Positions 1 through 64,000 of a DNA stretch of 64,000 bases are shown piece by piece. The DNA comes from Angustibacter luteus (lineage in GTDB: Bacteria; Actinomycetota; Actinomycetes; Actinomycetales; Angustibacteraceae), in NCBI RefSeq assembly GCF_039541115.1, contig NZ_BAABFP010000002.1, forward strand, positions 992,001-1,056,000, read 5' to 3'. The notes under the pieces are model-generated. The model made no database searches and had not been told where the DNA came from. It was given only the letters and a program-made list of their open reading frames with translations. Every line of letters starts with the position of its first letter. Within the stretch, counting starts at the first letter, position 1. The position numbers were made by a program, and so were the translations under genes.

Positions 1-53
1 ACAGGGCGATCTGCGTCATGCCCGACAGCAGACCACCCGGCACCGACAGTCGG

Positions 54-236
54 TCAGCGGTGCTGGCCCGGAGCGAGCCGCGCCAGCGCCTCGGCGGCGG
101 CCGCGTTGTGCCGGGCGATCGGCACGAGGACGCGCACGGCGTCCGAGGTCTGGCCGGTCTGGCGCACGGCCGCCGCGAAGGCGGTCGCGCCGATGAGGCC
201 GGCGGTGAGCTCTGTGACGTAGATGCTGAGGTCCAT
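54..236 (-). CDS. Small hypothetical protein (60 aa)
   Basis: A 60-residue frame starting at ATG 236 (MDLSIYVTEL...) and ending with a basic tail. The first 25 residues are hydrophobic and could be a single membrane-associated helix; the rest is alanine-rich and amphipathic. It is divergent from the sirohydrochlorin-chelatase-like gene, with 87 bp between the starts. The minus-strand frame after its stop (GTG at 43) runs off the left edge and might be a partner gene. I do not recognise the family. A much longer frame can be drawn upstream, but it lies antisense over the next gene and is not supported. Confidence 0.4.
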   Translation of the reverse strand: MDLSIYVTELTAGLIGATAFAAAVRQTGQTSDAVRVLVPIARHNAAAAEALARLAPGQHR

Positions 237-323
237 GGCAGTTCCGTATCGTCGGGGTTCGCTACCTGCTGGATCGGCCACCCGCGCAGCAGCCTTGAGG
301 ACTTCGCCCGTCACAATGGGCCC

Positions 324-1037
324 GTGAGCAACCCGGTGCTGGTCGCCTGCGCGCACGGCACGCGCGGCGCTGACGGCCGTCGCGCCGTCGGGACGCTCGT
401 CGCCGCGGTGCAGGCGGCACGGCCCGGGACGGTCGTGCGGGCCGCCTTCGTCGACGTCCAGGAGCCCACGGTCGCCCACGTCGTCCACGAGGTCACCGAC
501 GCGGGTTCGTCGGTCGTCGTCGTCCCGCTGCTGCTGTCCGCCGGCTACCACGTGGCGGTGGACATCGGGCGGGCCGTGCACGGCCGGGCGGCCACCGCGA
601 CGCCCGCGCTGGGCCCGGACGACCGGTTGACCGCACTGCTGCACGACCGGCTGCTCGCCGCGGGCACCGGGGACGAGGACGCCCTCGTGCTGGCCGCCGC
701 GGGGTCCAGCGACCCGGCAGCGGTGCGCGACGTCGAGCGGGTGGCCGCGGCGCTGGCCGCCCTGCACTCCGGTCCGGTCACGGTCGGGTACGCCGCCGCC
801 GCCAAGCCGTCGGTGACCGAGGCTGTCGAGACGGCCCGGCGCGAGCACCCCGGACGTCGGGTCGTCGTGGCCGCCTACCTGCTCGCCCCCGGCCACTTCC
901 ACCGCCGGCTCGGCGACGTCGGCGCGGACGTCCTCACCGCCGCGCTGCTGTCCGCCGCGGGCCCGCCGGACCCGCGGCTGGTCGAGATCGTCCTGGACCG
1001 CTATGACGCCGGCGTGCGCAGCCTGCTCAGAGACTGA
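324..1037 (+). CDS. Sirohydrochlorin chelatase / CbiX-like protein
   Basis: A 237-residue protein of the CbiX/SirB type, which inserts metal (Fe or Co) into sirohydrochlorin for siroheme or cobalamin synthesis. The N-terminal half has the family's ACAHGTRG motif with His11 and a later PLLLSAGYH (His76), both expected at the metal site. The second half repeats the fold (AAAGSSDP, then LLAPGHFH with His191) but has lost the HGT motif, as in long two-domain CbiX proteins. Start GTG 324 puts the first beta strand at the N-terminus; the frame continues upstream but that part looks like noncoding leader. It ends 11 bp inside convergent murB. No sulfite-reductase or cobalamin genes lie nearby, so the metal is undecided. 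Confidence 0.8.
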   Translation: MSNPVLVACAHGTRGADGRRAVGTLVAAVQAARPGTVVRAAFVDVQEPTVAHVVHEVTDAGSSVVVVPLLLSAGYHVAVDIGRAVHGRAATATPALGPDDRLTALLHDRLLAAGTGDEDALVLAAAGSSDPAAVRDVERVAAALAALHSGPVTVGYAAAAKPSVTEAVETARREHPGRRVVVAAYLLAPGHFHRRLGDVGADVLTAALLSAAGPPDPRLVEIVLDRYDAGVRSLLRD

Positions 1038-2076
1038 GCCCGACCAGCACCGGCTCGTTGACCAGCGTCACGGCAAACTCGTCCTGCACGCCGTCCCGCA
1101 CCACCCGGGCCAGCGCCACCAGCTCGGCCGCCGAGGCACCGCCACGGTTCGTCACCGCGAGCGTGTGCTTGGTCGAGAGCGCGACCCGTCCCGGCAACCC
1201 GAAGCCCTTGCCGAAGCCGGCCCGCTCGATCAGCCACGCGGCACTCGTCTTGGTGCCGGCGTCCTCCGGCCAGGCCGGCGGCTCGACGTCCGGCCCGAGG
1301 CGCTCGCGCACCCGCTCGCGCAGCCGCTCGAAGTCCGTCGCGGACAGGATCGGGTTGGTGAAGAACGACCCCGCGCTCCAGGTGTCGTGGTCCTCGGCGT
1401 CCAGCACCATGCCCCGGCGGCGGCGCTGCTCGAGCACGGCCTGCCGGGCGTCGGCGAGCGGGACCCGGCCACCCACCTCGACGCCGAGGCCCTGGGCCAG
1501 GTCGCGGTAGCCGATCGGTGCGGACAGGTCACCCAGCCGCAGCTGGAACAGCACGTCCAGCACCACGAAGCGGTCGGTGCCCTTGAACGCGCTGTGCCGG
1601 TAGGTGAACCGGCAGTCCGCGTTGGCCACGGTGACCACCTGCTGGCCGAACCGGTCCCACACCCGCACCTGGGCGATCGTCTGGGAGACCTCCTGGCCGT
1701 ACGCGCCGACGTTCTGCACCGGCGTGGCGCCGACCGAGCCGGGGATGCCGGACAGCGCCTCGATGCCCACCCAGCCCTCGTCGGCGGCGCGGGCCACCAG
1801 GTCGTCCCAGGGCTCCCCCGCGGCGACCCGCACGTTCACCCCGCCGCAGCCGTCGGCCGACTCCACCACGACCCCGGACGACGCGACCCGGACGACGGTG
1901 CCGGGCACCGGCTCGTCGCTGACCAGCAGGTTCGAGCCGCCGGCCAGCAGCAGCAGCGACTCGTCGGCGTCGTCGACCTCGCGGACGGCGTCCACCAGCT
2001 CGTCGGTCGTGGACGCCGTGACCAGCCGCTCCGGCTCCCCGCCCACCCGCAGCGTGGTGAGCTCGGCCAGCCTCAC
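1027..2076 (-). CDS. murB: UDP-N-acetylmuramate dehydrogenase MurB
   Basis: FAD enzyme that reduces enolpyruvyl-UDP-GlcNAc to UDP-MurNAc in cytoplasmic peptidoglycan precursor synthesis. At 349 residues it has normal length. The FAD-binding GGSNLLV lies at residues 46-52 and SGIPGSVGATPVQNVGAYGQE around 109-129. The YRHSAF segment carries Arg160, GSFFTNP carries the proton-donor Ser237, and NEPVLVG near the C-terminus carries Glu341, matching the known catalytic trio. The start overlaps the upstream MFS gene by 4 bp, so the two are translationally coupled. Position downstream of rpmG and the dehydratases matches the usual actinobacterial order. Confidence 0.95.
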   Translation of the reverse strand: MRLAELTTLRVGGEPERLVTASTTDELVDAVREVDDADESLLLLAGGSNLLVSDEPVPGTVVRVASSGVVVESADGCGGVNVRVAAGEPWDDLVARAADEGWVGIEALSGIPGSVGATPVQNVGAYGQEVSQTIAQVRVWDRFGQQVVTVANADCRFTYRHSAFKGTDRFVVLDVLFQLRLGDLSAPIGYRDLAQGLGVEVGGRVPLADARQAVLEQRRRRGMVLDAEDHDTWSAGSFFTNPILSATDFERLRERVRERLGPDVEPPAWPEDAGTKTSAAWLIERAGFGKGFGLPGRVALSTKHTLAVTNRGGASAAELVALARVVRDGVQDEFAVTLVNEPVLVGLSL

Positions 2077-3257
2077 GGCGTCCGCTCCTGGATCGGCTCA
2101 CGGGCCGCGGCGACCACCAGCAGGCCCAGCACCAGCGCACCGAGCACGACGTACAGCGCCCTCAGCACGCCGACGTGGTCGGCCAGGAAGCCGATCAGTG
2201 GTGGGCCGGCCAGGAACGCCGTGTACCCGATCGAGGCCACCACACTGACCCGGGCCGCGGCGTGCTCGGGGTCGTCCGCGGCGGCGCTCATGCCGACCGG
2301 GAAGCCCAGCGAGGCCCCCAGACCCCAGAGCACCGTCCCCACCACCGCCACCGGCACCGACCCGCCGATGATCACCATGAGCAGCCCGGCCGCCGCCAGT
2401 GCCGCGGTGACCCGCAGCACCGGCACCCGCCCGAAGCGGTCGAGCATCCGGGTGCCGAGCAGGCGCCCCACCGTCATGGAGCTGACGAAGACCGCGAAGC
2501 CGAGCACCGCGTGCGCGTTCGAGACGTCGTAGCCGTCCCGGAAGGCCAGCGCGAGCCAGTCGTTCGCCGAGCCCTCGGTGAACGCGAACGCCAGCACCAG
2601 CAGCCCGATCGCGAGCGTGCGCGGCTCGAGCCACGCCTGCATCGGGTGCCGGCGCTCCTTCGGCCGGTCGTGGGTGAGCGCCTCGACCACCTCGGCCTCG
2701 GGCAGGAACGACCCGCACGCCACCTGGGTCAGCACCGCGGCCACCACCGCGACGGCCGCGAGGTGCGCGGCGGTGGACAGGTCGATCGCGTTGGCCCAGG
2801 CGCCGAGCAGCGCTCCGACGACCGTGCCGATGCTGAACGCCGCGTGGAAGTGCGGCATGATCGCCCGGCCCAGCCGCCGCTCGACCTCGGCGCCCTCGAC
2901 GTTCATCGCGACGTCCCAGGAGCCGGACCCGAAGCCCACCAGGAACAGTCCGGGCGCCAGGACGGCCACCGAGTCGGCCAGGCCGACGAGGAGTAGCCCG
3001 GTCGCGCAGACGACGGAGGCGACCCGCACCGTCCCGGCCGCGCCGATCCGGACGACGACCGCGCCGGTCAGCGGCAGGGCCAGCACGGCCCCGCCGGACA
3101 TCGCGAGCAGGATCAGGCCCAGGCTCGAGGAGGACAGGCCGAGGCTGTCGCGGATCGCCGGGATGCGCGAGATCCAGGTGGCCATGATCAGGCCGTTGAG
3201 CAGGAAGACGCTCGTGACGGCGACCCGGGCGCGGGCCGCCCCGGGCGCCGGGGTCAT
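2073..3257 (-). CDS. MFS transporter (YbjJ-like)
   Basis: A 394-residue inner-membrane protein with about 12 hydrophobic segments and the MFS layout of two six-helix halves separated by a charged loop (EALTHDRPKERRHP) near residue 200. The first helix segment FLLNGLIMATWISRIPAIRDSLGLS and the SWDVAMNVEG motif around residue 137 are typical of the YbjJ-type MFS family, whose substrates are mostly unknown. It overlaps murB downstream and the MaoC dehydratase upstream by 4 bp each, so it is a late gene of the dehydratase-murB operon. The insertion of a transporter between these genes is not part of the conserved core order. Confidence 0.85.
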   Translation of the reverse strand: MTPAPGAARARVAVTSVFLLNGLIMATWISRIPAIRDSLGLSSSSLGLILLAMSGGAVLALPLTGAVVVRIGAAGTVRVASVVCATGLLLVGLADSVAVLAPGLFLVGFGSGSWDVAMNVEGAEVERRLGRAIMPHFHAAFSIGTVVGALLGAWANAIDLSTAAHLAAVAVVAAVLTQVACGSFLPEAEVVEALTHDRPKERRHPMQAWLEPRTLAIGLLVLAFAFTEGSANDWLALAFRDGYDVSNAHAVLGFAVFVSSMTVGRLLGTRMLDRFGRVPVLRVTAALAAAGLLMVIIGGSVPVAVVGTVLWGLGASLGFPVGMSAAADDPEHAAARVSVVASIGYTAFLAGPPLIGFLADHVGVLRALYVVLGALVLGLLVVAAAREPIQERTP

Positions 3258-3706
3258 GCGAGTCGGACGACGGCTCGCGCGCGCCCCAGGACGGTGAGCG
3301 CCGCGCCGTCCGGTCCGGGCGTGGTGGCGGTCAGGTCGATCCGGGCGGTCCGCGCCTCGTCGTCCAGGACCGCCACCTTCCCGGCGACCGTGACCTGCGC
3401 GCCCTCGACGTCGTCCACCGGGACGGGCTTGGTGAACCGCACGCCGTACTGGACGACGGCACCGGGGTCGCCGACCCAGTCCACGACCAGGCGCACGGCC
3501 GTGGCCATGGTGAGCATGCCGTGCGCGATGACGCCGGGCAGGCCGACCTCGCGGGCGAACCGCTCGTTCCAGTGGATCGGGTTGAAGTCGCCGCTGGCGC
3601 CGGCGTACCGGACCAGGTCGGCGCGGGTCAGCGTGAACGTGTGCTCGGGCAGCTCGTCGCCGACCGCGAGGCCGTCGAACGTGGGCGCGGTGGTCTGGGT
3701 CATCAC
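3254..3706 (-). CDS. MaoC-like (R)-hydroxyacyl dehydratase (HadB-type)
   Basis: A 150-residue single hot-dog protein. The MaoC signature GDFNPIHWN (residues 39-47) gives the catalytic pair Asp40/His45 that dehydrates (3R)-hydroxyacyl thioesters. It overlaps the preceding FAS1-like gene by 4 bp. In actinobacteria such pairs form a heterodimer in which this subunit carries the catalytic residues and the partner binds the acyl chain. In mycobacteria HadAB serves mycolic-acid elongation; nothing in this window indicates mycolates, so a general fatty-acid or polyketide role is as likely. Confidence 0.85.
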   Translation of the reverse strand: MMTQTTAPTFDGLAVGDELPEHTFTLTRADLVRYAGASGDFNPIHWNERFAREVGLPGVIAHGMLTMATAVRLVVDWVGDPGAVVQYGVRFTKPVPVDDVEGAQVTVAGKVAVLDDEARTARIDLTATTPGPDGAALTVLGRARAVVRLA

Positions 3707-4143
3707 TCGCCTCCGCGGACGACGATCGTGGAGACGGCCGTGCAGACCGCCTCGCCGGACTCGGTGGAGATCTCGCTGCGGGTGGTCACCATGGAGTGGC
3801 CGCCGGCCGAGCGCACGCTGTCGACGTGCAGCACGGCCACCAGCCGGTCACCGGCCACGATGGGCCGGTGGTGGGTGAAGGTCTGCTCGCCGTGCACGAC
3901 GCGGCTGAAGTCGATGCCGGCCTCGGGGTCGCGGACCAGCTGGGCGTCGCAGCGCTGGGCGACGATCACGGCGAACGTGGTCGGGGCGATGACGTCGGGG
4001 TAGCCGAGCGCGCGGGCGGCGTCGGCGTCCGTGCTCGCCGGGTGCGCGCCGGTCGCCTCGGCGAACTCGCGGATCTTCTCGCGGCCGACCTCGTAGGGGG
4101 GCGTGGGCGGGTACTGCCGCCCCGCGACGGCTGGGTTCACCAT
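3703..4143 (-). CDS. FAS1-like hot-dog dehydratase subunit (HadA-type)
   Basis: About 146 residues with the N-terminal MaoC-dehydratase fold: YPPTPPYEVGREKIREFAEATG, then a P-T-F-A stretch (IAPTTFAVIVAQ) and VVHGEQTFTHHRPIVAGD, all typical of HadA/HadC-like proteins. The MaoC catalytic Asp-His motif is absent, so it should be the substrate-binding partner of the downstream subunit. I chose ATG 4143; a GTG at 4173 would add ten residues but sits closer to the rpmG terminator. It is the first gene of the dehydratase-MFS-murB operon. Confidence 0.82.
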   Translation of the reverse strand: MVNPAVAGRQYPPTPPYEVGREKIREFAEATGAHPASTDADAARALGYPDVIAPTTFAVIVAQRCDAQLVRDPEAGIDFSRVVHGEQTFTHHRPIVAGDRLVAVLHVDSVRSAGGHSMVTTRSEISTESGEAVCTAVSTIVVRGGE

Positions 4144-4179
4144 GGCGCTCACGCTACCGGCAGGCCCGGACACGACGAA

Positions 4180-4207
4180 GCGGCCGCCCCCTGGTGGGGA
4201 CGGCCGC
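4180..4207 (-). terminator. Hairpin after rpmG
   Basis: On the minus strand the RNA folds as a 12-bp GC stem (gcggccgucccc / ggggcggccgc, one G-U) with a short loop, 28 nt after the rpmG stop. The U tract is weak (uucgucgugu). It would separate rpmG from the dehydratase operon. Confidence 0.5.
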
Positions 4208-4234
4208 CATCGACGTCGTGTGCGTGGACCGTGG

Positions 4235-4405
4235 TCAGCGGGTCTCGCGGTGCACCGTGTGGCGCTTCTCGCGGCGGCAGTACTTCTTGAGCTCGAGCCG
4301 GTCGGGGTCGTTGCGCCGGTTCTTCTTGGTGATGTAGTTGCGCTCCTTGCACTCCGTGCACGCCAGAGTGATCTTGGGGCGGACGTCGGTGGACTTGCTG
4401 GCCAC
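4235..4405 (-). CDS. rpmG: 50S ribosomal protein L33
   Basis: A 56-residue basic ribosomal protein starting at GTG 4405 ([19 protein letters not shown]). It matches the L33 family over its whole length: [20 protein letters not shown] then [20 protein letters not shown]. Cys16 and Cys19 (CTEC) are present while the second CxxC pair is reduced to one Cys (KKYCRRE), so it is a mixed, probably zinc-free or weakly zinc-binding type. It sits 3' of tRNA-Met, as in many actinobacteria where tRNA genes and rpmG precede the hadAB-like genes. Confidence 0.95.
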
Positions 4406-4486
4406 GGGACTACTCACTTTCGAAGGTCTTCGGACTAAGACAACTGCACAAGGGTACGTGAGGAGTGGTCTGCTCTCCAAACGGCC

Positions 4487-4563
4487 TGGTAGCGAGGGCG
4501 GGACTCGAACCCGCGACACCACGATTATGAGTCGTGTGCTCTAACCACCTGAGCTACCCCGCC
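4487..4563 (-). tRNA. tRNA-Met (anticodon CAT)
   Basis: A full cloverleaf on the minus strand. The acceptor stem is ggcgggg/cctcgct with two G-U pairs, the D arm gctcaggtggttagagc, the anticodon stem cacga/tcgtg around loop CTCATAA (anticodon CAT) and the T arm gcgggttcgagtcccgc. Discriminator A and the CCA tail are encoded. The weak first acceptor pair is G-U rather than the C-A mismatch of initiators, so this is the elongator type. Confidence 0.93.
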
Positions 4564-4571
4564 AATGCGGG

Positions 4572-4598
4572 CCCCGCCGCCCGGATCGGGCGGCGGGG
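4572..4598. other. Perfect 12-bp hairpin between two tRNAs
   Basis: ccccgccgcccg and cgggcggcgggg form a perfect inverted repeat with a 3-nt loop, lying between the 3' end of tRNA-Thr and the 5' end of tRNA-Met. No T tract follows on either strand. It could be a processing or transcription-pausing element within the tRNA transcript. Confidence 0.55.
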
Positions 4599-4607
4599 AC
4601 CCACCAG

Positions 4608-4680
4608 AGCCCCAATACGGAATCGAACCGTAGACCTTCTCCTTACCATGGAGACGCTCTACCGACTGAGCTATTGGGGC
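4608..4680 (-). tRNA. tRNA-Thr (anticodon GGT)
   Basis: A cloverleaf with acceptor gccccaa/ttggggc, D arm gctcagtcggtagagc, anticodon stem tctcc/ggaga around loop ATGGTAA (anticodon GGT) and T arm tacggttcgattccgta. The CCA tail is not encoded. It is upstream of tRNA-Met and rpmG on the same strand. Confidence 0.93.
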
Positions 4681-4769
4681 AGCGCGACGAGCGTACACGG
4701 TGCTGAGCCGGGGGGAGAAATCGGCTCCGCCACCCAGCCCGCTTTCCGCCTCTGAGGCCGGAATCACGC

Positions 4770-4815
4770 GCGGAAAACCGGCCTGAGTGGCGGAAACCGG
4801 CGTGAGTGGCGGAAG
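4770..4815. repeat. Short tandem repeat (about 19-20 bp unit)
   Basis: Two full copies (gcggaaaaccggcctgagtg, then gcggaaaccggcgtgagtg) followed by a partial one starting gcggaag. The array ends just beyond the 3' end of the FMN reductase gene. Some of the same words occur inverted a little to the left (gctttccgcc). Nothing else is seen between 4681 and 4819. Confidence 0.6.
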
Positions 4816-4819
4816 TGGG

Positions 4820-5434
4820 TCAGTGGCCGGCCAGGAGCTGCTCGAACGGGGTCGGGTCGTCGAAAGGGTCGACCCGCTCGACCCGCGGGCGGCCCGTGAC
4901 GGCGGCCGCCAGCTCACCGCCGGCCCGCTCGACCCGGGCGGACAGGCTGGACGGCAGGCTCCCCCCGCCCCAGTCCTCCGTGGCCGCGAACACCGCGGTC
5001 GGCACGACGTCCGCGCGCAGGTAGGCGAACAGCGGCCGCAGGGCGAAGTCCAGTGCCAGCGAGTGCCGCGCGGTGCCGCCGGTGGCGGCCAGCAGGACCG
5101 GCGTGCCACCCAGCGAGCCCTCGTCCAGCACGTCGAAGAACGTCTTGAACAGCCCGCTGTAGGAGGCGTTGAAGATCGGGGTCACGGCGACGACCGCGTC
5201 CGCGGCGGCGACGGCGTCCACCGCCTCGCGCAGCGCGGGCGGCGGGAAGCCGGTCAGCAGGTGGTTGGCCAGGTCGTGCGCGAGCTCACGCAGCTCGACG
5301 ACCCGGACGTCGACGTCCTGGCCGTGCGCCGCGAGCGCCGTGACGGTCGCCTGGGAGAGCCGGTCGGCCAGCAGTCGGGTGGACGACGGCTGGCTGAGTC
5401 CGGCGCTCACGACGACCAGGGAGCGGCGGCTCAT
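4820..5434 (-). CDS. NAD(P)H-dependent FMN reductase (CE1759 family)
   Basis: A 204-residue flavodoxin-fold reductase that should supply reduced FMN. It starts SLVVVSAGLSQPSSTRLLAD (phosphate-binding loop after the first strand), and has VTPIFNASYSGLFKTFFD around residues 96-113 and AATGGTARHSLALDFALRPLF, all hallmarks of the two-component CE1759 reductase family. It overlaps the upstream luciferase-like monooxygenase by 4 bp. The families CE1758 and CE1759 are known to occur as a pair, and this pair supports both calls. The oxygenase substrate is unknown. Confidence 0.87.
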   Translation of the reverse strand: MSRRSLVVVSAGLSQPSSTRLLADRLSQATVTALAAHGQDVDVRVVELRELAHDLANHLLTGFPPPALREAVDAVAAADAVVAVTPIFNASYSGLFKTFFDVLDEGSLGGTPVLLAATGGTARHSLALDFALRPLFAYLRADVVPTAVFAATEDWGGGSLPSSLSARVERAGGELAAAVTGRPRVERVDPFDDPTPFEQLLAGH

Positions 5435-6540
5435 ACGGCCACCGCCTCGGCCTGCTCAGCGGACTCGGTCTGCGCAGCGGCGAGCAGCGAGGCGTGGGTC
5501 GGCGCGTCCGGCACGTGCGACGGGCGGCCGATCGCGAGCTCCCGGCGCAGCACGGGCACGACCTCCTCGCCGAGGATGTCCAGCTGCTCGAGGACGGTCT
5601 TGAGCGGCAGGCCCGCGTGGTCCATGAGGAAGAGCTGGCGCTGGTAGTCGCCGACCACGTCGCGCATGCCGGCGTAGCGGTCGATGACCTCCTGCGGGCT
5701 GCCGACGGTCAGCGGCGTCTGCGCGGTGAAGTCCTCCATCGACGGGCCGTGGCCGTAGACCGGGGCGTTGTCGAAGTAGGGCCGGAACTCGCGCTTGGCG
5801 TCCTGGCTGTTGGCGCGCATGAAGACCTGGCCGCCGAGGCCGACGATGGCCTGGTCCGCCTGGCCGTGGCCGTAGTGCTCGAAGCGGCGGCGGTAGAGCG
5901 CGACCATCTGCTGGGTGTGCTCCAGCGGCCAGAAGATGTTGTTGTGGAAGAAGCCGTCGCCGTAGTAGGCGGCCTGCTCGGCGATCTCGGGGCTCCGGAT
6001 GGAGCCGTGCCAGACGAACGGCGGCACGCCGTCCAGCGGCCGGGGTGTCGAGGTGAAGCCCTGCAGCGGCGTCCGGTACGAGCCCTGCCAGTCGACGACG
6101 TCCTCGCGCCACAGCCGGCGCAGCAGGGCGTAGTTCTCGACGGCCAGGTTCAGGCCGTCCCGGATGTCCTTGCCGAACCACGGGTAGACGGGGCCGGTGT
6201 TGCCGCGGCCCATCATCAGGTCGACCCGGCCGCCGGCCAGGTGCTGCAGCATCGCGTAGTCCTCGGCGATCTTCACCGGGTCGTTGGTGGTGATCAGCGT
6301 CGTGGACGTCGACAGGACGATCCGCTCGGTCTGCGCGGCCAGGAAGCCGAGCATCGTCGTCGGGGACGACGGCACGAACGGCGGGTTGTGGTGCTCACCG
6401 GTGGCGAAGACGTCGAGCCCGACCTCCTCGGCCTTCCTCGCGATGGTCACCATCGCCTGGATCCGCTCCGCCTCCGTGGGCGTGCGACCCGTCGTGGGGT
6501 CCGGCGTGACGTCGCCGACGGTGAAGATCCCGAACTGCAT
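5431..6540 (-). CDS. LLM-class flavin-dependent oxidoreductase (CE1758 family)
   Basis: A 369-residue luciferase-like TIM-barrel monooxygenase that would use FMNH2 from the coupled reductase to oxygenate an unknown small molecule. It starts MQFGIFTVGDVTPDPTTGR and has the ATGEHHNPPF segment (residues about 46-55), STSTTLITTNDPVKIAEDYAMLQHLAGGRVDLMMGRG and PPFVWHGSIRSPE. The last ~45 residues are an alanine-rich extension. A good ribosome-binding site (aaggag) lies 7 nt before the ATG, and an inverted repeat at 6552-6572 sits at the likely promoter. Confidence 0.9.
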   Translation of the reverse strand: MQFGIFTVGDVTPDPTTGRTPTEAERIQAMVTIARKAEEVGLDVFATGEHHNPPFVPSSPTTMLGFLAAQTERIVLSTSTTLITTNDPVKIAEDYAMLQHLAGGRVDLMMGRGNTGPVYPWFGKDIRDGLNLAVENYALLRRLWREDVVDWQGSYRTPLQGFTSTPRPLDGVPPFVWHGSIRSPEIAEQAAYYGDGFFHNNIFWPLEHTQQMVALYRRRFEHYGHGQADQAIVGLGGQVFMRANSQDAKREFRPYFDNAPVYGHGPSMEDFTAQTPLTVGSPQEVIDRYAGMRDVVGDYQRQLFLMDHAGLPLKTVLEQLDILGEEVVPVLRRELAIGRPSHVPDAPTHASLLAAAQTESAEQAEAVAV

Positions 6541-6551
6541 GTGGCGCTCCT

Positions 6552-6572
6552 TAGTTGTTGCTCACTCAACTA
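6552..6572 (-). promoter_or_regulatory. Inverted repeat / probable operator before the LLM gene
   Basis: tagttg and caacta are perfect inverted arms 9 bp apart; within the loop the word ttgctcactcaa resembles MarR-family operators. A TATAGT -10-like hexamer (minus strand, 6569-6574) overlaps the right arm. A repressor bound here would block the monooxygenase-reductase operon. No regulator gene is adjacent. Confidence 0.5.
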
Positions 6573-6604
6573 TATGGAGCGGGCCACCATTCCCGGGACG
6601 GCCT

Positions 6605-7822
6605 TCAGCCGCGCTGCCAGCGCGACACGTGGGCCGGGGTGAGCTCCTCGACCGACTGCACGCCGAGCAGCCCCATGGTGCGCACGATCTCGCTGCTCAG
6701 GATCGTGATGGCCCGGTCGACGCCGGCGCGCCCGCCGGCCATCAGCCCGTACAGGTAGGCCCGCCCGATCAGCGTGAAGGTCGCCCCGCAGGCCAGCGCG
6801 GCGACGATGTCCTGGCCGCTGGTGATCCCGGTGTCCAGGTGCACCTCGACGTCCTTGCCGACCTCGCGGACGACGTCCGGCAGCAGGTGGAAGGGGACCG
6901 GCGCGCGGTCGAGCTGACGGCCACCGTGGTTGGACAGCAGCACCGCGTCGACGCCGACGTCCGCGCAGCGCCGGGCGTCGTCCACGGTCTGCACGCCCTT
7001 GACCACGACCTTGCCGGGCCACTGGGACTTGATCCACGCCAGGTCCTGGTAGGTGACCGTCGGGTCGAACATCGTGGTGAGCAGCTCGGCGACGGTGCCC
7101 GACCAGCGGTCCAGCGAGGCGAACGAGAGCGGTTCGGTGGTCAGGAAGTTGACCCACCAGGCGGGGCGCGGGATCGCGTTGACGACCGTGCGCGGGGTCA
7201 GGGTGGGCGGGATGGTCATCCCGTTGCGGACGTCGCGCAGGCGGTTCCCGGCCACCGGGACGTCGACGGTGACCAGCAGCGTGTCGAAGCCCGCCGCGGC
7301 AGCCCGCTCGACCAGCGCCATGGAGCGGTCCCGGTCCTTCCACATGTACAGCTGGAACCAGTTGCGGCCGTGCGGGGCGGCGACGGCGACGTCCTCGATC
7401 GACGTGGTTCCCATGGTGGACAACGCGTACGGGATCCCGGCCGCCTCCGCCGCGGTCGCGCCGGCGATCTCGCCCTCGGTCTGCATCATCCGGGTGAAAC
7501 CGGTGGGCGCGATGCCGAACGGCAGCGCCGACGTGCGGCCCAGTACCTGCACCGACGGATCCACCTTCGAGACGTCGCGCAGGATCGCGGGGTGGAACGT
7601 GATGTCCGCGAAGGCCTGCCGGGCCCGGGCCAGCGTCACCTCGCCGTCCGCCGAGCCGTCCGTGTAGTCGAACGCCGCCCGCGGGGTGCGGCGCTTGGCA
7701 ACCGCCCGCAGGTCGGCGATCGTGTGGCAGCGCTCCAGCCGGCGCGTGGTCGCGTCCAGCGTGGGCGGCTTGAACCGCATCAGCGGAGCGAGGTCGTGCG
7801 GCTTCGGTACGCGACGCTTCAC
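6605..7822 (-). CDS. lldD: FMN-dependent L-lactate dehydrogenase / alpha-hydroxy-acid oxidase
   Basis: A 405-residue TIM-barrel flavoenzyme of the glycolate oxidase/lactate dehydrogenase family. FMN- and substrate-binding motifs are in order: [53 protein letters not shown] and [11 protein letters not shown] with the catalytic His299. It overlaps rhamnulokinase by 4 bp and is the last gene of the rhamnose operon. Rhamnose breakdown yields L-lactaldehyde, which the SDR half of the RhaD fusion is expected to oxidise to L-lactate, so this enzyme plausibly finishes the route to pyruvate. The electron acceptor (quinone or oxygen) cannot be told from sequence. Confidence 0.87.
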
Positions 7823-9249
7823 GTCGTGGACCCCTTCCCTGGGAGGTACCGGGTGGTCGGCTGGGTCTGGCGGACCAGGGCGCGCAGCATGTCCAGGTCA
7901 CCGGCCAGGGCGCCCACTGCCCTGGCCTGCACCAGCACGTTACCGATCGCGGTGGCCTCGACCGGTCCGGCGAGCACCGGCCGCCCGGTGCGATCGGCGG
8001 TCGACTGGCAGAGGCTGCGGTTCACCGACCCACCTCCGACCACGTGCACGACCCGGACCTGCTGACCGGAAAGGCGTTGCGCCTGCTCGACCGCGTCGGC
8101 GAAGGCCTGCGCCAGGCTCTCCACGATGCAGCGCACGAGCTCGGGCCGCGACTCGGGTGGACGGTGCCCGCGCTCGACGTACCAGTCCACGATCCGCGCC
8201 GGCACGTCGCCGGGAGCCAGGAACCGCTCGTCCTGGACGTCGAACACGACCACCGAGGCGCTGACCTGGTCCGCCTGACGCAGCAGCGCCGGCAGATCCA
8301 CCCGCTCACCGGCCCGCTCCCACTCGCGCACCGACTCGTTGAGCAGCCACAGACCCATCACGTTCGTCAGGTAGCGGACCCGGCCGTCGACGCCGCGCTC
8401 GTTGGTGAAGCGGGCCGCCCGGCCGGCCTCGGTCAGCACCGCGTGCTCGAGCTCGACCCCGACCAGACCCCAGGTGCCGCAAGAGATGTACGCCGCGTCA
8501 GCGGACTCCATCGGCACCCCGACGACCGCCGACGCGGTGTCGTGCGAGCCGACCGCATGGACCGGGACGTCGGACCCGACCTGGGCGGCCACGCCGGGCA
8601 GCAGCGGTCCGACCGTGTCCCCGGCGTCGACCAGCTCGCCGAAGAGGCGCCGCGGCAGGGCGAGCCGACCGATCAGGTCCTCGTCCCAGCGGCCGGTCGC
8701 GACGTCGAGCAGCCCGGTGGTCGAGGCGTTCGTCCGCTCGGTGGTCGACCGGCCGGTCAGCCAGGCGGTGATCAGGTCGGGGATGAGCAGCAGACCGTCC
8801 GCGACGTCCGTCAGCGGGTCGGCTGCGAGCTGGTAGAGCGTGTTGAACGGCAGGAACTGCAGGCCGTTGCGCTGGTACAGCTCCTCGGGGGAGACCCGTG
8901 CGTGCACCCGGTCGACACCGACCTGCGTGCGAGCATCGCGGTAGTGGAACGGCACGCCGAGCATCCGGCCGCCGCGCAGCAGGGCGTAGTCCACCGCCCA
9001 GGAGTCGACGGCGGCACCGTGCAGACCGTCCGGGGACGCTGCCGCCGCGGCCCGCAGGCCGAGCAGGACGTTGCGGTACAGCTCGAGCGGGTTCCAGTGC
9101 AGGCCCGAGGGCAGGGTCACCGGGTCGTTCGGGAACCGGGCCACCGCTTCGAGATCCAGCTCGTCCGGCCCTACCCGAGCGAGCACCACCCGGCCGCTCG
9201 AGGCACCGAGGTCGATCGCCGCGAGCGACGACACGGAGGTCACGGCCAC
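7819..9249 (-). CDS. rhaB: Rhamnulokinase
   Basis: A 476-residue FGGY-family sugar kinase that phosphorylates L-rhamnulose at O1. It begins with the ATP/phosphate loop [18 protein letters not shown], has the substrate stretch [17 protein letters not shown] and [15 protein letters not shown], the family signature [14 protein letters not shown] in the middle, and [26 protein letters not shown] near the C-terminus. It lies 4 bp after the aldolase-dehydrogenase gene and overlaps lldD. The neighbours define the sugar as rhamnulose; FGGY kinases alone do not reveal specificity. Confidence 0.93.
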
Positions 9250-9253
9250 GGCG

Positions 9254-11296
9254 CTAGCGCAGGAAGGCCGCGGCGACGCCCGCGTCGACGGGCACGTGCA
9301 GGCCGGTCGTGTGGGTCAGGTCCGGGCCGACGAGGGCGAACACGGCGTTCGCGACGTGCTCGGGCAGCACCTCGCGCTTGAGCAACGTGCGCTGGGCGTA
9401 GAAGGCGCCGAGGTCCTCCTCCGCCACGCCGTAGACCGCCGCCCGGTTGGCCCCCCAGCCACCGGCGAAGATGCCCGAGCCCTGCACCACGCCGTCCGGG
9501 TTGATCCCGTTGACCCGCACCCCGTACTCGCCGAGCTCGGCGGCCAGCAGCCGGACCTGGTGCGCCTGGTCGGCCTTCACCGCCGAGTAGGCGATGTTGC
9601 TCGGGCCGGCGAAGACCGAGTTCTTGGACGAGATGTACACGATGTCGCCGCCCAGCCCCTGCTCGATCAACACCTTCGCCGCGGCCCGCGCGACGAGGAA
9701 GGAGCCCTTCGCCATCACGGCGTGCTGAAGGTCCCAGTCCGCGGCCGTCGTCTCCAGCAGCGACCGGGACAGCGACAACCCGGCGTTGTTCACCACCAGG
9801 TCGAGGCCACCGAAGGCCAGCAGGGTGGCGTCGACCGCCGCCTGCACAGCTGCCTCTTCGCTGACGTCCGCCTGGACCCCGATCGCGACGTCCGGGCCGC
9901 CGATCTCGGCCGCGGCCGCCTGCGCCTTGGCCAGGTCGAGGTCGGCGATGGCCACGACCGCTCCCTCGGCTGCGAGCCGGTGCGCGATGGCCTTGCCGAT
10001 GCCGGACGCCGCCCCCGTCACCAGCGCGATCCGCGAGGCCAGCGCCTTCGGCTTGGGCATCCGGGCGAGCTTGGCCTCCTCCAGCGCCCAGTACTCGATC
10101 CGGAACTTCTCGGACTCGTCGATGGGCGCGTACGTCGACAGCCCCTCGGCGCCACGCATCACGTTGATGGCGTTGACGTAGAACTCCCCTGCCACCCGGG
10201 CGGTCTGCTTGTCCTTGCCGAAGCTGAACATGCCGACGCCGGGCACCAGCACGATCAGCGGGTCCGCACCACGGATGGCCGGCGAGCTCTCGTCGGCGTG
10301 CCGCTCGTAGTACGCCTGGTAGTCCGCCCGGTAGGCGGTGTGCAGCTCGCGCAGACGGGCGATCGACTGCTCGACGGACGCCGTCCCCGGCAGGTCCAGC
10401 AGCAGCGGCTTGACCTTCGTGCGCAGGAAGTGGTCGGGGCAGCTGGTGCCCAGCGCAGCCAGTCGCGCGTGCTCGCTGCGGGAGAGGAAGTCCAGGACCT
10501 CGTCGCTGTCGGTGAAGTGCCCCACCTGGGGCCGGTCCTGGGAGGCGATCGAGCGCACCGTGGCCGCCAGGGCGGCGGCCTTCGCCCGGCGCGCGGCGGC
10601 TCCGAGCTGCTCGAAGCCGTCGAGCACCGACCCGAACGGCTCGGGCGCGGAGTTCTCGGCGATGTACTCGGCCGCCGTGTCGATCATCCAGAGCGAGTGA
10701 CGTTCGGCCTCTTCGCTGGTGTCACCCCAGGCGGTGATCCCGTGACCGCCCAGCACGCAGCCGACCGCCTGCGGGTTGGCCGCCTGGATCGCGGCGATGT
10801 CCAGTCCCAGCTGGAAGCCCGGGCGACGCCAGGGCACCCAGACGACCTGGTCGCCGTAGACGGCTCGGGTCAGCTCCTCGCCGTCCGCCGCCGTGGCGAT
10901 CGCGATCCCGGAGTCCGGGTGCAGGTGGTCGACGTGCGGCGCGTCCACCAGGGCGTGCATCGCGGTGTCGATGGACGGCGCGGCGCCGCCCTTGCCGTGC
11001 AGGCAGTAGTCGAAAGCCGCGACCATCTCGTCCTCACGGTCGACACCGGGGTAGACGCCGACCAGGGCCTGCAGCCGATCCAGTCGCAGCACGGCCAGCC
11101 CGGCCTCCGTCAGGGTGCCGAGATCGCCCCCGGACCCCTTGACCCACAACAGGTCGACGTCCTCGCCGGTCACCGGGTCGGTCAGGCGACCCTTGGCCGA
11201 GGTGTTGCCGCCGGCGTAGTTGGTGTTCTTGGGGTCCGCCCCCAACCGGTTCGAGCGAGCGATCAGCTCCTGCGCCGTCCCTGTCGATACGTTCAC
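9254..11296 (-). CDS. rhaD: Bifunctional rhamnulose-1-phosphate aldolase / short-chain dehydrogenase
   Basis: A 680-residue fusion. Residues 1-420 are a class II (zinc) aldolase domain: RSNRLGADPKNTNYAGGNTSAKG at the N-terminus and the metal-binding HVDHLHPDSG and GGHGITAWG. From about 425 a short-chain dehydrogenase begins (ALVTGAASGIGKAIAHRLAAEG) with NNAG and a YSAVKADQAH catalytic Tyr-x3-Lys. The fusion cleaves rhamnulose-1-P to DHAP and L-lactaldehyde; related enzymes (RhaEW) oxidise the lactaldehyde with NAD+ to lactate. It is 1 bp downstream of the isomerase and keeps both catalytic sites. Confidence 0.93.
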   Translation of the reverse strand: MNVSTGTAQELIARSNRLGADPKNTNYAGGNTSAKGRLTDPVTGEDVDLLWVKGSGGDLGTLTEAGLAVLRLDRLQALVGVYPGVDREDEMVAAFDYCLHGKGGAAPSIDTAMHALVDAPHVDHLHPDSGIAIATAADGEELTRAVYGDQVVWVPWRRPGFQLGLDIAAIQAANPQAVGCVLGGHGITAWGDTSEEAERHSLWMIDTAAEYIAENSAPEPFGSVLDGFEQLGAAARRAKAAALAATVRSIASQDRPQVGHFTDSDEVLDFLSRSEHARLAALGTSCPDHFLRTKVKPLLLDLPGTASVEQSIARLRELHTAYRADYQAYYERHADESSPAIRGADPLIVLVPGVGMFSFGKDKQTARVAGEFYVNAINVMRGAEGLSTYAPIDESEKFRIEYWALEEAKLARMPKPKALASRIALVTGAASGIGKAIAHRLAAEGAVVAIADLDLAKAQAAAAEIGGPDVAIGVQADVSEEAAVQAAVDATLLAFGGLDLVVNNAGLSLSRSLLETTAADWDLQHAVMAKGSFLVARAAAKVLIEQGLGGDIVYISSKNSVFAGPSNIAYSAVKADQAHQVRLLAAELGEYGVRVNGINPDGVVQGSGIFAGGWGANRAAVYGVAEEDLGAFYAQRTLLKREVLPEHVANAVFALVGPDLTHTTGLHVPVDAGVAAAFLR

Positions 11297-11297
11297 G

Positions 11298-12461
11298 TCA
11301 GTTCCACCCTGCCTGGTTCCCGCCGACCCGGTCGGCCTCGATCTGCTCCTGGTACCCGCTGGCGAGGAACGCCTTCATCGGCTCGGCCGGCAGCCCCCGG
11401 CTGGACCGCCAGTCCGCGAGGTCGGCCCGGACGTCGGTGTAGAAGGCGTCCATCAGCACGTCGTTCGCGGCCAGCACGTCCCCGGACCGTTGGGCGGCGG
11501 CCAGCTCGTCGGCGTCGACCAGCAGCGCCCGCGCGGTCATCTCCTGCACGTTGAGCACCGAGCGGATCTGGCCGGGGATCTTCTTCTCGATGTTGTGGCA
11601 CTGGTCGAGCATGAACGCGACGCCGCTGTCCGCCCCGTACCCGCCACCACGGACCACCTCGTACAGGATCCGGAACAGCTGGAACGGGTCCGCGGCCCCC
11701 ACGATCAGGTCGTCGTCCGCGTAGAACCGGCTGTTGAAGTCGAACGCTCCCAGCTTCCCGAGCCGCAGCAGCTGGGCCACGATGAACTCGATGTTCGTGC
11801 CGGGCGCGTGGTGGCCGGTGTCCAGGCAGACGGTTGCCTTGTCCCCCAACGCGACGCAGTGCGCGTAGGACGTGCCCCAGTCCGGCACGTCCGTGTGGTA
11901 GAACGCCGGCTCGAAGAACTTGTACTCCAGGACCAGCCGATGGTCGTCCCCGAGCGCGGCGTAGATCTCGGCCAGCCCCTCGGCCAGCCGTTCCTGCCGG
12001 GCCGCGATGTCGTCCTGGCCCGGGTAGTTGGTGCCGTCGGCCAGCCAGATCTTCAGGTCGGTGGAACCGATCTCGTTCATGATGTCGATGCACATCAGGT
12101 TGTGCTCGATCGCCTTGCGCCGCACCGCGGGGTCGGGGTTGGCCAGGCTACCGAGCTTGAAGTCGTCGTCCTGGAACGTGTTGCTGTTGACGGTGCCCAG
12201 CCGCACGCCGTGCTCGACCGCGAAGGACTGCAGCGCCGCGAAGTCCTCGACCTGGTCCCACGGGATGTGCAGGGCGACCTTGGGGGCCAACCCGGTGAAC
12301 TCGTGCACCTTCGCGGCGTCGGCGATCTTCTCCTGCACCGTGCGCGGGGTCCCGGCCGAGCCGAACACCTTGAACCGGGTGCCGGAGTTGCCGTAGGCCC
12401 AGGACGGCACCTCGATGACCTGCTCGGCCAGCCGGTCGCTGATCGCGTCGAACGTCGTCAT
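11298..12461 (-). CDS. rhaI: L-rhamnose isomerase (RhaI type)
   Basis: A 387-residue TIM-barrel sugar isomerase of the Gram-positive/alpha-proteobacterial RhaI type, converting L-rhamnose to L-rhamnulose with divalent metal. Recognisable pieces are the N-terminal WAYGNSGTRFKVFG, metal-site segments LVLEYKFFEPAFYHTDVPDWGTSYAHC and VCLDTGHHAPGTNIEF, and FDFNSRFYADDDLIVGAADPF. It is unrelated in sequence to the E. coli RhaA type. It sits between mutarotase and the aldolase fusion, separated by 1 bp each side. Confidence 0.93.
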   Translation of the reverse strand: MTTFDAISDRLAEQVIEVPSWAYGNSGTRFKVFGSAGTPRTVQEKIADAAKVHEFTGLAPKVALHIPWDQVEDFAALQSFAVEHGVRLGTVNSNTFQDDDFKLGSLANPDPAVRRKAIEHNLMCIDIMNEIGSTDLKIWLADGTNYPGQDDIAARQERLAEGLAEIYAALGDDHRLVLEYKFFEPAFYHTDVPDWGTSYAHCVALGDKATVCLDTGHHAPGTNIEFIVAQLLRLGKLGAFDFNSRFYADDDLIVGAADPFQLFRILYEVVRGGGYGADSGVAFMLDQCHNIEKKIPGQIRSVLNVQEMTARALLVDADELAAAQRSGDVLAANDVLMDAFYTDVRADLADWRSSRGLPAEPMKAFLASGYQEQIEADRVGGNQAGWN

Positions 12462-12462
12462 G

Positions 12463-12822
12463 TCACACCACTTCTGCGTCGTCGGTGCCTTGGGCGAGCT
12501 GGTCCTCGAGGTGGAAGATCTCCGTCAGCCGGTCGAAGCCCTGGTCCGGCGTCGTGCCGTCCAGGCCCTCGAAGAACGGCGCCATCTCGTCCTGCCACCG
12601 GGTGTTGACCTCGGTCCGCGCCATCCGCTGCTGGGCCAGCTCCAGGGACGGTGTCTCGAAGTAGCCGATCAGCAGGCCGTCGTCTCGCAGGAAGAGCGAG
12701 TAGTTGTGCCAGCCCGTCTCGGCCAGCGCCCGGAGCATGTCCGGCCAGACCGCCTGGTGCCGCTGGCGGTACTCCGCCAGGCGGTCGGCGCGGACCTGGA
12801 GCTGGAAGCAGACGCGCTGCAC
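12463..12822 (-). CDS. rhaM: L-rhamnose mutarotase
   Basis: About 119 residues; RhaM interconverts alpha and beta anomers of L-rhamnose before isomerisation. The family's QLQVRADRLAEYRQRHQAVWPDML at the start, GWHNYSLFLRDDGLLIGYFE with the conserved His, and the W-Q-D-E-M-A-P-F-F-E stretch are all present. The C-terminus is about 15 residues longer than usual. I prefer GTG 12822 because a purine-rich gaggggg lies at the right distance upstream; a GTG at 12837 adds five residues. It is followed after 1 bp by rhaI. Confidence 0.9.
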   Translation of the reverse strand: MQRVCFQLQVRADRLAEYRQRHQAVWPDMLRALAETGWHNYSLFLRDDGLLIGYFETPSLELAQQRMARTEVNTRWQDEMAPFFEGLDGTTPDQGFDRLTEIFHLEDQLAQGTDDAEVV

Positions 12823-12891
12823 GGGTTCCCCCCTCACGGCAGGTGGTCCGGTCCGGCCGGTGGCGCGCTGCCACCGGCCGGACCGAGACGG

Positions 12892-13929
12892 TCAGAAGTT
12901 GAACTGGCCGATGTTGGCCTTGTTGAACACGAACGGGTCGCCGAGCAGGACGGACGCCCCGTCGCCGACGGTGAACTCGCCGAGCTTGCCCGCGGTGAAC
13001 TTGTCACCCGTCTTGCCGGTGATGGTGCCGTCGACCAGCGCCTTCGCGCCCCAGGCGGCCAGGTAACCCAGGTCCTCCGGGTTCCACAGTGCGAACTGCG
13101 TGACGGTGCCGTCCTCGACGTACTTGCGCATCTGGTTCGGCGTGCCGAGCCCGGTCACCGCGACCTTGCCCTTGTAGTCCGAGGTGCTGATGTAGCGAGC
13201 CGCCGCCGCGATGCCGACGGTGGTCGGCGAGATGATGCCCTTGAGCTGCGGGTGCGACTGCAGCAGCGCCGCGGTCTTGTCGAACGAGGTCTGGTCGTCG
13301 TCGTTGCCGTACACCGTGTCGACCAGCTTGATGTTCGGGTGGTTCGCCGCCAGGTCCTTCTTCATCAGGTCGATCCAGGAGTTCTGGTTCGTCGCGTTGG
13401 CGCTGGCCGACAGGATGGCGACCTCGCCGGCGTCGTTGACGTCCTTGGCGATCATGTCGACCTGGACCTTCGCGATGCCCTCCGCGGTGGCCTGGTTGAT
13501 GAACAGGTCGCGGCAGGACGGGTCGGTGTCCGAGTCGAAGGTGACGACCTTCGTCCCCGCCTTGCGCGCCTCGTTCAGCGCGTCGCAGATGGCCTTGGGG
13601 TCGTTCGCCGAGACCACGAGGGCCTTGACTCCCTGCTGGGCCGCGGTGTTGATGAAGGGCACCTGGGCGTCGGGGGTGCCAGTGTCCGGGCCGACCTGGG
13701 AGTACTTGCCACCGAACTCGGTGACAGCGGCGTTGCCGCCCTTGTCACTGGTGTCGAAGTAGGGGTTGCCCAGGTTCTTGGGCAGGAAGGTCACGCTGAT
13801 CGGCCCGCTGGCCTTGGTGGTCGAACCGCTGGAGCTGGAGTCGTCCGAGCTGCCGCAGCCCGCGAGCACCAGGGCGGCCGTGACGACGAGCGCCCCGAGT
13901 GCGCCCGCCCGCTTGTGGGTGAACTTCAT
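12892..13929 (-). CDS. rhaS: Rhamnose ABC transporter substrate-binding lipoprotein
   Basis: A 345-residue periplasmic-type binding protein of the ribose/rhamnose (LacI-like fold) class. A signal peptide with lipobox VLAGC (Cys25) and a Ser/Gly-rich linker show it is a surface lipoprotein. The mature part reads FLPKNLGNPYFDTSDKGG, VSANDPKAICDALNEARKAGTKVVTFDSDTD and IISPTTVGIAAAARYI, as in RhaS-type proteins. It overlaps the upstream permease by 4 bp. Position inside the rhamnose operon, more than sequence, fixes the ligand as L-rhamnose. Confidence 0.9.
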   Translation of the reverse strand: MKFTHKRAGALGALVVTAALVLAGCGSSDDSSSSGSTTKASGPISVTFLPKNLGNPYFDTSDKGGNAAVTEFGGKYSQVGPDTGTPDAQVPFINTAAQQGVKALVVSANDPKAICDALNEARKAGTKVVTFDSDTDPSCRDLFINQATAEGIAKVQVDMIAKDVNDAGEVAILSASANATNQNSWIDLMKKDLAANHPNIKLVDTVYGNDDDQTSFDKTAALLQSHPQLKGIISPTTVGIAAAARYISTSDYKGKVAVTGLGTPNQMRKYVEDGTVTQFALWNPEDLGYLAAWGAKALVDGTITGKTGDKFTAGKLGEFTVGDGASVLLGDPFVFNKANIGQFNF

Positions 13930-14993
13930 CGTTCTTCCTTCCTCGATGTGGCGTCGACGCGTTCAGGCGCGCTGGAGGAACCCAGCTGACCCTTCGTGCT
14001 GGATCCCGGGGGACGCAGGGTCGCGACCCAGCCCAGGACGCTGGTGGACATCACCGAGGCGATGAGCAGGAGCCCGATGATGATGTTGATGACGTTGACC
14101 GTCACGTCCTGCAGGCGCAGGGCGCTGGAGATGACCCCGATCAGCAGGACACCCGCGACCACGCCGTGCAGCGCGCCGCGGCCGCCGAAGATCGACACCC
14201 CGCCGAGCAGCACCGCGGCCACCACCTGCAGCTCGAGCCCGGTGGCGTTGTCACCGCGCGAGCTGCCGTAGCGCAGCGTGTAGAAGATGCCGGCGAAGGC
14301 CGCGACCGCGCCCGACATCACGAACAGCAGCAGCTTCGTGCGCGCCACGTCCACGCCGGAGAAGTGCGCGGTCTCGCGGTTCAGCCCGATGTCGAAGATG
14401 CCTCGACCGAACGTCGAGAAGTGCAGCAGCACCGCGAAACCGACGGCGAGGACGACGATCGGGATGACCACGAGGGGAAGCTGGGTGTCACCGATGCGGT
14501 CCGTGGCCAGGCTGGTCCAGCGGTCCGGGAAGTCGGTCACCGCCTTGGTGCCCAGCAGGCCGACGGCGATGCCACGGTAGAGCGCGAGCGTGCCGATCGT
14601 GACGGCCAGCGACGGCAGGCCGACGTAGGCGACGAGGAACCCGTTGAACGCCCCGCAGACCACCCCGACGACCACGGCCACCACGGCCGCCAGCGGGATC
14701 GACATGCCGTGCTGGTGCAGCAGACCAACCATGACGCTGCTCAGCCCCACGACGCTGGCCACGGACAGGTCGATCTCACCGGTGATGATGACCAGGGTCA
14801 TCGGCAGCGCGATGAGCAGGACCGGCGCGGCGTCCAGCAGCAGGTACGGAAGCGTGAGCGGCCCGCTGAAGTTGGGCACCCGGGCGCGGGCGTAGAGGAC
14901 GACGACCACCAGCAGCGCGATGACGGCGACCTCGCGGGTGAGCAGCAGTCGCTGCCAGGCCGGCTTGGCGTGGGCGGCGTAGGTCCGGGCCAT
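13926..14993 (-). CDS. rhaQ: Rhamnose ABC transporter permease
   Basis: A 355-residue inner-membrane permease of the RbsC/AraH (BPD_transp_2) family with about ten hydrophobic helices. Typical motifs are VIITGEIDLSVASVVGLSSV in the first half and the ATPase-contact loop near GRGIFDIGLNRETAHFSGVDV followed by VVAAVLLGGVSIFGGRGALHGVVAG. The C-terminal ~25 residues are a polar tail. It shares one base (TGATG) with the second permease upstream and 4 bp with rhaS downstream. Confidence 0.9.
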   Translation of the reverse strand: MARTYAAHAKPAWQRLLLTREVAVIALLVVVVLYARARVPNFSGPLTLPYLLLDAAPVLLIALPMTLVIITGEIDLSVASVVGLSSVMVGLLHQHGMSIPLAAVVAVVVGVVCGAFNGFLVAYVGLPSLAVTIGTLALYRGIAVGLLGTKAVTDFPDRWTSLATDRIGDTQLPLVVIPIVVLAVGFAVLLHFSTFGRGIFDIGLNRETAHFSGVDVARTKLLLFVMSGAVAAFAGIFYTLRYGSSRGDNATGLELQVVAAVLLGGVSIFGGRGALHGVVAGVLLIGVISSALRLQDVTVNVINIIIGLLLIASVMSTSVLGWVATLRPPGSSTKGQLGSSSAPERVDATSRKEER

Positions 14994-16024
14994 CAGGCGT
15001 CCCTCGCTTCGACGAGCCGGCGCGATCGTCGGTGCGCCAACGCCCGGTCGAGCACGATCGCGCCGATGATCAGCGCGCCGACGACGGCCTGCTGCCAGAA
15101 GTCGGGGATCCCCAGGATCGGCAGCGCCCGGTTGATGGTGACGAGCAGCACCGCACCGATCGCCGCGCCCCAGACCGTGCCGCTGCCGCCGAAGATGGCG
15201 ACGCCGCCGATCACGACGGCGCCGACGGCCTGGAGCTCGAGCCCCAACCCGGCGCCCGAGCTGATCGTCCCGTAGCGGGCCGCGTAGACCACGCCGGCGA
15301 GACCGGCCAGGGCGCCGCTGAGGACGAACGCGGCCGTGACCCGCTTGCGGACGCTCAGCCCGTACAGCACCGCGGCGTCGGGGTCCGAGCCGATCGCGTA
15401 CATCTCCCGGCCGCCGCGGGCGGTGTGCAGGTAGTACCCGACGGCGGCGAGGACGACGACCGCGATGATGGTCAGCACCGGCACCGACAGCACCGTCTTG
15501 GTTCCCAGCGCGAGGAAGTCGTCGGGCATGTCGGAGGCGTTGATCCGGTTGCTGCCCGCCCAGGTCAGCACGATGCCGCGGTAGATGTACAGCGTGCCCA
15601 GCGTGATGACCAGCGCCGGCACCTTGCCGAACGACACCAGCAGCCCGTTCACCAGACCGAGCACCGCACCCATCGCGAGGCCGGCCAGGAACACCGGGAC
15701 GATGCCGATCTGCGGGTGGTCGACGAACAGGCGACCGGTGAGGTAGGCCGTCAGGGCCAGGACGGACCCGACCGACAGGTCGACGTTGCGGGTGATGATG
15801 ACGACCGCCTCGCCGACGGCCAGCAGCACCAGGATCGCCGGCGTCAGCAGCAGGTCGCGCCAGCTGTTCTGGCTGAACAGGAAGCTGTCCGTCTTGGCCG
15901 TGGCCGCGGCGATGAGGACGACGAGCACGAGGGCGATCGCCAGCTCGCGCGAGGTGAGGACCGTGGTCAGGGCCCGGCGGGCGGGCGAGACGCGGCTGGG
16001 GGCGACGAGCGTGGACTCGCTCAT
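14993..16024 (-). CDS. rhaP: Rhamnose ABC transporter permease
   Basis: A 343-residue RbsC-type permease starting at ATG 16024 (MSESTLVAPSRV), overlapping the ATPase stop by 4 bp. It carries VIITRNVDLSVGSVLALTAY, the coupling-loop REMYAIGSDPDAAVLYGLSV and AVGAVVIGGVAIFGGSGTVWGAA. A longer frame upstream is antisense-like and overlaps the ATPase, so it was not used. The two permeases are paralogues and probably form a heterodimer, as described for RhaP/RhaQ of rhizobia. Confidence 0.9.
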   Translation of the reverse strand: MSESTLVAPSRVSPARRALTTVLTSRELAIALVLVVLIAAATAKTDSFLFSQNSWRDLLLTPAILVLLAVGEAVVIITRNVDLSVGSVLALTAYLTGRLFVDHPQIGIVPVFLAGLAMGAVLGLVNGLLVSFGKVPALVITLGTLYIYRGIVLTWAGSNRINASDMPDDFLALGTKTVLSVPVLTIIAVVVLAAVGYYLHTARGGREMYAIGSDPDAAVLYGLSVRKRVTAAFVLSGALAGLAGVVYAARYGTISSGAGLGLELQAVGAVVIGGVAIFGGSGTVWGAAIGAVLLVTINRALPILGIPDFWQQAVVGALIIGAIVLDRALAHRRSRRLVEARDA

Positions 16025-17535
16025 GCCGGACGCTCCAACCCGCGGGTGGCGGCGAGCATCACGGACTCCGCGGTCGCCTCGGCGCTGGGGATGTCCGCGG
16101 TGATCCGGCCCTCGCACACGACCAGGACCCGGTCCGCCATCCCGAGGACCTCGGGCAGCTCGGACGAGATCATCAGGATGGCCAGGCCCTGGCCGGCCAG
16201 CTCGGACAGGAGCCGGTGCACCTCGGCCTTGGTGCCGACGTCGATACCGCGGGTCGGCTCGTCGATGACCAGCAGCACCGGCTCGGTCGCCAGCCACTTG
16301 GCAATGACGACCTTCTGCTGGTTGCCGCCGCTCATCGTCGCGCCGCGCATGTCCAGCGCGTTGGTCTTGACCTCCAGTCGGGCCGCCCAGGTCTGCGCGG
16401 CCGCGGTCTCCATCCCGGTCGTGAGCAGTCCCGCCGCGGCGATCCGGCGGCGGATGACGCTGGCGACGTTGTGCGCCACCGAGGCCTCCGTGACCAGCCC
16501 CTGCTGACGACGGTCCTCCGGCACCAGCGCCATGCCGGCCCGGACCGCCGCCCGCGGGCTGTGCCCGGGGACGCGCTTGCCGTTCAGCCGCACGGTGCCG
16601 CGGTCGTACCGGTCGACCCCGAACACGGCTCGGGCGATCTCGCTGCGACCGGCGCCGACCAGCCCGGCCAGCGCCACGATCTCCCCGGCTCGGACCGTGA
16701 AGCCGATGTCGTGGAACACCCCGGCGGACTCCAGGCCCTCGACCTCAAGGACGACGTCGCCGATGGTGGCCGGGGTCTTCGGGAAGAGGTTGCCGACCTC
16801 GCGGCCGACCATCCGGGCGACGATCGCGTCGACCGTGGTGTCCGCGGTCGCGTCGGTGGACACGTACTCGCCGTCCCGCATCACCGTGACGGTGTCGCAC
16901 AGCGCGAACACCTCGTCGAAGCGGTGCGAGATGAACACGAGGGCACGTCCCTCGTCACGCAGGCTGCGCGCCACCTGGAACAGCCGCTCGACCTCGACCC
17001 CGCTCAGCGCGGCGGTCGGTTCGTCCATCACCAGGACGCTCGCGTCGAGCGAGATCGCCTTCGCGATCTCGATGATCTGCTGGTCGGCGATGGACAGGCC
17101 GAGCGCCGGCCGACGCGGGTCCAGGTGCACGCCGAGCCGCGCGAACAGCGCCGTCGCCTCGTCGTGCATCGCCGTGCGGTCGATCCGCCGCAGCGACCGG
17201 TGCGGCTGGCGGCCCATGAAGATGTTCTCCGTTACCGACAGGTCCGGGAACAGCACCGGCTCCTGGTAGATGACCGCGACCCCGGCCGCCTTGGACTCGG
17301 CGGTGGACGAGAAGTCGACGCTGGTGCCGTGCAGCCGCAGGTCACCACCGTCGCGCTGGTACACCCCGGCCACGATCTTGACCAGCGTCGACTTGCCGGC
17401 CCCGTTCTCGCCAACGAGCGCGTGGATCGATCCGGACCGCACGGTGAGGCTGCCGGAGCGCAGCGCGACGACGGGACCGAACGACTTGCGCACCTGGTCG
17501 AGCTGCAGGGCAGGCGGTGTCTGGCTCACCGTCAT
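16021..17535 (-). CDS. rhaT: Rhamnose ABC transporter ATP-binding protein (two ABC domains)
   Basis: A 504-residue double ABC ATPase of the RbsA/AraG class. The first domain has Walker A GENGAGKST near residue 44, LSIADQQIIEIAKAI and VMDEPTAAL. The second keeps MSGGNQQKVVIAKWLATEPVL and VIDEPTRGIDVGTKAE, but its Walker A is degenerate (GLVGAGRSE), the usual asymmetric pattern of this class. I started at ATG 17535 (MTVSQTPPAL). The longer upstream frame runs through the operator and promoter. It is the first gene of the nine-gene rhamnose operon. Confidence 0.93.
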   Translation of the reverse strand: MTVSQTPPALQLDQVRKSFGPVVALRSGSLTVRSGSIHALVGENGAGKSTLVKIVAGVYQRDGGDLRLHGTSVDFSSTAESKAAGVAVIYQEPVLFPDLSVTENIFMGRQPHRSLRRIDRTAMHDEATALFARLGVHLDPRRPALGLSIADQQIIEIAKAISLDASVLVMDEPTAALSGVEVERLFQVARSLRDEGRALVFISHRFDEVFALCDTVTVMRDGEYVSTDATADTTVDAIVARMVGREVGNLFPKTPATIGDVVLEVEGLESAGVFHDIGFTVRAGEIVALAGLVGAGRSEIARAVFGVDRYDRGTVRLNGKRVPGHSPRAAVRAGMALVPEDRRQQGLVTEASVAHNVASVIRRRIAAAGLLTTGMETAAAQTWAARLEVKTNALDMRGATMSGGNQQKVVIAKWLATEPVLLVIDEPTRGIDVGTKAEVHRLLSELAGQGLAILMISSELPEVLGMADRVLVVCEGRITADIPSAEATAESVMLAATRGLERPA

Positions 17536-17582
17536 CGATCGTCCGTCCTCTCGACGCCGTCGTCGGAAGTGCTGCCGTGGTC

Positions 17583-17611
17583 GTTGAATCGATTCGTTAA
17601 ATCGATTCAAC
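17583..17611 (-). promoter_or_regulatory. LacI-family operator of the rhamnose operon
   Basis: gttgaatcgatt and aatcgattcaac are perfect 12-bp inverted arms separated by 5 bp. Each arm also contains the palindrome aatcgatt. The element begins about 9 bp downstream of the probable rha transcription start, where a bound repressor would block elongation. The adjacent divergent LacI-family protein is the obvious ligand. Confidence 0.85.
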
Positions 17612-17626
17612 GCGTCCTGCGCCGGA

Positions 17627-17656
17627 ACTCTATGCCGACCCGATCCGGACCGTCAA
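17627..17656 (-). promoter_or_regulatory. Probable promoter of the rhamnose operon
   Basis: Read on the minus strand: TTGACG (17651-17656), 18 bp, then TAGAGT (17627-17632), a good sigma-70/HrdB-type match. The start point would fall near 17620, just before the 12-5-12 operator. Confidence 0.6.
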
Positions 17657-17665
17657 CCATCGGGA

Positions 17666-17680
17666 TTGAATCGTGTTAAC
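17666..17680 (+). promoter_or_regulatory. Second, imperfect LacI-type operator before the repressor gene
   Basis: ttgaatcgtgttaac keeps the left half of the rha operator (ttgaatcg) and a degenerate right half. It lies 8 bp before the repressor ATG and overlaps its likely -10 region, suggesting autoregulation. Confidence 0.5.
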
Positions 17681-17688
17681 GTCCGCGC

Positions 17689-18699
17689 ATGCCGATCGCC
17701 CGAGTGCGTGACGTCGCCGCGCTCGCCGGCGTCTCGCCCGGCACCGTGTCCAACGCCCTGAACCACCCGGCGAAGGTCACGCCCGAGACGCTCTCCCGCA
17801 TCCAGTCGGCGATCGACGAGCTCGGCTTCGTCCGCAACGACGCCGCCCGTCAGCTGCGGGCCGGTACCAACCGGTCGGTCGGCCTGGTCGTCCTGGACGT
17901 CGCGAACCCGTTCTTCACCGACGTCGCGCACGGCGTCGAGGACGAGCTCGGGCCCGCCGACCGTCCACTGATCCTCGGCAACAGCGCGCAGTCAGCGGCC
18001 CGCGAGCTCACCTACCTGACCCTGTTCGAGGAGCAGCGGATCAGCGGGCTGCTGATCACGCCAGCGGGGAACGTCGTCGAGCGGCTGCGTCGGTTGCGCG
18101 ACCGCGGCACCGCCGTCGTCCTGGTGGACCGGCTCAGCCGCACCCGCGACTTCGCCTCGGTGTCGGTGGACGACCGGCTCGGCGGGCGCCTGGCCGCCGA
18201 GCACCTGCTGGACGTCGGCCGGCGGCGGATCGCCTTCATCGGTGGCCCGCTGGGCATCACCCAGGTCAAGACCCGCCTGAAGGCCGCGCAGGACGCGGTC
18301 GCCCGGTTCGGCTCCGGCGAGCTGGTCGTCATGGCCAGCGCGACCATGGACGCGACGGCCGGACGCCTTGCGGCAGAGGAGTTCCTGGCGCTACCCCGGC
18401 GCCGTCGTCCGGACGCCGTCTTCGCCGCCAACGATCTCGTCGCGCTCGGCGTCCTGCAGGCTCTGACCATGGCCGGCGTCCGCGTGCCGGACGACGTGGC
18501 GATCATCGGCTACGACGACATCGACTTCGCGGCGTCCGCGGCGATCCCGTTGTCATCGGTCCGGCAGCCGGCTCACGAGATGGGCGCGGCGGCGGCCCGG
18601 ATCCTGCTCGAGGTGATCGCCGACCCGGACCAGGCGAACCCCCGGCACACCACGTTCAAGCCCGAGCTGGTCGCGCGAGCCTCCACCCGCTCGTCGTAA
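17689..18699 (+). CDS. LacI-family repressor of the rhamnose operon
   Basis: A 336-residue regulator. The N-terminal helix-turn-helix reads RVRDVAALAGVSPGTVSNALNHP with the hinge helix region RNDAARQLRAGTNRSVGLVV, followed by the periplasmic-binding-protein-like sensor domain (LVVLDVANPFFTDVAHGVED, HLLDVGRRRIAFIGGP, IIGYDDIDFAASAAIPLSSV). It is divergent from the rhamnose operon with two related operators between them. The inducer is probably rhamnose or rhamnulose-derived; that is inferred from position. It ends 7 bp before a strong bidirectional hairpin. Confidence 0.93.
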   Translation: MPIARVRDVAALAGVSPGTVSNALNHPAKVTPETLSRIQSAIDELGFVRNDAARQLRAGTNRSVGLVVLDVANPFFTDVAHGVEDELGPADRPLILGNSAQSAARELTYLTLFEEQRISGLLITPAGNVVERLRRLRDRGTAVVLVDRLSRTRDFASVSVDDRLGGRLAAEHLLDVGRRRIAFIGGPLGITQVKTRLKAAQDAVARFGSGELVVMASATMDATAGRLAAEEFLALPRRRRPDAVFAANDLVALGVLQALTMAGVRVPDDVAIIGYDDIDFAASAAIPLSSVRQPAHEMGAAAARILLEVIADPDQANPRHTTFKPELVARASTRSS

Positions 18700-18705
18700 C
18701 CACAG

Positions 18706-18749
18706 ATCGTGGCAACGACGCATCGCGGGGGATGCGCCGTTGCCACGAT
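18706..18749. terminator. Long bidirectional terminator hairpin
   Basis: atcgtggcaacg pairs perfectly with cgttgccacgat; after one mismatch the stem continues with cgcatc/gatgcg around a gcgggg loop. It lies between the convergent LacI and MFS genes and can stop transcription from both sides, though no T tract is present. Confidence 0.7.
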
Positions 18750-18767
18750 CGGGGAAGTGGCCGGGGG

Positions 18768-20279
18768 TCAGTCGGCGAGCACCGGGACGGCGACCGCAGC
18801 CGGCGAGCGCGGCGCCCGGTTCGTCACCGCCACCACGACGGCCACGAGCACGATCAGCACGGACGCGGCCAGCAGGGCCGAGTCCGCCCCGGTCACGAAC
18901 ACGTGCCGAGCCTGCTCGACGGCGTCCCGGCCGGCCGGTCCGGCGGCGACCGCGTGCCGCGAGGCCGCACTGAACACGGTGACGAGCACCGCGAGGCCGA
19001 GGGTCGCGCCGATCTGCTGCGAGACGTTGACCAGCCCGGCCGCTGCACCGGCGTGCCGGGGCTCGACGCCCCGCAGGGCGGCCACGGTGATCGGCACGAA
19101 CACCGTGCCGTTGCCGAGCCCCATGAGGAACAGCGGCACCCCGATGGTCCAGTACGCCGGGTCGGACGAGGTGTGGCTCAACCAGAACACCGCGGACGCC
19201 GAGACCAGCGAGCCGAGGACCATGGTCGAGCGCGGTCCGATGGCCTCGACCAGGCGACGGGCGGACAGCTGCGAGGCGAGCAGCACCCCGACGGTGGTCG
19301 GCAGGAACGCCAGGCCCGCCTGCAGCGGCGAGTAGCCGACCTCGGTCTGCAGCAGCTGGGTCATGAAGAAGAACATGCCCATCATCCCGGCCACCAGCAG
19401 CATGCGGCCCAGGTAGGACCCCACCCGCATCCGGTCGCGGAAGAGGGCCAGCGGGACGACCGGGGCCTCCGCGCGTCGCTCGATGAACACGAAGCCGACC
19501 AGCAGCACCGCCGCGGCCACGAACGAGGCCACGCTGACGACGTCCGACCAGCCGGCGTCGGCCGCGCGCACGAAGCCGTAGACGAGGGCGGTCATGCCCA
19601 GCGTGGAGGTGATGGCGCCTGCCACGTCCACCCGTCCGGTGTGCCGCTGGGTCTCCGGCAGCACCAGCCAGGCGGCGACGAGCACGCCGATCCCGATCGG
19701 GACGTTGACGAACATCACCCACCGCCAGGACACCCAGTCGGTGAGCATCCCGCCGGCCAGCAGGCCGAGGGCGACGCCGCCGATCGAGACCGCGGTGAAC
19801 AGCCCCATGGCGCGGGTGCGGGCGCGCCCCTCGGGGACGCTGATGGTGATCATGGCCAGCACGGTCGGTGCGGCGAAGGCGGCGCCGACACCCTGCACGG
19901 CGCGGGAGGCGATGAGCCAGGCGCCGGACGGCGCGAGCCCGCCGATCAGGGAGGCCAGCACGAAGAGCGCCATGCCGCCGAGGAAGACCCGGCGTCGGCC
20001 GAGCAGGTCTCCGGCTCGGGCGCCGAGCAGGAGCAGGCCGCCGAAGGCCAGGGTGTAGGCGTTCATCACCCAGGACAGGCCGGTCTGGGACAGGTCGAGC
20101 GAGCGCGCCATGTCCGGCAGCGCGACGGTGACGATGCTCGCGTCGAGCACGACCATCAGCTGGGTGACGAGCACCGTGCCGAGGATGACGGCGGGGGAAG
20201 CGTGGATCCGCCCACGCGGCGAGGACGATGCCCCGCCAGTCGCTGGGGCGGCGGGTGGGTTCTGGGTCTGCACGGTCAC
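18768..20279 (-). CDS. DHA2-family MFS drug/proton antiporter (EmrB/QacA type)
   Basis: About 503 residues with roughly 14 hydrophobic segments. The DHA2 signature follows helix 1: VTQLMVVLDASIVTVALPDM, then LSWVMNAYTLAFGGLLLLGARAGDLLGRRRVF and the helix-5 type AAFAAPTVLAMITISVPEG. Such exporters pump hydrophobic drugs or metabolites out with protons. I chose GTG 20279; the frame extends 26 codons further but through the promoter and operator. It is divergent from a TetR regulator, which is the standard arrangement for an inducible efflux pump. Confidence 0.9.
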   Translation of the reverse strand: MTVQTQNPPAAPATGGASSSPRGRIHASPAVILGTVLVTQLMVVLDASIVTVALPDMARSLDLSQTGLSWVMNAYTLAFGGLLLLGARAGDLLGRRRVFLGGMALFVLASLIGGLAPSGAWLIASRAVQGVGAAFAAPTVLAMITISVPEGRARTRAMGLFTAVSIGGVALGLLAGGMLTDWVSWRWVMFVNVPIGIGVLVAAWLVLPETQRHTGRVDVAGAITSTLGMTALVYGFVRAADAGWSDVVSVASFVAAAVLLVGFVFIERRAEAPVVPLALFRDRMRVGSYLGRMLLVAGMMGMFFFMTQLLQTEVGYSPLQAGLAFLPTTVGVLLASQLSARRLVEAIGPRSTMVLGSLVSASAVFWLSHTSSDPAYWTIGVPLFLMGLGNGTVFVPITVAALRGVEPRHAGAAAGLVNVSQQIGATLGLAVLVTVFSAASRHAVAAGPAGRDAVEQARHVFVTGADSALLAASVLIVLVAVVVAVTNRAPRSPAAVAVPVLAD

Positions 20280-20313
20280 TGGTGTGCTCCGTAGGTAGTA
20301 CGATGACGGAAGA

Positions 20314-20358
20314 AGTGGATGCACCCTCCGGTTGAACAATACGGAGGGTCCCTCCACT
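20314..20358. promoter_or_regulatory. TetR-type operator overlapping the exporter promoter
   Basis: A nested inverted repeat: outer arms agtgga/tccact, inner arms accctccg/cggagggt, centre gttgaacaata. On the minus strand TTGCTA (20359-20364), a 17-bp spacer and TATTGT (20336-20341) form a good promoter for the exporter, so a repressor bound here would cover the -10 and spacer. The TetR gene starts 44 bp to the right. Confidence 0.75.
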
Positions 20359-20401
20359 TAGCAAGTCCATTGCTGAGCTGTCTGTTCCCGAGGCAAGAGG
20401 T

Positions 20402-21025
20402 GTGAACGTGAGCGCGGAGCCGGCGACGGTGCCGACGGCCGAGTCGACGGCCGAGTCGACCCCCCAGGGCGGCGGCCCGCAGCGCCCCCTGCGTGCGGAC
20501 GCGCGACGCAACTACGACCTGATCGTCGACGCCGCCCGGACGACGCTGCGCGAGCAGGGCGCTTCGGCCTCCCTGGAGGAGATCGCCCGCCGGGCCGGCG
20601 TGGGCATCGGCACGCTGTACCGCCGCTTCCCCAACCGCCTGGACCTGCTCGAGGCCGTCTACCGCGAGGACGTCGACGGGCTGCGGGTGCAGACCGAGCA
20701 GCTGGTCGCGGACGTCGAGCCCTGGACCGCCGTCGAGCTCTGGGTCGAGGCGCTGCTGGCGTACGCGTCCACCAAGCGCGCCCTGTTCGCCGAGCTCGTC
20801 GAGGCGATCGGCCGCGACAGCGAGCTGCTCACCTACTCGCGTTCGGTCATCAACGGCACGGCGGAGCGCGTGCTGGAGTACGGCAAGGCGGGCGGAGTGG
20901 TGCGCGCCGACATCGTCCCCGCGGACGTCATCCGGCTGGTCGCCGGCTGCTCGATGATGGGCGCTCTCGAGGACGAGCAGCACCGCCGCGTGGTCGACAT
21001 CGTGCTGGCGGGCATCCGCGCCTGA
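20402..21025 (+). CDS. TetR-family regulator
   Basis: A 207-residue regulator. After a Thr/Ser/Glu-rich leader of about 35 residues comes the TetR helix-turn-helix: NYDLIVDAARTTLREQGASASLEEIARRAGVGIGTLYRRFPNRLDLLEAVY. The C-terminal ligand domain (LVADVEPWTAVELWVEALLAYASTKRALFAELVEA) is of the type common next to efflux genes. It is divergent from the DHA2 exporter with a clear palindrome between, so it very likely represses that gene and itself. GTG 20402 or 20408 could be the start. Confidence 0.9.
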   Translation: MNVSAEPATVPTAESTAESTPQGGGPQRPLRADARRNYDLIVDAARTTLREQGASASLEEIARRAGVGIGTLYRRFPNRLDLLEAVYREDVDGLRVQTEQLVADVEPWTAVELWVEALLAYASTKRALFAELVEAIGRDSELLTYSRSVINGTAERVLEYGKAGGVVRADIVPADVIRLVAGCSMMGALEDEQHRRVVDIVLAGIRA

Positions 21026-21098
21026 TTCGTCCGTCTACCGGACGTCGCGCGGGCGGCCTATCGTCGCAAGGGCAGCGGGGCGTGGGAGCGAGGTCGCC

Positions 21099-21965
21099 GT
21101 GTGCGCTGTGGCTCATCGCGAGGACGACGACCGGGTGCTGCCGTACACCCGGGGACTCTCGCTGTTCATCAGCCCGTTCCTGCTCGTCGCCTTCGTCGTG
21201 CTCTACCTCTTCCCGGACGACACCGAGCGGCTCTTCGCGTGGACGATCCACCCCACGATGACCCCGATGGTGCTGGCGTCGGCGTACCTCGGCGGTGCCT
21301 ACTTCTTCGTCCGCGCCGCTCGAGCCGACCGCTGGAACGCCCTGCGCACCGGCTTCGCCTCGGTGGCCCTGTTCGCCTCGCTGCTCGGCGTGGCCACGAT
21401 CGTGCACTGGGACCGGTTCAACCACCAGCACGTGGCCTTCTGGTTGTGGGCTGGGCTGTACTTCGCCGCACCGTTCCTGGTCCTGGCCGCGCTGCTGGCC
21501 AACAGTCGCGTGGCCGCGCCGACCCGACCGGACGAGCTCCGGCTCGGGTCCCTCTCGCGGCTCGTGGTGGGGCTGGTCGGCCTGCTCGCCCTCGCCCAGG
21601 GCATCGCGATGTTCCTTGCCCCGGAACGGTTCATCGGCATCTGGCCCTGGACCCTGACGCCCCTGACCTGTCGCGTCGTGGCGGCGATCTTCTGCCTCGG
21701 CGCCGCGGGCCTCGGAGTGCTGGCCGACCCCCGGTGGTCGTCCCTGCGGCTGATGCTCCAGGTCGAGGTCCTCATGGTCGTGCTCATGCTGGTGGCCGCA
21801 GTCCGCGCGCGCGGAGAGTTCGACACCGGGCGAGCGCTGACCTGGGTGCTGCTGGCGGGCTTCCTCGGCGTGCTCGTCGGCTCGGCGTTCCTGTGGCTGC
21901 GCTACGAGCGCGGCGGCGGCAGCACCACGCCGAACCCCGCGACCGCCAGCCGCAGCAGCACCTGA
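21099..21965 (+). CDS. Hypothetical multi-pass membrane protein
   Basis: A 288-residue protein with about eight hydrophobic segments, starting with GLSLFISPFLLVAFVVLYLFP and ending with ALTWVLLAGFLGVLVGSAFLWL followed by a polar Ser/Thr tail. The two halves look related: each has a LFxxPE/D-type turn and a W-T-(I/L)-(H/T)-P segment (LFAWTIHPTMTPM, GIWPWTLTPLTCR), suggesting an internal duplication. I do not recognise the family. It starts 73 bp after the TetR gene and its 3' end overlaps the convergent DUF5995 gene by 64 bp, which is a large overlap. Confidence 0.65.
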   Translation: MCAVAHREDDDRVLPYTRGLSLFISPFLLVAFVVLYLFPDDTERLFAWTIHPTMTPMVLASAYLGGAYFFVRAARADRWNALRTGFASVALFASLLGVATIVHWDRFNHQHVAFWLWAGLYFAAPFLVLAALLANSRVAAPTRPDELRLGSLSRLVVGLVGLLALAQGIAMFLAPERFIGIWPWTLTPLTCRVVAAIFCLGAAGLGVLADPRWSSLRLMLQVEVLMVVLMLVAAVRARGEFDTGRALTWVLLAGFLGVLVGSAFLWLRYERGGGSTTPNPATASRSST

Positions 21966-22657
21966 CCTGGCGCAAGCAGATCGGCGATCTTCGCCGCGCT
22001 CAACAGCTCGAGCTCGCCGAGCCGAACGCCGTATGCCGCGTCACCGTCCAGCCGCGCGCGCTGCAGCTCCTCGGTGTTGTGCCACACCTTCTGCCGCGCC
22101 TCGCGCAAGAAACGCTTGGACGCCAACCGGTTCAGCGGCTGCAGGGCCCGGTCGAGCAGGGTGCGACCAGACGTCGCCGCCAGCTCGTCGTCCTCGTCGG
22201 CCACCCGCCCGGACAGCACCGCGTCGATCCGCTCGTGGTCACCACGCCGGCGCCCGAGGACGGCGGCGTCAGCGAAGTCGGCGTCGCTGATGACGCGCAG
22301 CAGGGCCTGCGGCAGGTCGTAGTTGATGTGCGCGTTGATGCCGAGCAGCACGTGCCGCAGGGCCGGCAGGTCCGGCGGCGCGTCGAAGGCCAGCCGCCAC
22401 GGGCGGGGCACCCCCGGACCGCCCGCCAGGTCCGCGTCGAGGGCTGCCAGGTACAGGTCGGCGAACGCGACGTCCCAGCGCTCGACCCACGGGCCGTCCT
22501 CGAAGACGCCCTGCTCGATGGCGCCCGCCACTGCGGACGTGGTGCGGGAGTACGTCTCCAGGAACACCGCGCGCGAACGCTTCGCCGCGGGCAGCCCGTC
22601 CAGCCGCTCCTGCATGGCCGCGACCACCGCGCCGATCGGGCTGGTCGGCTCGTTCAC
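21902..22657 (-). CDS. DUF5995 family protein
   Basis: A 251-residue protein starting at GTG 22657 (VNEPTSPIGAVVAAM), overlapping the methyltransferase stop by 4 bp. It resembles the DUF5995 family through AVFLETYSRTTSAVAGAI, RWDVAFADLYLAALDA and especially LLGINAHINYDLPQAL, which has conserved His/Asn/Asp residues in helices. It looks all-helical and soluble. No function is established for the family that I know. Coupled translation with the methyltransferase suggests they act together. Confidence 0.75.
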   Translation of the reverse strand: MNEPTSPIGAVVAAMQERLDGLPAAKRSRAVFLETYSRTTSAVAGAIEQGVFEDGPWVERWDVAFADLYLAALDADLAGGPGVPRPWRLAFDAPPDLPALRHVLLGINAHINYDLPQALLRVISDADFADAAVLGRRRGDHERIDAVLSGRVADEDDELAATSGRTLLDRALQPLNRLASKRFLREARQKVWHNTEELQRARLDGDAAYGVRLGELELLSAAKIADLLAPGQVLLRLAVAGFGVVLPPPRS

Positions 22658-23499
22658 GGCCCGCTCGCCGGACCGTGCCGCTTGACCGCCACGACCTCCA
22701 GGTAGGACGACGGGATCCGGCACCCGCCGTCCACGGCCACGTTGTGCCGGTCAGTCACCGATTGCCACGCCCGCTGGAAGTCCGTGCGCTGCAGCGGGTC
22801 CAGCCGCTCGAGCGCCGTGGCGACGGGGCCGAACCAGACGCTGAACTGCTCCCACAGCTTGTCGGGGTCCCGGTGCATGAACTCGGACTGCGCCACCGTC
22901 GTCCGGACGGCGTCCACGGCCACACCGAGCAGGTCCTCCAGTCGTGCCGTGGTGCCCCAGAGCGCGGGTGAGCGCACCCCCTCGGGCGGCGGGAGGAACC
23001 GGGCCTGGAGGGCGAACTGTTCACCGACCCACGAGTCCGGCGTCCAGTTGGCCATCCCCAGCCGGCCGCCGGGGCGGAGCACGCGCAGCAGCTCGGCCGC
23101 GGTGGCCTCCTGGTCGGGCGCGAACATGGCGCCGAAGGTCGAGACCACGACGTCGAAGCTGGCGTCCGGGAACGGCAGGCGCTGGGCGTCGGCGACGGCG
23201 AGCGCCAGCGGCAGCCCCTCGGCGGCGGCCCGGACGCGCGCGCGGAACAGCAGGTGCGGCACGTAGTCCGTGCAGGTCACGTCGGCCCAGCGACGGGCGG
23301 CGGCGAGCGAGGCGTTGCCGGCCCCACCGGCCACGTCCAGCACCCGCTCCCCCGGACCGACCCCGAGCGCCCGCACCAGGAGCTCGCCGACCAGCACCTG
23401 CCCGACGCCGATACGGTGGAAGTCGCCTCGACCCCACATCTCCCGCTGCGCGTTGGTGACGTCGTCCAGCGCGTGGTGGGTGGCCTCATCGCGTGCCAT
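22654..23499 (-). CDS. Class I SAM-dependent methyltransferase (UbiE/Coq5-like)
   Basis: A 281-residue methyltransferase starting at ATG 23499 (MARDEATHHALDDVTNAQREMWGRG). SAM-binding motif I is VLDVAGGAGNASLAAARR, motif II lies around the acidic CTDYVPHLL, then ADAQRLPFPDASFDVVVSTFGAMFAPD and LRVLRPGGRLGMANWTPDSWVG. The W-G-x-G-D-F opening and the W-T-x-x-x-W segment are typical of small-molecule methyltransferases of unknown substrate. It forms a two-gene operon with DUF5995. Confidence 0.87.
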   Translation of the reverse strand: MARDEATHHALDDVTNAQREMWGRGDFHRIGVGQVLVGELLVRALGVGPGERVLDVAGGAGNASLAAARRWADVTCTDYVPHLLFRARVRAAAEGLPLALAVADAQRLPFPDASFDVVVSTFGAMFAPDQEATAAELLRVLRPGGRLGMANWTPDSWVGEQFALQARFLPPPEGVRSPALWGTTARLEDLLGVAVDAVRTTVAQSEFMHRDPDKLWEQFSVWFGPVATALERLDPLQRTDFQRAWQSVTDRHNVAVDGGCRIPSSYLEVVAVKRHGPASGP

Positions 23500-23650
23500 G
23501 GCACCTCCAGGACCTGCCGTTCCCCGCCAACATCCTGCCTCTGTTCGGGCCAACCCCACCATCACACGCGTCCTCACACGCCCCCGCGATCTCCTGGATC
23601 CACGGAGCCACCGACGCCACCGTCACCGGCTCAGAGTCAAGGAGATCGAC

Positions 23651-23902
23651 ATGCCGCGTTTCATGGACGTGCACACCATCGAGGGCGGGGTGTCGGCGGC
23701 TGACGTCGCCGGCGCCCACCAGGCGGACCTGGCCACCCAGGGCCCGCACGGCGTCAGCTACCTCAAGTACTGGGTCGACGAGCAGGCGGGCAAGATCTTC
23801 TGCCTGGTCGACGCCCCGGACGCCGAGGCCGCGAACACCGTTCACCGCGAGGCACACGGCCTCGTCGCCGACGAGATCTACCCCGTCAGCGAGCACGTGT
23901 GA
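23651..23902 (+). CDS. DUF4242 / SCO4226-like nickel-binding protein
   Basis: An 83-residue ferredoxin-fold protein (MPRFMDVHTIEGGVSAADVAGAH...) with a strong aaggag site upstream. The family prototype SCO4226 of Streptomyces coelicolor binds nickel. His8 in the DVHTIEGG turn, GVSYLKYWVDEQAGKIFCLVDAPDAEAA and HREAHGLVADEIYPV are the family signature. The gene ends 17 bp inside the convergent YciI/sheath-domain gene. The upstream 150 bp carry no other gene. Confidence 0.87.
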   Translation: MPRFMDVHTIEGGVSAADVAGAHQADLATQGPHGVSYLKYWVDEQAGKIFCLVDAPDAEAANTVHREAHGLVADEIYPVSEHV

Positions 23903-24665
23903 CGTCGTCGGGGTCGGCGTCGCCGCTGGCCGTCCACTGGCCGATTCGGAAGACCACGAACTCGGCCGGTCGGACGGGCGCGACGCCGATCTCGACGACC
24001 AGGCGGCCGTTGTCCAGGTCGGCCTGCGTCATCGTGGTCCGGTCGCAGCGGACGAAGAACGCCTGGTCGGCCCGCTCGCCGAGCAGCCGACCGGACCGCC
24101 ACTGGTCCTGCAGGACGTCACCGACCGAGCGTCGGACCTGATCCCACAACCGGTCGTCGTTGGGCTCGAACACCGCCCACTGGGTGGCATCGTCGATCGA
24201 GTGCTCGAGGTAGGCGAGGTACCGCCGGAGGTTGACGTAGTGCCACTCGGGATCGGGCCGCCAGTGCGGGTCGTCAATGTCGTCCAGGTGCTCGAACGCG
24301 ACGACGTCCCCGACCTGTTCGGGATGGCGGGGGAACGCGACCTTCCCGGCCGCGACGCACCAGCGGGCCACCTCGACCCGCAGCCAACCGGCCTGCACCA
24401 TGGGGTCCAGGCCGGCGATCCGCAGGGCCTCGTCCCGCCCGACCGTGTAGACGCTCATGCCGCGCAACCGCTCGTCGCTCTGCTCGCGCATCGGCCCGTT
24501 CGCCACCGTGATGCCCCGCTCAGCCAGCGAGAAGCCGTACGCCAGGTGCTCGCGCTGCAGGTCGTCGAGCTCGTCGTCAGCCAGCTCGGGCGGGTCGTCC
24601 GCCCGGACCAGGAACACCACGGTCCGGACGTCGAACTCGGCGGGTACCCCCGGCGGTCGGTCCAC
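23886..24665 (-). CDS. YciI-like domain fused to a phage-tail-sheath C-terminal domain
   Basis: A 259-residue protein starting at GTG 24665. Residues about 13-110 look like a YciI/YCII domain: VVFLVRADDPPELADDELDD, REHLAYGFSLAERG with His40, GPMREQSDE and an R-x-x-x-x-x-D-P-M-V-Q-A-G-W ending. Residues about 140-245 strongly resemble the C-terminal domain of contractile tail sheaths (phage, R-pyocin, eCIS): RRYLAYLEHSIDDATQWAVF, EPND, LWDQVRRSV, FLxxQWRSG-like DQWRSGRLLG, AFFVRCD and VEIGVAPVRPAEFVVFRIGQ. The sheath's own N-terminal and insertion domains are absent and no tail genes are near. Divergent from a BTAD regulator. Confidence 0.75.
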   Translation of the reverse strand: MDRPPGVPAEFDVRTVVFLVRADDPPELADDELDDLQREHLAYGFSLAERGITVANGPMREQSDERLRGMSVYTVGRDEALRIAGLDPMVQAGWLRVEVARWCVAAGKVAFPRHPEQVGDVVAFEHLDDIDDPHWRPDPEWHYVNLRRYLAYLEHSIDDATQWAVFEPNDDRLWDQVRRSVGDVLQDQWRSGRLLGERADQAFFVRCDRTTMTQADLDNGRLVVEIGVAPVRPAEFVVFRIGQWTASGDADPDDVTRAR

Positions 24666-24762
24666 GAGCCGAACATAGCCCCGTGACAGCGCCGGGGAAA
24701 CGGCATTGTCCCGACCGACCGGGCGCGCGAATACTGAGACCTCCCCGGAACCGGTAGGAACC

Positions 24763-26520
24763 ATGAGCCTCACCATCAGCCTGCTCGGCCGGCCGCACCT
24801 CACGCGCTCGGACGGTGACGCCTACCAGTTCCGGAGCCGCAAGAGCTGGGCGCTGCTGGCCTACCTGCTGCTCAGCCGGCGGCCGGCGCCGCGCGCCCAG
24901 CTCGCCGAGCTGCTGTTCGCCGAGGCGGACGACCCGGCCCGGGCCCTGCGGTGGAACCTGTCCGAGCTGCGGCGCGGCCTCGGCGAGGCGGCCACGCTCG
25001 AGGGGGACCCGCTGGTGCTGCGCCTGCCGGTGGGCACTGAGGTGGACGTCGACGTGCTCGCCCGCGGCAGCTGGGTGCAGGCCGTTGCGCTGGACGGCTT
25101 GGGCGAGGACCTGCTGGCCGGGATGTCGCTGCGGGGCGCGGCGGGGTTCGAGACCTGGCTGCTGGCCCAGCAGCGGCACGTGGCCGGTGCCAGCGTGGCG
25201 ATCCTGCACGAGGCGGCGCTGGGTTCGATGTCGCGCGGTGCCCCCGAGGCTGCCCTCGGGTACGCCGTCCGCGCGGTCGCCGCCGACCCGCTGGACGAGG
25301 ACAACCAGGCCCTGCTGATCCGGCTCTACCGCTTGGTCGGCGACGACGAGGCCGCGGCCCGCCAGCTCGAGCGCTGCACCGCCCTGCTGGAGCGCGAGCT
25401 CGGCACCTCCCCCGGGCCGGCGATCCTCGCCGCGGCCCGCGAGCGGCGGGCGGAGACGGTCGAGTCCGCCGACGAAACCACCATCGCTGCGTTCGTCGAG
25501 GCTGGGTCGGCCGCCGTCGCCGTCGGCGCGGTCGAAGCCGGGGTGCAGTCGCTGCGGACCGCGATCCGGCTCGCCGACGGCGCCGGGACGGACGCGCTGC
25601 GCACCTCCGCCCGGCTCACCCTGGGCGAGACGCTGATCCACGCGCTGCGCGGCCTTGACGAGGAGGGCCTCGCGGCCCTCTACGAGGCGGACGAGATCGC
25701 CGGCGGCTGCGGCGACCGCGGCGTGATGGCGAGGGCCCGGGCCGAGCTCGGGTACGTCGACTACCTGCGCGCGCACTACGACCGGGCCGAGCGCTGGCTC
25801 ACCGAGGCGATCGAGCTCAGCGAGCCGTCGTCCTCGACGCGCGCCGCCGCGACCACCTACCTCGGCCTGGTGGCCACGGACCGCTCGGACGACACCCGCG
25901 CCGCGGCGCTGCTGGGCGAGGCGATCACGCTGTCGCGCGCCGCGGGCGACCGGCGGCGCGAGGCGTACGGCCTGGCGATGCTGGGCCGGGTCGCCCTGCT
26001 CCGCGGCGACGTCCGGCTGGCCGCCGAGCAGCTCGACGCGTCGATCGCGCTGGCCGAGAGCGAGCACTGGCTCGCGTTCCTGCCGTGCCCGCAGGCGTTG
26101 CGGGGCGAGGTGCTCCTGATCGAGGGTGACGTGGACGGCGCCGACACCGTGCTGCAACAGGCGTTCGCACGGTCCTGCCAGCTGGCCGATCCCTGCTGGG
26201 AGGGGCTGTCCGCGCGAGCCCTGGCCCTGGTCGCCGACGCCCGCGGCAACGCCCGGGGCGCCTTCTCGCTGCTCGCCGACGCGCGGGTTCGGGCCGACCG
26301 GCTGCCGGACCGCTACACCTGGCTCGACGGCTACATCCTGGATGCGCAGTGCACGCTGGGGCTCAGGCACGGGCACCCGCAGACGCAGGAGTGGGTCGAC
26401 GCGTTGCGGGACCTGTCCTCGCGCACCGGTATGCGGGGTCTGGTGCTCCGTTCACTCGAGCACGGCGCGGCGCTCGGCCACGCGGACGACGCCGCCGCTC
26501 GTGCCCTGCTGGGTGACTGA
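24763..26520 (+). CDS. BTAD-domain transcriptional regulator with TPR-like repeats
   Basis: A 585-residue SARP-like regulator starting at ATG 24763 (MSLTISLLGRPHLTRSDG). Residues 1-90 form a winged-helix DNA-binding domain (RSRKSWALLAYLLLSRRPAPRAQLAELLF, LRWNLSELRRGLG). Residues about 95-240 are the bacterial transcriptional activation domain (FETWLLAQQRHVA, EDNQALLIRLYRLVGDDEAAARQLERCTALLERELGTSPGP). The rest is helical TPR-like repeats. Such proteins activate nearby gene clusters in actinobacteria; the divergent YciI/sheath gene is the most obvious target. The stop codon lies inside the first unit of a tandem repeat. Confidence 0.88.
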   Translation: MSLTISLLGRPHLTRSDGDAYQFRSRKSWALLAYLLLSRRPAPRAQLAELLFAEADDPARALRWNLSELRRGLGEAATLEGDPLVLRLPVGTEVDVDVLARGSWVQAVALDGLGEDLLAGMSLRGAAGFETWLLAQQRHVAGASVAILHEAALGSMSRGAPEAALGYAVRAVAADPLDEDNQALLIRLYRLVGDDEAAARQLERCTALLERELGTSPGPAILAAARERRAETVESADETTIAAFVEAGSAAVAVGAVEAGVQSLRTAIRLADGAGTDALRTSARLTLGETLIHALRGLDEEGLAALYEADEIAGGCGDRGVMARARAELGYVDYLRAHYDRAERWLTEAIELSEPSSSTRAAATTYLGLVATDRSDDTRAAALLGEAITLSRAAGDRRREAYGLAMLGRVALLRGDVRLAAEQLDASIALAESEHWLAFLPCPQALRGEVLLIEGDVDGADTVLQQAFARSCQLADPCWEGLSARALALVADARGNARGAFSLLADARVRADRLPDRYTWLDGYILDAQCTLGLRHGHPQTQEWVDALRDLSSRTGMRGLVLRSLEHGAALGHADDAAARALLGD

Positions 26521-26563
26521 CGGGGGGTGACTGACGGGGGTGACTGACGGGGGTGACTGACGG
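26511..26563. repeat. Four tandem copies of a 13-bp unit
   Basis: gggtgactgacgg occurs at 26511-26523, 26525-26537, 26538-26550 and 26551-26563, with one extra g after the first copy. The first unit contains the BTAD stop codon and the last ends 2 bp before the stop of the convergent methyltransferase. Copies are identical, so the expansion is recent. Confidence 0.9.
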
Positions 26564-26565
26564 GG

Positions 26566-27183
26566 TCACGACGACGTCGCGACACCGAGCGAGAACGCAC
26601 CCCCGAACCTCGGTACACCCTTCTGGTAGAAGGACTCCAGGCTCGTCACGGCGAATCCGGCATCGGCCAGCGTCGAGGCGACCGGCCGGGTCAGGTGGCA
26701 CCCACCGAACAGCCGCTTCTGCAGCGGCTCCAGCCGGCGCTGCCAGACCCGCACCTGCTCGTCCGGTGCGAGGCCGTGCTCCAGGAAGTGCAGGGCGCCG
26801 CCCGGTCGCAGCACCCGGCGCAGCTCGGCCAAGGCCGCGCCGACGTCCGGGATCGTGCAGAGCGTCCAGGTCGAGACGGCCGTGTCGAACGAGTGGTCCG
26901 GGAACGGCAGCGCCGCGCCGTCCAGGCCGGCCCGCTCGACAGGGACGGCGGACCGCGCGAGCCGGTCGGCGGCCAGCCGCCAGCCGACCCCGGCCGGGTC
27001 GACGGCCGCCACCCGGGTCACGGCGGTCGGGTAGAACGGGACGTTGAGCCCCGAGCCGAAGCCGATCTCCACGACCTCCTCGACGAGACCACCACAGACC
27101 TTGGCGCGCAACGGGTCCAGCTCCTTCGAGCCGCAGCTGACGTTGATGACCCGCGGCAGGACGTGCTCGGCGTAGACACCCAC
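26566..27183 (-). CDS. Class I SAM-dependent methyltransferase
   Basis: A 205-residue methyltransferase starting at GTG 27183 (VGVYAEHVLPRVINVSCGS). Motif I is VVEIGFGSGLNVPFYP, followed by VAAVDPAGVGW, ALPFPDHSFDTAVSTWTLCTIPDV and LRRVLRPGGALHFLEHG, an arrangement shared with phospholipid N-methyltransferase-like and UbiE-like enzymes. It has no membrane segment. The longer frame upstream is not supported because it overlaps the promoter region of the divergent DUF6529 gene. The substrate is unknown. Confidence 0.85.
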   Translation of the reverse strand: MGVYAEHVLPRVINVSCGSKELDPLRAKVCGGLVEEVVEIGFGSGLNVPFYPTAVTRVAAVDPAGVGWRLAADRLARSAVPVERAGLDGAALPFPDHSFDTAVSTWTLCTIPDVGAALAELRRVLRPGGALHFLEHGLAPDEQVRVWQRRLEPLQKRLFGGCHLTRPVASTLADAGFAVTSLESFYQKGVPRFGGAFSLGVATSS

Positions 27184-27271
27184 GGTCCCAACGCTACGCC
27201 GCCGGCCGTCGACCGGCGTACGCTGCTGGGTCGGGACGTCGCAGGCTCGGTGCGAGATGAGGTGCCCGCGG

Positions 27272-27841
27272 ATGGCGACGACGGCACAGGTTGAGAAACC
27301 GATGACACCCGGCGCAGCGCTGGCCGCCGTCCTGCTCGTCGGCGCCGCCGTCACGGTCGTGCTCGGCGTCTACGGCAGGGCCCACGGGGCGGCCGGTCGG
27401 GCGCTCTTCACCTTCGGCTTCTCCGGCATGCTGCAGATGAAGACCTGGCTGGCGACCGCCGCGCTGGTCCTGGTCGTCGTCCAGGTGGTCAGCGCGTCGT
27501 GGATGTGGGAGCGGTTGCCCGGGGCGGGGGCTGCGCCAGGGTGGGTCGCGCCGCTGCACCGCTGGAGCGGCAGCACCGCGTTCGTGCTGACCGTGCCGGT
27601 GGCCGTGCACTGCCTGTGGGCCATCGGGTTCGAGACGACCACGACCCGGGTGCTCCTGCACAGCGTCGCGGGCTGTGTCTTCTACGGCGCCTACGCCGCG
27701 AAGATGCTGGGACTGCGGCTGCCAGGGCTGCCCGGCTGGGGGATCCCGGTGCTCGGTGGCACGGTGTTCGCCGTCCTGGTGCTGACCTGGCTCACCTCGG
27801 CCCTGTGGTTCTTCACCCGTTCCGGCCTGCCGTTGACGTGA
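27272..27841 (+). CDS. DUF6529-like membrane protein with intramembrane histidines
   Basis: A 189-residue protein starting at ATG 27272 with about five hydrophobic helices. His residues lie in or next to helices (PLHRWSGSTAF, VAVHCLWAIG, VLLHSVAGCVF), spaced as one would expect for a heme-b or cytochrome-b561-like protein, followed by GAYAAKMLGLR. I think it belongs to the DUF6529 family. It is directly upstream (13 bp) of a Rieske iron-sulfur gene, which supports an electron-transfer role in the membrane; heme binding itself is inference. Confidence 0.72.
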   Translation: MATTAQVEKPMTPGAALAAVLLVGAAVTVVLGVYGRAHGAAGRALFTFGFSGMLQMKTWLATAALVLVVVQVVSASWMWERLPGAGAAPGWVAPLHRWSGSTAFVLTVPVAVHCLWAIGFETTTTRVLLHSVAGCVFYGAYAAKMLGLRLPGLPGWGIPVLGGTVFAVLVLTWLTSALWFFTRSGLPLT

Positions 27842-27854
27842 GCGGAGGAACCTG

Positions 27855-28301
27855 ATGGCCATCGAGCCCCTGACCCGGCGGTCCGCCCTGACCGGACTGG
27901 CCGTCGCGGGTGCGGCCGCGGTCGTGGGATTCGTGGTGGCCCGCGCGAGCCGGCCCGACTCCGCCGCCGCGGCGAGCGGTGCGGCCAACAGCTACGGCGC
28001 GGACCCGAGCGGCGGTCAGGTCCTGGCCACCCTGGGCCAGGTGCCACCGGGTGGCGGCCTGGTCCTGGCTGACCGCAGGATCGTGCTGACCCGCGGTCAG
28101 GGCGACGACGTCCACGCGTTCTCCGCGGTCTGCACCCACCAGGGATGCACCGTCTCGTCCGTGGCCGACGGCGTCATCCTCTGCCCGTGCCACAGCAGCC
28201 GGTTCGACGCGCGGACCGGAGTGGTCCTGGACGGCCCGGCACCCCGCCCGCTCCCCCCGGTCGCCGTGACCGTCAGCGGCGACGACGTCCTGACGAGCTA
28301 G
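27855..28301 (+). CDS. Rieske [2Fe-2S] protein
   Basis: A 148-residue exported electron carrier. The N-terminus LTRRSALTGLAVAGAAAVVGFVVA looks like a Tat signal or anchor with twin arginine. The Rieske motifs are CTHQGC (ligands Cys93, His95) and CPCHSSRFD (ligands Cys110, His113), with Cys98 and Cys112 available for the stabilising disulfide, so it is a high-potential type. The spacing between motifs is short (14 residues). A polar Ala/Ser/Gly linker follows the signal. Genes on both sides encode membrane proteins, and all three are closely spaced. Confidence 0.92.
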   Translation: MAIEPLTRRSALTGLAVAGAAAVVGFVVARASRPDSAAAASGAANSYGADPSGGQVLATLGQVPPGGGLVLADRRIVLTRGQGDDVHAFSAVCTHQGCTVSSVADGVILCPCHSSRFDARTGVVLDGPAPRPLPPVAVTVSGDDVLTS

Positions 28302-28310
28302 GAGGTTCCT

Positions 28311-28394
28311 ATGCGCGTGCTCGTCACGCTTCCGACACTGCTCTGGCTGGTCGCGGTGGGTCTGGCCGTCGGCGCGCTGCTGGCGCTCGGCTGA
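28311..28394 (+). CDS. 27-residue single-span membrane peptide
   Basis: ATG 28311 opens a 27-codon frame (MRVLVTLPTLLWLVAVGLAV then GALLALG) ending in TGA. It has an almost perfect Shine-Dalgarno aggagg at 28300-28305 that begins in the stop codon of the Rieske gene, with 5-nt spacing. The peptide is one hydrophobic helix with a positive N-terminus, as in small subunits of membrane complexes. I infer it is a small partner of the DUF6529/Rieske pair. Confidence 0.6.
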   Translation: MRVLVTLPTLLWLVAVGLAVGALLALG

Positions 28395-28482
28395 CGACTA
28401 CCCGGGGCGGGTGATCCCAGGCGACCGCGCCCGCGACATCGTGAGCAGTCAGAGGCGGATCCCGAGGCATCGGTAGGCCAAC

Positions 28483-29307
28483 GTGAACATCCTGGTCGGC
28501 GCGATCGCCGTCATCATCATCACGTCCGTGACGGTGACGGTGATGCTGCTCGTCCGGCGAGGGGCGCCCGAGGGGAGCTACTTCAAGGACGGCGACCGGG
28601 CGTCGGGTGTCTTCGGTGTGATCGCGACCGGGTTCTCGGTGCTGCTCGGCTTCATCATCTTCCTCGCGTTCGACTCCTACGACGAGTCGCGTGCCGGAGC
28701 CGAGGACGAGGCGACCGTTGTGGTCCAGCAGGTGCAGACGGCCCAGTTCCTGCCGCCCAGCACCGCAAACGCCCTGACCGGCGAGCTGATCTGCTACGCC
28801 CGCACGGTGTCCGGCCCCGAGTGGGATGCGCTGGCGTCCGGCACGCTCGGCGACTCGATCAACCCCTGGGGCGTCGCGATGTTCCACACGATCCGGGCCG
28901 CGAACCCGACCACGACGGCCGAGCAGTCGGCGTACGACCGGTGGATGGACCAGACGTCGGACCGCGAACAGGCTCGCATGCAACGGGTGCACGGCGCCGA
29001 GGGCATCATCCCCGTGCCGCTCTGGATGGTGCTCGGCGTCATCTCGGTCGTGATCTTCGTCTTCATGCTGTTCTTCGCCGACAGCGGTGAGGGCCGTTGG
29101 ACGCAGGGGATCCTGATGGGCAGCGTGACCGTGGTGGTGAGCCTGCTGCTCATGCTGCTCGTGTTCTTCGACCACCCGCACGGCAACGGTGTCGGGCGCC
29201 TGCACCCGACCGCGATGGAACGCACGCTGCGGTTGACTGCTGCCGAGCTCGCAGCGGCCGGCACCAGCGTGACACCCCCGTGTGACGCGCATGGTCGAGC
29301 CGGCTGA
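28483..29307 (+). CDS. DUF4239-like membrane protein
   Basis: A 274-residue protein with two helices at the N-terminus (AIAVIIITSVTVTVMLLVRR and GVFGVIATGFSVLLGFIIFLAF), a soluble middle of about 100 residues and two helices near residues 180-225 (PLWMVLGVISVVIFVFMLFF, ILMGSVTVVVSLLLMLLVFF), followed by RTLRLTAAELAAAG. This is the layout of DUF4239, a family distantly related to bestrophin-like channels. The function is unknown. It overlaps the next membrane protein by 26 bp, so they are co-translated. Confidence 0.75.
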   Translation: MNILVGAIAVIIITSVTVTVMLLVRRGAPEGSYFKDGDRASGVFGVIATGFSVLLGFIIFLAFDSYDESRAGAEDEATVVVQQVQTAQFLPPSTANALTGELICYARTVSGPEWDALASGTLGDSINPWGVAMFHTIRAANPTTTAEQSAYDRWMDQTSDREQARMQRVHGAEGIIPVPLWMVLGVISVVIFVFMLFFADSGEGRWTQGILMGSVTVVVSLLLMLLVFFDHPHGNGVGRLHPTAMERTLRLTAAELAAAGTSVTPPCDAHGRAG

Positions 29308-29941
29308 CGCCGCCACCGCCGGGCGCAGGAACCGGGCCGAGCTGCTCGCGACCGTGCTGCTGGTGGTGGCCGCGGTCGCGACGTCCTGGAGCAGCTACCA
29401 GGCGGCGCGCTGGCACGGCGAGCAGGCGGCCGCCACGAGCCGGACCTCCGCGATCAGGATCCAGGCGGCGCGAGCGGACAGCCTGGCGGACTCGCAGACG
29501 CAGGTCGACGTCGCCACCTTCATCGCGTGGGCCGACGCCGACCAGCGCGGGGACGCCAAGGTGGCCGACTTCTACGTCGACCGGTTCCGACCGGAGTTCA
29601 AGACCGCGTTCGAGGCCTGGCTGGCCACCGATCCGCTGACCAGCCCCGGTGCGGCGAAGACCCCGTTCGCCATGCCGAGCTATGCACCTGCCGCGCGCGC
29701 CACCGCCGACAAGCTGGACGCGGCCGCCGAGGTGTCGGCCGCCGAGGTGACCCGGGACATCCAGCGGGCCAGCAACTACGTCCTCACCGTGGTGCTCTAC
29801 AGCGTCGCGCTGTTCTTCGCCGGGATGAGCACCAAGATCCGCAACCCGCTCTTACGACTGACCCTCGTCGGGGCCGGTTGCGCCGTCCTGCTCGGGACGC
29901 TCGTCTGGGTCGCGACGTTCCCGATCAGTCTGAAGGTCTGA
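29282..29941 (+). CDS. Hypothetical membrane protein, partner of DUF4239
   Basis: A 219-residue protein with one N-terminal helix (LLATVLLVVAAVATSWSSYQAARW), a mostly helical extracytoplasmic or cytoplasmic middle of about 130 residues rich in Ala, Asp and Ser, and two C-terminal helices (NYVLTVVLYSVALFFAGMST and LTLVGAGCAVLLGTLVWVAT). The SWSSYQAARWHGEQA segment after helix 1 is a motif I have seen in uncharacterised actinobacterial membrane proteins. It overlaps the DUF4239 gene by 26 bp in another frame. Confidence 0.72.
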   Translation: MTRMVEPADAATAGRRNRAELLATVLLVVAAVATSWSSYQAARWHGEQAAATSRTSAIRIQAARADSLADSQTQVDVATFIAWADADQRGDAKVADFYVDRFRPEFKTAFEAWLATDPLTSPGAAKTPFAMPSYAPAARATADKLDAAAEVSAAEVTRDIQRASNYVLTVVLYSVALFFAGMSTKIRNPLLRLTLVGAGCAVLLGTLVWVATFPISLKV

Positions 29942-29953
29942 CCGTCCTGGTCA

Positions 29954-32638
<2,685 letters not shown>

Positions 32639-32794
32639 CCGTGAGACATCTACCGCGGACTCTGGCAGCGCCGTCCGGGGACGGCCTCACCCGTGCAAGG
32701 TGATGCCGAGGATGGGCACTCAGCGGGGTAGCGCCGTCCCCGGACCACCTGGACGGGGTTTCCTAAATGGCCCGTGTTGCCCCGGTCAGCGCAC

Positions 32795-32800
32795 TAGCCT
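32795..32800 (+). promoter_or_regulatory. -10-like hexamer of a possible leaderless CHAT transcript
   Basis: tagcct ends 9 bp before GTG 32810 and there is no ribosome-binding site, so transcription could start at or next to the start codon. A matching -35 is not obvious. Further upstream a 10-bp inverted repeat (gtccggggac at 32673 and gtccccggac at 32736) lies in the divergent intergenic region. Confidence 0.35.
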
Positions 32801-32809
32801 GGGCGCATC

Positions 32810-35800
32810 GTGGAGGACCCCGGGGCGCCGTCCGAGCTCGACCTGCTCGTCGAGCTCACCGCCGTGTCGTCGGACGACGACCGCGAGGTGTACGCCTGGC
32901 GCCACCCGTCGATCCTCGAACCAGGCGTGGCTGAGCGCCTGGCACCGCAGGTGGAGAAGGCACCTCCTGACGCCCGCCCCGCGATGGCGGGGGCCCTGGC
33001 CTACCTGTGGGACGTCCGCCACCGGTACGAGGAGTACGACGCCGGCTACCCGGTCGGCATCGGGCCCGTCGAGGGCGTGTGGCAGCAGGTCGACTCCGGT
33101 GCGATCTCCCTGGCCGAGGGTGTCCGCCGGGTACGTGCACCCGCGTTTACCGCTGTCCTCTCCAGCCGCTACCTCACAGCGCTCGCGCACTGGATCGGCG
33201 ACCAGGTGTCGCGCGGGGGCTGGCGCCCGAGCCTGCAGATGGCACGACTGGCGCGGGCCGCCGCTGACGGCGCCACTGATGCCGTGGCGCCGCTCACCGC
33301 GCACGTGGCGATCGCCGTCGCCTGGGTCGAGGTCGCGAAGGTTGCCCTCGCCGACGTCCCGGACGGCGCCCTGCTCGCCGAGTCGCGGACCCTCTGCGAG
33401 AGCGTGCTCGCCAGGTTGGGACCGGACGGCGATCCGCGCTCGCGCGCCTCGGTGTGGTTCAGCCTCGGGACGCTCTACCTGGATCCCTACGTCGCCGGGG
33501 CGAGCACCGGGCACCTCGCGGATCGCAGCGAGGCCTGGCAGCAGCGTGGGGCGATCGCGGCGGCGGGCCGGGGCGTCGACGAGGTGCCGCCCATGCCCGA
33601 GCTGCTCGACGCACTCGAGCTCGCCGAGGACTTCCTCCGTCGCTCACTGGCCCTGCGCGGGCCCGGTCGACGGGCCGTGGCCCTCAAGGCGCTGGTCGAC
33701 GTGCTGACCTGGCGCAACGAGCTGACCCAAGAGAACGACTCCCAGGACATCACCGCGGTGTGCCGAGAGGCGCTCGCCGATCTCGGCGAGGAGGCCCACG
33801 CGCGACTTCGCCTGTCCTTGCTGAGCGCGCTGCAGTTCTACGGGGAGGAGGTGGACGTCGACGCCGTCGGGCCGGTGCTCGTCGCGCCTCCCGAGGAGCT
33901 CGCCGAGGCCTTGGGGGCCGAGAACGCGGCCACGACCCTGCTGACCGCCATCCGCCTGGTGCTCCCCACGCAGCCGCGAACCGCGTTGGACGCCGTGAAG
34001 CGCCTCCAGCCGTTCTTTTCCGCCGGCACCGACGACCTTCGGGTCGCCGCCCTCGAGGTGGAGCTGACCGCATTGGCGGACAGCCTGGTCGGGACGCTGC
34101 CGACCCGAGGATCCCTGGCCGCCGACGTTCGGGAGGTGCAGGCCCGGGCCACGACCGAGGGCTGGAACGGCGCCCACCGCGCGGCGGCGATGCTCCGCCT
34201 CGCGGGCCGGGCGAGCGCCACGGACGAGGAAGCGCTCGGCCTCGAGCTGATCGACCAGATCCCTACGATCAGCCCCATCGTCGCGTCCGAGCACTGGCAG
34301 CTCGTGGCGTGGCTGCGCACCATCCTGCAGCTGGACATGGGGGTCAACGCGTTCCGCGCCGCCCGGTGGGCGGAGTGCGCGGACTGGTACGCGCGGGCCC
34401 TGTCCGGGTTCCTGGACCTGGGTCTCGACGACCGCGCGCTCGCGACGCTGCTGCGCGTCGGCGACATCACCAGCCGCGCGGACACACCGGTCGAGGCCGC
34501 GTTCCTGCGGGCGCTCGCGCCCAACGCCGCGCGGATCGAGACACGGCTCGGTGACGGCGCGACCGAGGTCATCCAGGACATGGTCCGGTTGGCGATGGTG
34601 ACGTTCAGCGGCCGGGCCATCAGCGGTGAGGCGATGAACCTGCTGTGGCAGGTCGCGAAGGGCGCCCGGCTTGCCCCGGTGCTCGCGGCAACCAGTGACT
34701 ACGACCCGACACGGGACGAGTACCCCGCCCGCCTCCTCGCCCAGATCGCGGACCTGCGGGCAGAGCTGGCCGTCGAGCCGGGCGTCTCGGGTCGCGACCC
34801 GGAGGTGCTGCTCGACGAGGACTCGGTGCTCACGGCGTACGCACGTCGACGGTCCGTCGATGGTGGCTCGACGCTGGAGGAGCAGATCGTCAACCTCGAG
34901 CACGCGTTCGACGAGGTGGTCACCCAGCGGATGCTCCTGACGCCCGGGGTGGCCTCGGCGGCCTACTTGTCCCTCGAGGAGGTCCAGCAGACGCTGTCCG
35001 ACCGCACCGTCCTCATCAGCCTGTACCTCGGGGCGGCGGAGGACGGCCGCATGGCGGTCTACGTCCTGTACCTGACGGACACCGACGTCGGCGTGAGCGT
35101 CATCCCCCACGGCTTCCCGTTCAGCATGATCGAGATGGGGGGCCTGACCGCCAACCCGTTCGGACTGATCGTCGCAGCCACGAGGCGCGCCGTCATGGAG
35201 CCGCCGCTCGGCCGGCGACTGGCGTCCCGCGAGGCCGAGGACACCCTGGCGACCTACCTACCGGGTCTGCTCGGTCACGTCAGCGAGCGCCTGACGGAGT
35301 TCCGGGCCTCCGGGCGGGACCACCTGTGCATCGTGCCGCACGGGCCCCTGCACTACTTCCCCTTCCACCTGCTCGGTCCACCCGGCCACCCGCTGGCGGA
35401 GGACTTCGCGGTCACCTACCTGCCGCACCTCTACCTGCTGGCGGGACGCGACGGCGTGGCGCCGGCCGTGCCGATCGGTACCGCGGTCGGTCTCGGCTTC
35501 GCGGACGACGGGCGACCTGGGCTGCACCCGCTGCCCGAGGCGGTGCCGGAGGCGAAGGACGTCGCGGCACTGTTCGGCAGCGGCGCCCTCACCGACGAAC
35601 GTGCGACGGAACCCGCTGTGGTCGAGGCGCTGTCCACGTCCGGTGTCGTGCACCTCGCGACCCACGGCCGGCACAACGTCGACGCTCCCGCGTTCCAGAC
35701 GCTGTACGTCCACCCCACGGCCGAAACCGACGGCCGGCTGCACGCCTACGAGCTGCTCGGCCGCGACCTCAGTGGCCTGCGCCTGCTCACGTTGAGCGCC

Positions 35801-36100
35801 TGCGAGACGGCACTGGGCCGGTTCGACCGGGGCGACAACCTCCGCGGCCTGCCGGCGAGCTTCTTCATCAGCGGGGTCCGCACGCTGATCGGGACGCTGT
35901 GGACCGTGCCGGATCCCGTCTCGCGCCACTTCTTCACGACGTTCCACCGCAACCGTGCCGACGGCCGCTCGCTGCTCGACGCGTTCGTTGCAGCCCAACG
36001 CGAAACCAGGACGTCGTACCCGCAGTACCGTGACTGGGGCGCCTTCACGTTCTCGGGCGACTGGGTGGATCGTGACGCAGCTCCCGGGGAGGACCCATGA
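32810..36100 (+). CDS. CHAT-domain (caspase-like) protease with helical repeat region
   Basis: A 1096-residue protein. Residues 1 to about 720 are helical and TPR-like (for example ALELAEDFLRRSLALRG, AECADWYARALSGFLDLGLD). About 740-1090 is the CHAT peptidase domain: ILLxPHG-like LCIVPHGPLHYFPFHLLG, VVHLATHGRHNV with His952, then LRLLTLSACETALG with Cys998, and LPASFFISGVRTLIGTLWTVPD. His952 and Cys998 form the expected dyad, so the enzyme should be active. CHAT proteases act in toxin, immunity and signalling pathways, cutting partner proteins. The stop overlaps the next gene by 4 bp; three genes form a tight operon. No signal peptide. Confidence 0.9.
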   Translation: MEDPGAPSELDLLVELTAVSSDDDREVYAWRHPSILEPGVAERLAPQVEKAPPDARPAMAGALAYLWDVRHRYEEYDAGYPVGIGPVEGVWQQVDSGAISLAEGVRRVRAPAFTAVLSSRYLTALAHWIGDQVSRGGWRPSLQMARLARAAADGATDAVAPLTAHVAIAVAWVEVAKVALADVPDGALLAESRTLCESVLARLGPDGDPRSRASVWFSLGTLYLDPYVAGASTGHLADRSEAWQQRGAIAAAGRGVDEVPPMPELLDALELAEDFLRRSLALRGPGRRAVALKALVDVLTWRNELTQENDSQDITAVCREALADLGEEAHARLRLSLLSALQFYGEEVDVDAVGPVLVAPPEELAEALGAENAATTLLTAIRLVLPTQPRTALDAVKRLQPFFSAGTDDLRVAALEVELTALADSLVGTLPTRGSLAADVREVQARATTEGWNGAHRAAAMLRLAGRASATDEEALGLELIDQIPTISPIVASEHWQLVAWLRTILQLDMGVNAFRAARWAECADWYARALSGFLDLGLDDRALATLLRVGDITSRADTPVEAAFLRALAPNAARIETRLGDGATEVIQDMVRLAMVTFSGRAISGEAMNLLWQVAKGARLAPVLAATSDYDPTRDEYPARLLAQIADLRAELAVEPGVSGRDPEVLLDEDSVLTAYARRRSVDGGSTLEEQIVNLEHAFDEVVTQRMLLTPGVASAAYLSLEEVQQTLSDRTVLISLYLGAAEDGRMAVYVLYLTDTDVGVSVIPHGFPFSMIEMGGLTANPFGLIVAATRRAVMEPPLGRRLASREAEDTLATYLPGLLGHVSERLTEFRASGRDHLCIVPHGPLHYFPFHLLGPPGHPLAEDFAVTYLPHLYLLAGRDGVAPAVPIGTAVGLGFADDGRPGLHPLPEAVPEAKDVAALFGSGALTDERATEPAVVEALSTSGVVHLATHGRHNVDAPAFQTLYVHPTAETDGRLHAYELLGRDLSGLRLLTLSACETALGRFDRGDNLRGLPASFFISGVRTLIGTLWTVPDPVSRHFFTTFHRNRADGRSLLDAFVAAQRETRTSYPQYRDWGAFTFSGDWVDRDAAPGEDP

Positions 36101-36813
36101 CGACGATCGACATGCCTGACCCCGTCCCGCTCGACCTGGTCCTGCAGCCCAAGGAGGAGTTCGTTCGTCGCGGCGACGGCGGACCCACGTCGACGGAGCC
36201 CGTCCGGCAGCGGATCTCCGTCGGAGGACCGATCTACCGCGGCATCGACGCGGACTCGACCGATGACCCAGAGCTGCGCCACTTCCTGGCCGAGGACGCC
36301 GCCGACTCCGACTTCTACCTCGTGCACCTCACCTGCACCCTGCGGCACGAGGACGACGAGCCGTTCACCGAGGTCCTCCTCGAGATCGACCTGGGCGAGT
36401 CCGGATCGGCGCCGGCACCGATCGCCTGGTCCATGCAGCCGGATCGCGTGACCGACGCGGTTGAGGTGTCCCGCACCGTCAGCCTCGGTCCGACCATGAA
36501 GATCCTCGGCGTCGGGGTCGAGGCCAGGGGAGAGGCCGGACGGACGCTGTCCCGGCAGGTGCCCTCGCTGGAGGCGCTCTACGAGCTCGAGTCCACCCCG
36601 AGCTGGGCGTTGTACCGCACCGAGTCGGTCGAGCTGCGCGGCCTCTACCGCTTCCACCTGGTCGTCCGCGCACCGAAGGATGCTGCCGTCACCGGCACCA
36701 CGAGCGTCGAGGCGAAGGTGCGCCGCAAGCTCCTCGGGGTCATCCCCTATCGCGCGGACCTCACCGCGGTGCCGGACGCGTTGTCCTTCACCTTGGGCGG
36801 GCGGGAGCCGTGA
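36097..36813 (+). CDS. Unrecognised protein in the CHAT operon (238 aa)
   Basis: Not recognised. It overlaps the CHAT gene by 4 bp (ATGA). The sequence is acidic and looks beta-rich: DSDFYLVHLTCTLRHEDDEP, FTEVLLEIDLGESG, then a conserved-looking P-I-A-W-S-M-Q-P-D-R-V and VELRGLYRFHLVVRAPKDAA. It ends with a basic patch VRRKLLGVIPYRADL. There is no signal peptide, membrane helix or Cys near the N-terminus of the sort seen in bacterial gasdermins. Being co-translated with a protease it may be a substrate, an inhibitor or a sensor; none of these is shown. Confidence 0.8.
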   Translation: MTTIDMPDPVPLDLVLQPKEEFVRRGDGGPTSTEPVRQRISVGGPIYRGIDADSTDDPELRHFLAEDAADSDFYLVHLTCTLRHEDDEPFTEVLLEIDLGESGSAPAPIAWSMQPDRVTDAVEVSRTVSLGPTMKILGVGVEARGEAGRTLSRQVPSLEALYELESTPSWALYRTESVELRGLYRFHLVVRAPKDAAVTGTTSVEAKVRRKLLGVIPYRADLTAVPDALSFTLGGREP

Positions 36814-37160
36814 GCACACCCGTCGACCCGTACGCGGTACCGGACGAGCTGGCTACCCGCTTCCTCGAGGTGAAGGCGATGGCCGAGGCCCTCACCGGTC
36901 CCGAGGCCGCGCAGTTCTTCGTGATGCTGACGTCCTACTCCCTGCACGGGATGGCTTACGGCGCAACGGCTCTCACGGTCTCCCGGACCGCGACCCCGAA
37001 CCTCGTCCAGACCCAGACCGGCTTCACCTGCGACGCCTCCTTCTCCCCCGACCTGCTGGCGCCCGCGACACTGCGAGCCGCCCGGATCGAGGGCGACCTG
37101 GCCACCGTCGCGCTCGAGGCCCGCCTGGAGGACATCATCCAGATCCTCCGCCTGGGCTGA
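36810..37160 (+). CDS. Unrecognised small protein in the CHAT operon (116 aa)
   Basis: Not recognised. It overlaps the 238-aa gene by 4 bp (GTGA) and ends the operon. The N-terminal half is helical (ELATRFLEVKAMAEALTGPEAAQFFVML), followed by TSYSLHGMAYGATALTVSRT, then a probable beta pair and a final LEARLEDIIQILRLG helix. It is soluble, with a single Cys. Strict coupling to the CHAT protease suggests a dedicated partner. Confidence 0.75.
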   Translation: MSTPVDPYAVPDELATRFLEVKAMAEALTGPEAAQFFVMLTSYSLHGMAYGATALTVSRTATPNLVQTQTGFTCDASFSPDLLAPATLRAARIEGDLATVALEARLEDIIQILRLG

Positions 37161-37183
37161 CCGCGGCGACGTCCCGGGGTCAG
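37157..37183. terminator. Hairpin across the convergent stops
   Basis: ctgaccgcgg and a partner ending ccggggtcag form a 10-bp stem with one mismatch and a 7-nt loop, covering the stop of the last CHAT-operon gene and reaching the stop of the convergent glycosylase gene. No T tract. Confidence 0.35.
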
Positions 37184-37998
37184 CGCTGCTCGCGCGAGCA
37201 CCACCACGTGGTGCGGGTACCGACAGTGCCCCGCTGCATCGCCGCCCCGCACCGCGGGCACCGCGCCCCGGCCTTGCGGAACGGCACCACCTCCAGCGTG
37301 TGCACGCCGCCACCCGCCACGGCCTCGGCGATCGTGGCGTGCACCGCTTCGTAGAGGCGGCGAACCTGGGGGCGGGTCAGCGAGTCGACCGGACGACGGG
37401 GATCGACCCGCGCGTGCCACAGCAGCTGGTCGGCCAGCAGGTTCCCGACCCCGGCCAGCGCGTTCTGATCGAGCAGGCGCGCCTTCACCGGCGCGGTGCC
37501 GCGGCTGAGCAGCGCCCGGAACTCCTCCCAGGTCACCTCGGCGGCGTCCGGGCCGAGCCCCTCGACGTCCGGGTCGAGCCGCACCCGGCCAAGCCGACGC
37601 GGGTCGACGAGCAGCAGGCCGCCGCCGTCGGCGAACGACAGCGCGAACCGGGTGAACCGCTGGTCGCCCTGCTCGCGGCCACGCTGCCAGTAGTCACCAC
37701 CGTCGTTCTCCTGGCCGTCCGGCGCGACCGCCACGATCTTGCCGGACATCCCCAGGTGCAGGCCGAGGACCGGTCCCGGCGTGCGGGAGCGCCCCGCCCC
37801 CGACGTCTCGCACCACATCGTCTTCCCGCGCCGGTGCGCGGCGGTCAGGCGGCGGCCCACCATCGCCGCCCGGATGTCGCCCGGTCGGTGCGGTCGGCAC
37901 TCGTACGTGTCGGTGTCGTCCACGTCCACGATCCGGCGCCCGAGCGCGAGCTCGGCGATCACCGCACGGGCGGACTCGACCTCGGGCAGCTCGGGCAC
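37180..37998 (-). CDS. Fpg/Nei-family DNA glycosylase
   Basis: A 272-residue base-excision repair glycosylase/AP lyase starting at GTG 37998 so that Pro2-Glu3 (PELPEVE) are at the N-terminus as catalysis requires. A Lys follows in AAHRRGKTMWCE near residue 58, and the H2TH region reads KARLLDQNALAGVGNLLADQLLWHARVDPRRP. The C-terminal zinc finger starts CPRCGAAMQRGT but ends TTWWCSREQR, so the fourth Cys ligand is replaced by Glu. It removes oxidised bases; whether it is Fpg- or Nei-like in specificity is unclear. The longer upstream frame overlaps the MerR gene. Confidence 0.9.
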   Translation of the reverse strand: MPELPEVESARAVIAELALGRRIVDVDDTDTYECRPHRPGDIRAAMVGRRLTAAHRRGKTMWCETSGAGRSRTPGPVLGLHLGMSGKIVAVAPDGQENDGGDYWQRGREQGDQRFTRFALSFADGGGLLLVDPRRLGRVRLDPDVEGLGPDAAEVTWEEFRALLSRGTAPVKARLLDQNALAGVGNLLADQLLWHARVDPRRPVDSLTRPQVRRLYEAVHATIAEAVAGGGVHTLEVVPFRKAGARCPRCGAAMQRGTVGTRTTWWCSREQR

Positions 37999-38065
37999 GG
38001 GTTCGAGGGTACGGCCGCTCTCGCCGACCCGCTCGCGACCGTGACCCCAGCCGGGACGGCTCGAA

Positions 38066-38842
38066 TCACGGCGTGGAGCGGATGCGGCGGGCCTCCTCGA
38101 CGAACTCGGCGAGCTCACGCCACGGCCCGGCCACCGCCTGCGACTCCCCCGACAGCGCCGCCGGTTCCTGTCGCCACGCGGCGCGGACCGCCGCACCGGC
38201 ACCCCTACCGTCGCCCGTCCCGAACCGGGCGGACAGCTCCTGCATACGCGCCACGACCTGTTGGACCGCGGCGGAGTCCGGCGCCGCACCCGAACGCCGC
38301 AGCTCCTCCGCGCGGCGGTACAGCTGCGGCCACTCGACCTCGAGGAGGTACGGCAACGCTGGCCCGACCGCGGCGGCGCCCTCGGCCACGCGCTCGCGCT
38401 CCTGCTCGCTCAGCTCCCGGGCGACCGCGTCGTCCGCGCCGCGGGCGGCCCGCACCAGCGCGAGCAGCTCCGCCGGGTTGGCGAGGTCCGCCCGGCCGTC
38501 CGCGCCTTCGTCGGTGTCCAGGACGGCGGCCAGCCGCGAACGCAGCCCGACCAGTGCCGTCACCGCGCGGTCGACCTGGGCCACCTGGTCGGTGAGCAGC
38601 CGGCGGACGTCCACGCCGCCGTCCAGGCTGCGCCGGATCGCGTCCAGCGACATGCCGAACCCGCGCAAGGTGAGGACGACGTACAGCCGGGCCAGGTCGT
38701 CCTCGGTGTATCGGCGGCGGCCGCCCATGCTGTGCCGACTCGGGCGCAGGACGCCGAGCTCGTCCCAGTGGTGCAACGTGCGCACCGTGATGCCACTCGT
38801 CTCGGCCACCTCGCCGACCGACCACGTCCTGTTGGTGTCCAT
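38066..38842 (-). CDS. MerR-family regulator with TipAS-like effector domain
   Basis: A 258-residue regulator starting at ATG 38842 (MDTNRTWSVGEVAETSGITVRTLHHWDELGVLRPSRHS). The winged-helix MerR domain takes residues 5-75, a coiled-coil dimerisation helix (VDRAVTALVGLRSRLAAVLD) follows to about 115, and the C-terminus (LEVEWPQLYRRAEELRRSG, FGTGDGRGAG) resembles TipAS antibiotic-recognition domains. Its own promoter carries a MerR-type element, so it is probably autoregulated and ligand-activated. Confidence 0.88.
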   Translation of the reverse strand: MDTNRTWSVGEVAETSGITVRTLHHWDELGVLRPSRHSMGGRRRYTEDDLARLYVVLTLRGFGMSLDAIRRSLDGGVDVRRLLTDQVAQVDRAVTALVGLRSRLAAVLDTDEGADGRADLANPAELLALVRAARGADDAVARELSEQERERVAEGAAAVGPALPYLLEVEWPQLYRRAEELRRSGAAPDSAAVQQVVARMQELSARFGTGDGRGAGAAVRAAWRQEPAALSGESQAVAGPWRELAEFVEEARRIRSTP

Positions 38843-38849
38843 GCAGTCG

Positions 38850-38880
38850 AGTCTGCGACCTCACGTCGCGTGACGTGCAA
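38850..38880 (-). promoter_or_regulatory. TipA-like promoter with 19-bp spacer
   Basis: On the minus strand TTGCAC (38875-38880) and CAGACT (38850-38855) are separated by exactly 19 bp, the long spacer typical of MerR-activated promoters. The spacer contains the inverted repeat cacgtc-gcgt-gacgtg (38862-38877), close to published TipA-family operators. Confidence 0.8.
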
Positions 38881-38934
38881 GCCCTTCGTCGCACTTCCGC
38901 GCGGGCAGCCATCACGTCGCGGATTCATGGGGAC

Positions 38935-39819
38935 TCAAGCCCGCGCCGTCGTCGAAGGGAGCCCGACCAGGTCGGCGCTCGCGTGCCAGAGCCACACCGC
39001 GGCGGCCTCGTCATAGCTGCGCTTGGACGAGGCCTTCACGCGGCGGTTGACGAAGTAGCGGCCACTCACCGTCTCGAGCTCGGGATCGGAGGCGAGGTGG
39101 ACGGGTGTCACGGCTCCCTGAGCGGGCGACTTCATCACCGGGCGCACGAGCGGGACCAGCCACCGCTGGAGGCGGCCGGGGTCGTCGGCTCCGAACGACG
39201 TGCTGACGACGCCAGGGTGCAGCGCGTTGGCGGTGACTCCGGAGCCAGCCGCACGGCGGGCGAGCTCGTGGCTGAACATCACGTTGGCGAGCTTGGACTG
39301 GTTGTAGGCCCGTGCTCCGGAGTACGCACGTTCGCCTTGCAGGTCGTCGAAGTCGATGCGACCCATTCCATGGGCGTTGGAGGCAACGGTGACGACGCGC
39401 GCGGGCGCGCTGAGCGTGAGCCGGTCCAGGAGCAGGTGGGTGAGCAGGAACGGCGCGAGGTGGTTGAGGGCGAACGTGCGCTCCAGGCCGTCGTCCGTGA
39501 GGTGGCGGTTGTGCCAGTACCCGCCGACGTTGTTGACCAGGACGTCGACCCGCGGCAGCGCCGCCAGCACCTCGACAGCCAGACGGCGCACCTCCACCTG
39601 GCTCGACAGGTCCGCGAGGAACACCTCCACTCGCTGGCCGCCGGCCGTGCGGATCTCCTGGGCCGCTGCCTCCGCTCGCCCGCGATGCCTGCCGGTGATC
39701 GCCACGCGGGCTCCCTGGGAAGCCAGTGCCAGAGCGATCGACATCCCGATGCCGGAGGTGCTCCCGGTGATCAGCACCGTCTTGCCGGCCATCGGCCCAC
39801 GTCCGTGGGTCCCCTCCAT
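38935..39819 (-). CDS. SDR-family NAD(P)-dependent oxidoreductase
   Basis: A 294-residue short-chain dehydrogenase of the retinol-dehydrogenase-like (WWOX/RDH) kind starting at ATG 39819. The cofactor loop is TVLITGSTSGIGMSIA, NNVG replaces NNAG in DVLVNNVGGYW, the catalytic Tyr-x3-Lys is in ARAYNQSKLANVMF, and LHPGVVSTSF follows. It is 26 bp downstream of the ABC permease and may share its transcript. An upstream extension of the frame is antisense over the permease and was not used. Substrate unknown. Confidence 0.88.
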   Translation of the reverse strand: MEGTHGRGPMAGKTVLITGSTSGIGMSIALALASQGARVAITGRHRGRAEAAAQEIRTAGGQRVEVFLADLSSQVEVRRLAVEVLAALPRVDVLVNNVGGYWHNRHLTDDGLERTFALNHLAPFLLTHLLLDRLTLSAPARVVTVASNAHGMGRIDFDDLQGERAYSGARAYNQSKLANVMFSHELARRAAGSGVTANALHPGVVSTSFGADDPGRLQRWLVPLVRPVMKSPAQGAVTPVHLASDPELETVSGRYFVNRRVKASSKRSYDEAAAVWLWHASADLVGLPSTTARA

Positions 39820-39845
39820 GGCGCGCTCCTTCGGATGCTGGTGGG

Positions 39846-40649
39846 CTACTTGACCTCTGCGCGGGTGGAGAGAGCGACCCCGATGGCCAGCGGGATGACC
39901 AGCCAGACGACGCCGGTGACGGCGATGTTGGCCCACTGCTCGCCGGTCAAGGACGTGTCGAAGACGAAGAGTCCGGCCTGGGCGAACTGGATGTCGATCC
40001 AGGGCTGCAGGGTGTGGAACCAGTGCTGGCTGGTGGCGAGCAGGCCGAAGACGGTGGGGATGAGGAAGGTGTAGATGAAGTAGGTGACGATGGCGCCGGT
40101 CGAGTTGCGGATCAGGACGCCGAGCATGAAGCCGATGAGCAGGCTCAGGACCATGCCCAGGACGTAGTACAGGCACTGGATCATGGTCACGTCCCAGACC
40201 AGCGGGGCGCTGGTGAGTGCGGCGCCGAGCAGGTTGCCGAGCGCACCGACGGCGAAGGTCAGTGCCATGGCGGCAATCGCGATGATGACTGACGCGATGG
40301 CCTTGGCGCCGATGATCCGGTTGCGATGCGGGACAAGGGTGAACGTGGTGAGGCCGGTGCGCTGGCTCCACTCGCTGGTGACGGCCAGGATCGCGATCAG
40401 CGGCAGGATGATCACCACCGGGAAGCGGATGGCGGTCGCGAAGGTGGAGTAGGTCATCTGGTCGTCCGGGGCGAACAGGATGACGCCGATCGTGGCCAGC
40501 ACGGCAGAGATCCCGATGCTCGCGATCAGCCAGAAGCCGGAGCGGGTGTCGAACATCTTGCGGAGCTCGACCCCGGTGATCCGGGTCAGCGGCATCGTGG
40601 CGACGGAGGCTCGAGGGGCGTGGACGGCGCCGACCGCGATGGCGGTCAT
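39846..40649 (-). CDS. ABC-2 type transporter permease
   Basis: A 267-residue membrane protein with six hydrophobic segments. The opening VELRKMFDTRSGFWLIASIGI and SEWSQRTGLTTFTLVPHRNRIIGAKAIA are the standard N-terminal features of ABC-2 permeases that work with a separate ATPase. The remaining helices are VIIAIAAMALTFAVGALGNLLGA, CLYYVLGMVLSLLIGFMLGVLI and IAVTGVVWLVIPLAIGVAL. It overlaps the ATPase by 4 bp. Cargo is unknown; such pairs export drugs, peptides or lipids. Confidence 0.87.
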   Translation of the reverse strand: MTAIAVGAVHAPRASVATMPLTRITGVELRKMFDTRSGFWLIASIGISAVLATIGVILFAPDDQMTYSTFATAIRFPVVIILPLIAILAVTSEWSQRTGLTTFTLVPHRNRIIGAKAIASVIIAIAAMALTFAVGALGNLLGAALTSAPLVWDVTMIQCLYYVLGMVLSLLIGFMLGVLIRNSTGAIVTYFIYTFLIPTVFGLLATSQHWFHTLQPWIDIQFAQAGLFVFDTSLTGEQWANIAVTGVVWLVIPLAIGVALSTRAEVK

Positions 40650-41569
40650 GCCACGGCCGCTTCGGGTCGGGTGGCGGGAGGGCCCTCGCGTTGGCTGGCG
40701 GAGGTCAGCTCGAGGAACATCTCCTCCAGGCCGGCTCCCTCGGCGGCCCGCAGCTCGGTGAGCGCGATGCCTGCGTCCAGGGCGACCTGGCCGACGAGGG
40801 CGGCGTCGGCGTCGGTGCGCACGGCGCCGTCCCCGGTCGGGCTGGCGACCAGGCCCCGCTCGTGCAGGGCCATCCCGAGCGCTGGCATGTTGGTGGCCCG
40901 CACGATGGTGCCGGCCGCCTGCAGCAGCTCGGTCTTGGTGCCTCGCGAGACGATGCGGCCGAGCCCGATCATCACGATGTCGTCGGCGATGACCTCGATC
41001 TCGTGCAGCAGGTGCGAGGAGAGCAGGACGGTTCCACCGCGGTCGGCGTAGCCGCGCAGCAGGTCACGCATCCACCGGATGCCGGCCGGGTCCAGACCGT
41101 TGGCCGGCTCGTCCAGGATCAGCACCTCGGGATCGCCGATCAGGGCGGTCGCGATGCCCAGTCGCTGTCGCATCCCCAGGGAGTACTCGCCCACTCGGCG
41201 GGAGGCCTCGTCCGGGGTGAGGCTGACGACCTCGAGCATGTCCTCGACGGTGTGCCGCGGCAGTCCCATGTAGCGCTGGGCCAGGGTCAGGATCTCCCGA
41301 CCGGTGCGCCCGGCGTGCTGCGCCGAGGCATCCAGCAGCACCCCTACCTCGAGACCTGGGTTCGGCAGGTCCGAGAACTGGCGACCGGAGACCGTGACGG
41401 TTCCAGAGGTGGCTCTGGTCAGCCCGACCATGATCCGCATGGTGGTGGACTTCCCGGCGCCGTTGGGACCGAGGAAGCCAGTCACCCGGCCGGGGGAGGC
41501 GGTGAAGGAGACGTCGTCCACGGCGAGGACGGTGCCGTACTTCTTGGTCAGTCCTTCGACGGTGATCAC
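40646..41569 (-). CDS. ABC transporter ATP-binding protein
   Basis: A 307-residue ATPase. Walker A is GPNGAGKST (residues 34-42), Q-loop and signature EYSLGMRQRLGIATALIGDP, Walker B VLILDEPANGLDP, H-loop LLSSHLLHEIE. The C-terminal extension (VRATNMPALGMALHERGLVASPTGDGAVRT, LEEMFLELTS) is that of DrrA/CcmA-type exporters. It is in an operon with the DUF4386 protein upstream (57 bp) and the permease downstream. Confidence 0.92.
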   Translation of the reverse strand: MITVEGLTKKYGTVLAVDDVSFTASPGRVTGFLGPNGAGKSTTMRIMVGLTRATSGTVTVSGRQFSDLPNPGLEVGVLLDASAQHAGRTGREILTLAQRYMGLPRHTVEDMLEVVSLTPDEASRRVGEYSLGMRQRLGIATALIGDPEVLILDEPANGLDPAGIRWMRDLLRGYADRGGTVLLSSHLLHEIEVIADDIVMIGLGRIVSRGTKTELLQAAGTIVRATNMPALGMALHERGLVASPTGDGAVRTDADAALVGQVALDAGIALTELRAAEGAGLEEMFLELTSASQREGPPATRPEAAVA

Positions 41570-41626
41570 GGACGACCCCTCCTAACGGAGGTGTGAGGAG
41601 CTGCCAACTACCTGGACGGAGTCTGG

Positions 41627-42391
41627 TCAGCCGACGGGCATCGGCTCCGGCCGAGCCTCGGGCAGCTCGCCGGGCAGCACAGCCGGCGGGGCGGGGGGCG
41701 AAGCCATGTCCGCGGTGAGCGGGGAGGGGTTGAAGCCCTTGAAGGTCATCCAGAGCCCGAACGTCAGCTCCCACAGGGCGATGAGCAGGGCGAGGAAGAA
41801 CGCCGCCGGCGAGAACTGGTCGAAGACGCCGAACATGGTGCACAGCACCGAGATCAGCAGCAGCGGGGAGCCGATCAGCCCCATGGTGGGGATGATCCGG
41901 GGCACCAGACGGGACTGGTACATGACGCTGCCGATGAGCAGTGCGCTCAGGGCGGGCATGAGCCCGGGTCCGAGCAGCACGGTCCAGTCCCGCAGGGCGA
42001 CCAGCGCCTGGCCGCTGGTGACCAGCGACCCGGTGTCCGCTCCGGCCCTGCCGGCCACGTCCTGGCGCACCGTCACGATCGCCATGAGGGCGACGATGCC
42101 GCTGAAGATGATGGCGGCCTCCATCACCCGGGTGGTGACGAAGCCGAGCGCGCGGGCCTCGCTCTGTCGTTTGGCGACCGGGAAGAGGACGACGGCCGTG
42201 CCGACGCCGGCGAGGGCGTTGATCACGTCCAGCACGCACCCGAGGATGACCCGGTTGTCGCTGCCCGAGCCGAGGATGTAGTCGGAGTGGTTCAGCACCG
42301 GGTTCAGCAGGATGACCGCCGGGATGCTGGCGACGAAGGTGACTAGGTAGAGCACGCCCGCGATGAGGGCGACCCGTCGGATGGGACTCAT
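41627..42391 (-). CDS. DUF4386-like membrane protein
   Basis: A 254-residue protein starting at ATG 42391 (MSPIRRVALIAGVLYLVTFVASIPA) with about six helices and a Pro-rich tail. It matches DUF4386 by the R-x-A-x-x-x-G-x-x-Y-L opening, LGCVLDVINALAGVGTAVVLFPVAKRQSEARALGF and MYQSRLVPRIIPTMGLIGSPLLLIS. The family has no known function but often sits beside TetR regulators. It is divergent from a TetR gene with two matching palindromes between, and is the first gene of the DUF4386-ABC-SDR run. Confidence 0.82.
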   Translation of the reverse strand: MSPIRRVALIAGVLYLVTFVASIPAVILLNPVLNHSDYILGSGSDNRVILGCVLDVINALAGVGTAVVLFPVAKRQSEARALGFVTTRVMEAAIIFSGIVALMAIVTVRQDVAGRAGADTGSLVTSGQALVALRDWTVLLGPGLMPALSALLIGSVMYQSRLVPRIIPTMGLIGSPLLLISVLCTMFGVFDQFSPAAFFLALLIALWELTFGLWMTFKGFNPSPLTADMASPPAPPAVLPGELPEARPEPMPVG

Positions 42392-42416
42392 GTGGAACCA
42401 CCTGCTCAACACATGC

Positions 42417-42433
42417 GGTGTACGGCGTACACC
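42417..42433. promoter_or_regulatory. TetR-type operator 1
   Basis: ggtgtac-ggc-gtacacc is a perfect 7-3-7 palindrome, between the DUF4386 and TetR starts. A near-identical copy lies 35 bp to the right (centre to centre). Confidence 0.75.
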
Positions 42434-42451
42434 TGGCATCTCGCAAGGTAC

Positions 42452-42468
42452 GGTTTACGCTGTACACC
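42452..42468. promoter_or_regulatory. TetR-type operator 2
   Basis: ggtttac-gct-gtacacc repeats the 7-3-7 palindrome of operator 1 with one mismatch between arms. It is 44 bp before the TetR ATG, so one site can serve each divergent promoter. Confidence 0.7.
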
Positions 42469-42512
42469 TGTCAAGGGCGGCCCCTCGGCCACCTCGAGAG
42501 GAGGGGCAGCAG

Positions 42513-43244
42513 ATGGCTCAGCCGACTGAGGCGGCCCGGCGCGTCCCGCTCAACAAGGACCGGGTGCTGGAGGCCGCCGTCGCGTTCGCCGACGACGCCG
42601 GGATCGAGTCGCTCAGCATGCGCAACCTCGCCCAGGGGCTGGGGGTGGTTCCGATGGCCCTGTACAAGCACGTCGCGAACAAGGAGGAGCTGCTGGACGG
42701 CATGGTCGACGTCATCGTGACCGAGATCGAGCCGGCGGTCGCCACGACGGACTGGCGCACCGCCGTCCGGCAGCGTGTCCTGTCCGCCCGACAGGCACTG
42801 CTGCGTCACCCCTGGGCGTCTCGCGTCATCGAGACGCGCACGTCGCCGACGCCCCTGGTCCTGGCCTACCTGGACTCGATGATCGGGCTGTTCCGGGCCG
42901 GCGGGTTCTCCATCGACCTGACCCACCACGTCATGCATGCCCTCGGCAGCCGCATGTGGGGTTTCACGCAAGAGGTGTTCGACGCCGCACAGACCTCGGA
43001 GAGTGTCGATCCACGAGTTCAGGCGGCGATGATCGACCAGATGGGCGGCCGGTACCCGCACATCGCGGAGCTCGCCATGGGCGCCTCCCACGAAGGGTGG
43101 TCCGTCGTGGGGCCGGGGTGCGACGACCAGTACGAGTTCGAGTTCGCACTCGACCTGCTGCTCGACGGATTCGAACGCCTCCACCACCAGGGCTGGACCT
43201 CGACCCGGCCACTCGCCCCAAGCGTCCCGGAACGTCGGGTCTAG
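42513..43244 (+). CDS. TetR-family regulator (TetR_C_1 type)
   Basis: A 243-residue regulator starting at ATG 42513 (MAQPTEAARRVPLNKDRV) behind a gaggggc ribosome-binding site. The helix-turn-helix is VLEAAVAFADDAGIESLSMRNLAQGLGVVPMALYKHVANKEELLDGMVD; the C-terminal domain has HHVMHALGSRMWGFTQEVFD and QYEFEFALDLLLDGFERL, as in TetR-class-D-like tetracycline-repressor relatives. It probably represses the divergent DUF4386/ABC operon. The frame extends upstream through both operators, which rules out a longer start. Confidence 0.9.
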   Translation: MAQPTEAARRVPLNKDRVLEAAVAFADDAGIESLSMRNLAQGLGVVPMALYKHVANKEELLDGMVDVIVTEIEPAVATTDWRTAVRQRVLSARQALLRHPWASRVIETRTSPTPLVLAYLDSMIGLFRAGGFSIDLTHHVMHALGSRMWGFTQEVFDAAQTSESVDPRVQAAMIDQMGGRYPHIAELAMGASHEGWSVVGPGCDDQYEFEFALDLLLDGFERLHHQGWTSTRPLAPSVPERRV

Positions 43245-43362
43245 CCCGACCGTCGGCCCCGCACCGTCCGGAGGGTCTACTGTCCAGCTGACGGCACGTG
43301 CCCCAAGTGCAGACGGCTGTACTCGCGCGACGCCAGTGCAGCGAATCGAGTCCATCGTGACG

Positions 43363-44745
43363 ATGACCCCCGTCCCCGTGCCGAGTGCCACGCCAGGGGA
43401 CGGGTCAAGTGCCTGGTCACCCGCCGTCCCCGAACCACGGGGGCACATCGGTTGGGTCGTGTTCGGGTCGTTGGCGGTCGGACTCCTCGCCGCACTGCTC
43501 CTGGTCGCCGCCCCGTTCGTCGCCGATGAGCCACGCGCCGTCACCGGTGCGGTCCTGTGCGGGTTCGCGCTGGGCTGGACGATGTTGGCCGTGCTCTCGG
43601 TGCGGTTGACCGACCAGCCTCAGGCCTGGGCCATGGTTCCCGCCGCGTTCATGGGGCTCGGTGGCCTCCTCCTGCTGCTGTTCGGCTCCTCGGTGGACAC
43701 GGTGCTCAGCTGGGTGTGGCCGCCCACCTTGCTGGCGCTCGTGGTCTGGATGGTGGTGCAGGCCCACCGGCACTTGCGGAGCCGCAGCCGACGCTGGCTG
43801 CTCTACCCAGTGCTCGCGACGTTGGCGCTGGCCGCCGTGGGCGGCGCCTACGAGACGGTCAGCGCCGCCACCGACAACCCGCCTGCCATGTCCGGCCAGT
43901 CCGTCGACGTCGGTGGCCACTCCCTCCGGCTCCACTGCACCGGAAGTGGCAGCCCCACGGTCGTGCTGCAGCCCGGGGGTGGCGCGCTGTCCTCGGACAT
44001 GGGCTGGATCGCGCCCCGGGTTGCCGCCGACACCCGCGTCTGCGTGTACGACCGCCCCGGTCGCGGCGGGAGCGACCCGGTCAGTACCCGCGAGGACGCT
44101 TCCCAGATCGCGACCGACCTGCACACCCTGTTGCTGGGCGCGAACGTCCCCGGGCCCTACGTGCTGGCCGGGCACTCGTTCGGTGGGCTCTACGTGCTCA
44201 CCTACGCCGCCCGGTACCCCGATGAGGTCGCCGGGATGGTCCTCGTGGACACCACTGCACCGCACAAGACGCCGCCTGCCGCAGCCTCCGCCGACCCGAA
44301 CGCCTACTACCCCCTGGGCCGGGTCACCACCCTGCTCTCCACCACTGCTCGCCTTGGTATGACCCGCCTGTACGCGCCGATCGAGGCCGGCACCCTGCCG
44401 CCCACGTCAGAAGCCGAAGCGCAGGCCAACCTCGCCACCGGCGCCAACCTGCGCAGCTTCGTGGACGAGTTCGCCCAAGCCAGCGCCTCGGCGACCGAGG
44501 CAGGGGCGTTCACCGACTTCGGCGCCAAGCCCTTGCTCGTGCTCACCGCCGGGACCGGAAGCGACGCCGACCTGCTCGCCAGCCATGAGCGGCTCGCGGG
44601 CATGTCGACCAACAGTGCGCACCGCGTCATCGACGGCGCGAGCCACCAGGAGCTCCTCTGGGACGAGCGGGACTCGGCCGCGACGAGTCAGGCGGTCCTG
44701 GACGTCGTCGCAGCGATCCGAGCCACGGCACCCCTGGCCCCGTAG
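43363..44745 (+). CDS. Alpha/beta hydrolase with N-terminal membrane helices
   Basis: A 460-residue protein. Residues about 25-150 hold four or five hydrophobic helices (HIGWVVFGSLAVGLLAALLLVAAPF, TGAVLCGFALGWTMLAVLSV, FMGLGGLLLLLFG, LLALVVWMVVQAHR, LLYPVLATLALAAVGGAY). From about residue 175 an alpha/beta hydrolase follows: SLRLHCTGSGSPTVVLQPGG (oxyanion region), VCVYDRPGRGGSD, nucleophile elbow LAGHSFGGLYVL, and a late GASHQELL His. Such fusions are common, uncharacterised actinobacterial esterases. GTG 43336 is an alternative start. Confidence 0.85.
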   Translation: MTPVPVPSATPGDGSSAWSPAVPEPRGHIGWVVFGSLAVGLLAALLLVAAPFVADEPRAVTGAVLCGFALGWTMLAVLSVRLTDQPQAWAMVPAAFMGLGGLLLLLFGSSVDTVLSWVWPPTLLALVVWMVVQAHRHLRSRSRRWLLYPVLATLALAAVGGAYETVSAATDNPPAMSGQSVDVGGHSLRLHCTGSGSPTVVLQPGGGALSSDMGWIAPRVAADTRVCVYDRPGRGGSDPVSTREDASQIATDLHTLLLGANVPGPYVLAGHSFGGLYVLTYAARYPDEVAGMVLVDTTAPHKTPPAAASADPNAYYPLGRVTTLLSTTARLGMTRLYAPIEAGTLPPTSEAEAQANLATGANLRSFVDEFAQASASATEAGAFTDFGAKPLLVLTAGTGSDADLLASHERLAGMSTNSAHRVIDGASHQELLWDERDSAATSQAVLDVVAAIRATAPLAP

Positions 44746-44798
44746 CGCCGGCCAGGTTGGCGAGCGTCGAGCCGAAGGGATCAACCGCAAAACACGAA

Positions 44799-44819
44799 AC
44801 CCCCACGCGAGGTGAGGGT
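44799..44819 (-). terminator. Intrinsic terminator of tRNA-Tyr
   Basis: Minus strand: accctcac-ctcgc-gtgggggt (8-bp stem with one G-T) followed by ttcgtgtttt. This is the only rho-independent terminator with a real T tract I found in the window. Confidence 0.75.
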
Positions 44820-44844
44820 CAGGTGTCTGGTGGAGTCCAACCAG

Positions 44845-44925
44845 TGGCAGGTGAAGGATTCGAACCTTCGAAGCTTTCGCGACGGATTTACAGTCCGCTC
44901 CCATTGGCCGCTCGGGCAACCTGCC
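44845..44925 (-). tRNA. tRNA-Tyr (anticodon GTA)
   Basis: A class II tRNA on the minus strand. The acceptor stem is ggcaggt/acctgcc with discriminator A, the anticodon stem gcgga/tccgt around loop CTGTAAA (anticodon GTA), a variable arm of about 13 nt (cgcgaaagcttcg) and T arm gaaggttcgaatccttc. CCA is not encoded. Confidence 0.93.
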
Positions 44926-45008
44926 GTGCCGCAGCCGGGAGTGACCCCCTGCCGCGACGGATGGAAGGATAGCAAGGACGCACCCCAGATCTGAAAACGG
45001 AGGACCCC

Positions 45009-45497
45009 ATGGCCGACTCGTCGATGGACGTCGTGAGCAAGGTCGACCGTCAGGAGGTCGACAACGCGCTCAACCAGGCCGCGAAGGAGGTCGCCCAGCG
45101 GTACGACTTCAAGGGCACCGACGCGTCGGTGGGCTGGAGCGGCGAGACCATCCTGATCAAGGCCAACAGCGAGGAGCGCGCCAAGGCCGTCCTCGACGTC
45201 CTGCAGACCAAGCTCGTGCACCGCGGCGTCTCGCTGAAGTCCCTGGAGTCCGATGACCCCAAGCCCTCCGGCAAGGAGTTCCGGATCGAGTCCACCCTGA
45301 AGGAGGGGCTCAGCCAGGAGAACGCCAAGAAGGTCTCCAAGCTGATCCGCGAGGAGGGCCCGAAGTCGGTCAAGGCGCACATCCAGGGCGACGAGCTGCG
45401 GGTCACCAGCAAGTCCCGCGACGACCTGCAGGAGGTCCAGCGGATGCTCAAGGCGGCCGACCTCGACGTGGCGCTGCAGTTCACCAACTACCGGTGA
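45009..45497 (+). CDS. YajQ-family cyclic-di-GMP-binding protein
   Basis: A 162-residue cytoplasmic protein matching YajQ over its full length: [89 protein letters not shown] and a C-terminal ALQFTNYR. Some proteobacterial members bind cyclic di-GMP and regulate virulence; in actinobacteria the role is unknown. A ggagga site precedes the ATG. It is 7 bp upstream of an alpha-hydroxy-acid oxidase gene, so the three genes here form one operon. Confidence 0.92.
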
Positions 45498-45504
45498 GCA
45501 CGCG

Positions 45505-46800
45505 GTGAACTGGGGGCGGTCGGTGCAGGCCGCCATCTACCGCGAGGGCGTCTTCGGTCGCCGTCCGGTGGTGCCGACGTCCCCTTCCGCCCTCGAGCAC
45601 GCGGCGCGGCGGCGGATGAGCCGCCGCGCCTACGCCTACGTGGCCGGGTCCGCCGGTCAGGAGCGCACCGCCCAGGCCAACGTCGACGCGTTCGAGCGCT
45701 GGCAGATCGTGCCGCGCATGCTGCGCGACGTCTCGACCCCGGACGTCGGCCTCGACCTGTTCGGGGACCACCTGCCCGCACCGCTGCTGCTGGCCCCCAT
45801 CGGGGTGCTGGAGATGGCCCACCACGAGGCCGACCTCGCCGTCGGGCGCGCGGCCGCGTCCCTCGGTCTGCCGGCCATCCTGTCCAGCCAGGCGTCCCGG
45901 CCGATGGAGCAGGTCGCGGACGCGATGGGCACGACGCCGCACTGGTTCCAGCTCTACTGGAGCAACAACGACGACCTCGCCCAGAGCTTCGTGCAGCGCG
46001 CCGAGGCCAGTGGCGCGAGCGCCCTCGTGGTCACGCTCGACACCCACTCCCTGGGCTGGCGCACCCGCGACCTGGACCTCGCGTTCCTGCCGTTCGCGCA
46101 CGGCCTGGGCATCGCGCAGTACACCTCGGATCCGGTCTTCGCCGACCTGGTGGCCCAGCGCGTGGCCAGCGGCAGCCGCGCCGACGGGCACCAGCCGCGG
46201 CCCACGCCCGCCGCCGTCCGGGCGCTGGTGTCGATGGCCCGGCACTACCCCGGCGACGACAGCCTGACCACCCGGCTGCGCTCGCCGCTGCCGCGCGCCG
46301 CCGTCGAGACCTTCCTCGACGTGTTCTCCCGGCCCTCGCTGACCTGGCGGGACCTCGGCTGGCTCCGCGACCAGACGACCCTGCCCATCGTGCTCAAGGG
46401 AATCCAGCACCCGGACGACGCGGCGCAGGCTCTCGATGCGGGTGTCGACGGGCTCGTGGTCTCGAACCACGGCGGTCGCCAGGTCGACGACGCCATCGGC
46501 TCCCTGGACGCACTGCCCGGCGTCGTCGACCGGGTCGACGGGCGGGTGCCGGTGCTGTTCGACAGTGGGGTGCGCTCCGGCGCCGACGTCTTCGTGGCCC
46601 TGGCCCTCGGCGCCACTGCCGTCTGCCTGGGCCGACCCTGGGTCTACGGGCTGGCGCTGGCCGGTGAGCGCGGCGTCCGGACGGTGCTGCAGCACGTCGC
46701 CGCCGAGCTCGAGCTGACCATGGCCCTGGCGGGCTGCGCGAGCCTGGCCGACGTCGACCGCCGCGCCGTCACCCCGGCCGGCCGCGACCGCACTCCGTGA
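45505..46800 (+). CDS. Alpha-hydroxy-acid oxidase (lactate 2-monooxygenase-like)
   Basis: A 431-residue FMN TIM-barrel enzyme. FMN- and substrate-binding motifs are LLAPIGVLEMAHHEADLAVG, PAILSSQASRPMEQVADAMG, HWFQLYWSNNDDL, LVVTLDTHSLGWRTRDLD and LVVSNHGGRQVDDAIGSLDAL with the catalytic His. The long insertion FLPFAHGLGIAQYTSDPVF and the total length fit the lactate 2-monooxygenase (lactate oxidase, decarboxylating) branch better than L-lactate dehydrogenase. It overlaps the following esterase by 4 bp. It is a distant paralogue of the rhamnose-operon enzyme. Confidence 0.87.
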   Translation: MNWGRSVQAAIYREGVFGRRPVVPTSPSALEHAARRRMSRRAYAYVAGSAGQERTAQANVDAFERWQIVPRMLRDVSTPDVGLDLFGDHLPAPLLLAPIGVLEMAHHEADLAVGRAAASLGLPAILSSQASRPMEQVADAMGTTPHWFQLYWSNNDDLAQSFVQRAEASGASALVVTLDTHSLGWRTRDLDLAFLPFAHGLGIAQYTSDPVFADLVAQRVASGSRADGHQPRPTPAAVRALVSMARHYPGDDSLTTRLRSPLPRAAVETFLDVFSRPSLTWRDLGWLRDQTTLPIVLKGIQHPDDAAQALDAGVDGLVVSNHGGRQVDDAIGSLDALPGVVDRVDGRVPVLFDSGVRSGADVFVALALGATAVCLGRPWVYGLALAGERGVRTVLQHVAAELELTMALAGCASLADVDRRAVTPAGRDRTP

Positions 46801-47672
46801 GCCGGCCGACCCGGCCGACCCGACGTCAGGTCCTCGGCGGTGCGCTGGCGAGCGCCCTGCTGGCCGGCTGCGGCGGCCGGGACGACGGCCGCGCTGCCGT
46901 CCCCGACGCGCGCCGACACACCTACCGGTACGGCGCGGACGACGTCCAGGTCGCCGACCTGCTGCTGCCGACGACCCCCGCCAGCCGGGTCGCCGTCCTG
47001 GTGCACGGCGGGTACTGGCAGGCGGAGTACCGCAAGTCGCTCGAGGACCAGGTCGCCGCTGACCTGGTCAGCCGCGGCTGGGCGGTCTGGAACATCGACT
47101 ACCGCGGGATCGGCGGGGGCGGCGGGTGGCCGACCACGTTCACGGACGTGGCGAGCGCCACCGACCTGCTCGCCACCGCCGCCGCCGAGCACCACCTCCC
47201 GACGGACGGCGTCCTGGCGGTGGGTCACTCGGCCGGTGGCCCGCTGGCGCTCTGGCTCGCCGCCCGCTCGAACCTCGGAGCGCGGGCGCCGGGCGGACGC
47301 CCGAAGGTCCGGGTGGTCGGCGCCGTCAGCCAGGCGGGCGTCAACGACCTGGCGGCCGGCTCTGAGGCAGGGCTCGGTGGCGGTGCCGTCGACGACCTGA
47401 TGGGTGGGACGCCGGTCGAGCAACCCGCGCGCTACGCGGTCGCCGACCCGCGGCTGCTGGTGCCGCTGCGGGTTCCGCTGCTGGTGGTCACCGGCGGTGC
47501 CGACGACGTGGTGCCGCTGGAGCAGTCCACCGGGTTCGCCGCGGCCGCCCGGGCGGACGGGGACGACGTCCAGCTGTCAGTGGTACCGGGCGAGGACCAC
47601 GGCGCGCACCTGGACCCGACGTCGACCTGCTGGCGGACGACGCGGGACTGGCTCGAGGCTCAGCGGCGGTAG
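46797..47672 (+). CDS. Lipoprotein alpha/beta hydrolase (esterase)
   Basis: A 291-residue secreted hydrolase. The N-terminus RPTRRQVLGGALASALLAGC combines twin arginines with a lipobox (Cys25), so it is probably a Tat-exported lipoprotein. The hydrolase domain has the HGGYW oxyanion motif (residues 70-74), nucleophile GHSAGG with Ser145, an Asp in VVTGGADDVVPLEQ and the GEDHGAHLDP His, the pattern of the kynurenine-formamidase/BD-FAE group. It overlaps the oxidase gene by 4 bp and the convergent htpX by 13 bp. Confidence 0.88.
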   Translation: MSRPTRPTRRQVLGGALASALLAGCGGRDDGRAAVPDARRHTYRYGADDVQVADLLLPTTPASRVAVLVHGGYWQAEYRKSLEDQVAADLVSRGWAVWNIDYRGIGGGGGWPTTFTDVASATDLLATAAAEHHLPTDGVLAVGHSAGGPLALWLAARSNLGARAPGGRPKVRVVGAVSQAGVNDLAAGSEAGLGGGAVDDLMGGTPVEQPARYAVADPRLLVPLRVPLLVVTGGADDVVPLEQSTGFAAAARADGDDVQLSVVPGEDHGAHLDPTSTCWRTTRDWLEAQRR

Positions 47673-48529
47673 CCGGCCTTTGCCTCCAGCCGGGCGATGC
47701 GCTCGGCCATCGGCGGGTGGGTGCTGAAGAGCTTGCTGATCCCGTCGCCGCGGAACGGGTTCGCGATGAACAGGGTGCTGGCGTTGACCAGGTCGCGGTC
47801 CGGGGGCAGCGGCAGCTGCTGGGTGCCGGTCTCGAGCTTGCGCAGCGCGGACGCGAGGGCGAGGGGGTCGCCGGTCAGGGTCGCACCGTCCTCGTCCGCG
47901 TCGTACTCGCGGGTCCGGCTGATGGCGAGCTGGATGACGGTGGCAGCCAGGGGGGCGGCGATGGCGATCAGGATCATCGCGAAAGGGTTGGGCCGGTCGT
48001 CGTCGTCCCCACCGAAACCGCCGCCGAAGAAGAGCCCGATCTGGGCGACCGAGGTGATCACGCCACCGATGGCGGCGGCGACGGACGAGGTCAGGATGTC
48101 CCGGTTGTAGACGTGCATGAGCTCGTGGCCGAGGACGCCGCGCAGCTCGCGCTCATCCAGCAGCTGCAGGATGCCCTCGGTGCAGCAGACGGCGGCGTTG
48201 CGCGGGTTGCGTCCGGTGGCGAAGGCGTTCGGCGCCATGGTGGGCGAGACGTACAGCCGCGGCATGGGCTGCTGCGCGGCGGTCGACAGCTCGCGCACGA
48301 TCCGGTACATCGCGGGCTGCTCGGCCTCGCTCACCGGGTGGGCGTGCATGGCCTTGATCGCTAGCTTGTCGCTGTTCCAGTAGCCGTAGCCGGTCATCAC
48401 GACACCGAGCAGCGCGAACGCCCAGATGTACTGCCCGCCCTGGAACACGGCGCCGATCATCAGCAGCACGGCGAAGATGCTCGCGAACAGCAGCGTCGTC
48501 TTCAGCCCGTTGTAGTGCTGGTGGCCCAT
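47660..48529 (-). CDS. htpX: HtpX-like membrane zinc metalloprotease
   Basis: A 289-residue M48 protease that removes damaged membrane proteins. Two N-terminal helices (TLLFASIFAVLLMIGAVF, YIWAFALLGVVMTGYGYW) precede the zinc site HELMH (His135, Glu136, His139). Two more helices surround a loop GGGFGGDDDDRPN, and SRTREYDADEDGA supplies the third zinc ligand. NASTLFIANPF and FSTHPPMAERIARLE complete the family signature. I used ATG 48529 (MGHQHYNGLKTTLLF); the frame runs far upstream but through the promoter and the next gene's region. Confidence 0.93.
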   Translation of the reverse strand: MGHQHYNGLKTTLLFASIFAVLLMIGAVFQGGQYIWAFALLGVVMTGYGYWNSDKLAIKAMHAHPVSEAEQPAMYRIVRELSTAAQQPMPRLYVSPTMAPNAFATGRNPRNAAVCCTEGILQLLDERELRGVLGHELMHVYNRDILTSSVAAAIGGVITSVAQIGLFFGGGFGGDDDDRPNPFAMILIAIAAPLAATVIQLAISRTREYDADEDGATLTGDPLALASALRKLETGTQQLPLPPDRDLVNASTLFIANPFRGDGISKLFSTHPPMAERIARLEAKAGYRR

Positions 48530-48680
48530 CTCACCCTTCCGTCCGTCGTCCGATCTCGAAGCATCCACCCGGCTGCCCGAACGATCAACGTGCGACGGGT
48601 GCCTGGACGTTCCCGCTCGGCTAGCGATGATTCTGCCGCCCCCGCGAGGTCTGCCCCACGAAACCTCCGGAAGGACACCC

Positions 48681-49283
48681 ATGCCACCGTTCGACCTGCA
48701 CGCCGCAACCGCCGAGGTCGCCCGCGTCGCCGCCCGGGTGCGCGACGACCAGCTGACCGCTCCGACGCCGAGCGTCGACACGGTCGCGACCCTGCTGGAC
48801 CACCTGCTGGGGCTGTGCCTGGCGTTCACCTGGGGCGCGCAGAAGCAGGAGCCGCCCGTCGGCGGTGGCCCCGGGCCGGGGTCGGCGGACGGCTCCCGGC
48901 TGGACCCGGGGTGGCGCACCGAGCTGCCGCAGCGGTTGGCAGCGCTGGCCGCGGCCTGGGACGACCCGGCCGCCTGGACCGGCGAGGCCACGGTCGGGGG
49001 CGTGACGATGCCGGGTGAGGTGACGGCGTCCGTCGCGCTCGACGAGGTGGTGATGCACGGGTGGGACCTGGCGGTCGCGACCGGTCAGGAGTTCACGTGC
49101 GACCCGGTGAGCGCGGAGGTGGTGCTGGCCTTCACCGCGGCATCCGCCGCTCCCGAGGCGGCACCGATGCGGAAGGGGCTCTTCGGCCCCGTGGTGCCGG
49201 TGCCGGACGACGCCCCGGCGTTCGCGCGGGCACTCGGGTTCGCCGGCCGTGATCCGGCCTGGAGACCCCCGACCAGGGACTAA
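48681..49283 (+). CDS. TIGR03086 family protein (DinB/mycothiol-dependent isomerase fold)
   Basis: A 200-residue protein of the TIGR03086 group in the DinB/MDMPI superfamily. It has LHAATAEVARVAARVRDDQL, the helix SVDTVATLLDHLLGLCLAF, and the second metal-site region VALDEVVMHGWDLAVATGQEF with His/Asp. Members are four-helix metal-binding proteins, some using mycothiol, which fits an actinobacterium. In the usual members a His appears in the first helix pair (here DHL). The catalytic role is unknown. Confidence 0.85.
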   Translation: MPPFDLHAATAEVARVAARVRDDQLTAPTPSVDTVATLLDHLLGLCLAFTWGAQKQEPPVGGGPGPGSADGSRLDPGWRTELPQRLAALAAAWDDPAAWTGEATVGGVTMPGEVTASVALDEVVMHGWDLAVATGQEFTCDPVSAEVVLAFTAASAAPEAAPMRKGLFGPVVPVPDDAPAFARALGFAGRDPAWRPPTRD

Positions 49284-49319
49284 GGTGCACGCGTCGACCC
49301 GCCGCCTGGAGGTGCGCCC

Positions 49320-50873
49320 ATGCCCGTCCGCAGCCCCGTCGCCGTGGTCTCCCTAGCCCTGCTGGCGTCGGTCCTCCTGGGGCTGACCCCGGACCGGGCG
49401 GCGGCCGCCACGACCTGCGCCGCCGGCCCGGACGACGCGACGACCGCCAGCAACCAGGACGTCGACCACGACCTGTCGAGGTACCCCGACCACGTCATCG
49501 GCATCCCGAGGGAGGTGTCGAAGGCGGGGGTGATCGAGCTGCGCTCGACGACCGGGCTGATCCAGCGGCTGACGGAGTCGTCGTTCACCGGCGGCCCCGC
49601 GCGGGTCGCCGGCGACGGCTTCGGGACCTCGGTCGCGTTCGTGGACGCCAATGCGGACCGCTGCGCGGACGTCGCTGTCGGCGCCCCGGGCGCCTCCGCC
49701 GGCCGCGGCGCCGTCGTCGTTGCCCTCGGCTCGACCACCGGCATCCTCGGCACGGGATCGGTGCGGCTGACCGGCCGCACCCCCGGCGAGCACTTCGGCG
49801 CCGTCGTGGTGGCGGTCGGGCAGGACCTGTTCGTCGCGGCACCGGATCGGACGGTGTCCGGACGCGCCCGAGCCGGCGCCGTGGACCACTACCGGGTCGG
49901 CACCGGCGGTGCCCCGACGTTGCTCGAGACGCTGACCGAGGACACCCCTGGCGTACCGGGTGTCTCGGAGGCCGACGACCGGTTCGGCTCGGTGCTGACT
50001 GGGGCCACCCAGGCCAGCGGTGCACCGCAGGCCAACGGTTCCTGGCTCGTGGTGGGCGAGCCGTCCGAGGACAACGGCACCCGGCGCGACGCCGGGTCGG
50101 TCACCGTCCTGTCGTTCAACGACACGACGCACCGGCTGTCCCTCGGCCGGGTGGTCGCGCAAGGCGTGGCCGGCACCCCCGGCGTGAGCGAGACCGGGGA
50201 CACTTTCGGCGCCGCGGTGGCGTTCTGGGGTGACCCCGCGGAGTCGTACCTGGCCATCGGCACGCCGGGCGAGGACGTCGGCTCGCATCGGGACGGCGGG
50301 CAGGTTCAGACCTTTACCGGGATGCTCGGAACCGCCCCCCTGCGGCCGTCCGCCAGCTTCACCCAGGACTCCCCGGAGGTGCCGGGCGCCGTCGAGGCCG
50401 GCGACCAGTTCGGGGCCAGCCTGCAGGCCGGCTGGTTCGCCGTCGCGCAGGGCGGCTGCAGCGGGCACAACGCCATCGACCTGGCCGTCGGCGCTCCCGG
50501 CGAGGACCTCGGGTCCCGCCGGGACGCGGGGACCGTGACCTTCGTCCCGCTGGGCCCGACCCGACCGAGCGAAGCCTGGTGTCGGCATGCCTGGTACCAG
50601 GGCGGTCCCGGGGGCATCTCCGCCACCGCGGAAGCCGGTGACCGCTTCGGTGCGGTCCTCGGGCTCGGCGCCGGCGGCTACCTGCCGGCCCAGCCCTACC
50701 CCCAGGGGCAGCCACCCACGGAGCTGCTGATCTCGGTCCCCGGCGAGGACGTGGGCAGCAAGGTCGATGCGGGCGTGTTCCACACGTTGATCGTCGACCT
50801 CGTGACCGGCATCGACTTCGGCGGAGCGGCCGGGACCGCGTTCGGCAGCGTGTTCGCCGGCTCGGCGAGCTGA
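49320..50873 (+). CDS. Secreted FG-GAP (integrin-alpha-like) repeat protein
   Basis: A 517-residue protein with a clear signal peptide (VAVVSLALLASVLLGLTPDRAAA). The body is a beta-propeller of FG-GAP repeats: GDGFGTSVAFVDANADRCAD and VAVGAPG, then four copies of a P-x-V-x-E-x-(G/D)-D-x-F-G-x-x-L type unit (GVSEADDRFGSVL, GVSETGDTFGAAV, GAVEAGDQFGASL, ATAEAGDRFGAVL), each linked to a GxPGEDVGSxxDxG stretch. Asp-rich loops suggest calcium binding. It is probably released or cell-wall associated; no sorting signal is seen at the C-terminus. Confidence 0.88.
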   Translation: MPVRSPVAVVSLALLASVLLGLTPDRAAAATTCAAGPDDATTASNQDVDHDLSRYPDHVIGIPREVSKAGVIELRSTTGLIQRLTESSFTGGPARVAGDGFGTSVAFVDANADRCADVAVGAPGASAGRGAVVVALGSTTGILGTGSVRLTGRTPGEHFGAVVVAVGQDLFVAAPDRTVSGRARAGAVDHYRVGTGGAPTLLETLTEDTPGVPGVSEADDRFGSVLTGATQASGAPQANGSWLVVGEPSEDNGTRRDAGSVTVLSFNDTTHRLSLGRVVAQGVAGTPGVSETGDTFGAAVAFWGDPAESYLAIGTPGEDVGSHRDGGQVQTFTGMLGTAPLRPSASFTQDSPEVPGAVEAGDQFGASLQAGWFAVAQGGCSGHNAIDLAVGAPGEDLGSRRDAGTVTFVPLGPTRPSEAWCRHAWYQGGPGGISATAEAGDRFGAVLGLGAGGYLPAQPYPQGQPPTELLISVPGEDVGSKVDAGVFHTLIVDLVTGIDFGGAAGTAFGSVFAGSAS

Positions 50874-50887
50874 GAGCCGGGCGTGGG

Positions 50888-52363
50888 TCAGCGCAGCGGC
50901 GACCCGGCCAGCAGACCGACGATCCCTTCGGGCAGTAGCGACAGCGCGATGCAGCCGGCCGCCGCGATGGACAGCGCCATCCGACCCGACATGGGCCCCG
51001 GGCTGGGCGGCTCGGCCAGCTCGGGGCCAGCGGAGAACACCTGCACGGCCCACCGCAGGTAGACGGCCACGCCCAGCACCACGTTCGCCACCGCGGCCGC
51101 GACCAGCCACCAGGCGCCGACGCCGATGACCGGGACCAGCGCGACGACCTTCGCGACCAGCCCGACCACACCCGGCGGCAGCCCGGCCAGGCAGAGCAGC
51201 CCGAAGGTGAGCACGAGTGCCAGCCCGGGCGAGCGCCGCCACATCCCGGCGTAGGCGTCCAGGCGGTGCCCGGCGCCGTCCACTGCGGTGCGCGCGACCC
51301 GGGCGACGACGGCGAACACGGCGAGCGTGCCGGCCACGTAGGCGAACAGGTAGGCCACGGACGCCGCCACCGCCCCCGCCAGCCGGCTCTGCCCGACCGC
51401 TCCGGCCAGCGGCAACAGGACCCAGCCGGCCTGCGCCACGGTGGACCAGGCGAGCAGGCGCACGGCGCGGTCCTGGCGCAGCGCGACCAGGTTGCCGACC
51501 GTCATGGTGAGTGCGGCGACGGCGCCGACCGGGACGGCCCAGTCGGCCGCGCGCTCCGGCGCGCCCAGGGCGAGTACCAGGACGACGGCCGCCAGCCCGG
51601 CCCCCTTCGAGACGGTCGACAGGAACGCAGCCACGGGCAGCGGGGCACCCGCGTAGGTGTCCGGCGTCCAGAGGTGGAACGGCACCAGGGACAGCTTGAA
51701 CGCGGCCCCCGCGACCACCAGCGCGAGCCCGAGGCCGTGCAGCAGCCGCAGATCCCCCAGCCGGTCCGACACCCCGGCTCCCAGCATCAGCGAACCGCTC
51801 GACGCGTACAGCAGGGCCAGCCCGAGGGCGAGCACGCCGAACGAGAGCACGGCCGTGAGCAGCAGCTTCACCCCGGCCTCGGCGCCGCGCCCGTCCCGCC
51901 GCAGGGCCACCAGACCGATGATGGGCAGCGACGCCGTCTCGAAGGCGACCGCGAACGTCGCCAGGTCCCGGGCGCCGGCCAGGGCACAGGCCCCCGCGGT
52001 GGCGGCGAGCAGCAGGAGCAGCAGCTCGGCCCGCGGCAGGGTCGGCTCCTGGTCGTCCGCGAGCGCCAGCAGCAGGCAGATCAGCGCGGACAGCAGGACG
52101 ACGATCTGGATCGCGAACGTGAGCCGGCTGGCCTCGTAGCCGCACGCGCCCGGCGAGGAGCAGAACGTCGCCCGGGTGCCGTTCGCCAACGGCGCCAGGG
52201 AGACGATGGCCACCACCAGGGACAGCACGGCGACCACGTCCAGCACCCGACGTCCTCGCCCGCGCGGCAGGGCGGCGTCCACGGCGAGCACGATGACCGC
52301 GCCCGCCGCGGGAGCCAGCCACGGCAGCAGCGCGGCGACGTCGACGCCGGGGACGCCGCTCAC
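50888..52363 (-). CDS. nuoN: NADH-quinone oxidoreductase subunit N
   Basis: A 491-residue antiporter-like membrane subunit of respiratory complex I starting at GTG 52363, overlapping nuoM by 4 bp. About 14 helices are visible. Family motifs include ATFAVAFETASLPIIGLVALRRDGRGAEAGVKLL, LVPFHLWTPDTYAGAPLPVAAFLSTVSKGAGLAAVV, with the conserved helix-5 Glu and helix-7 Lys, and LTFGLLCLAGLPPGVVGLVAK. It pumps protons. Last gene of the nuo cluster. Confidence 0.93.
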   Translation of the reverse strand: MSGVPGVDVAALLPWLAPAAGAVIVLAVDAALPRGRGRRVLDVVAVLSLVVAIVSLAPLANGTRATFCSSPGACGYEASRLTFAIQIVVLLSALICLLLALADDQEPTLPRAELLLLLLAATAGACALAGARDLATFAVAFETASLPIIGLVALRRDGRGAEAGVKLLLTAVLSFGVLALGLALLYASSGSLMLGAGVSDRLGDLRLLHGLGLALVVAGAAFKLSLVPFHLWTPDTYAGAPLPVAAFLSTVSKGAGLAAVVLVLALGAPERAADWAVPVGAVAALTMTVGNLVALRQDRAVRLLAWSTVAQAGWVLLPLAGAVGQSRLAGAVAASVAYLFAYVAGTLAVFAVVARVARTAVDGAGHRLDAYAGMWRRSPGLALVLTFGLLCLAGLPPGVVGLVAKVVALVPVIGVGAWWLVAAAVANVVLGVAVYLRWAVQVFSAGPELAEPPSPGPMSGRMALSIAAAGCIALSLLPEGIVGLLAGSPLR

Positions 52364-53985
52364 ACGGACCCCTTGGCCAGGGCCAGCAGCGCCTGCACCG
52401 CCGGCTCGGTCATCCGCAGCAGCAGCCACGGCACCAGCCCCAGGACCACCGTGACGACCACCAAGGCCGTCCCCACCCAGAGCTCCGCCGCCGTAGCGTC
52501 CGAACGGATCGCACCGATGGCTGCGATCGGTTCGGACGTCGTCGTTGGGGCAGCGGGTGGGGCCACGGGTGGGGCAGCGGGTGGTTCAGCCGGGACGCCG
52601 TGCCAGACCTTCCGCAGGACCCTCAGCAGGTACGCGGCGGCCAGCGCCGTGCCGACGACGGCGAGCACGGCCAGGGTCCGCCAGTAGGTCTCGTTGCCGC
52701 CGGCGGGCCCGGTCCAGGCCCCGTACACGGCGAGCAGCTCGCCCCAGAAGCCGGCCAGGCCGGGCAGCCCCAGGCCGGCGATGCAGCCGAGCGCCAGCAG
52801 CCCGCCGAGGTGCGGGTGGGCGTCGCGCAGGCCGGACCCGACCCGGTCCAGCAACCCGCTGCCGGACCGTTCCTTCAACCCGCCGGCCACCAGGAAGAGC
52901 AGGGCGGTGATCACGCCGTGCGCCACGTTCGCGAACAGCGCGCCCTGCAGCCCCTGCGCCGTCCCGGATGCGATGCCGAGCGCGACGAAACCCATGTGCG
53001 CCACCGACGAGAACGCGACCAGCCGCTTCAGGTCGCGCTCGACCAGGCAGACCAGACCACCCCACAGGATGCCCACCACGCCGAGCGCGCCGAGGTAGGG
53101 CGCGACCGCCGAGAACCCTTGCGGCACAGCCGGGACGACGATCCGCACCATGCCGTAGCTGCCCATCTTGAGCAGCACACCGGCCAGCAGCACCGAGCCC
53201 ACCGTCGGCGCGGCGGTGTGCGCACTAGGCAGCCAGGTGTGCAGCGGCCAGACCGGGACCTTGACCGCCAGCCCGGCGACCAGCAGGGCGGCGACGACCA
53301 CCTGCTCGGGCCGGGTCATCCCGGTGCCGTGCGCGGCGGCCAGCTTCACGAGGTCGCTGGTCCCGCTGTCCAGCGCCAGCAGCAGGATGCCCAGCAGCAT
53401 GACCGCGGACCCGAGCGCGGTGTACAGCACGAAGCGCGCGGCGGCGTCGCGTCGTCCGGCGTCGTCGTGCGGGTCGCCCCACCAGCGGATGATCGCCCAC
53501 ATCGGCACCAGCACGATCTCGAAGGCCACGAAGAACAGGACGACGTCCGCGGCCGTGAAGGTGGCCAGCGCCCCACCTTCGACGGCCAGCAGGGCGACGA
53601 CCAGCGAGCGCCTCGAGCCGGTCGGCGCGCTCTCCCCGCTCGCCACCGCCTCGGGGGTGGGCACCGGCGACTGCAGCGTGGCGTGCACGGTCACGGCCAC
53701 CCCGAGAGCCGCGGTGAGGACGATCAGCGGCCAGCTGATCCCGTCGACGGTGAGGTGCAGCCGGACGCCCAGGGTCGGGATCCACGGCCAGTCGACCTCG
53801 AGCGCCGGTCCCGGCCCCTGCCAGGGACGCGCGGCCAGCATCAGCAGGCTGAACAGCAGCACGACCGCACTGGTGACGATGCCGGTCGCGGCGGCGATCT
53901 GCTCGCCGAGCGCCCGGGGTACGAGCAGCAGTCCGATCGCCACCACCAGGGGCAGTCCGACGACGAGCAGCAGCAGGTCGCTCAT
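52360..53985 (-). CDS. nuoM: NADH-quinone oxidoreductase subunit M
   Basis: A 541-residue membrane subunit starting at ATG 53985, overlapping nuoL by 4 bp. It has the NuoM hallmarks VVLFFVAFEIVLVPMWAIIRWWG (key Glu), LAVKVPVWPLHTWLPSAHTAAPTVGSVLLAGVLLKMGSYG (Lys) and VERDLKRLVAFSSVAHMGFV. A Pro/Ala-rich insert (AEPPAAPPVAPPAAPTTT) sits before the last helix near residue 490, which is unusual for the subunit. One of three proton-pumping antiporter-like subunits. Confidence 0.95.
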   Translation of the reverse strand: MSDLLLLVVGLPLVVAIGLLLVPRALGEQIAAATGIVTSAVVLLFSLLMLAARPWQGPGPALEVDWPWIPTLGVRLHLTVDGISWPLIVLTAALGVAVTVHATLQSPVPTPEAVASGESAPTGSRRSLVVALLAVEGGALATFTAADVVLFFVAFEIVLVPMWAIIRWWGDPHDDAGRRDAAARFVLYTALGSAVMLLGILLLALDSGTSDLVKLAAAHGTGMTRPEQVVVAALLVAGLAVKVPVWPLHTWLPSAHTAAPTVGSVLLAGVLLKMGSYGMVRIVVPAVPQGFSAVAPYLGALGVVGILWGGLVCLVERDLKRLVAFSSVAHMGFVALGIASGTAQGLQGALFANVAHGVITALLFLVAGGLKERSGSGLLDRVGSGLRDAHPHLGGLLALGCIAGLGLPGLAGFWGELLAVYGAWTGPAGGNETYWRTLAVLAVVGTALAAAYLLRVLRKVWHGVPAEPPAAPPVAPPAAPTTTSEPIAAIGAIRSDATAAELWVGTALVVVTVVLGLVPWLLLRMTEPAVQALLALAKGSV

Positions 53986-55907
53986 CGCAGCCCCACCCCC
54001 ACCACGACGGCCACGACGGTGCCCGCCACCAGCCAGGTCAGGTAGCCGGTGGTGGCGCCGGTCTGCATGCGCCGCAACGCGATCCCGGCCCACCGGCTCG
54101 CAGTCGCGGACCCGCGGACGTAGGCGTCGACGACGTCCCGGTCCCCGGCAGTGACCAGTCGGGCCAGCGCGCGCACGGGCCGCACCACCAGCCGGTCCTG
54201 CGCGGCGTCCAACCCGAACCCGGCGACCAGCACCCGGGTCAGCCGGGCCGGCAGCACGGACGCCGGATCGCCGACCCGCCCGGCCAGCGCGAACGTCGCC
54301 AGCACGCCACCGATCGCCACGACCGCGCCGAGCACGGCCGTGGGGACGCCGAGGTGCACCGTGCCCGGCACGACCGGCCAGAGCAGCAGCAGCCCACCGA
54401 GCACCGTCGGCACGGCGAGCACCAGCAGCGGCACCGTCATCGCCAGCGGCACCGGCGTGACCGCGACGGCTCCGCCTTCGGCCGCCTCGACGGCCTGCTC
54501 GGTCGCGACGGCGGACTCGCTCTCGACCTCCGCCAGGTCCTCGTGGGCCTCGGCGGGCGTGTCGCGGACCACCAGCCACCACGTCCGCGCGCAGTAGGCG
54601 GCCGTGACCAGCGCGGTGACGAGTGCGGTGACCAGCACCAGCACCGCGGCCCACGGCTGACCGCCGTGCACCCCTTCCTCCGCCGCGCCGAGCACGGCCT
54701 CCTTCGACCAGTACCCGGACAGCGGCGGCACCCCGGCAAGCGACGCGAGCCCGAGGCTGAACAGCACTGCTACCAGCGGGGAGCGGCGCCCGGCGCCGGC
54801 CAGGTCCCCCATCGCGGTGCTGTGCACCTGGTGGGCCAGCGCACCGGCGGACAGGAACAGCAGCGCCTTGAAGCCCGCGTGCGAGAGCAGGTGCAGCAGG
54901 GACGGCTCGGGCCCGAGCTCGGGCGTCGTGACGGCCAAGGCAGCAAGCAGGTAGGCGACCTGGCTGATCGTCGACCAGGCGAGCACCCGCTTGAGGTCCG
55001 TCTGCACGCAGGCGATCAGCGCCGAGCCCAGCATCGTGATGGCCGTGACCACTGCGAGCGTGCCGCGCGCGGCCGGAGCGGCGAGCAGCAGCGGCAGCAG
55101 CCGGGCCAGGACGACGCCACCGGCCGCGACCATCGTGGCCGCGTGGATGAGAGCGGAGACCGGGGTCGGGCCCTCCATCGCGTCCGGCAGCCACGTGTGC
55201 AGCGGGAACTGGGCGGACTTGCCGATCACCCCGACCAGGAGCAGCAGCGCGGCCGCGGTCAGGGTGGTGGTGCCGAGCGACTCCAGCGTGCGCGGCCGCA
55301 GCAGGACGCTGATGGACGTCGTCCCGCTGGCGACCCAGAGGACGATGATCCCGAGGACGAACCCGATGTCGCCGACCCGGGTGACCAGGAACGCCTTGAC
55401 CGCGGCCGCCCGGGCGGCCTCGCGCTCGCTCTCGTGCCCCACCAGCAGGTAGGAGCACAGACCCATGACCTCCCAGCCGATGAGCAGCAGGATCAGGTCG
55501 TCGGCCTGCACCACCACGAGCATCGCCGCGGTGAACAGCGAGACGGTCGCGGCGAACGCGCGGTAGCGCGGGTCCTTGGCCTGGTACGCGGTCGAGTAGA
55601 CCTGCACGCAGAGCGCGACCGTGGTGACCATGACGGCGACCAGGGCGCTGAGCCGGTCGGCTCGGACGGCGAGCTCGATCGTCCCCGCACCGGTCGGCAC
55701 GGGTGGCAGCAGCGGGACGTTCACCGCGAAGTGCCCGTTCGCGGTGGCGACCAGCTCCCCCACTGCCGCAACGAGAGCCGCCGCGGTGCCGGCGATCGCG
55801 ACGGTGGCCTGGGCGGCCCGTTCGCGGCGCGGCAGCAGCAGGGTGCAGAGCGCGGCGAACGCGGGCAGCAGGACGACGAGCCGCGCCGCGCCGGCCACGG
55901 CGCTCAC
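53982..55907 (-). CDS. nuoL: NADH-quinone oxidoreductase subunit L
   Basis: A 641-residue subunit with about 16 helices and the long lateral C-terminal helix. Conserved parts are LLIGWEVMGLCSYLLVGHESEREAARAAAVKAFLVTRVGD, GKSAQFPLHTWLPDAMEGPTPVSALIHAATMVAAGGV and VAYLLAALAV preceded by DLKRVLAWSTIS. It overlaps nuoK upstream and nuoM downstream by 4 bp. A charged acidic loop (EAHEDLAEVESESAVATEQAVE) interrupts the region before the last helices. Confidence 0.95.
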   Translation of the reverse strand: MSAVAGAARLVVLLPAFAALCTLLLPRRERAAQATVAIAGTAAALVAAVGELVATANGHFAVNVPLLPPVPTGAGTIELAVRADRLSALVAVMVTTVALCVQVYSTAYQAKDPRYRAFAATVSLFTAAMLVVVQADDLILLLIGWEVMGLCSYLLVGHESEREAARAAAVKAFLVTRVGDIGFVLGIIVLWVASGTTSISVLLRPRTLESLGTTTLTAAALLLLVGVIGKSAQFPLHTWLPDAMEGPTPVSALIHAATMVAAGGVVLARLLPLLLAAPAARGTLAVVTAITMLGSALIACVQTDLKRVLAWSTISQVAYLLAALAVTTPELGPEPSLLHLLSHAGFKALLFLSAGALAHQVHSTAMGDLAGAGRRSPLVAVLFSLGLASLAGVPPLSGYWSKEAVLGAAEEGVHGGQPWAAVLVLVTALVTALVTAAYCARTWWLVVRDTPAEAHEDLAEVESESAVATEQAVEAAEGGAVAVTPVPLAMTVPLLVLAVPTVLGGLLLLWPVVPGTVHLGVPTAVLGAVVAIGGVLATFALAGRVGDPASVLPARLTRVLVAGFGLDAAQDRLVVRPVRALARLVTAGDRDVVDAYVRGSATASRWAGIALRRMQTGATTGYLTWLVAGTVVAVVVGVGLR

Positions 55908-56260
55908 CGGGCCTCCACGTCGCCGGTCATCGCACGGTTCTCGGTGAGGTCACGGTTCTCGCCGAGGTCACGGGCCGCCTGCAGGTCGACATCCCCGCGC
56001 CGCCGGAACAGCAGCATCACGGCAGCGAGCGCCACGCCGACCTCGGCGGCTGCGATCGTGATCACGAAGACCGCGAGCGACTGCCCCCCGTGCAGCTCGT
56101 CCCGGTACGCCGCGTCGAAAGTGACCAGCAGCAGGTTCGCCGCGTTCAGGATCAGCTCGAGGCCGATCAGCACCAGCACCGCGTTGCGCCGGGCGAGGAC
56201 GCCGTAGACACCGGTGCCCGCCAGGACAGCGGCCAGCAGCATGGGCAGCGCGAGGTGCAT
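55904..56260 (-). CDS. nuoK: NADH-quinone oxidoreductase subunit K
   Basis: A 118-residue, three-helix membrane subunit starting at ATG 56260 ([46 protein letters not shown]). The two buried Glu residues needed for proton transfer are in GLELILNA and AAAEVGVALA. It has a 20-residue polar tail beyond the usual end. Shares one base with nuoJ (TGATG). Confidence 0.93.
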   Translation of the reverse strand: MHLALPMLLAAVLAGTGVYGVLARRNAVLVLIGLELILNAANLLLVTFDAAYRDELHGGQSLAVFVITIAAAEVGVALAAVMLLFRRRGDVDLQAARDLGENRDLTENRAMTGDVEAR

Positions 56261-56769
56261 CAGTGCTCCCGGTCCTCGCGGGACAGCACGAGGGCGCTGA
56301 CCAGCGCGGCGAGGAGCAGCAGCGACAACAGCTCGAACGGCAGCGCCCAGGCGCCGAACAGCGAGCGCGCAAGTGGTTGTGCCGCACCACGTTCGGGGTC
56401 GATGACGACCTCGCGGCCGCGGACGGCGTACACCAGTGCGGTGCCGAGCAGCCCGGTCACGCAGATCCCGGCGACGGCTGCGGCGACGCGCTGCGGCCAG
56501 GGCGCGTCCACCTCGGCGGAACGCCCGATCGGGGCGCGCGTCAGCATCAGCGCGAACAGCACCAGGACGACGACGGCACCGACGTACACCAGCACCTGGA
56601 CGAGGGCGACGACCTCGGCGCCGAGCACCAGGTAGCAGCCGGCGAGAGCGCCCAGCGCGGTGACCAGCCAGAGCGCCGCGTGCACCACCTGGCGGGTGGT
56701 GACCGCGAGGATCCCGGCCGCCGCCGTGAGCAGCCCGAGCAGGCTGAACAGCACGTCGCGGGTCGTCAC
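56260..56769 (-). CDS. nuoJ: NADH-quinone oxidoreductase subunit J
   Basis: A 169-residue five-helix membrane subunit starting at GTG 56769 ([36 protein letters not shown]). The conserved [31 protein letters not shown] carries the Glu and the pi-bulge Tyr of helix 3. It overlaps nuoI by 4 bp. Confidence 0.93.
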
Positions 56770-57404
56770 GAGTCGTCCCGGGCGGGCTCGCTCGCTGAGT
56801 CGGCCGGCGTCTCGGCCTGCGGGGCGGCCTGCGGGGCGACGGGACGTCGGGGCCGGGCCGGCCGAGTCGCCGCAGCCACCTCCTTGGGCTCTGCTGCACC
56901 AGGGTCGACGGCGGGCGGCGCCGGCACGGTGGCCATCCACTCGCCGAGCCGCTCCTTGCCGTGCAGCAGGTCGCGGATGTCGGTCTCGGCGTACTCGAAC
57001 TCGGGGCTCCAGTGCAGCGCGTCGAACGGGCAGACCTCGATGCAGATGCCGCAGTACATGCAGAGCGAGAAGTCGATGTCGAAGCGTTCCAGCACGTTGC
57101 GCTGCCGCTCCCGGCCACCCTCGGTCGTCGCGGGCAGCGTCTGCTTGCTCGAGTCGATGTAGATGCACCAGTCCGGGCACTCGCGGGCGCACAGCATGCA
57201 GACCGTGCAGTTCTCCTCGAGCAGCGCGATCACGCCGCGGCTGCGCGGCGGCAGGTCGGGGGCGACGTCCGGGTACTCGTGGGTATGGCTCGGGGTGGCC
57301 AGCGTGCGCGCGGTGACCGCCATGCCCTTCAGCAGGCCGGGCAGCGAGCGTCCGCGACGTCCGCCCTCGTCGGGGGCCGGTGCGTCAGGCTCGCGCTCAT
57401 CCAC
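56766..57404 (-). CDS. nuoI: NADH-quinone oxidoreductase subunit I (2x[4Fe-4S])
   Basis: A 212-residue peripheral subunit holding clusters N6a and N6b. Two ferredoxin motifs are seen: [12 protein letters not shown] (Cys66, 69, 72, 76) and [12 protein letters not shown] (Cys115, 118, 121, 125). An N-terminal amphipathic segment [16 protein letters not shown] should sit on the membrane. The C-terminal ~45 residues are a Pro/Ala-rich tail, as in many actinobacterial homologues. It starts 28 bp after nuoH. Confidence 0.95.
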
Positions 57405-57431
57405 GGCAGCATCCTGTCAGGCTCATCGGGC

Positions 57432-58391
57432 TCATCCCATCGCCACGACGACGACGGAGGTGATCGCGAGCTGCAGCAGCGCCAGCGGGACCAGCACCTT
57501 CCAGGCCAGCAGCTGCAGCTGGTCCTCACGGAGCCGCGGCCAGGCGACCCGGATCCAGATCACCAGCACGGCCACGACACCGGTCTTGAGCAGTGTCCAC
57601 AGCCAGCCGAGCTGGTCGCTGAACGGTCCCTGCCAGGCGCCCAGGAACAGCACCGCGGTCAGCGCCGACAGGACGACGATCCCGGCGTACTCGCTGAGCA
57701 GGAAGAACGCGAAGCGCAGGCCGGTGTACTCGGTGTACGGCCCGAACACGATCTCGGAGTCGGCCACCGGCATGTCGAACGGCGGTCGGGTGATCTCCGC
57801 GACGCCGCCCACCACGAAGCAGACCAGGGCGGGCAGCTGCCAGATGAGCCACCACGGCTGCCAGGCCTCGCCGATGCCCGTCAGCGACAACGTCCCGGCC
57901 GCCATCGCGACGCTGCTGGCCGCCAGCACGATCGGCAGCTCGTAGGACAGCAGCTGGGCAGCCGTCCGCAGCCCGCCGAGCAGCGCGTACTTGTTCGCGC
58001 TGCTCCAGCCGGCCATCAACGTGCCGAGCACCCCGACCGCGCTGACCGCGAGGACGAAGAGCAGCCCGGCGTCCAGGTCGGCACCGACCACGCCCGGCGC
58101 GAGCGGGATCGCCACCATCGCCACCAGGTACGGCACCAGCGCGATGGCCGGGGCGAGCCGGAAGACCTTGCCGTCCGCGGCCGCCGGGGTGATGTCCTCC
58201 TTCTGCAGGAACTTCACGCCGTCCGCGACGAGCTGGGCCCAGCCGTGGAACCCACCGGCGTACATCGGCCCGAGCCGGCCCTGCATGTGCGCCATCACCT
58301 TGTGCTCGGTCTGCCCGACGAGCAGCGGTAGCACCAGGAACGCGGCCAGCACGCCGACCACCCGCACGAGGGTCTCGACGACCTCACTCAT
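57432..58391 (-). CDS. nuoH: NADH-quinone oxidoreductase subunit H
   Basis: A 319-residue eight-helix subunit forming part of the quinone chamber. Family motifs are KVMAHMQGRLGPMYAGGFHGWAQLVADGVKFLQKED, GWSSANKYALLGGLRTAAQLLSYELP and AEITRPPFDMPVADSEIVFGPYTEYTGLRFAFFLLSEYAG. ATG 58391 overlaps the nuoC stop by 8 bp. In complete operons nuoG precedes this gene; here nuoC does. Confidence 0.95.
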   Translation of the reverse strand: MSEVVETLVRVVGVLAAFLVLPLLVGQTEHKVMAHMQGRLGPMYAGGFHGWAQLVADGVKFLQKEDITPAAADGKVFRLAPAIALVPYLVAMVAIPLAPGVVGADLDAGLLFVLAVSAVGVLGTLMAGWSSANKYALLGGLRTAAQLLSYELPIVLAASSVAMAAGTLSLTGIGEAWQPWWLIWQLPALVCFVVGGVAEITRPPFDMPVADSEIVFGPYTEYTGLRFAFFLLSEYAGIVVLSALTAVLFLGAWQGPFSDQLGWLWTLLKTGVVAVLVIWIRVAWPRLREDQLQLLAWKVLVPLALLQLAITSVVVVAMG

Positions 58392-58995
58392 CGCGCGGCC
58401 CCCACTGCTGGTCGGGCACGCCCGGGGGGAGCATCTTGCGGCGGGACGGCGAGGTGCCGGCGTCGCTCTCACCCGGCTCCTTCGCGCCGGGCCACGGCTT
58501 GCTGGCCCGCGCGGCCAGCACGAAGGACTTGCGCAGCGGCGTGCCCTCGAAGCCGTCAGGCAGCAGCAGCGGGCGCAGACCGAGATCCGTGCCGTCCTGG
58601 AACCCACTGAAGTCCAGCCCGAACATCTCGTGCGTCTCGCGCTCGTGCCACGCCGCCCCGGGCCACAGGTCGCTCACGCTGGCCAGCGTGGCCGAGTCGG
58701 CTGGCACCCGGGTGCGCAGCAGCAGCCGCGCCACCCCGCCGTCCGGCAACGGGATCGAGCACGCCAGGTGGACGACGACGTCGACCGCGGCGGGGTCGAC
58801 CTCAGGCTCGTCGACGGCGGACAGCCAGTCGAAGAAGTCCAGCCCCAGCTCGTCGCGCGCCCAGCCGAGCGCGTCGTGCCAGCGCTCGACGGGCACGTCG
58901 AGACACACGGTGCCCTGGCCGTCCGCGGAGGCGAGCAGGTCGTCCAGCCCGAGAGCCGCGGCGAGGCGTTCGCCCGCGTCCTGCGGGCTGCTCAC
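58384..58995 (-). CDS. nuoC: NADH-quinone oxidoreductase subunit C
   Basis: A 203-residue peripheral subunit (30-kDa type) starting at GTG 58995 ([16 protein letters not shown]). The signature [26 protein letters not shown] and [19 protein letters not shown] identify it. It overlaps nuoB by 4 bp. It is not fused to NuoD, and no nuoD follows, although NuoC normally binds NuoD. Confidence 0.92.
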
Positions 58996-59597
58996 GAGCC
59001 GGTTCCGGCGGGCGCCAGCGGACCGCCGTCGTCCGGGCCGACCAGCGGGCGGCTCACCTGCGCGGCGGAGACCGGACGACGTCGCGCCGCGATCGCTGCC
59101 CCGCTGAGCGACTCGCCGGCGATCTTCTCCTGCAGGCGCAGGATGCCGTGCAGCAGGCCCTCCGGCCGGGGCGGGCACCCCGGGACGTACACGTCGACCG
59201 GGATCAGCTGGTCGACACCCTTGGTGACGCAGTACGAGTCCCAGTAGGGGCCGCCGGAGTTGCTGCAGGCACCGAACGAGATGACGTACTTCGGCTCGGG
59301 CATCTGGTCGTAGAGCCGCTTGATCGCGGGGGCCATCTTGTCCGTGACGGTGCCGCTGACCACCATCAGGTCGGCCTGCCGCGGCCCGGGTGCGAACGGG
59401 ATCACGCCGAGCCGGATGAAGTCGTGCCGAGCCATGGACGCCGCGATGAACTCGATCGCGCAGCAGGCCAGGCCGAAGTTGAACACCCACAGGCTGTACC
59501 GGCGGCCCCAGTTCAGCACCAGCCGCAGCGGGCGCGGCGCCGCCTCGGACAGGGGCCCCACGCGCGGCGCAGGCAGGTCGACAGCCACGGCGCTCAC
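58992..59597 (-). CDS. nuoB: NADH-quinone oxidoreductase subunit B
   Basis: A 201-residue subunit holding cluster N2, the electron donor to quinone. The four ligands are Cys45-Cys46 (GLACCAIEF), Cys111 (GACSNSGG) and Cys141 (VPGCPPRPE). The segment [35 protein letters not shown] is typical. GTG 59597 or 59588 can start it. It is the first gene of the cluster; the 160 bp upstream hold no nuoA and lead to the divergent amino-acid importer. Confidence 0.93.
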
Positions 59598-59757
59598 CCT
59601 AGCGCCGCGCCGGGCGCGTCCGCGGTGCCGCACCGATCGGGGCACTTCACCGCAAAGCGTGGACGCATCGTCCGGCATCTGAGACGGTTTCCAGGGGCGT
59701 GAACCCCCGCTCGTACCGTGGTCGCTGCCCCGCCTCGCCACACACCCGGAGTTCCCC

Positions 59758-60636
59758 GTGCCTGCTCGCCTGCTGCGCCTCCCCCTCGCCGCCGTCCTGA
59801 CCGCAGCGACCGTCGCCGCGCTGGCGGCCTGCGCCCCCCAGGACGACAGCCCGTCGGCGTCCTCGTCCGGCAGCGCCACCACCGCCGCGTGCACCAAGGA
59901 CAGCCTGGCGACGCACACCAAGGGCACCTTCACGGTAGGCACCGACAAGCCCGCCTACGAGCCCTGGTTCGTCGACGACGACCCGAGCAACGGCAAGGGC
60001 TTCGAGTCCGCCGTCGCCTACGCGGTGGCCGGCAAGCTCGGCTTCGCGCAACCCGACGTGAAGTGGGAGGTCGTCAGCTTCAACCAGGCCACCGCCCCGG
60101 GCCCCAAGACCTTCGACGTCGACATCAACCAGATCTCGATCACGCCCGAGCGGAAGAAGAACCTGGACTTCTCGTCCGGCTACTACGACGTCGCGCAGGC
60201 CGTGGTGACCGTCAAGGGCAGCAAGGCCGACGGCGCCACCAGCATCGCGGACCTGAAGAAGCTCAAGCTCGGCGCGCAGGTCGGCACGACCAGCTACACC
60301 GCCGCCACCCAGACGATCGACCCCGAGCAGAAGGTCGCCGTCTACAACACGAACGACGACGCGAAGGCCGCGCTGCAGAACGGTCAGATCGACGCCCTGG
60401 TCGTCGACCTGCCCACCGGCCTGTACCTGGCCGCCGCCGACCTGAAGGACGGCAAGCTCGTCGGCCAGATCCCGACGACGGGCACGCCCGAGCAGTTCGG
60501 CATGGTGCTGGACCAGGGCAGCGCACTCACCGCGTGCGTCTCGCAGGCGGTCGACGCGCTGCGCGCCGACGGCACCCTGGACAAGCTCGAGCAGCAGTGG
60601 CTGACCAGCACGGCCGGGGCGCCTGTGCTGAAGTGA
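59758..60636 (+). CDS. Polar amino acid ABC transporter substrate-binding lipoprotein
   Basis: A 292-residue family-3 solute-binding protein. Signal peptide and lipobox ALAAC (Cys25) are followed by a Ser-rich linker, then [69 protein letters not shown] and [11 protein letters not shown], the usual amino-acid-binding fold. It overlaps the permease by 4 bp. The ligand is an amino acid; which one cannot be said. Confidence 0.92.
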
Positions 60637-61496
60637 GCGCGACCGACGTGAGCGGCTACGCGCCGTCGGCCCGCCAGGTCGACCGGCTCGCCTACCGGCG
60701 TCGGCGGGCCACCCGATCGGCCCTGATCGGCCTGGTCAGCACGTTGGTCGTCGTCGGTGTCGTGCTTACGGTGCTGGTCAACAGCCCCGGTTGGCCGCGG
60801 GTCAAGGCGAGCTTCTTCGACTGGGACGTCGCCAAGGCCTCGTTGCCGGACATCCTGGTCGGGCTCTGGCTGAACGTCCGGATCATGGTCGTGTGCGCCG
60901 TCTTCATCCTGATCTTCGGGATGGCGCTGGCGATCATGCGCACCCTGCGCGGGCCGGTGTTCTTCCCGCTGCGCGCCTTCGCGACGGCGTACGTCGACCT
61001 GTTCCGTGGCATGCCGTTGCTGCTGGTGCTGCTGTTGGTCGGCTTCGGGGTGCCCGGCCTGCGGTTGCAGGGGCTGCCGAGCAGCGTGCTGTTCTACGGC
61101 TGCGTGGCCCTGGTGCTCACGTACTCGTCGTACGTCGCCGAGGTCTTCCGCGCCGGCATCGAGTCCGTGCACCCGAGCCAGCTGGCCGCGGCCCGCGGGC
61201 TCGGCCTGTCGTACCCGCAGACCATGCGGTACGTCGTCGTGCCGCAGGCCGTTCGGCGCGTCGTCCCGCCCCTGCTGAACGACCTGGTCAGCCTGCAGAA
61301 GGACTCCGGCCTGATCTCCATCCTCGGCGTCATCGACGCCATCCGGGCCGCGCAGATCGCGCAGGCCGAGTACGCGAGCTTCACGCCGTACGTCGTGGCC
61401 GGCATCTGCTTCGTGCTGCTGACCATCCCGCTGACCCGGCTGACCGACCGGGTGGCGCGGCGGCAGGGCTGGCAGGGCGCGGGAGGTGTGCCGTGA
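60633..61496 (+). CDS. Amino acid ABC transporter permease
   Basis: A 287-residue permease of the HisM/GlnP family starting at GTG 60633. Helices begin at ALIGLVSTLVVVGVVLTVLV; the characteristic LWLNVRIMVVCAVFILIFGMALAIMR, YVDLFRGMPLLLVLLLVGFG and EVFRAGIESVHPSQLAAARGLGLSYPQTMRYVVVPQAVRRVVPPLLN (EAA loop contacting the ATPase) are present. It overlaps both neighbours by 4 bp. Confidence 0.93.
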   Translation: MSATDVSGYAPSARQVDRLAYRRRRATRSALIGLVSTLVVVGVVLTVLVNSPGWPRVKASFFDWDVAKASLPDILVGLWLNVRIMVVCAVFILIFGMALAIMRTLRGPVFFPLRAFATAYVDLFRGMPLLLVLLLVGFGVPGLRLQGLPSSVLFYGCVALVLTYSSYVAEVFRAGIESVHPSQLAAARGLGLSYPQTMRYVVVPQAVRRVVPPLLNDLVSLQKDSGLISILGVIDAIRAAQIAQAEYASFTPYVVAGICFVLLTIPLTRLTDRVARRQGWQGAGGVP

Positions 61497-62242
61497 GTGA
61501 GCACCTGCTGCGCGTCCAGGGGCTGCGCAAGGCCTACGGCAGCAACGTCGTCCTGAATGGTCTGGACCTGGACGTCGACCCGCACCAGTGCATCGCGCTG
61601 ATCGGCGCGTCAGGATCAGGCAAGTCCACGCTGCTGCGCTGCATCGACCTCCTCGAGGTGGTGGACGACGGCGTGATCGAGCTGGCCGGGGACGACGTCG
61701 CCGACCCCAGGGTCGACGCGGACGCCGTCCGGGCCCGGATCGGCATCGTGTTCCAGGCGTACAACCTGTTCCCGCACCTGCGGGTGCTGGACAACATCAC
61801 CCTGTCCCCGCGCAAGGTGCACGGCGTGAGCCGCGACCAGGCCGAGGACGAGGCGATGGCCCTGCTGCGCCGGGTCGGCCTGCAGGACAAGGCGAAGGCG
61901 TGGCCGGACGAGCTGTCCGGCGGTCAGCAGCAACGCGTCGCGGTGGCCCGGGCGCTGGCCACCAAGCCCGTACTCATGCTGCTGGACGAGGTGACCAGCG
62001 CGCTCGACCCCGAGCTGGTCGGCGAGGTGCTCGCGATGCTGCGCGACCTCAAGGACGACGGCATGACCATGCTGATGGCGACGCACGAGATGTCGTTCGC
62101 CCGCGACGTCGCGGACCAGGTGGTCTTCCTGGACGGCGGGCAGGTCTGCGAGTCCGGCCCGCCCGAGCAGGTGTTCGGCGACCCGCGCGAGGTACGCACC
62201 CAGCAGTTCCTGCGCCGCGTCGTGGACGCCGGCCGGCTCTAG
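61493..62242 (+). CDS. Amino acid ABC transporter ATP-binding protein
   Basis: A 249-residue ATPase of the GlnQ/HisP type starting at GTG 61493 (VSEHLLRVQGLRKAYGSNVVL). Walker A GASGSGKSTLLRCID, Q-loop VFQAYNLFPHLRVLDNI, signature ELSGGQQQRVAVARALATKP, Walker B MLLDEVTSALDPELVGEVL and the H-loop ATHEMSFARDVAD are intact. It completes the three-gene importer operon and overlaps the convergent methyltransferase by 4 bp. Confidence 0.95.
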   Translation: MSEHLLRVQGLRKAYGSNVVLNGLDLDVDPHQCIALIGASGSGKSTLLRCIDLLEVVDDGVIELAGDDVADPRVDADAVRARIGIVFQAYNLFPHLRVLDNITLSPRKVHGVSRDQAEDEAMALLRRVGLQDKAKAWPDELSGGQQQRVAVARALATKPVLMLLDEVTSALDPELVGEVLAMLRDLKDDGMTMLMATHEMSFARDVADQVVFLDGGQVCESGPPEQVFGDPREVRTQQFLRRVVDAGRL

Positions 62243-62964
62243 CCGCGGCGCGCGACGAACACGAGCTCCTTGCCGGGGCGGTCCGGCGCCTCACGCACCT
62301 CGACGACCCGAAACCCGTGTCCCGCTAGGTCGTCCTCGATCTCCTGGGGCTCCCGGAAGCGCAGGGTCGACGCGGAGGTCACCTGCTCACCGGCGACGAC
62401 CGTGGTCGACTCGAACGTGACCAACGGCGGCTCCACCGCGATCACCGTGCGCGAGACGACCGTTCGCTCGCCCGACGGCAGCACCACGGACGTCGGGGCG
62501 ATGTCCCAGTGCTCCCAGTCGCGGGCCTGCGGCCTGCGCGTCTCGAAGACGAACCAGCCCTCGTTACGCAGGCACCCCCGCACCGAGTCCAGGGTCGCGG
62601 ACCAGTCCGCGTCGTCGACGAACACCTGGGCCACGTTGCCCGTCATCACGGCCAGGTCGGCCCCGACGGGCCGCCCATCGAGGACGGTGGCATCACCATG
62701 CACCCACTCGACCTGGTCGGCGTGCGGCTTCGACCGCGCCACCTCGAGCGACGCCAGGGCCGGATCGACCCCGATGACGCGCAGGCCGAGTGCAGCGAGC
62801 CGTACAGCCAGAGACCCTGTGCCGCACCCGATGTCGACGACGGTCCTGGCACCGACCTCGTCCACGATGGCCTCGTACGCGTCGAGGTCGCGGCGGTCGT
62901 CGTCGAAGACGTCGTACAGGACGGCAAGGCGGGGGTCGGCGAAGGCCGTGTCCGGTGGGCGCAC
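62239..62964 (-). CDS. Class I SAM-dependent methyltransferase
   Basis: A 241-residue methyltransferase starting at GTG 62964 (VRPPDTAFADPRLAVLYDVFDDDRRDL), the usual opening for this group. Motif I is TVVDIGCGTGSLAVRLA, followed by VIGVDPALASLEVAR, WVHGDATVL and a DLAVMTGNVAQVFVDD region. The C-terminal half is a beta-rich lid (WDIAPTSVVLPSGERTVV, VTSASTLRFREPQEI). An ATG at 63018 would give 18 extra residues and leave 9 bp to the divergent gene. Substrate unknown. Confidence 0.85.
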   Translation of the reverse strand: MRPPDTAFADPRLAVLYDVFDDDRRDLDAYEAIVDEVGARTVVDIGCGTGSLAVRLAALGLRVIGVDPALASLEVARSKPHADQVEWVHGDATVLDGRPVGADLAVMTGNVAQVFVDDADWSATLDSVRGCLRNEGWFVFETRRPQARDWEHWDIAPTSVVLPSGERTVVSRTVIAVEPPLVTFESTTVVAGEQVTSASTLRFREPQEIEDDLAGHGFRVVEVREAPDRPGKELVFVARRG

Positions 62965-63027
62965 GCGGACGACCGTACGCCCGTGGGGCGAGGAGCCGCC
63001 GGACGGTCCGGCCGCCATACTGGAGTG

Positions 63028-63360
63028 ATGGCGTACGACGAGCGCTTGGCCGAGCGGATCCGCCAGGCCGTCGCGGGTGAGCCGGGGCTGAGCGAGAAGG
63101 CGATGTTCGGCGGACTGGCCTTCCTGGTGCACGGCCACCTGGCGGTGAGCGCCAGCGGCCAGGGCGGCCTGCTGCTGCGGATCGACCCGGCCGATGCACC
63201 GGACCTGACCAGCCGCCCGCACGTGCGGCCGTTCGAGATGCGCGGCCGTGCGATGGACGGCTGGCTGCACGTGCAGCCCGAGGCGGTCGACGACGACGCG
63301 GACCTGCAGCAGTGGGTGGACGTCGGGCTCGCCTTCGCCCGCTCGCTCCCGCCGAAGTAG
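63028..63360 (+). CDS. TfoX N-terminal domain protein
   Basis: A 110-residue protein matching the TfoX_N domain alone: MAYDERLAERIRQAVAGEPGLSEKAMFGGLAFLVHGHLAVSASGQGG, LLLRIDPADAPDLTSRPHVRPFEMRGRAMDGWLHV and a final WVDVGLAFARSLPPK. In proteobacteria TfoX controls competence with a second domain that is missing here; actinobacterial single-domain forms have no known role. Divergent from the methyltransferase. Confidence 0.88.
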   Translation: MAYDERLAERIRQAVAGEPGLSEKAMFGGLAFLVHGHLAVSASGQGGLLLRIDPADAPDLTSRPHVRPFEMRGRAMDGWLHVQPEAVDDDADLQQWVDVGLAFARSLPPK

Positions 63361-63366
63361 GCGCCG

Positions 63367-64000
63367 CTAGGGCTGGAACGCGACAGCGTCGACGTACGCG
63401 AAGGGCCGGCCCCTGGTCGCCAGGTTCTCGATCGTGACGTAGGGCTCGTTCCTCGAGCGGGTCGTCCGGGTGAGCACCACCTTGCGGCGGCCGACCGTGC
63501 GGGAGTACGTGTCCACGTAGATCGGGTACGCGTTGTCGACCCAGACCCGGACGCGGCCGCACGCCGGGCACGTGGTCATCACTGCCGAGACGTGACCCGC
63601 CCTGTTCTGGATCCGGAAGTAGACGGACGCACCCCGAGCCGAGGTCCGGTGCTGGGTCCCCAGGAAGGCACCCGCGACGCGTTGCGCCGTCCAGCTGCCG
63701 TAGTACCGGACGGCACCACCACCCCGCTGGGCGTCGTCGACCGGCACGCTCGCGTACGCCGAGGCCGACCACGGCCCCGTGGCGCCGCCGGGGGCCACCG
63801 CCCGGGCCTGCAGCTGCCAGGCGGGCTCCGGCCAGCCGAGGGTGTCGGCGTAGCGCCGGTAGTCGAACGTCGTGCGCGTTGCCGTGGTGGCGGGCAGGTA
63901 GCGCCAGGGGGCCGTGCCGACGACGGGGCCGCCGTCCCAGTAAGGACGGACCCGGACCTGGTAGGTCACGGGTGACCAGCTCGGCTGCGTCGTGGTGGTG
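63367..64000 (-). CDS. C-terminal part of a larger, probably secreted protein
   Basis: The frame is open to the right edge, so only the last 211 residues or so are seen. Near the edge a fibronectin-type-III-like stretch (PSWSPVTYQVRVRPYWDGG) is followed by FDYRRYADTLGWPEPAWQLQARAVAPGGATGPWSAS. The C-terminal ~100 residues (YYGSWTAQRVAGAFLGTQHRTSARGASVYFRIQNRAGHVSAV, YSRTVGRRKVVLTRT, YVDAVAFQP) look like a beta-sandwich often found at the end of secreted actinobacterial proteins. A CPAC pair lies in the middle. Function unknown. Confidence 0.7.
   Translation of the reverse strand, partial: TTTTQPSWSPVTYQVRVRPYWDGGPVVGTAPWRYLPATTATRTTFDYRRYADTLGWPEPAWQLQARAVAPGGATGPWSASAYASVPVDDAQRGGGAVRYYGSWTAQRVAGAFLGTQHRTSARGASVYFRIQNRAGHVSAVMTTCPACGRVRVWVDNAYPIYVDTYSRTVGRRKVVLTRTTRSRNEPYVTIENLATRGRPFAYVDAVAFQP

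Follow-up and report, generated by a model that had tools for sequence, protein, structure and literature searches.

An in-frame fusion of a YciI-family protein to the C-terminal domain of a contractile injection system sheath

The window (the whole 64 kb stretch of DNA that was analysed) carries, at 23886..24665 on the reverse strand, a gene of 259 codons with a GTG start, which agrees with the start of a stand-alone YciI relative in a genome of the same order (G528). Open frame, translation and the Pfam matches to PF03795 and PF17482 reveal a full-length YciI protein that is joined via a short linker to a whole sheath C-terminal domain. Four parts follow each other along the reverse strand: the YciI part (residues 1-127; 24285..24665), which shares 57% identity with a 129-residue stand-alone protein (L183); a linker of ten residues, DDIDDPHWRP (residues 128-137; 24255..24284), unaligned with either parent; the sheath C-terminal domain (residues 138-246; 23928..24254), supported by DNA similarity, by a match of its AF2 model to CIS sheaths and by 19 sheath domains from the nearest lineage, to which it is 60-72% identical; and an acidic tail unrelated to the sheath (residues 247-259) with the stop codon (23886..23927). 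The frame holds no stop or frameshift, its GC contents at the three codon positions (0.725/0.422/0.927) are coding-like, and a simple scan found no promoter- or terminator-like site. The initial annotation had proposed a two-domain fusion at 23886-24665; the frame is confirmed on the reverse strand, both Pfam families match above their cut-offs, the folds agree, and the limits of about 140-245 given for the sheath domain were right to within two residues.

The fusion gene is flanked by a convergent and a divergent neighbour. The former, outside the fusion (23651..23902, forward strand), encodes an SCO4226-like nickel-binding protein (PF14026, E 7e-25; NCBIfam NF033706 at 77.3 bits, below the cut-off of 125), has 83% DNA identity to a genome of the same order (G668) and is overlapped by the end of the fusion's tail by 17 bp. 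The latter (24763..26520, forward strand) resembles a BTAD-domain regulator (PF03704, E 3.7e-9; TPR matches below cut-offs). Searched at E 0.01 against 52 eCIS or sheath loci, it matched none of them. A regulator-like gene lies upstream in the eCIS regions of G642 and G610; the BTAD neighbour as a shared eCIS regulator was rejected, since that search found no match at E 0.01 and the reverse search reached only E 0.008. Farther along the window, a complex I-type run in the order B-C-H-I-J-K-L-M-N occupies 50888-59597 on the reverse strand (Pfam). The usual position of the gene for the 49-kDa subunit (NuoD) is between the C and H genes; in this run the two abut, with no NuoD gene between them.

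By its E values, the YciI half is a weak match to Pfam but a strong one to its relatives. PF03795 (YCII) covers residues 23-102 at E 2.4e-5 and 25.2 bits against a cut-off of 24; the Pfam scan was run on a 305-codon form of the frame, and domain limits are quoted here in the 259-residue numbering. The closest relative, the stand-alone protein of G528, is 57% identical over residues 2-128 (E 1.3e-40), and NCBIfam gave no match to the fusion protein at E 0.01. An AF2 model of the whole fusion, built from a smaller, properly aligned set of 13 rows (the first large alignment had set YciI rows against the sheath part), has a mean pLDDT of 57.1; its YciI half is confident, with blocks up to 92, and its sheath half weaker, with blocks of 30-70. 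Its best PDB fold matches are HI0828/YciI (1mwq, E 2.4e-4), ClcF and TftG, such that residues 1-127 share both fold and sequence with the YciI family. H40, G57-P58, R68-G69, D87-P88 and W102 are common to the fusion and all eight aligned YciI relatives. The His/Asp pair H40 and D87 we take to be the putative active-site residues of the family.

The sheath identity of the second half is, on the profile and sequence scores, far beyond chance. PF17482 (Phage_sheath_1C) matches residues 137-241 at E 2e-15 and 57.1 bits, against a cut-off of 26.9, and phmmer against PDB sequences finds the CIS sheaths 9ezm (E 1.1e-38, residues 137-245) and 8bky (E 1.3e-37, residues 137-249). Modelled alone (AF2, 21 rows), this half attains a mean pLDDT of 68.5 and matches CIS sheaths from E 1.9e-8, many of them with a large rmsd of about 10-19 A, which would fit a C-terminal arm that is placed differently. 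Residues 138-246 align end to end with eCIS sheaths (8bky from the Streptomyces CIS, 9ezm from H. borinquense, and sheath-1 of G642 and G610). In contrast to an eCIS sheath, the fusion has neither the N-terminal arm nor any of the outer domains, as the sheath similarity begins at residue 138, and it is not adjoined by recognised tube or baseplate genes.

What such a domain does in a sheath is described in passages of two sources (PMC6088184; PMC8894135): domain I alone, including the part that matches this domain, forms the sheath, its N- and C-terminal arms are exchanged between subunits, and its attachment helix (alpha-10 in diffocin) touches the tube. The conserved sheath core is the part nearest the tube, according to a passage of a third (PMC9230969). 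A role in the inter-subunit handshake of sheaths, ascribed to the domain from the start, agrees with these passages of PMC6088184 and PMC8894135. Gp25/Alg9-like baseplate proteins could in principle be a handshake partner without a full sheath subunit (a passage of PMC8894135). The gp25 family PF04965 has no Pfam match in the fusion protein; a weak Foldseek row links the sheath-half model to a putative tail lysozyme (2ia7, E 0.8).

Both junctions of the fusion coincide, as aligned, with domain ends. The 129-residue YciI protein of G528 ends in '...PVGSEVAFEDL', which aligns with '...QVGDVVAFEHL' in the fusion; from there the fusion runs through DDIDDPHWRP into the sheath domain, which starts at DPEWHYVN. 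In nearly all YciI loci with tails read, the frame stops soon past the YciI domain, whereas that of the fusion continues into the sheath domain. At the DNA level, the similarity to sheath genes, about 75-77%, is contained within 24256-23928 in the rows shown. The 13 residues past GQWTA form an acidic tail peculiar to the fusion; in close sheath relatives, 4-5 residues with other letters follow there before the end.

Searches for the same two-domain architecture, which had been thought worth looking for in other genomes, recovered none besides this one: both halves are covered in one of 59 relatives, one of 396 genomes of the order and one of 286 genomes of the phylum, each time this genome (the samples overlap in part, and scores were given to the best candidates per genome only). 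What these samples establish is the rarity of the fusion rather than its uniqueness. Residues 1-142 have a match in 17 of 394 genomes of the class, with the full query covered in this genome only, and a contig search with residues 1-158 gave no match. PF17482 matches in 63 of the 394 class genomes, in 62 over the cut-off; no match over the cut-off has a shorter open frame than the fusion (311), while a match that fails the cut-off sits in a frame of 289. In the other short frame with a sheath match in the order (G527:C134, 147 codons), the match begins 114 bases away from the end of a contig, which has probably truncated it. A few YciI matches lie within long open frames, e.g., of 715, 758 and 918 codons. 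Matches to the fusion occur in 121 of 72,556 plasmid and 8 of 50,697 phage records, none with 80% query coverage. Both halves occur together in none of 87 loci (31 YciI and 56 sheath loci), and YciI as a resident of eCIS loci was rejected for 52 eCIS or sheath loci, which have no YciI match at E 0.01. DNA searches against a genome of the same genus and two of the same family returned short scattered matches only, and the literature searched yielded no description of a YciI-sheath fusion.

In a tree of 104 sheath C-domains, from which identical rows were removed beforehand and in which many forks are unresolved and the bootstrap is not fully settled, the fusion falls inside a supported clade of 25 rows (96/88); its exact place therein is less sure (85/90). 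The clade includes G642, G610 and G712, whose sheath domains are 66-67% identical to that of the fusion, and many viral-collection contigs, one of which carries the nearest sheath part found (72% identical). The regions of G642 and G610 have two sheath and two tube matches each and read by eye as complete eCIS loci; together with second sheath matches and tubes on many other contigs, they point to an eCIS-like lineage, although some of the viral-collection contigs may be of phage origin. The G712 gene (L125:8724-10502; G712:C1:2617723-2619501) is a nearly full sheath gene with no eCIS neighbours recognised by eye in 31 kb; upstream of it lies a large gene that, by eye, reads like a LuxR-type regulator. 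A sheath-like gene in G431 (L094; G431:C3:121418-122437; open frame of 392) has no recognised tail neighbours and is found near an adenosylhomocysteinase-like gene (by eye), in a genome that has no tube match.

Little else of an injection machine appears to surround the fusion. The statement of the initial annotation that the 64 kb hold no tube or baseplate genes agrees with a search with 26 proteins predicted in the eCIS regions of G642 and G610: their sole match to the window is to the fusion, besides a generic BTAD match at E 0.008. The same 26 proteins revealed no further pieces in 38 kb around the one tube gene of the genome and in 12 kb beside the window. This tube gene (PF06841, E 2.2e-33; 146 residues) lies on a different contig (C4:86419-86859; L047:419-859). 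A tree of 112 tubes places it as sister (93/82, a branch that is not starred) to a clade of 23 tubes (100/96), 22 of which come from loci with a sheath in the 25-row clade of the fusion; the remaining one, L205, is absent from the rows of the sheath tree. Because both trees point to one lineage, the sheath domain and the lone tube may be regarded as two separated leftovers of one machine type. The search of the genome for an eCIS or phage tail locus, proposed as a check, gave one lone tube of matching lineage and no other sheath C-domain. Docking onto a sheath-like partner encoded elsewhere is not supported: in this genome, which is rated 100% complete, PF17482 has no second match, gp25 (PF04965) and baseplate J are absent, and the lone tube is what remains.

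The reading that best accommodates these observations is a lineage-specific chimera, in which a YciI-family protein has captured a sheath domain that serves as at most an oligomerisation appendage; we give it a probability of about 0.55. In this scenario, a stretch of about 330 bp for the sheath C-terminal domain of an eCIS would have become fused in frame to the 3' end of a YciI gene and the source injection system would have been lost, leaving a lone tube gene elsewhere, presumably in this order of events. The product, if expressed, would work as a YciI-family protein (small, ferredoxin-like and enzyme-like, with YciI activity) that bears a folded C-terminal appendage, the likeliest effect of which, if any, would be to link protein copies together by self-association. 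With most of the central beta-sheet and of the C-arm preserved but no N-arm, the protein could form side-by-side links between its copies, yet no sheath; a normal sheath lattice would be impossible for the fusion alone, as the N-terminal arm, one of the two exchanged arms, is missing. Against this reading stand the occurrence of the fusion in a single genome, the divergence of the sheath part described below and the modest AF2 confidence of the sheath half.

The restriction to a single genome also speaks for a decaying relic, i.e., an accident of eCIS loss with a functionless sheath part and a YciI part that works or not. This alternative, unlikely yet deserving serious weight, draws on the divergence of the sheath part. 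The fusion branch is long in the sheath tree (0.41 vs. a median of 0.055), and a rough three-point dN/dS yields 0.46 for it vs. 0.16 for the sister branch (24 triples); pairwise medians are 0.31 for 19 fusion pairs and 0.21 for 89 sheath pairs, all values being rough Nei-Gojobori estimates from 109 G+C-rich codons. Overall, the sheath part has an identity of 0.70 to the lineage consensus, compared to 0.76-0.89 for 19 of the 20 lineage sheaths. The second helix (0.45 vs. a sheath minimum of 0.50) and the turn that follows it (0.40 vs. 0.60) are below all 20 sheaths, and the remaining seven segments fall inside the sheath range. Among these, the FFVRCD strand (0.88) equals the best sheath and the first helix (0.71) is ordinary; in the entry segment (0.80), 19 of 20 sheaths score higher, the next strand (0.73) ties with the lowest sheath, and in the C-arm (0.81), three of 20 sheaths are equal or lower. 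The second helix would correspond to the tube-facing helix alpha-10, the two being equated by the order of elements rather than by superposition; the divergence would then be concentrated in the tube-facing helix and the turn that follows it, and that of the helix would be expected once no sheath is built. Against a relic speak the frame free of stops and frameshifts, the domain limits kept on both sides and a rough dN/dS that is still below 1. Moreover, of the 33 columns in which 20 sheath domains show at least 90% conservation, the fusion retains 29 (0.88; the sheaths give 0.87-1.0 in a leave-one-out comparison; the columns were drawn from the sheath rows of the first large alignment). The long branch and the dN/dS of 0.46 therefore indicate that constraint on the sheath part is at least partly relaxed; apparently, it is not gone.

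A second alternative is a salvaged device of two parts: the sheath domain would attach YciI to rings or short filaments formed by the lone tube, without a sheath. The tube at C4:86419-86859 has as its nearest relatives tubes that lie beside sheaths resembling the domain of the fusion, and in CIS, as passages of PMC8894135 and PMC6088184 describe, domain I contacts the tube through its attachment helix. Yet the two genes are on different contigs, the tube-touching helix is among the most diverged parts, and eight of the order's 54 tube-bearing genomes have no sheath-domain match, so that a lone tube may need no such partner. Altogether, this possibility is improbable, but docking on the lone tube is the most interesting one left; it is favoured by the shared lineage and disfavoured by the divergence of the helix and the distance between the two genes. 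In a more elaborate form, which we consider doubtful indeed, the fusion and the tube would make up a sheathless two-part descendant of an eCIS: the lone tube would form rings or short tubes, and the altered helix of the sheath domain would match an altered tube and hang the YciI enzyme on it.

Another conceivable use of a lone sheath domain is that of a decoy that would cap or poison sheaths, be it those of an infecting phage or those of a different injection system. A kept C-arm with a missing N-arm could make a chain terminator, and sheath genes up to 72% identical occur on viral-collection contigs, though the ones placed resemble eCIS loci; annotated phage sheaths are only remotely similar (39.6% identity in the best of the eight phage records), and a PADLOC scan of the fusion protein matched no anti-phage defence family at E 0.01, which makes such a decoy very improbable. 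Finally, an assembly or base-calling artefact that joined two genes might account for the occurrence in one genome only, but is hardly credible for a junction well within a 1.3 Mb contig, in a genome with ratings of 100% completeness and 0% contamination, with no other eCIS piece beside the junction, a nearest sheath part only 72% identical and no second copy in the genome.

Should the chimera reading hold, the gene shows how a dismantled contractile injection system can be built into something else: a self-assembling sheath core, cut at its limits, is hung on an unrelated enzyme-like protein, and a tube of the same lineage persists at another place in the genome. If the pieces still bind, this would be a domestication of injection-machine parts; if they do not, it would still be a natural test of the sheath C-domain alone. 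The device of two parts, if true, would amount to a small enzyme on a scaffold, assembled from leftover eCIS pieces.

Across the order, 54 of 396 genomes have a tube; eight of the 54 lack a sheath-domain match, all in one family (f17), and the reverse case, a sheath-domain match in the absence of a tube match, occurs in five genomes (G049, G431, G464, G607, G712), where two draws of 396 are taken as the same genomes and a distant sheath could escape the protein search. The eight tube-bearing genomes suggest that leftover eCIS parts are common enough in the order to be studied. The lone tube gene of the present genome is followed by a gene for 118 residues (86863-87219), for which neither Pfam nor the loci compared offer a convincing relative (no match in Pfam), and then by a VapB-like gene and a LytR_C gene; the gene listings stem from a codon-score script, such that starts are approximate and several gene names were given by eye.

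In one genus (g19), six genomes (G019, G349, G528, G603, G659, G668; loci L093, L153, L154, L155, L156, L157) have a lone tube at most 1.5 kb from groEL (by eye); three of the tubes directly adjoin it, and the other three are separated from it by one predicted gene. These six are another case of one eCIS part that stands without a sheath match, but the part is a tube rather than a sheath domain, and their tubes form a clade of their own (100/100) that is not sister to the present lone tube. Membership of the present lone tube in this groEL-near group was rejected, as the tube clades differ. Two further genomes with no sheath-domain match encode proteins of 303 residues, the first part of which matches the tube family PF06841 (L159, G489:C4:230926-231837; L160, G583:C15:12323-13234).
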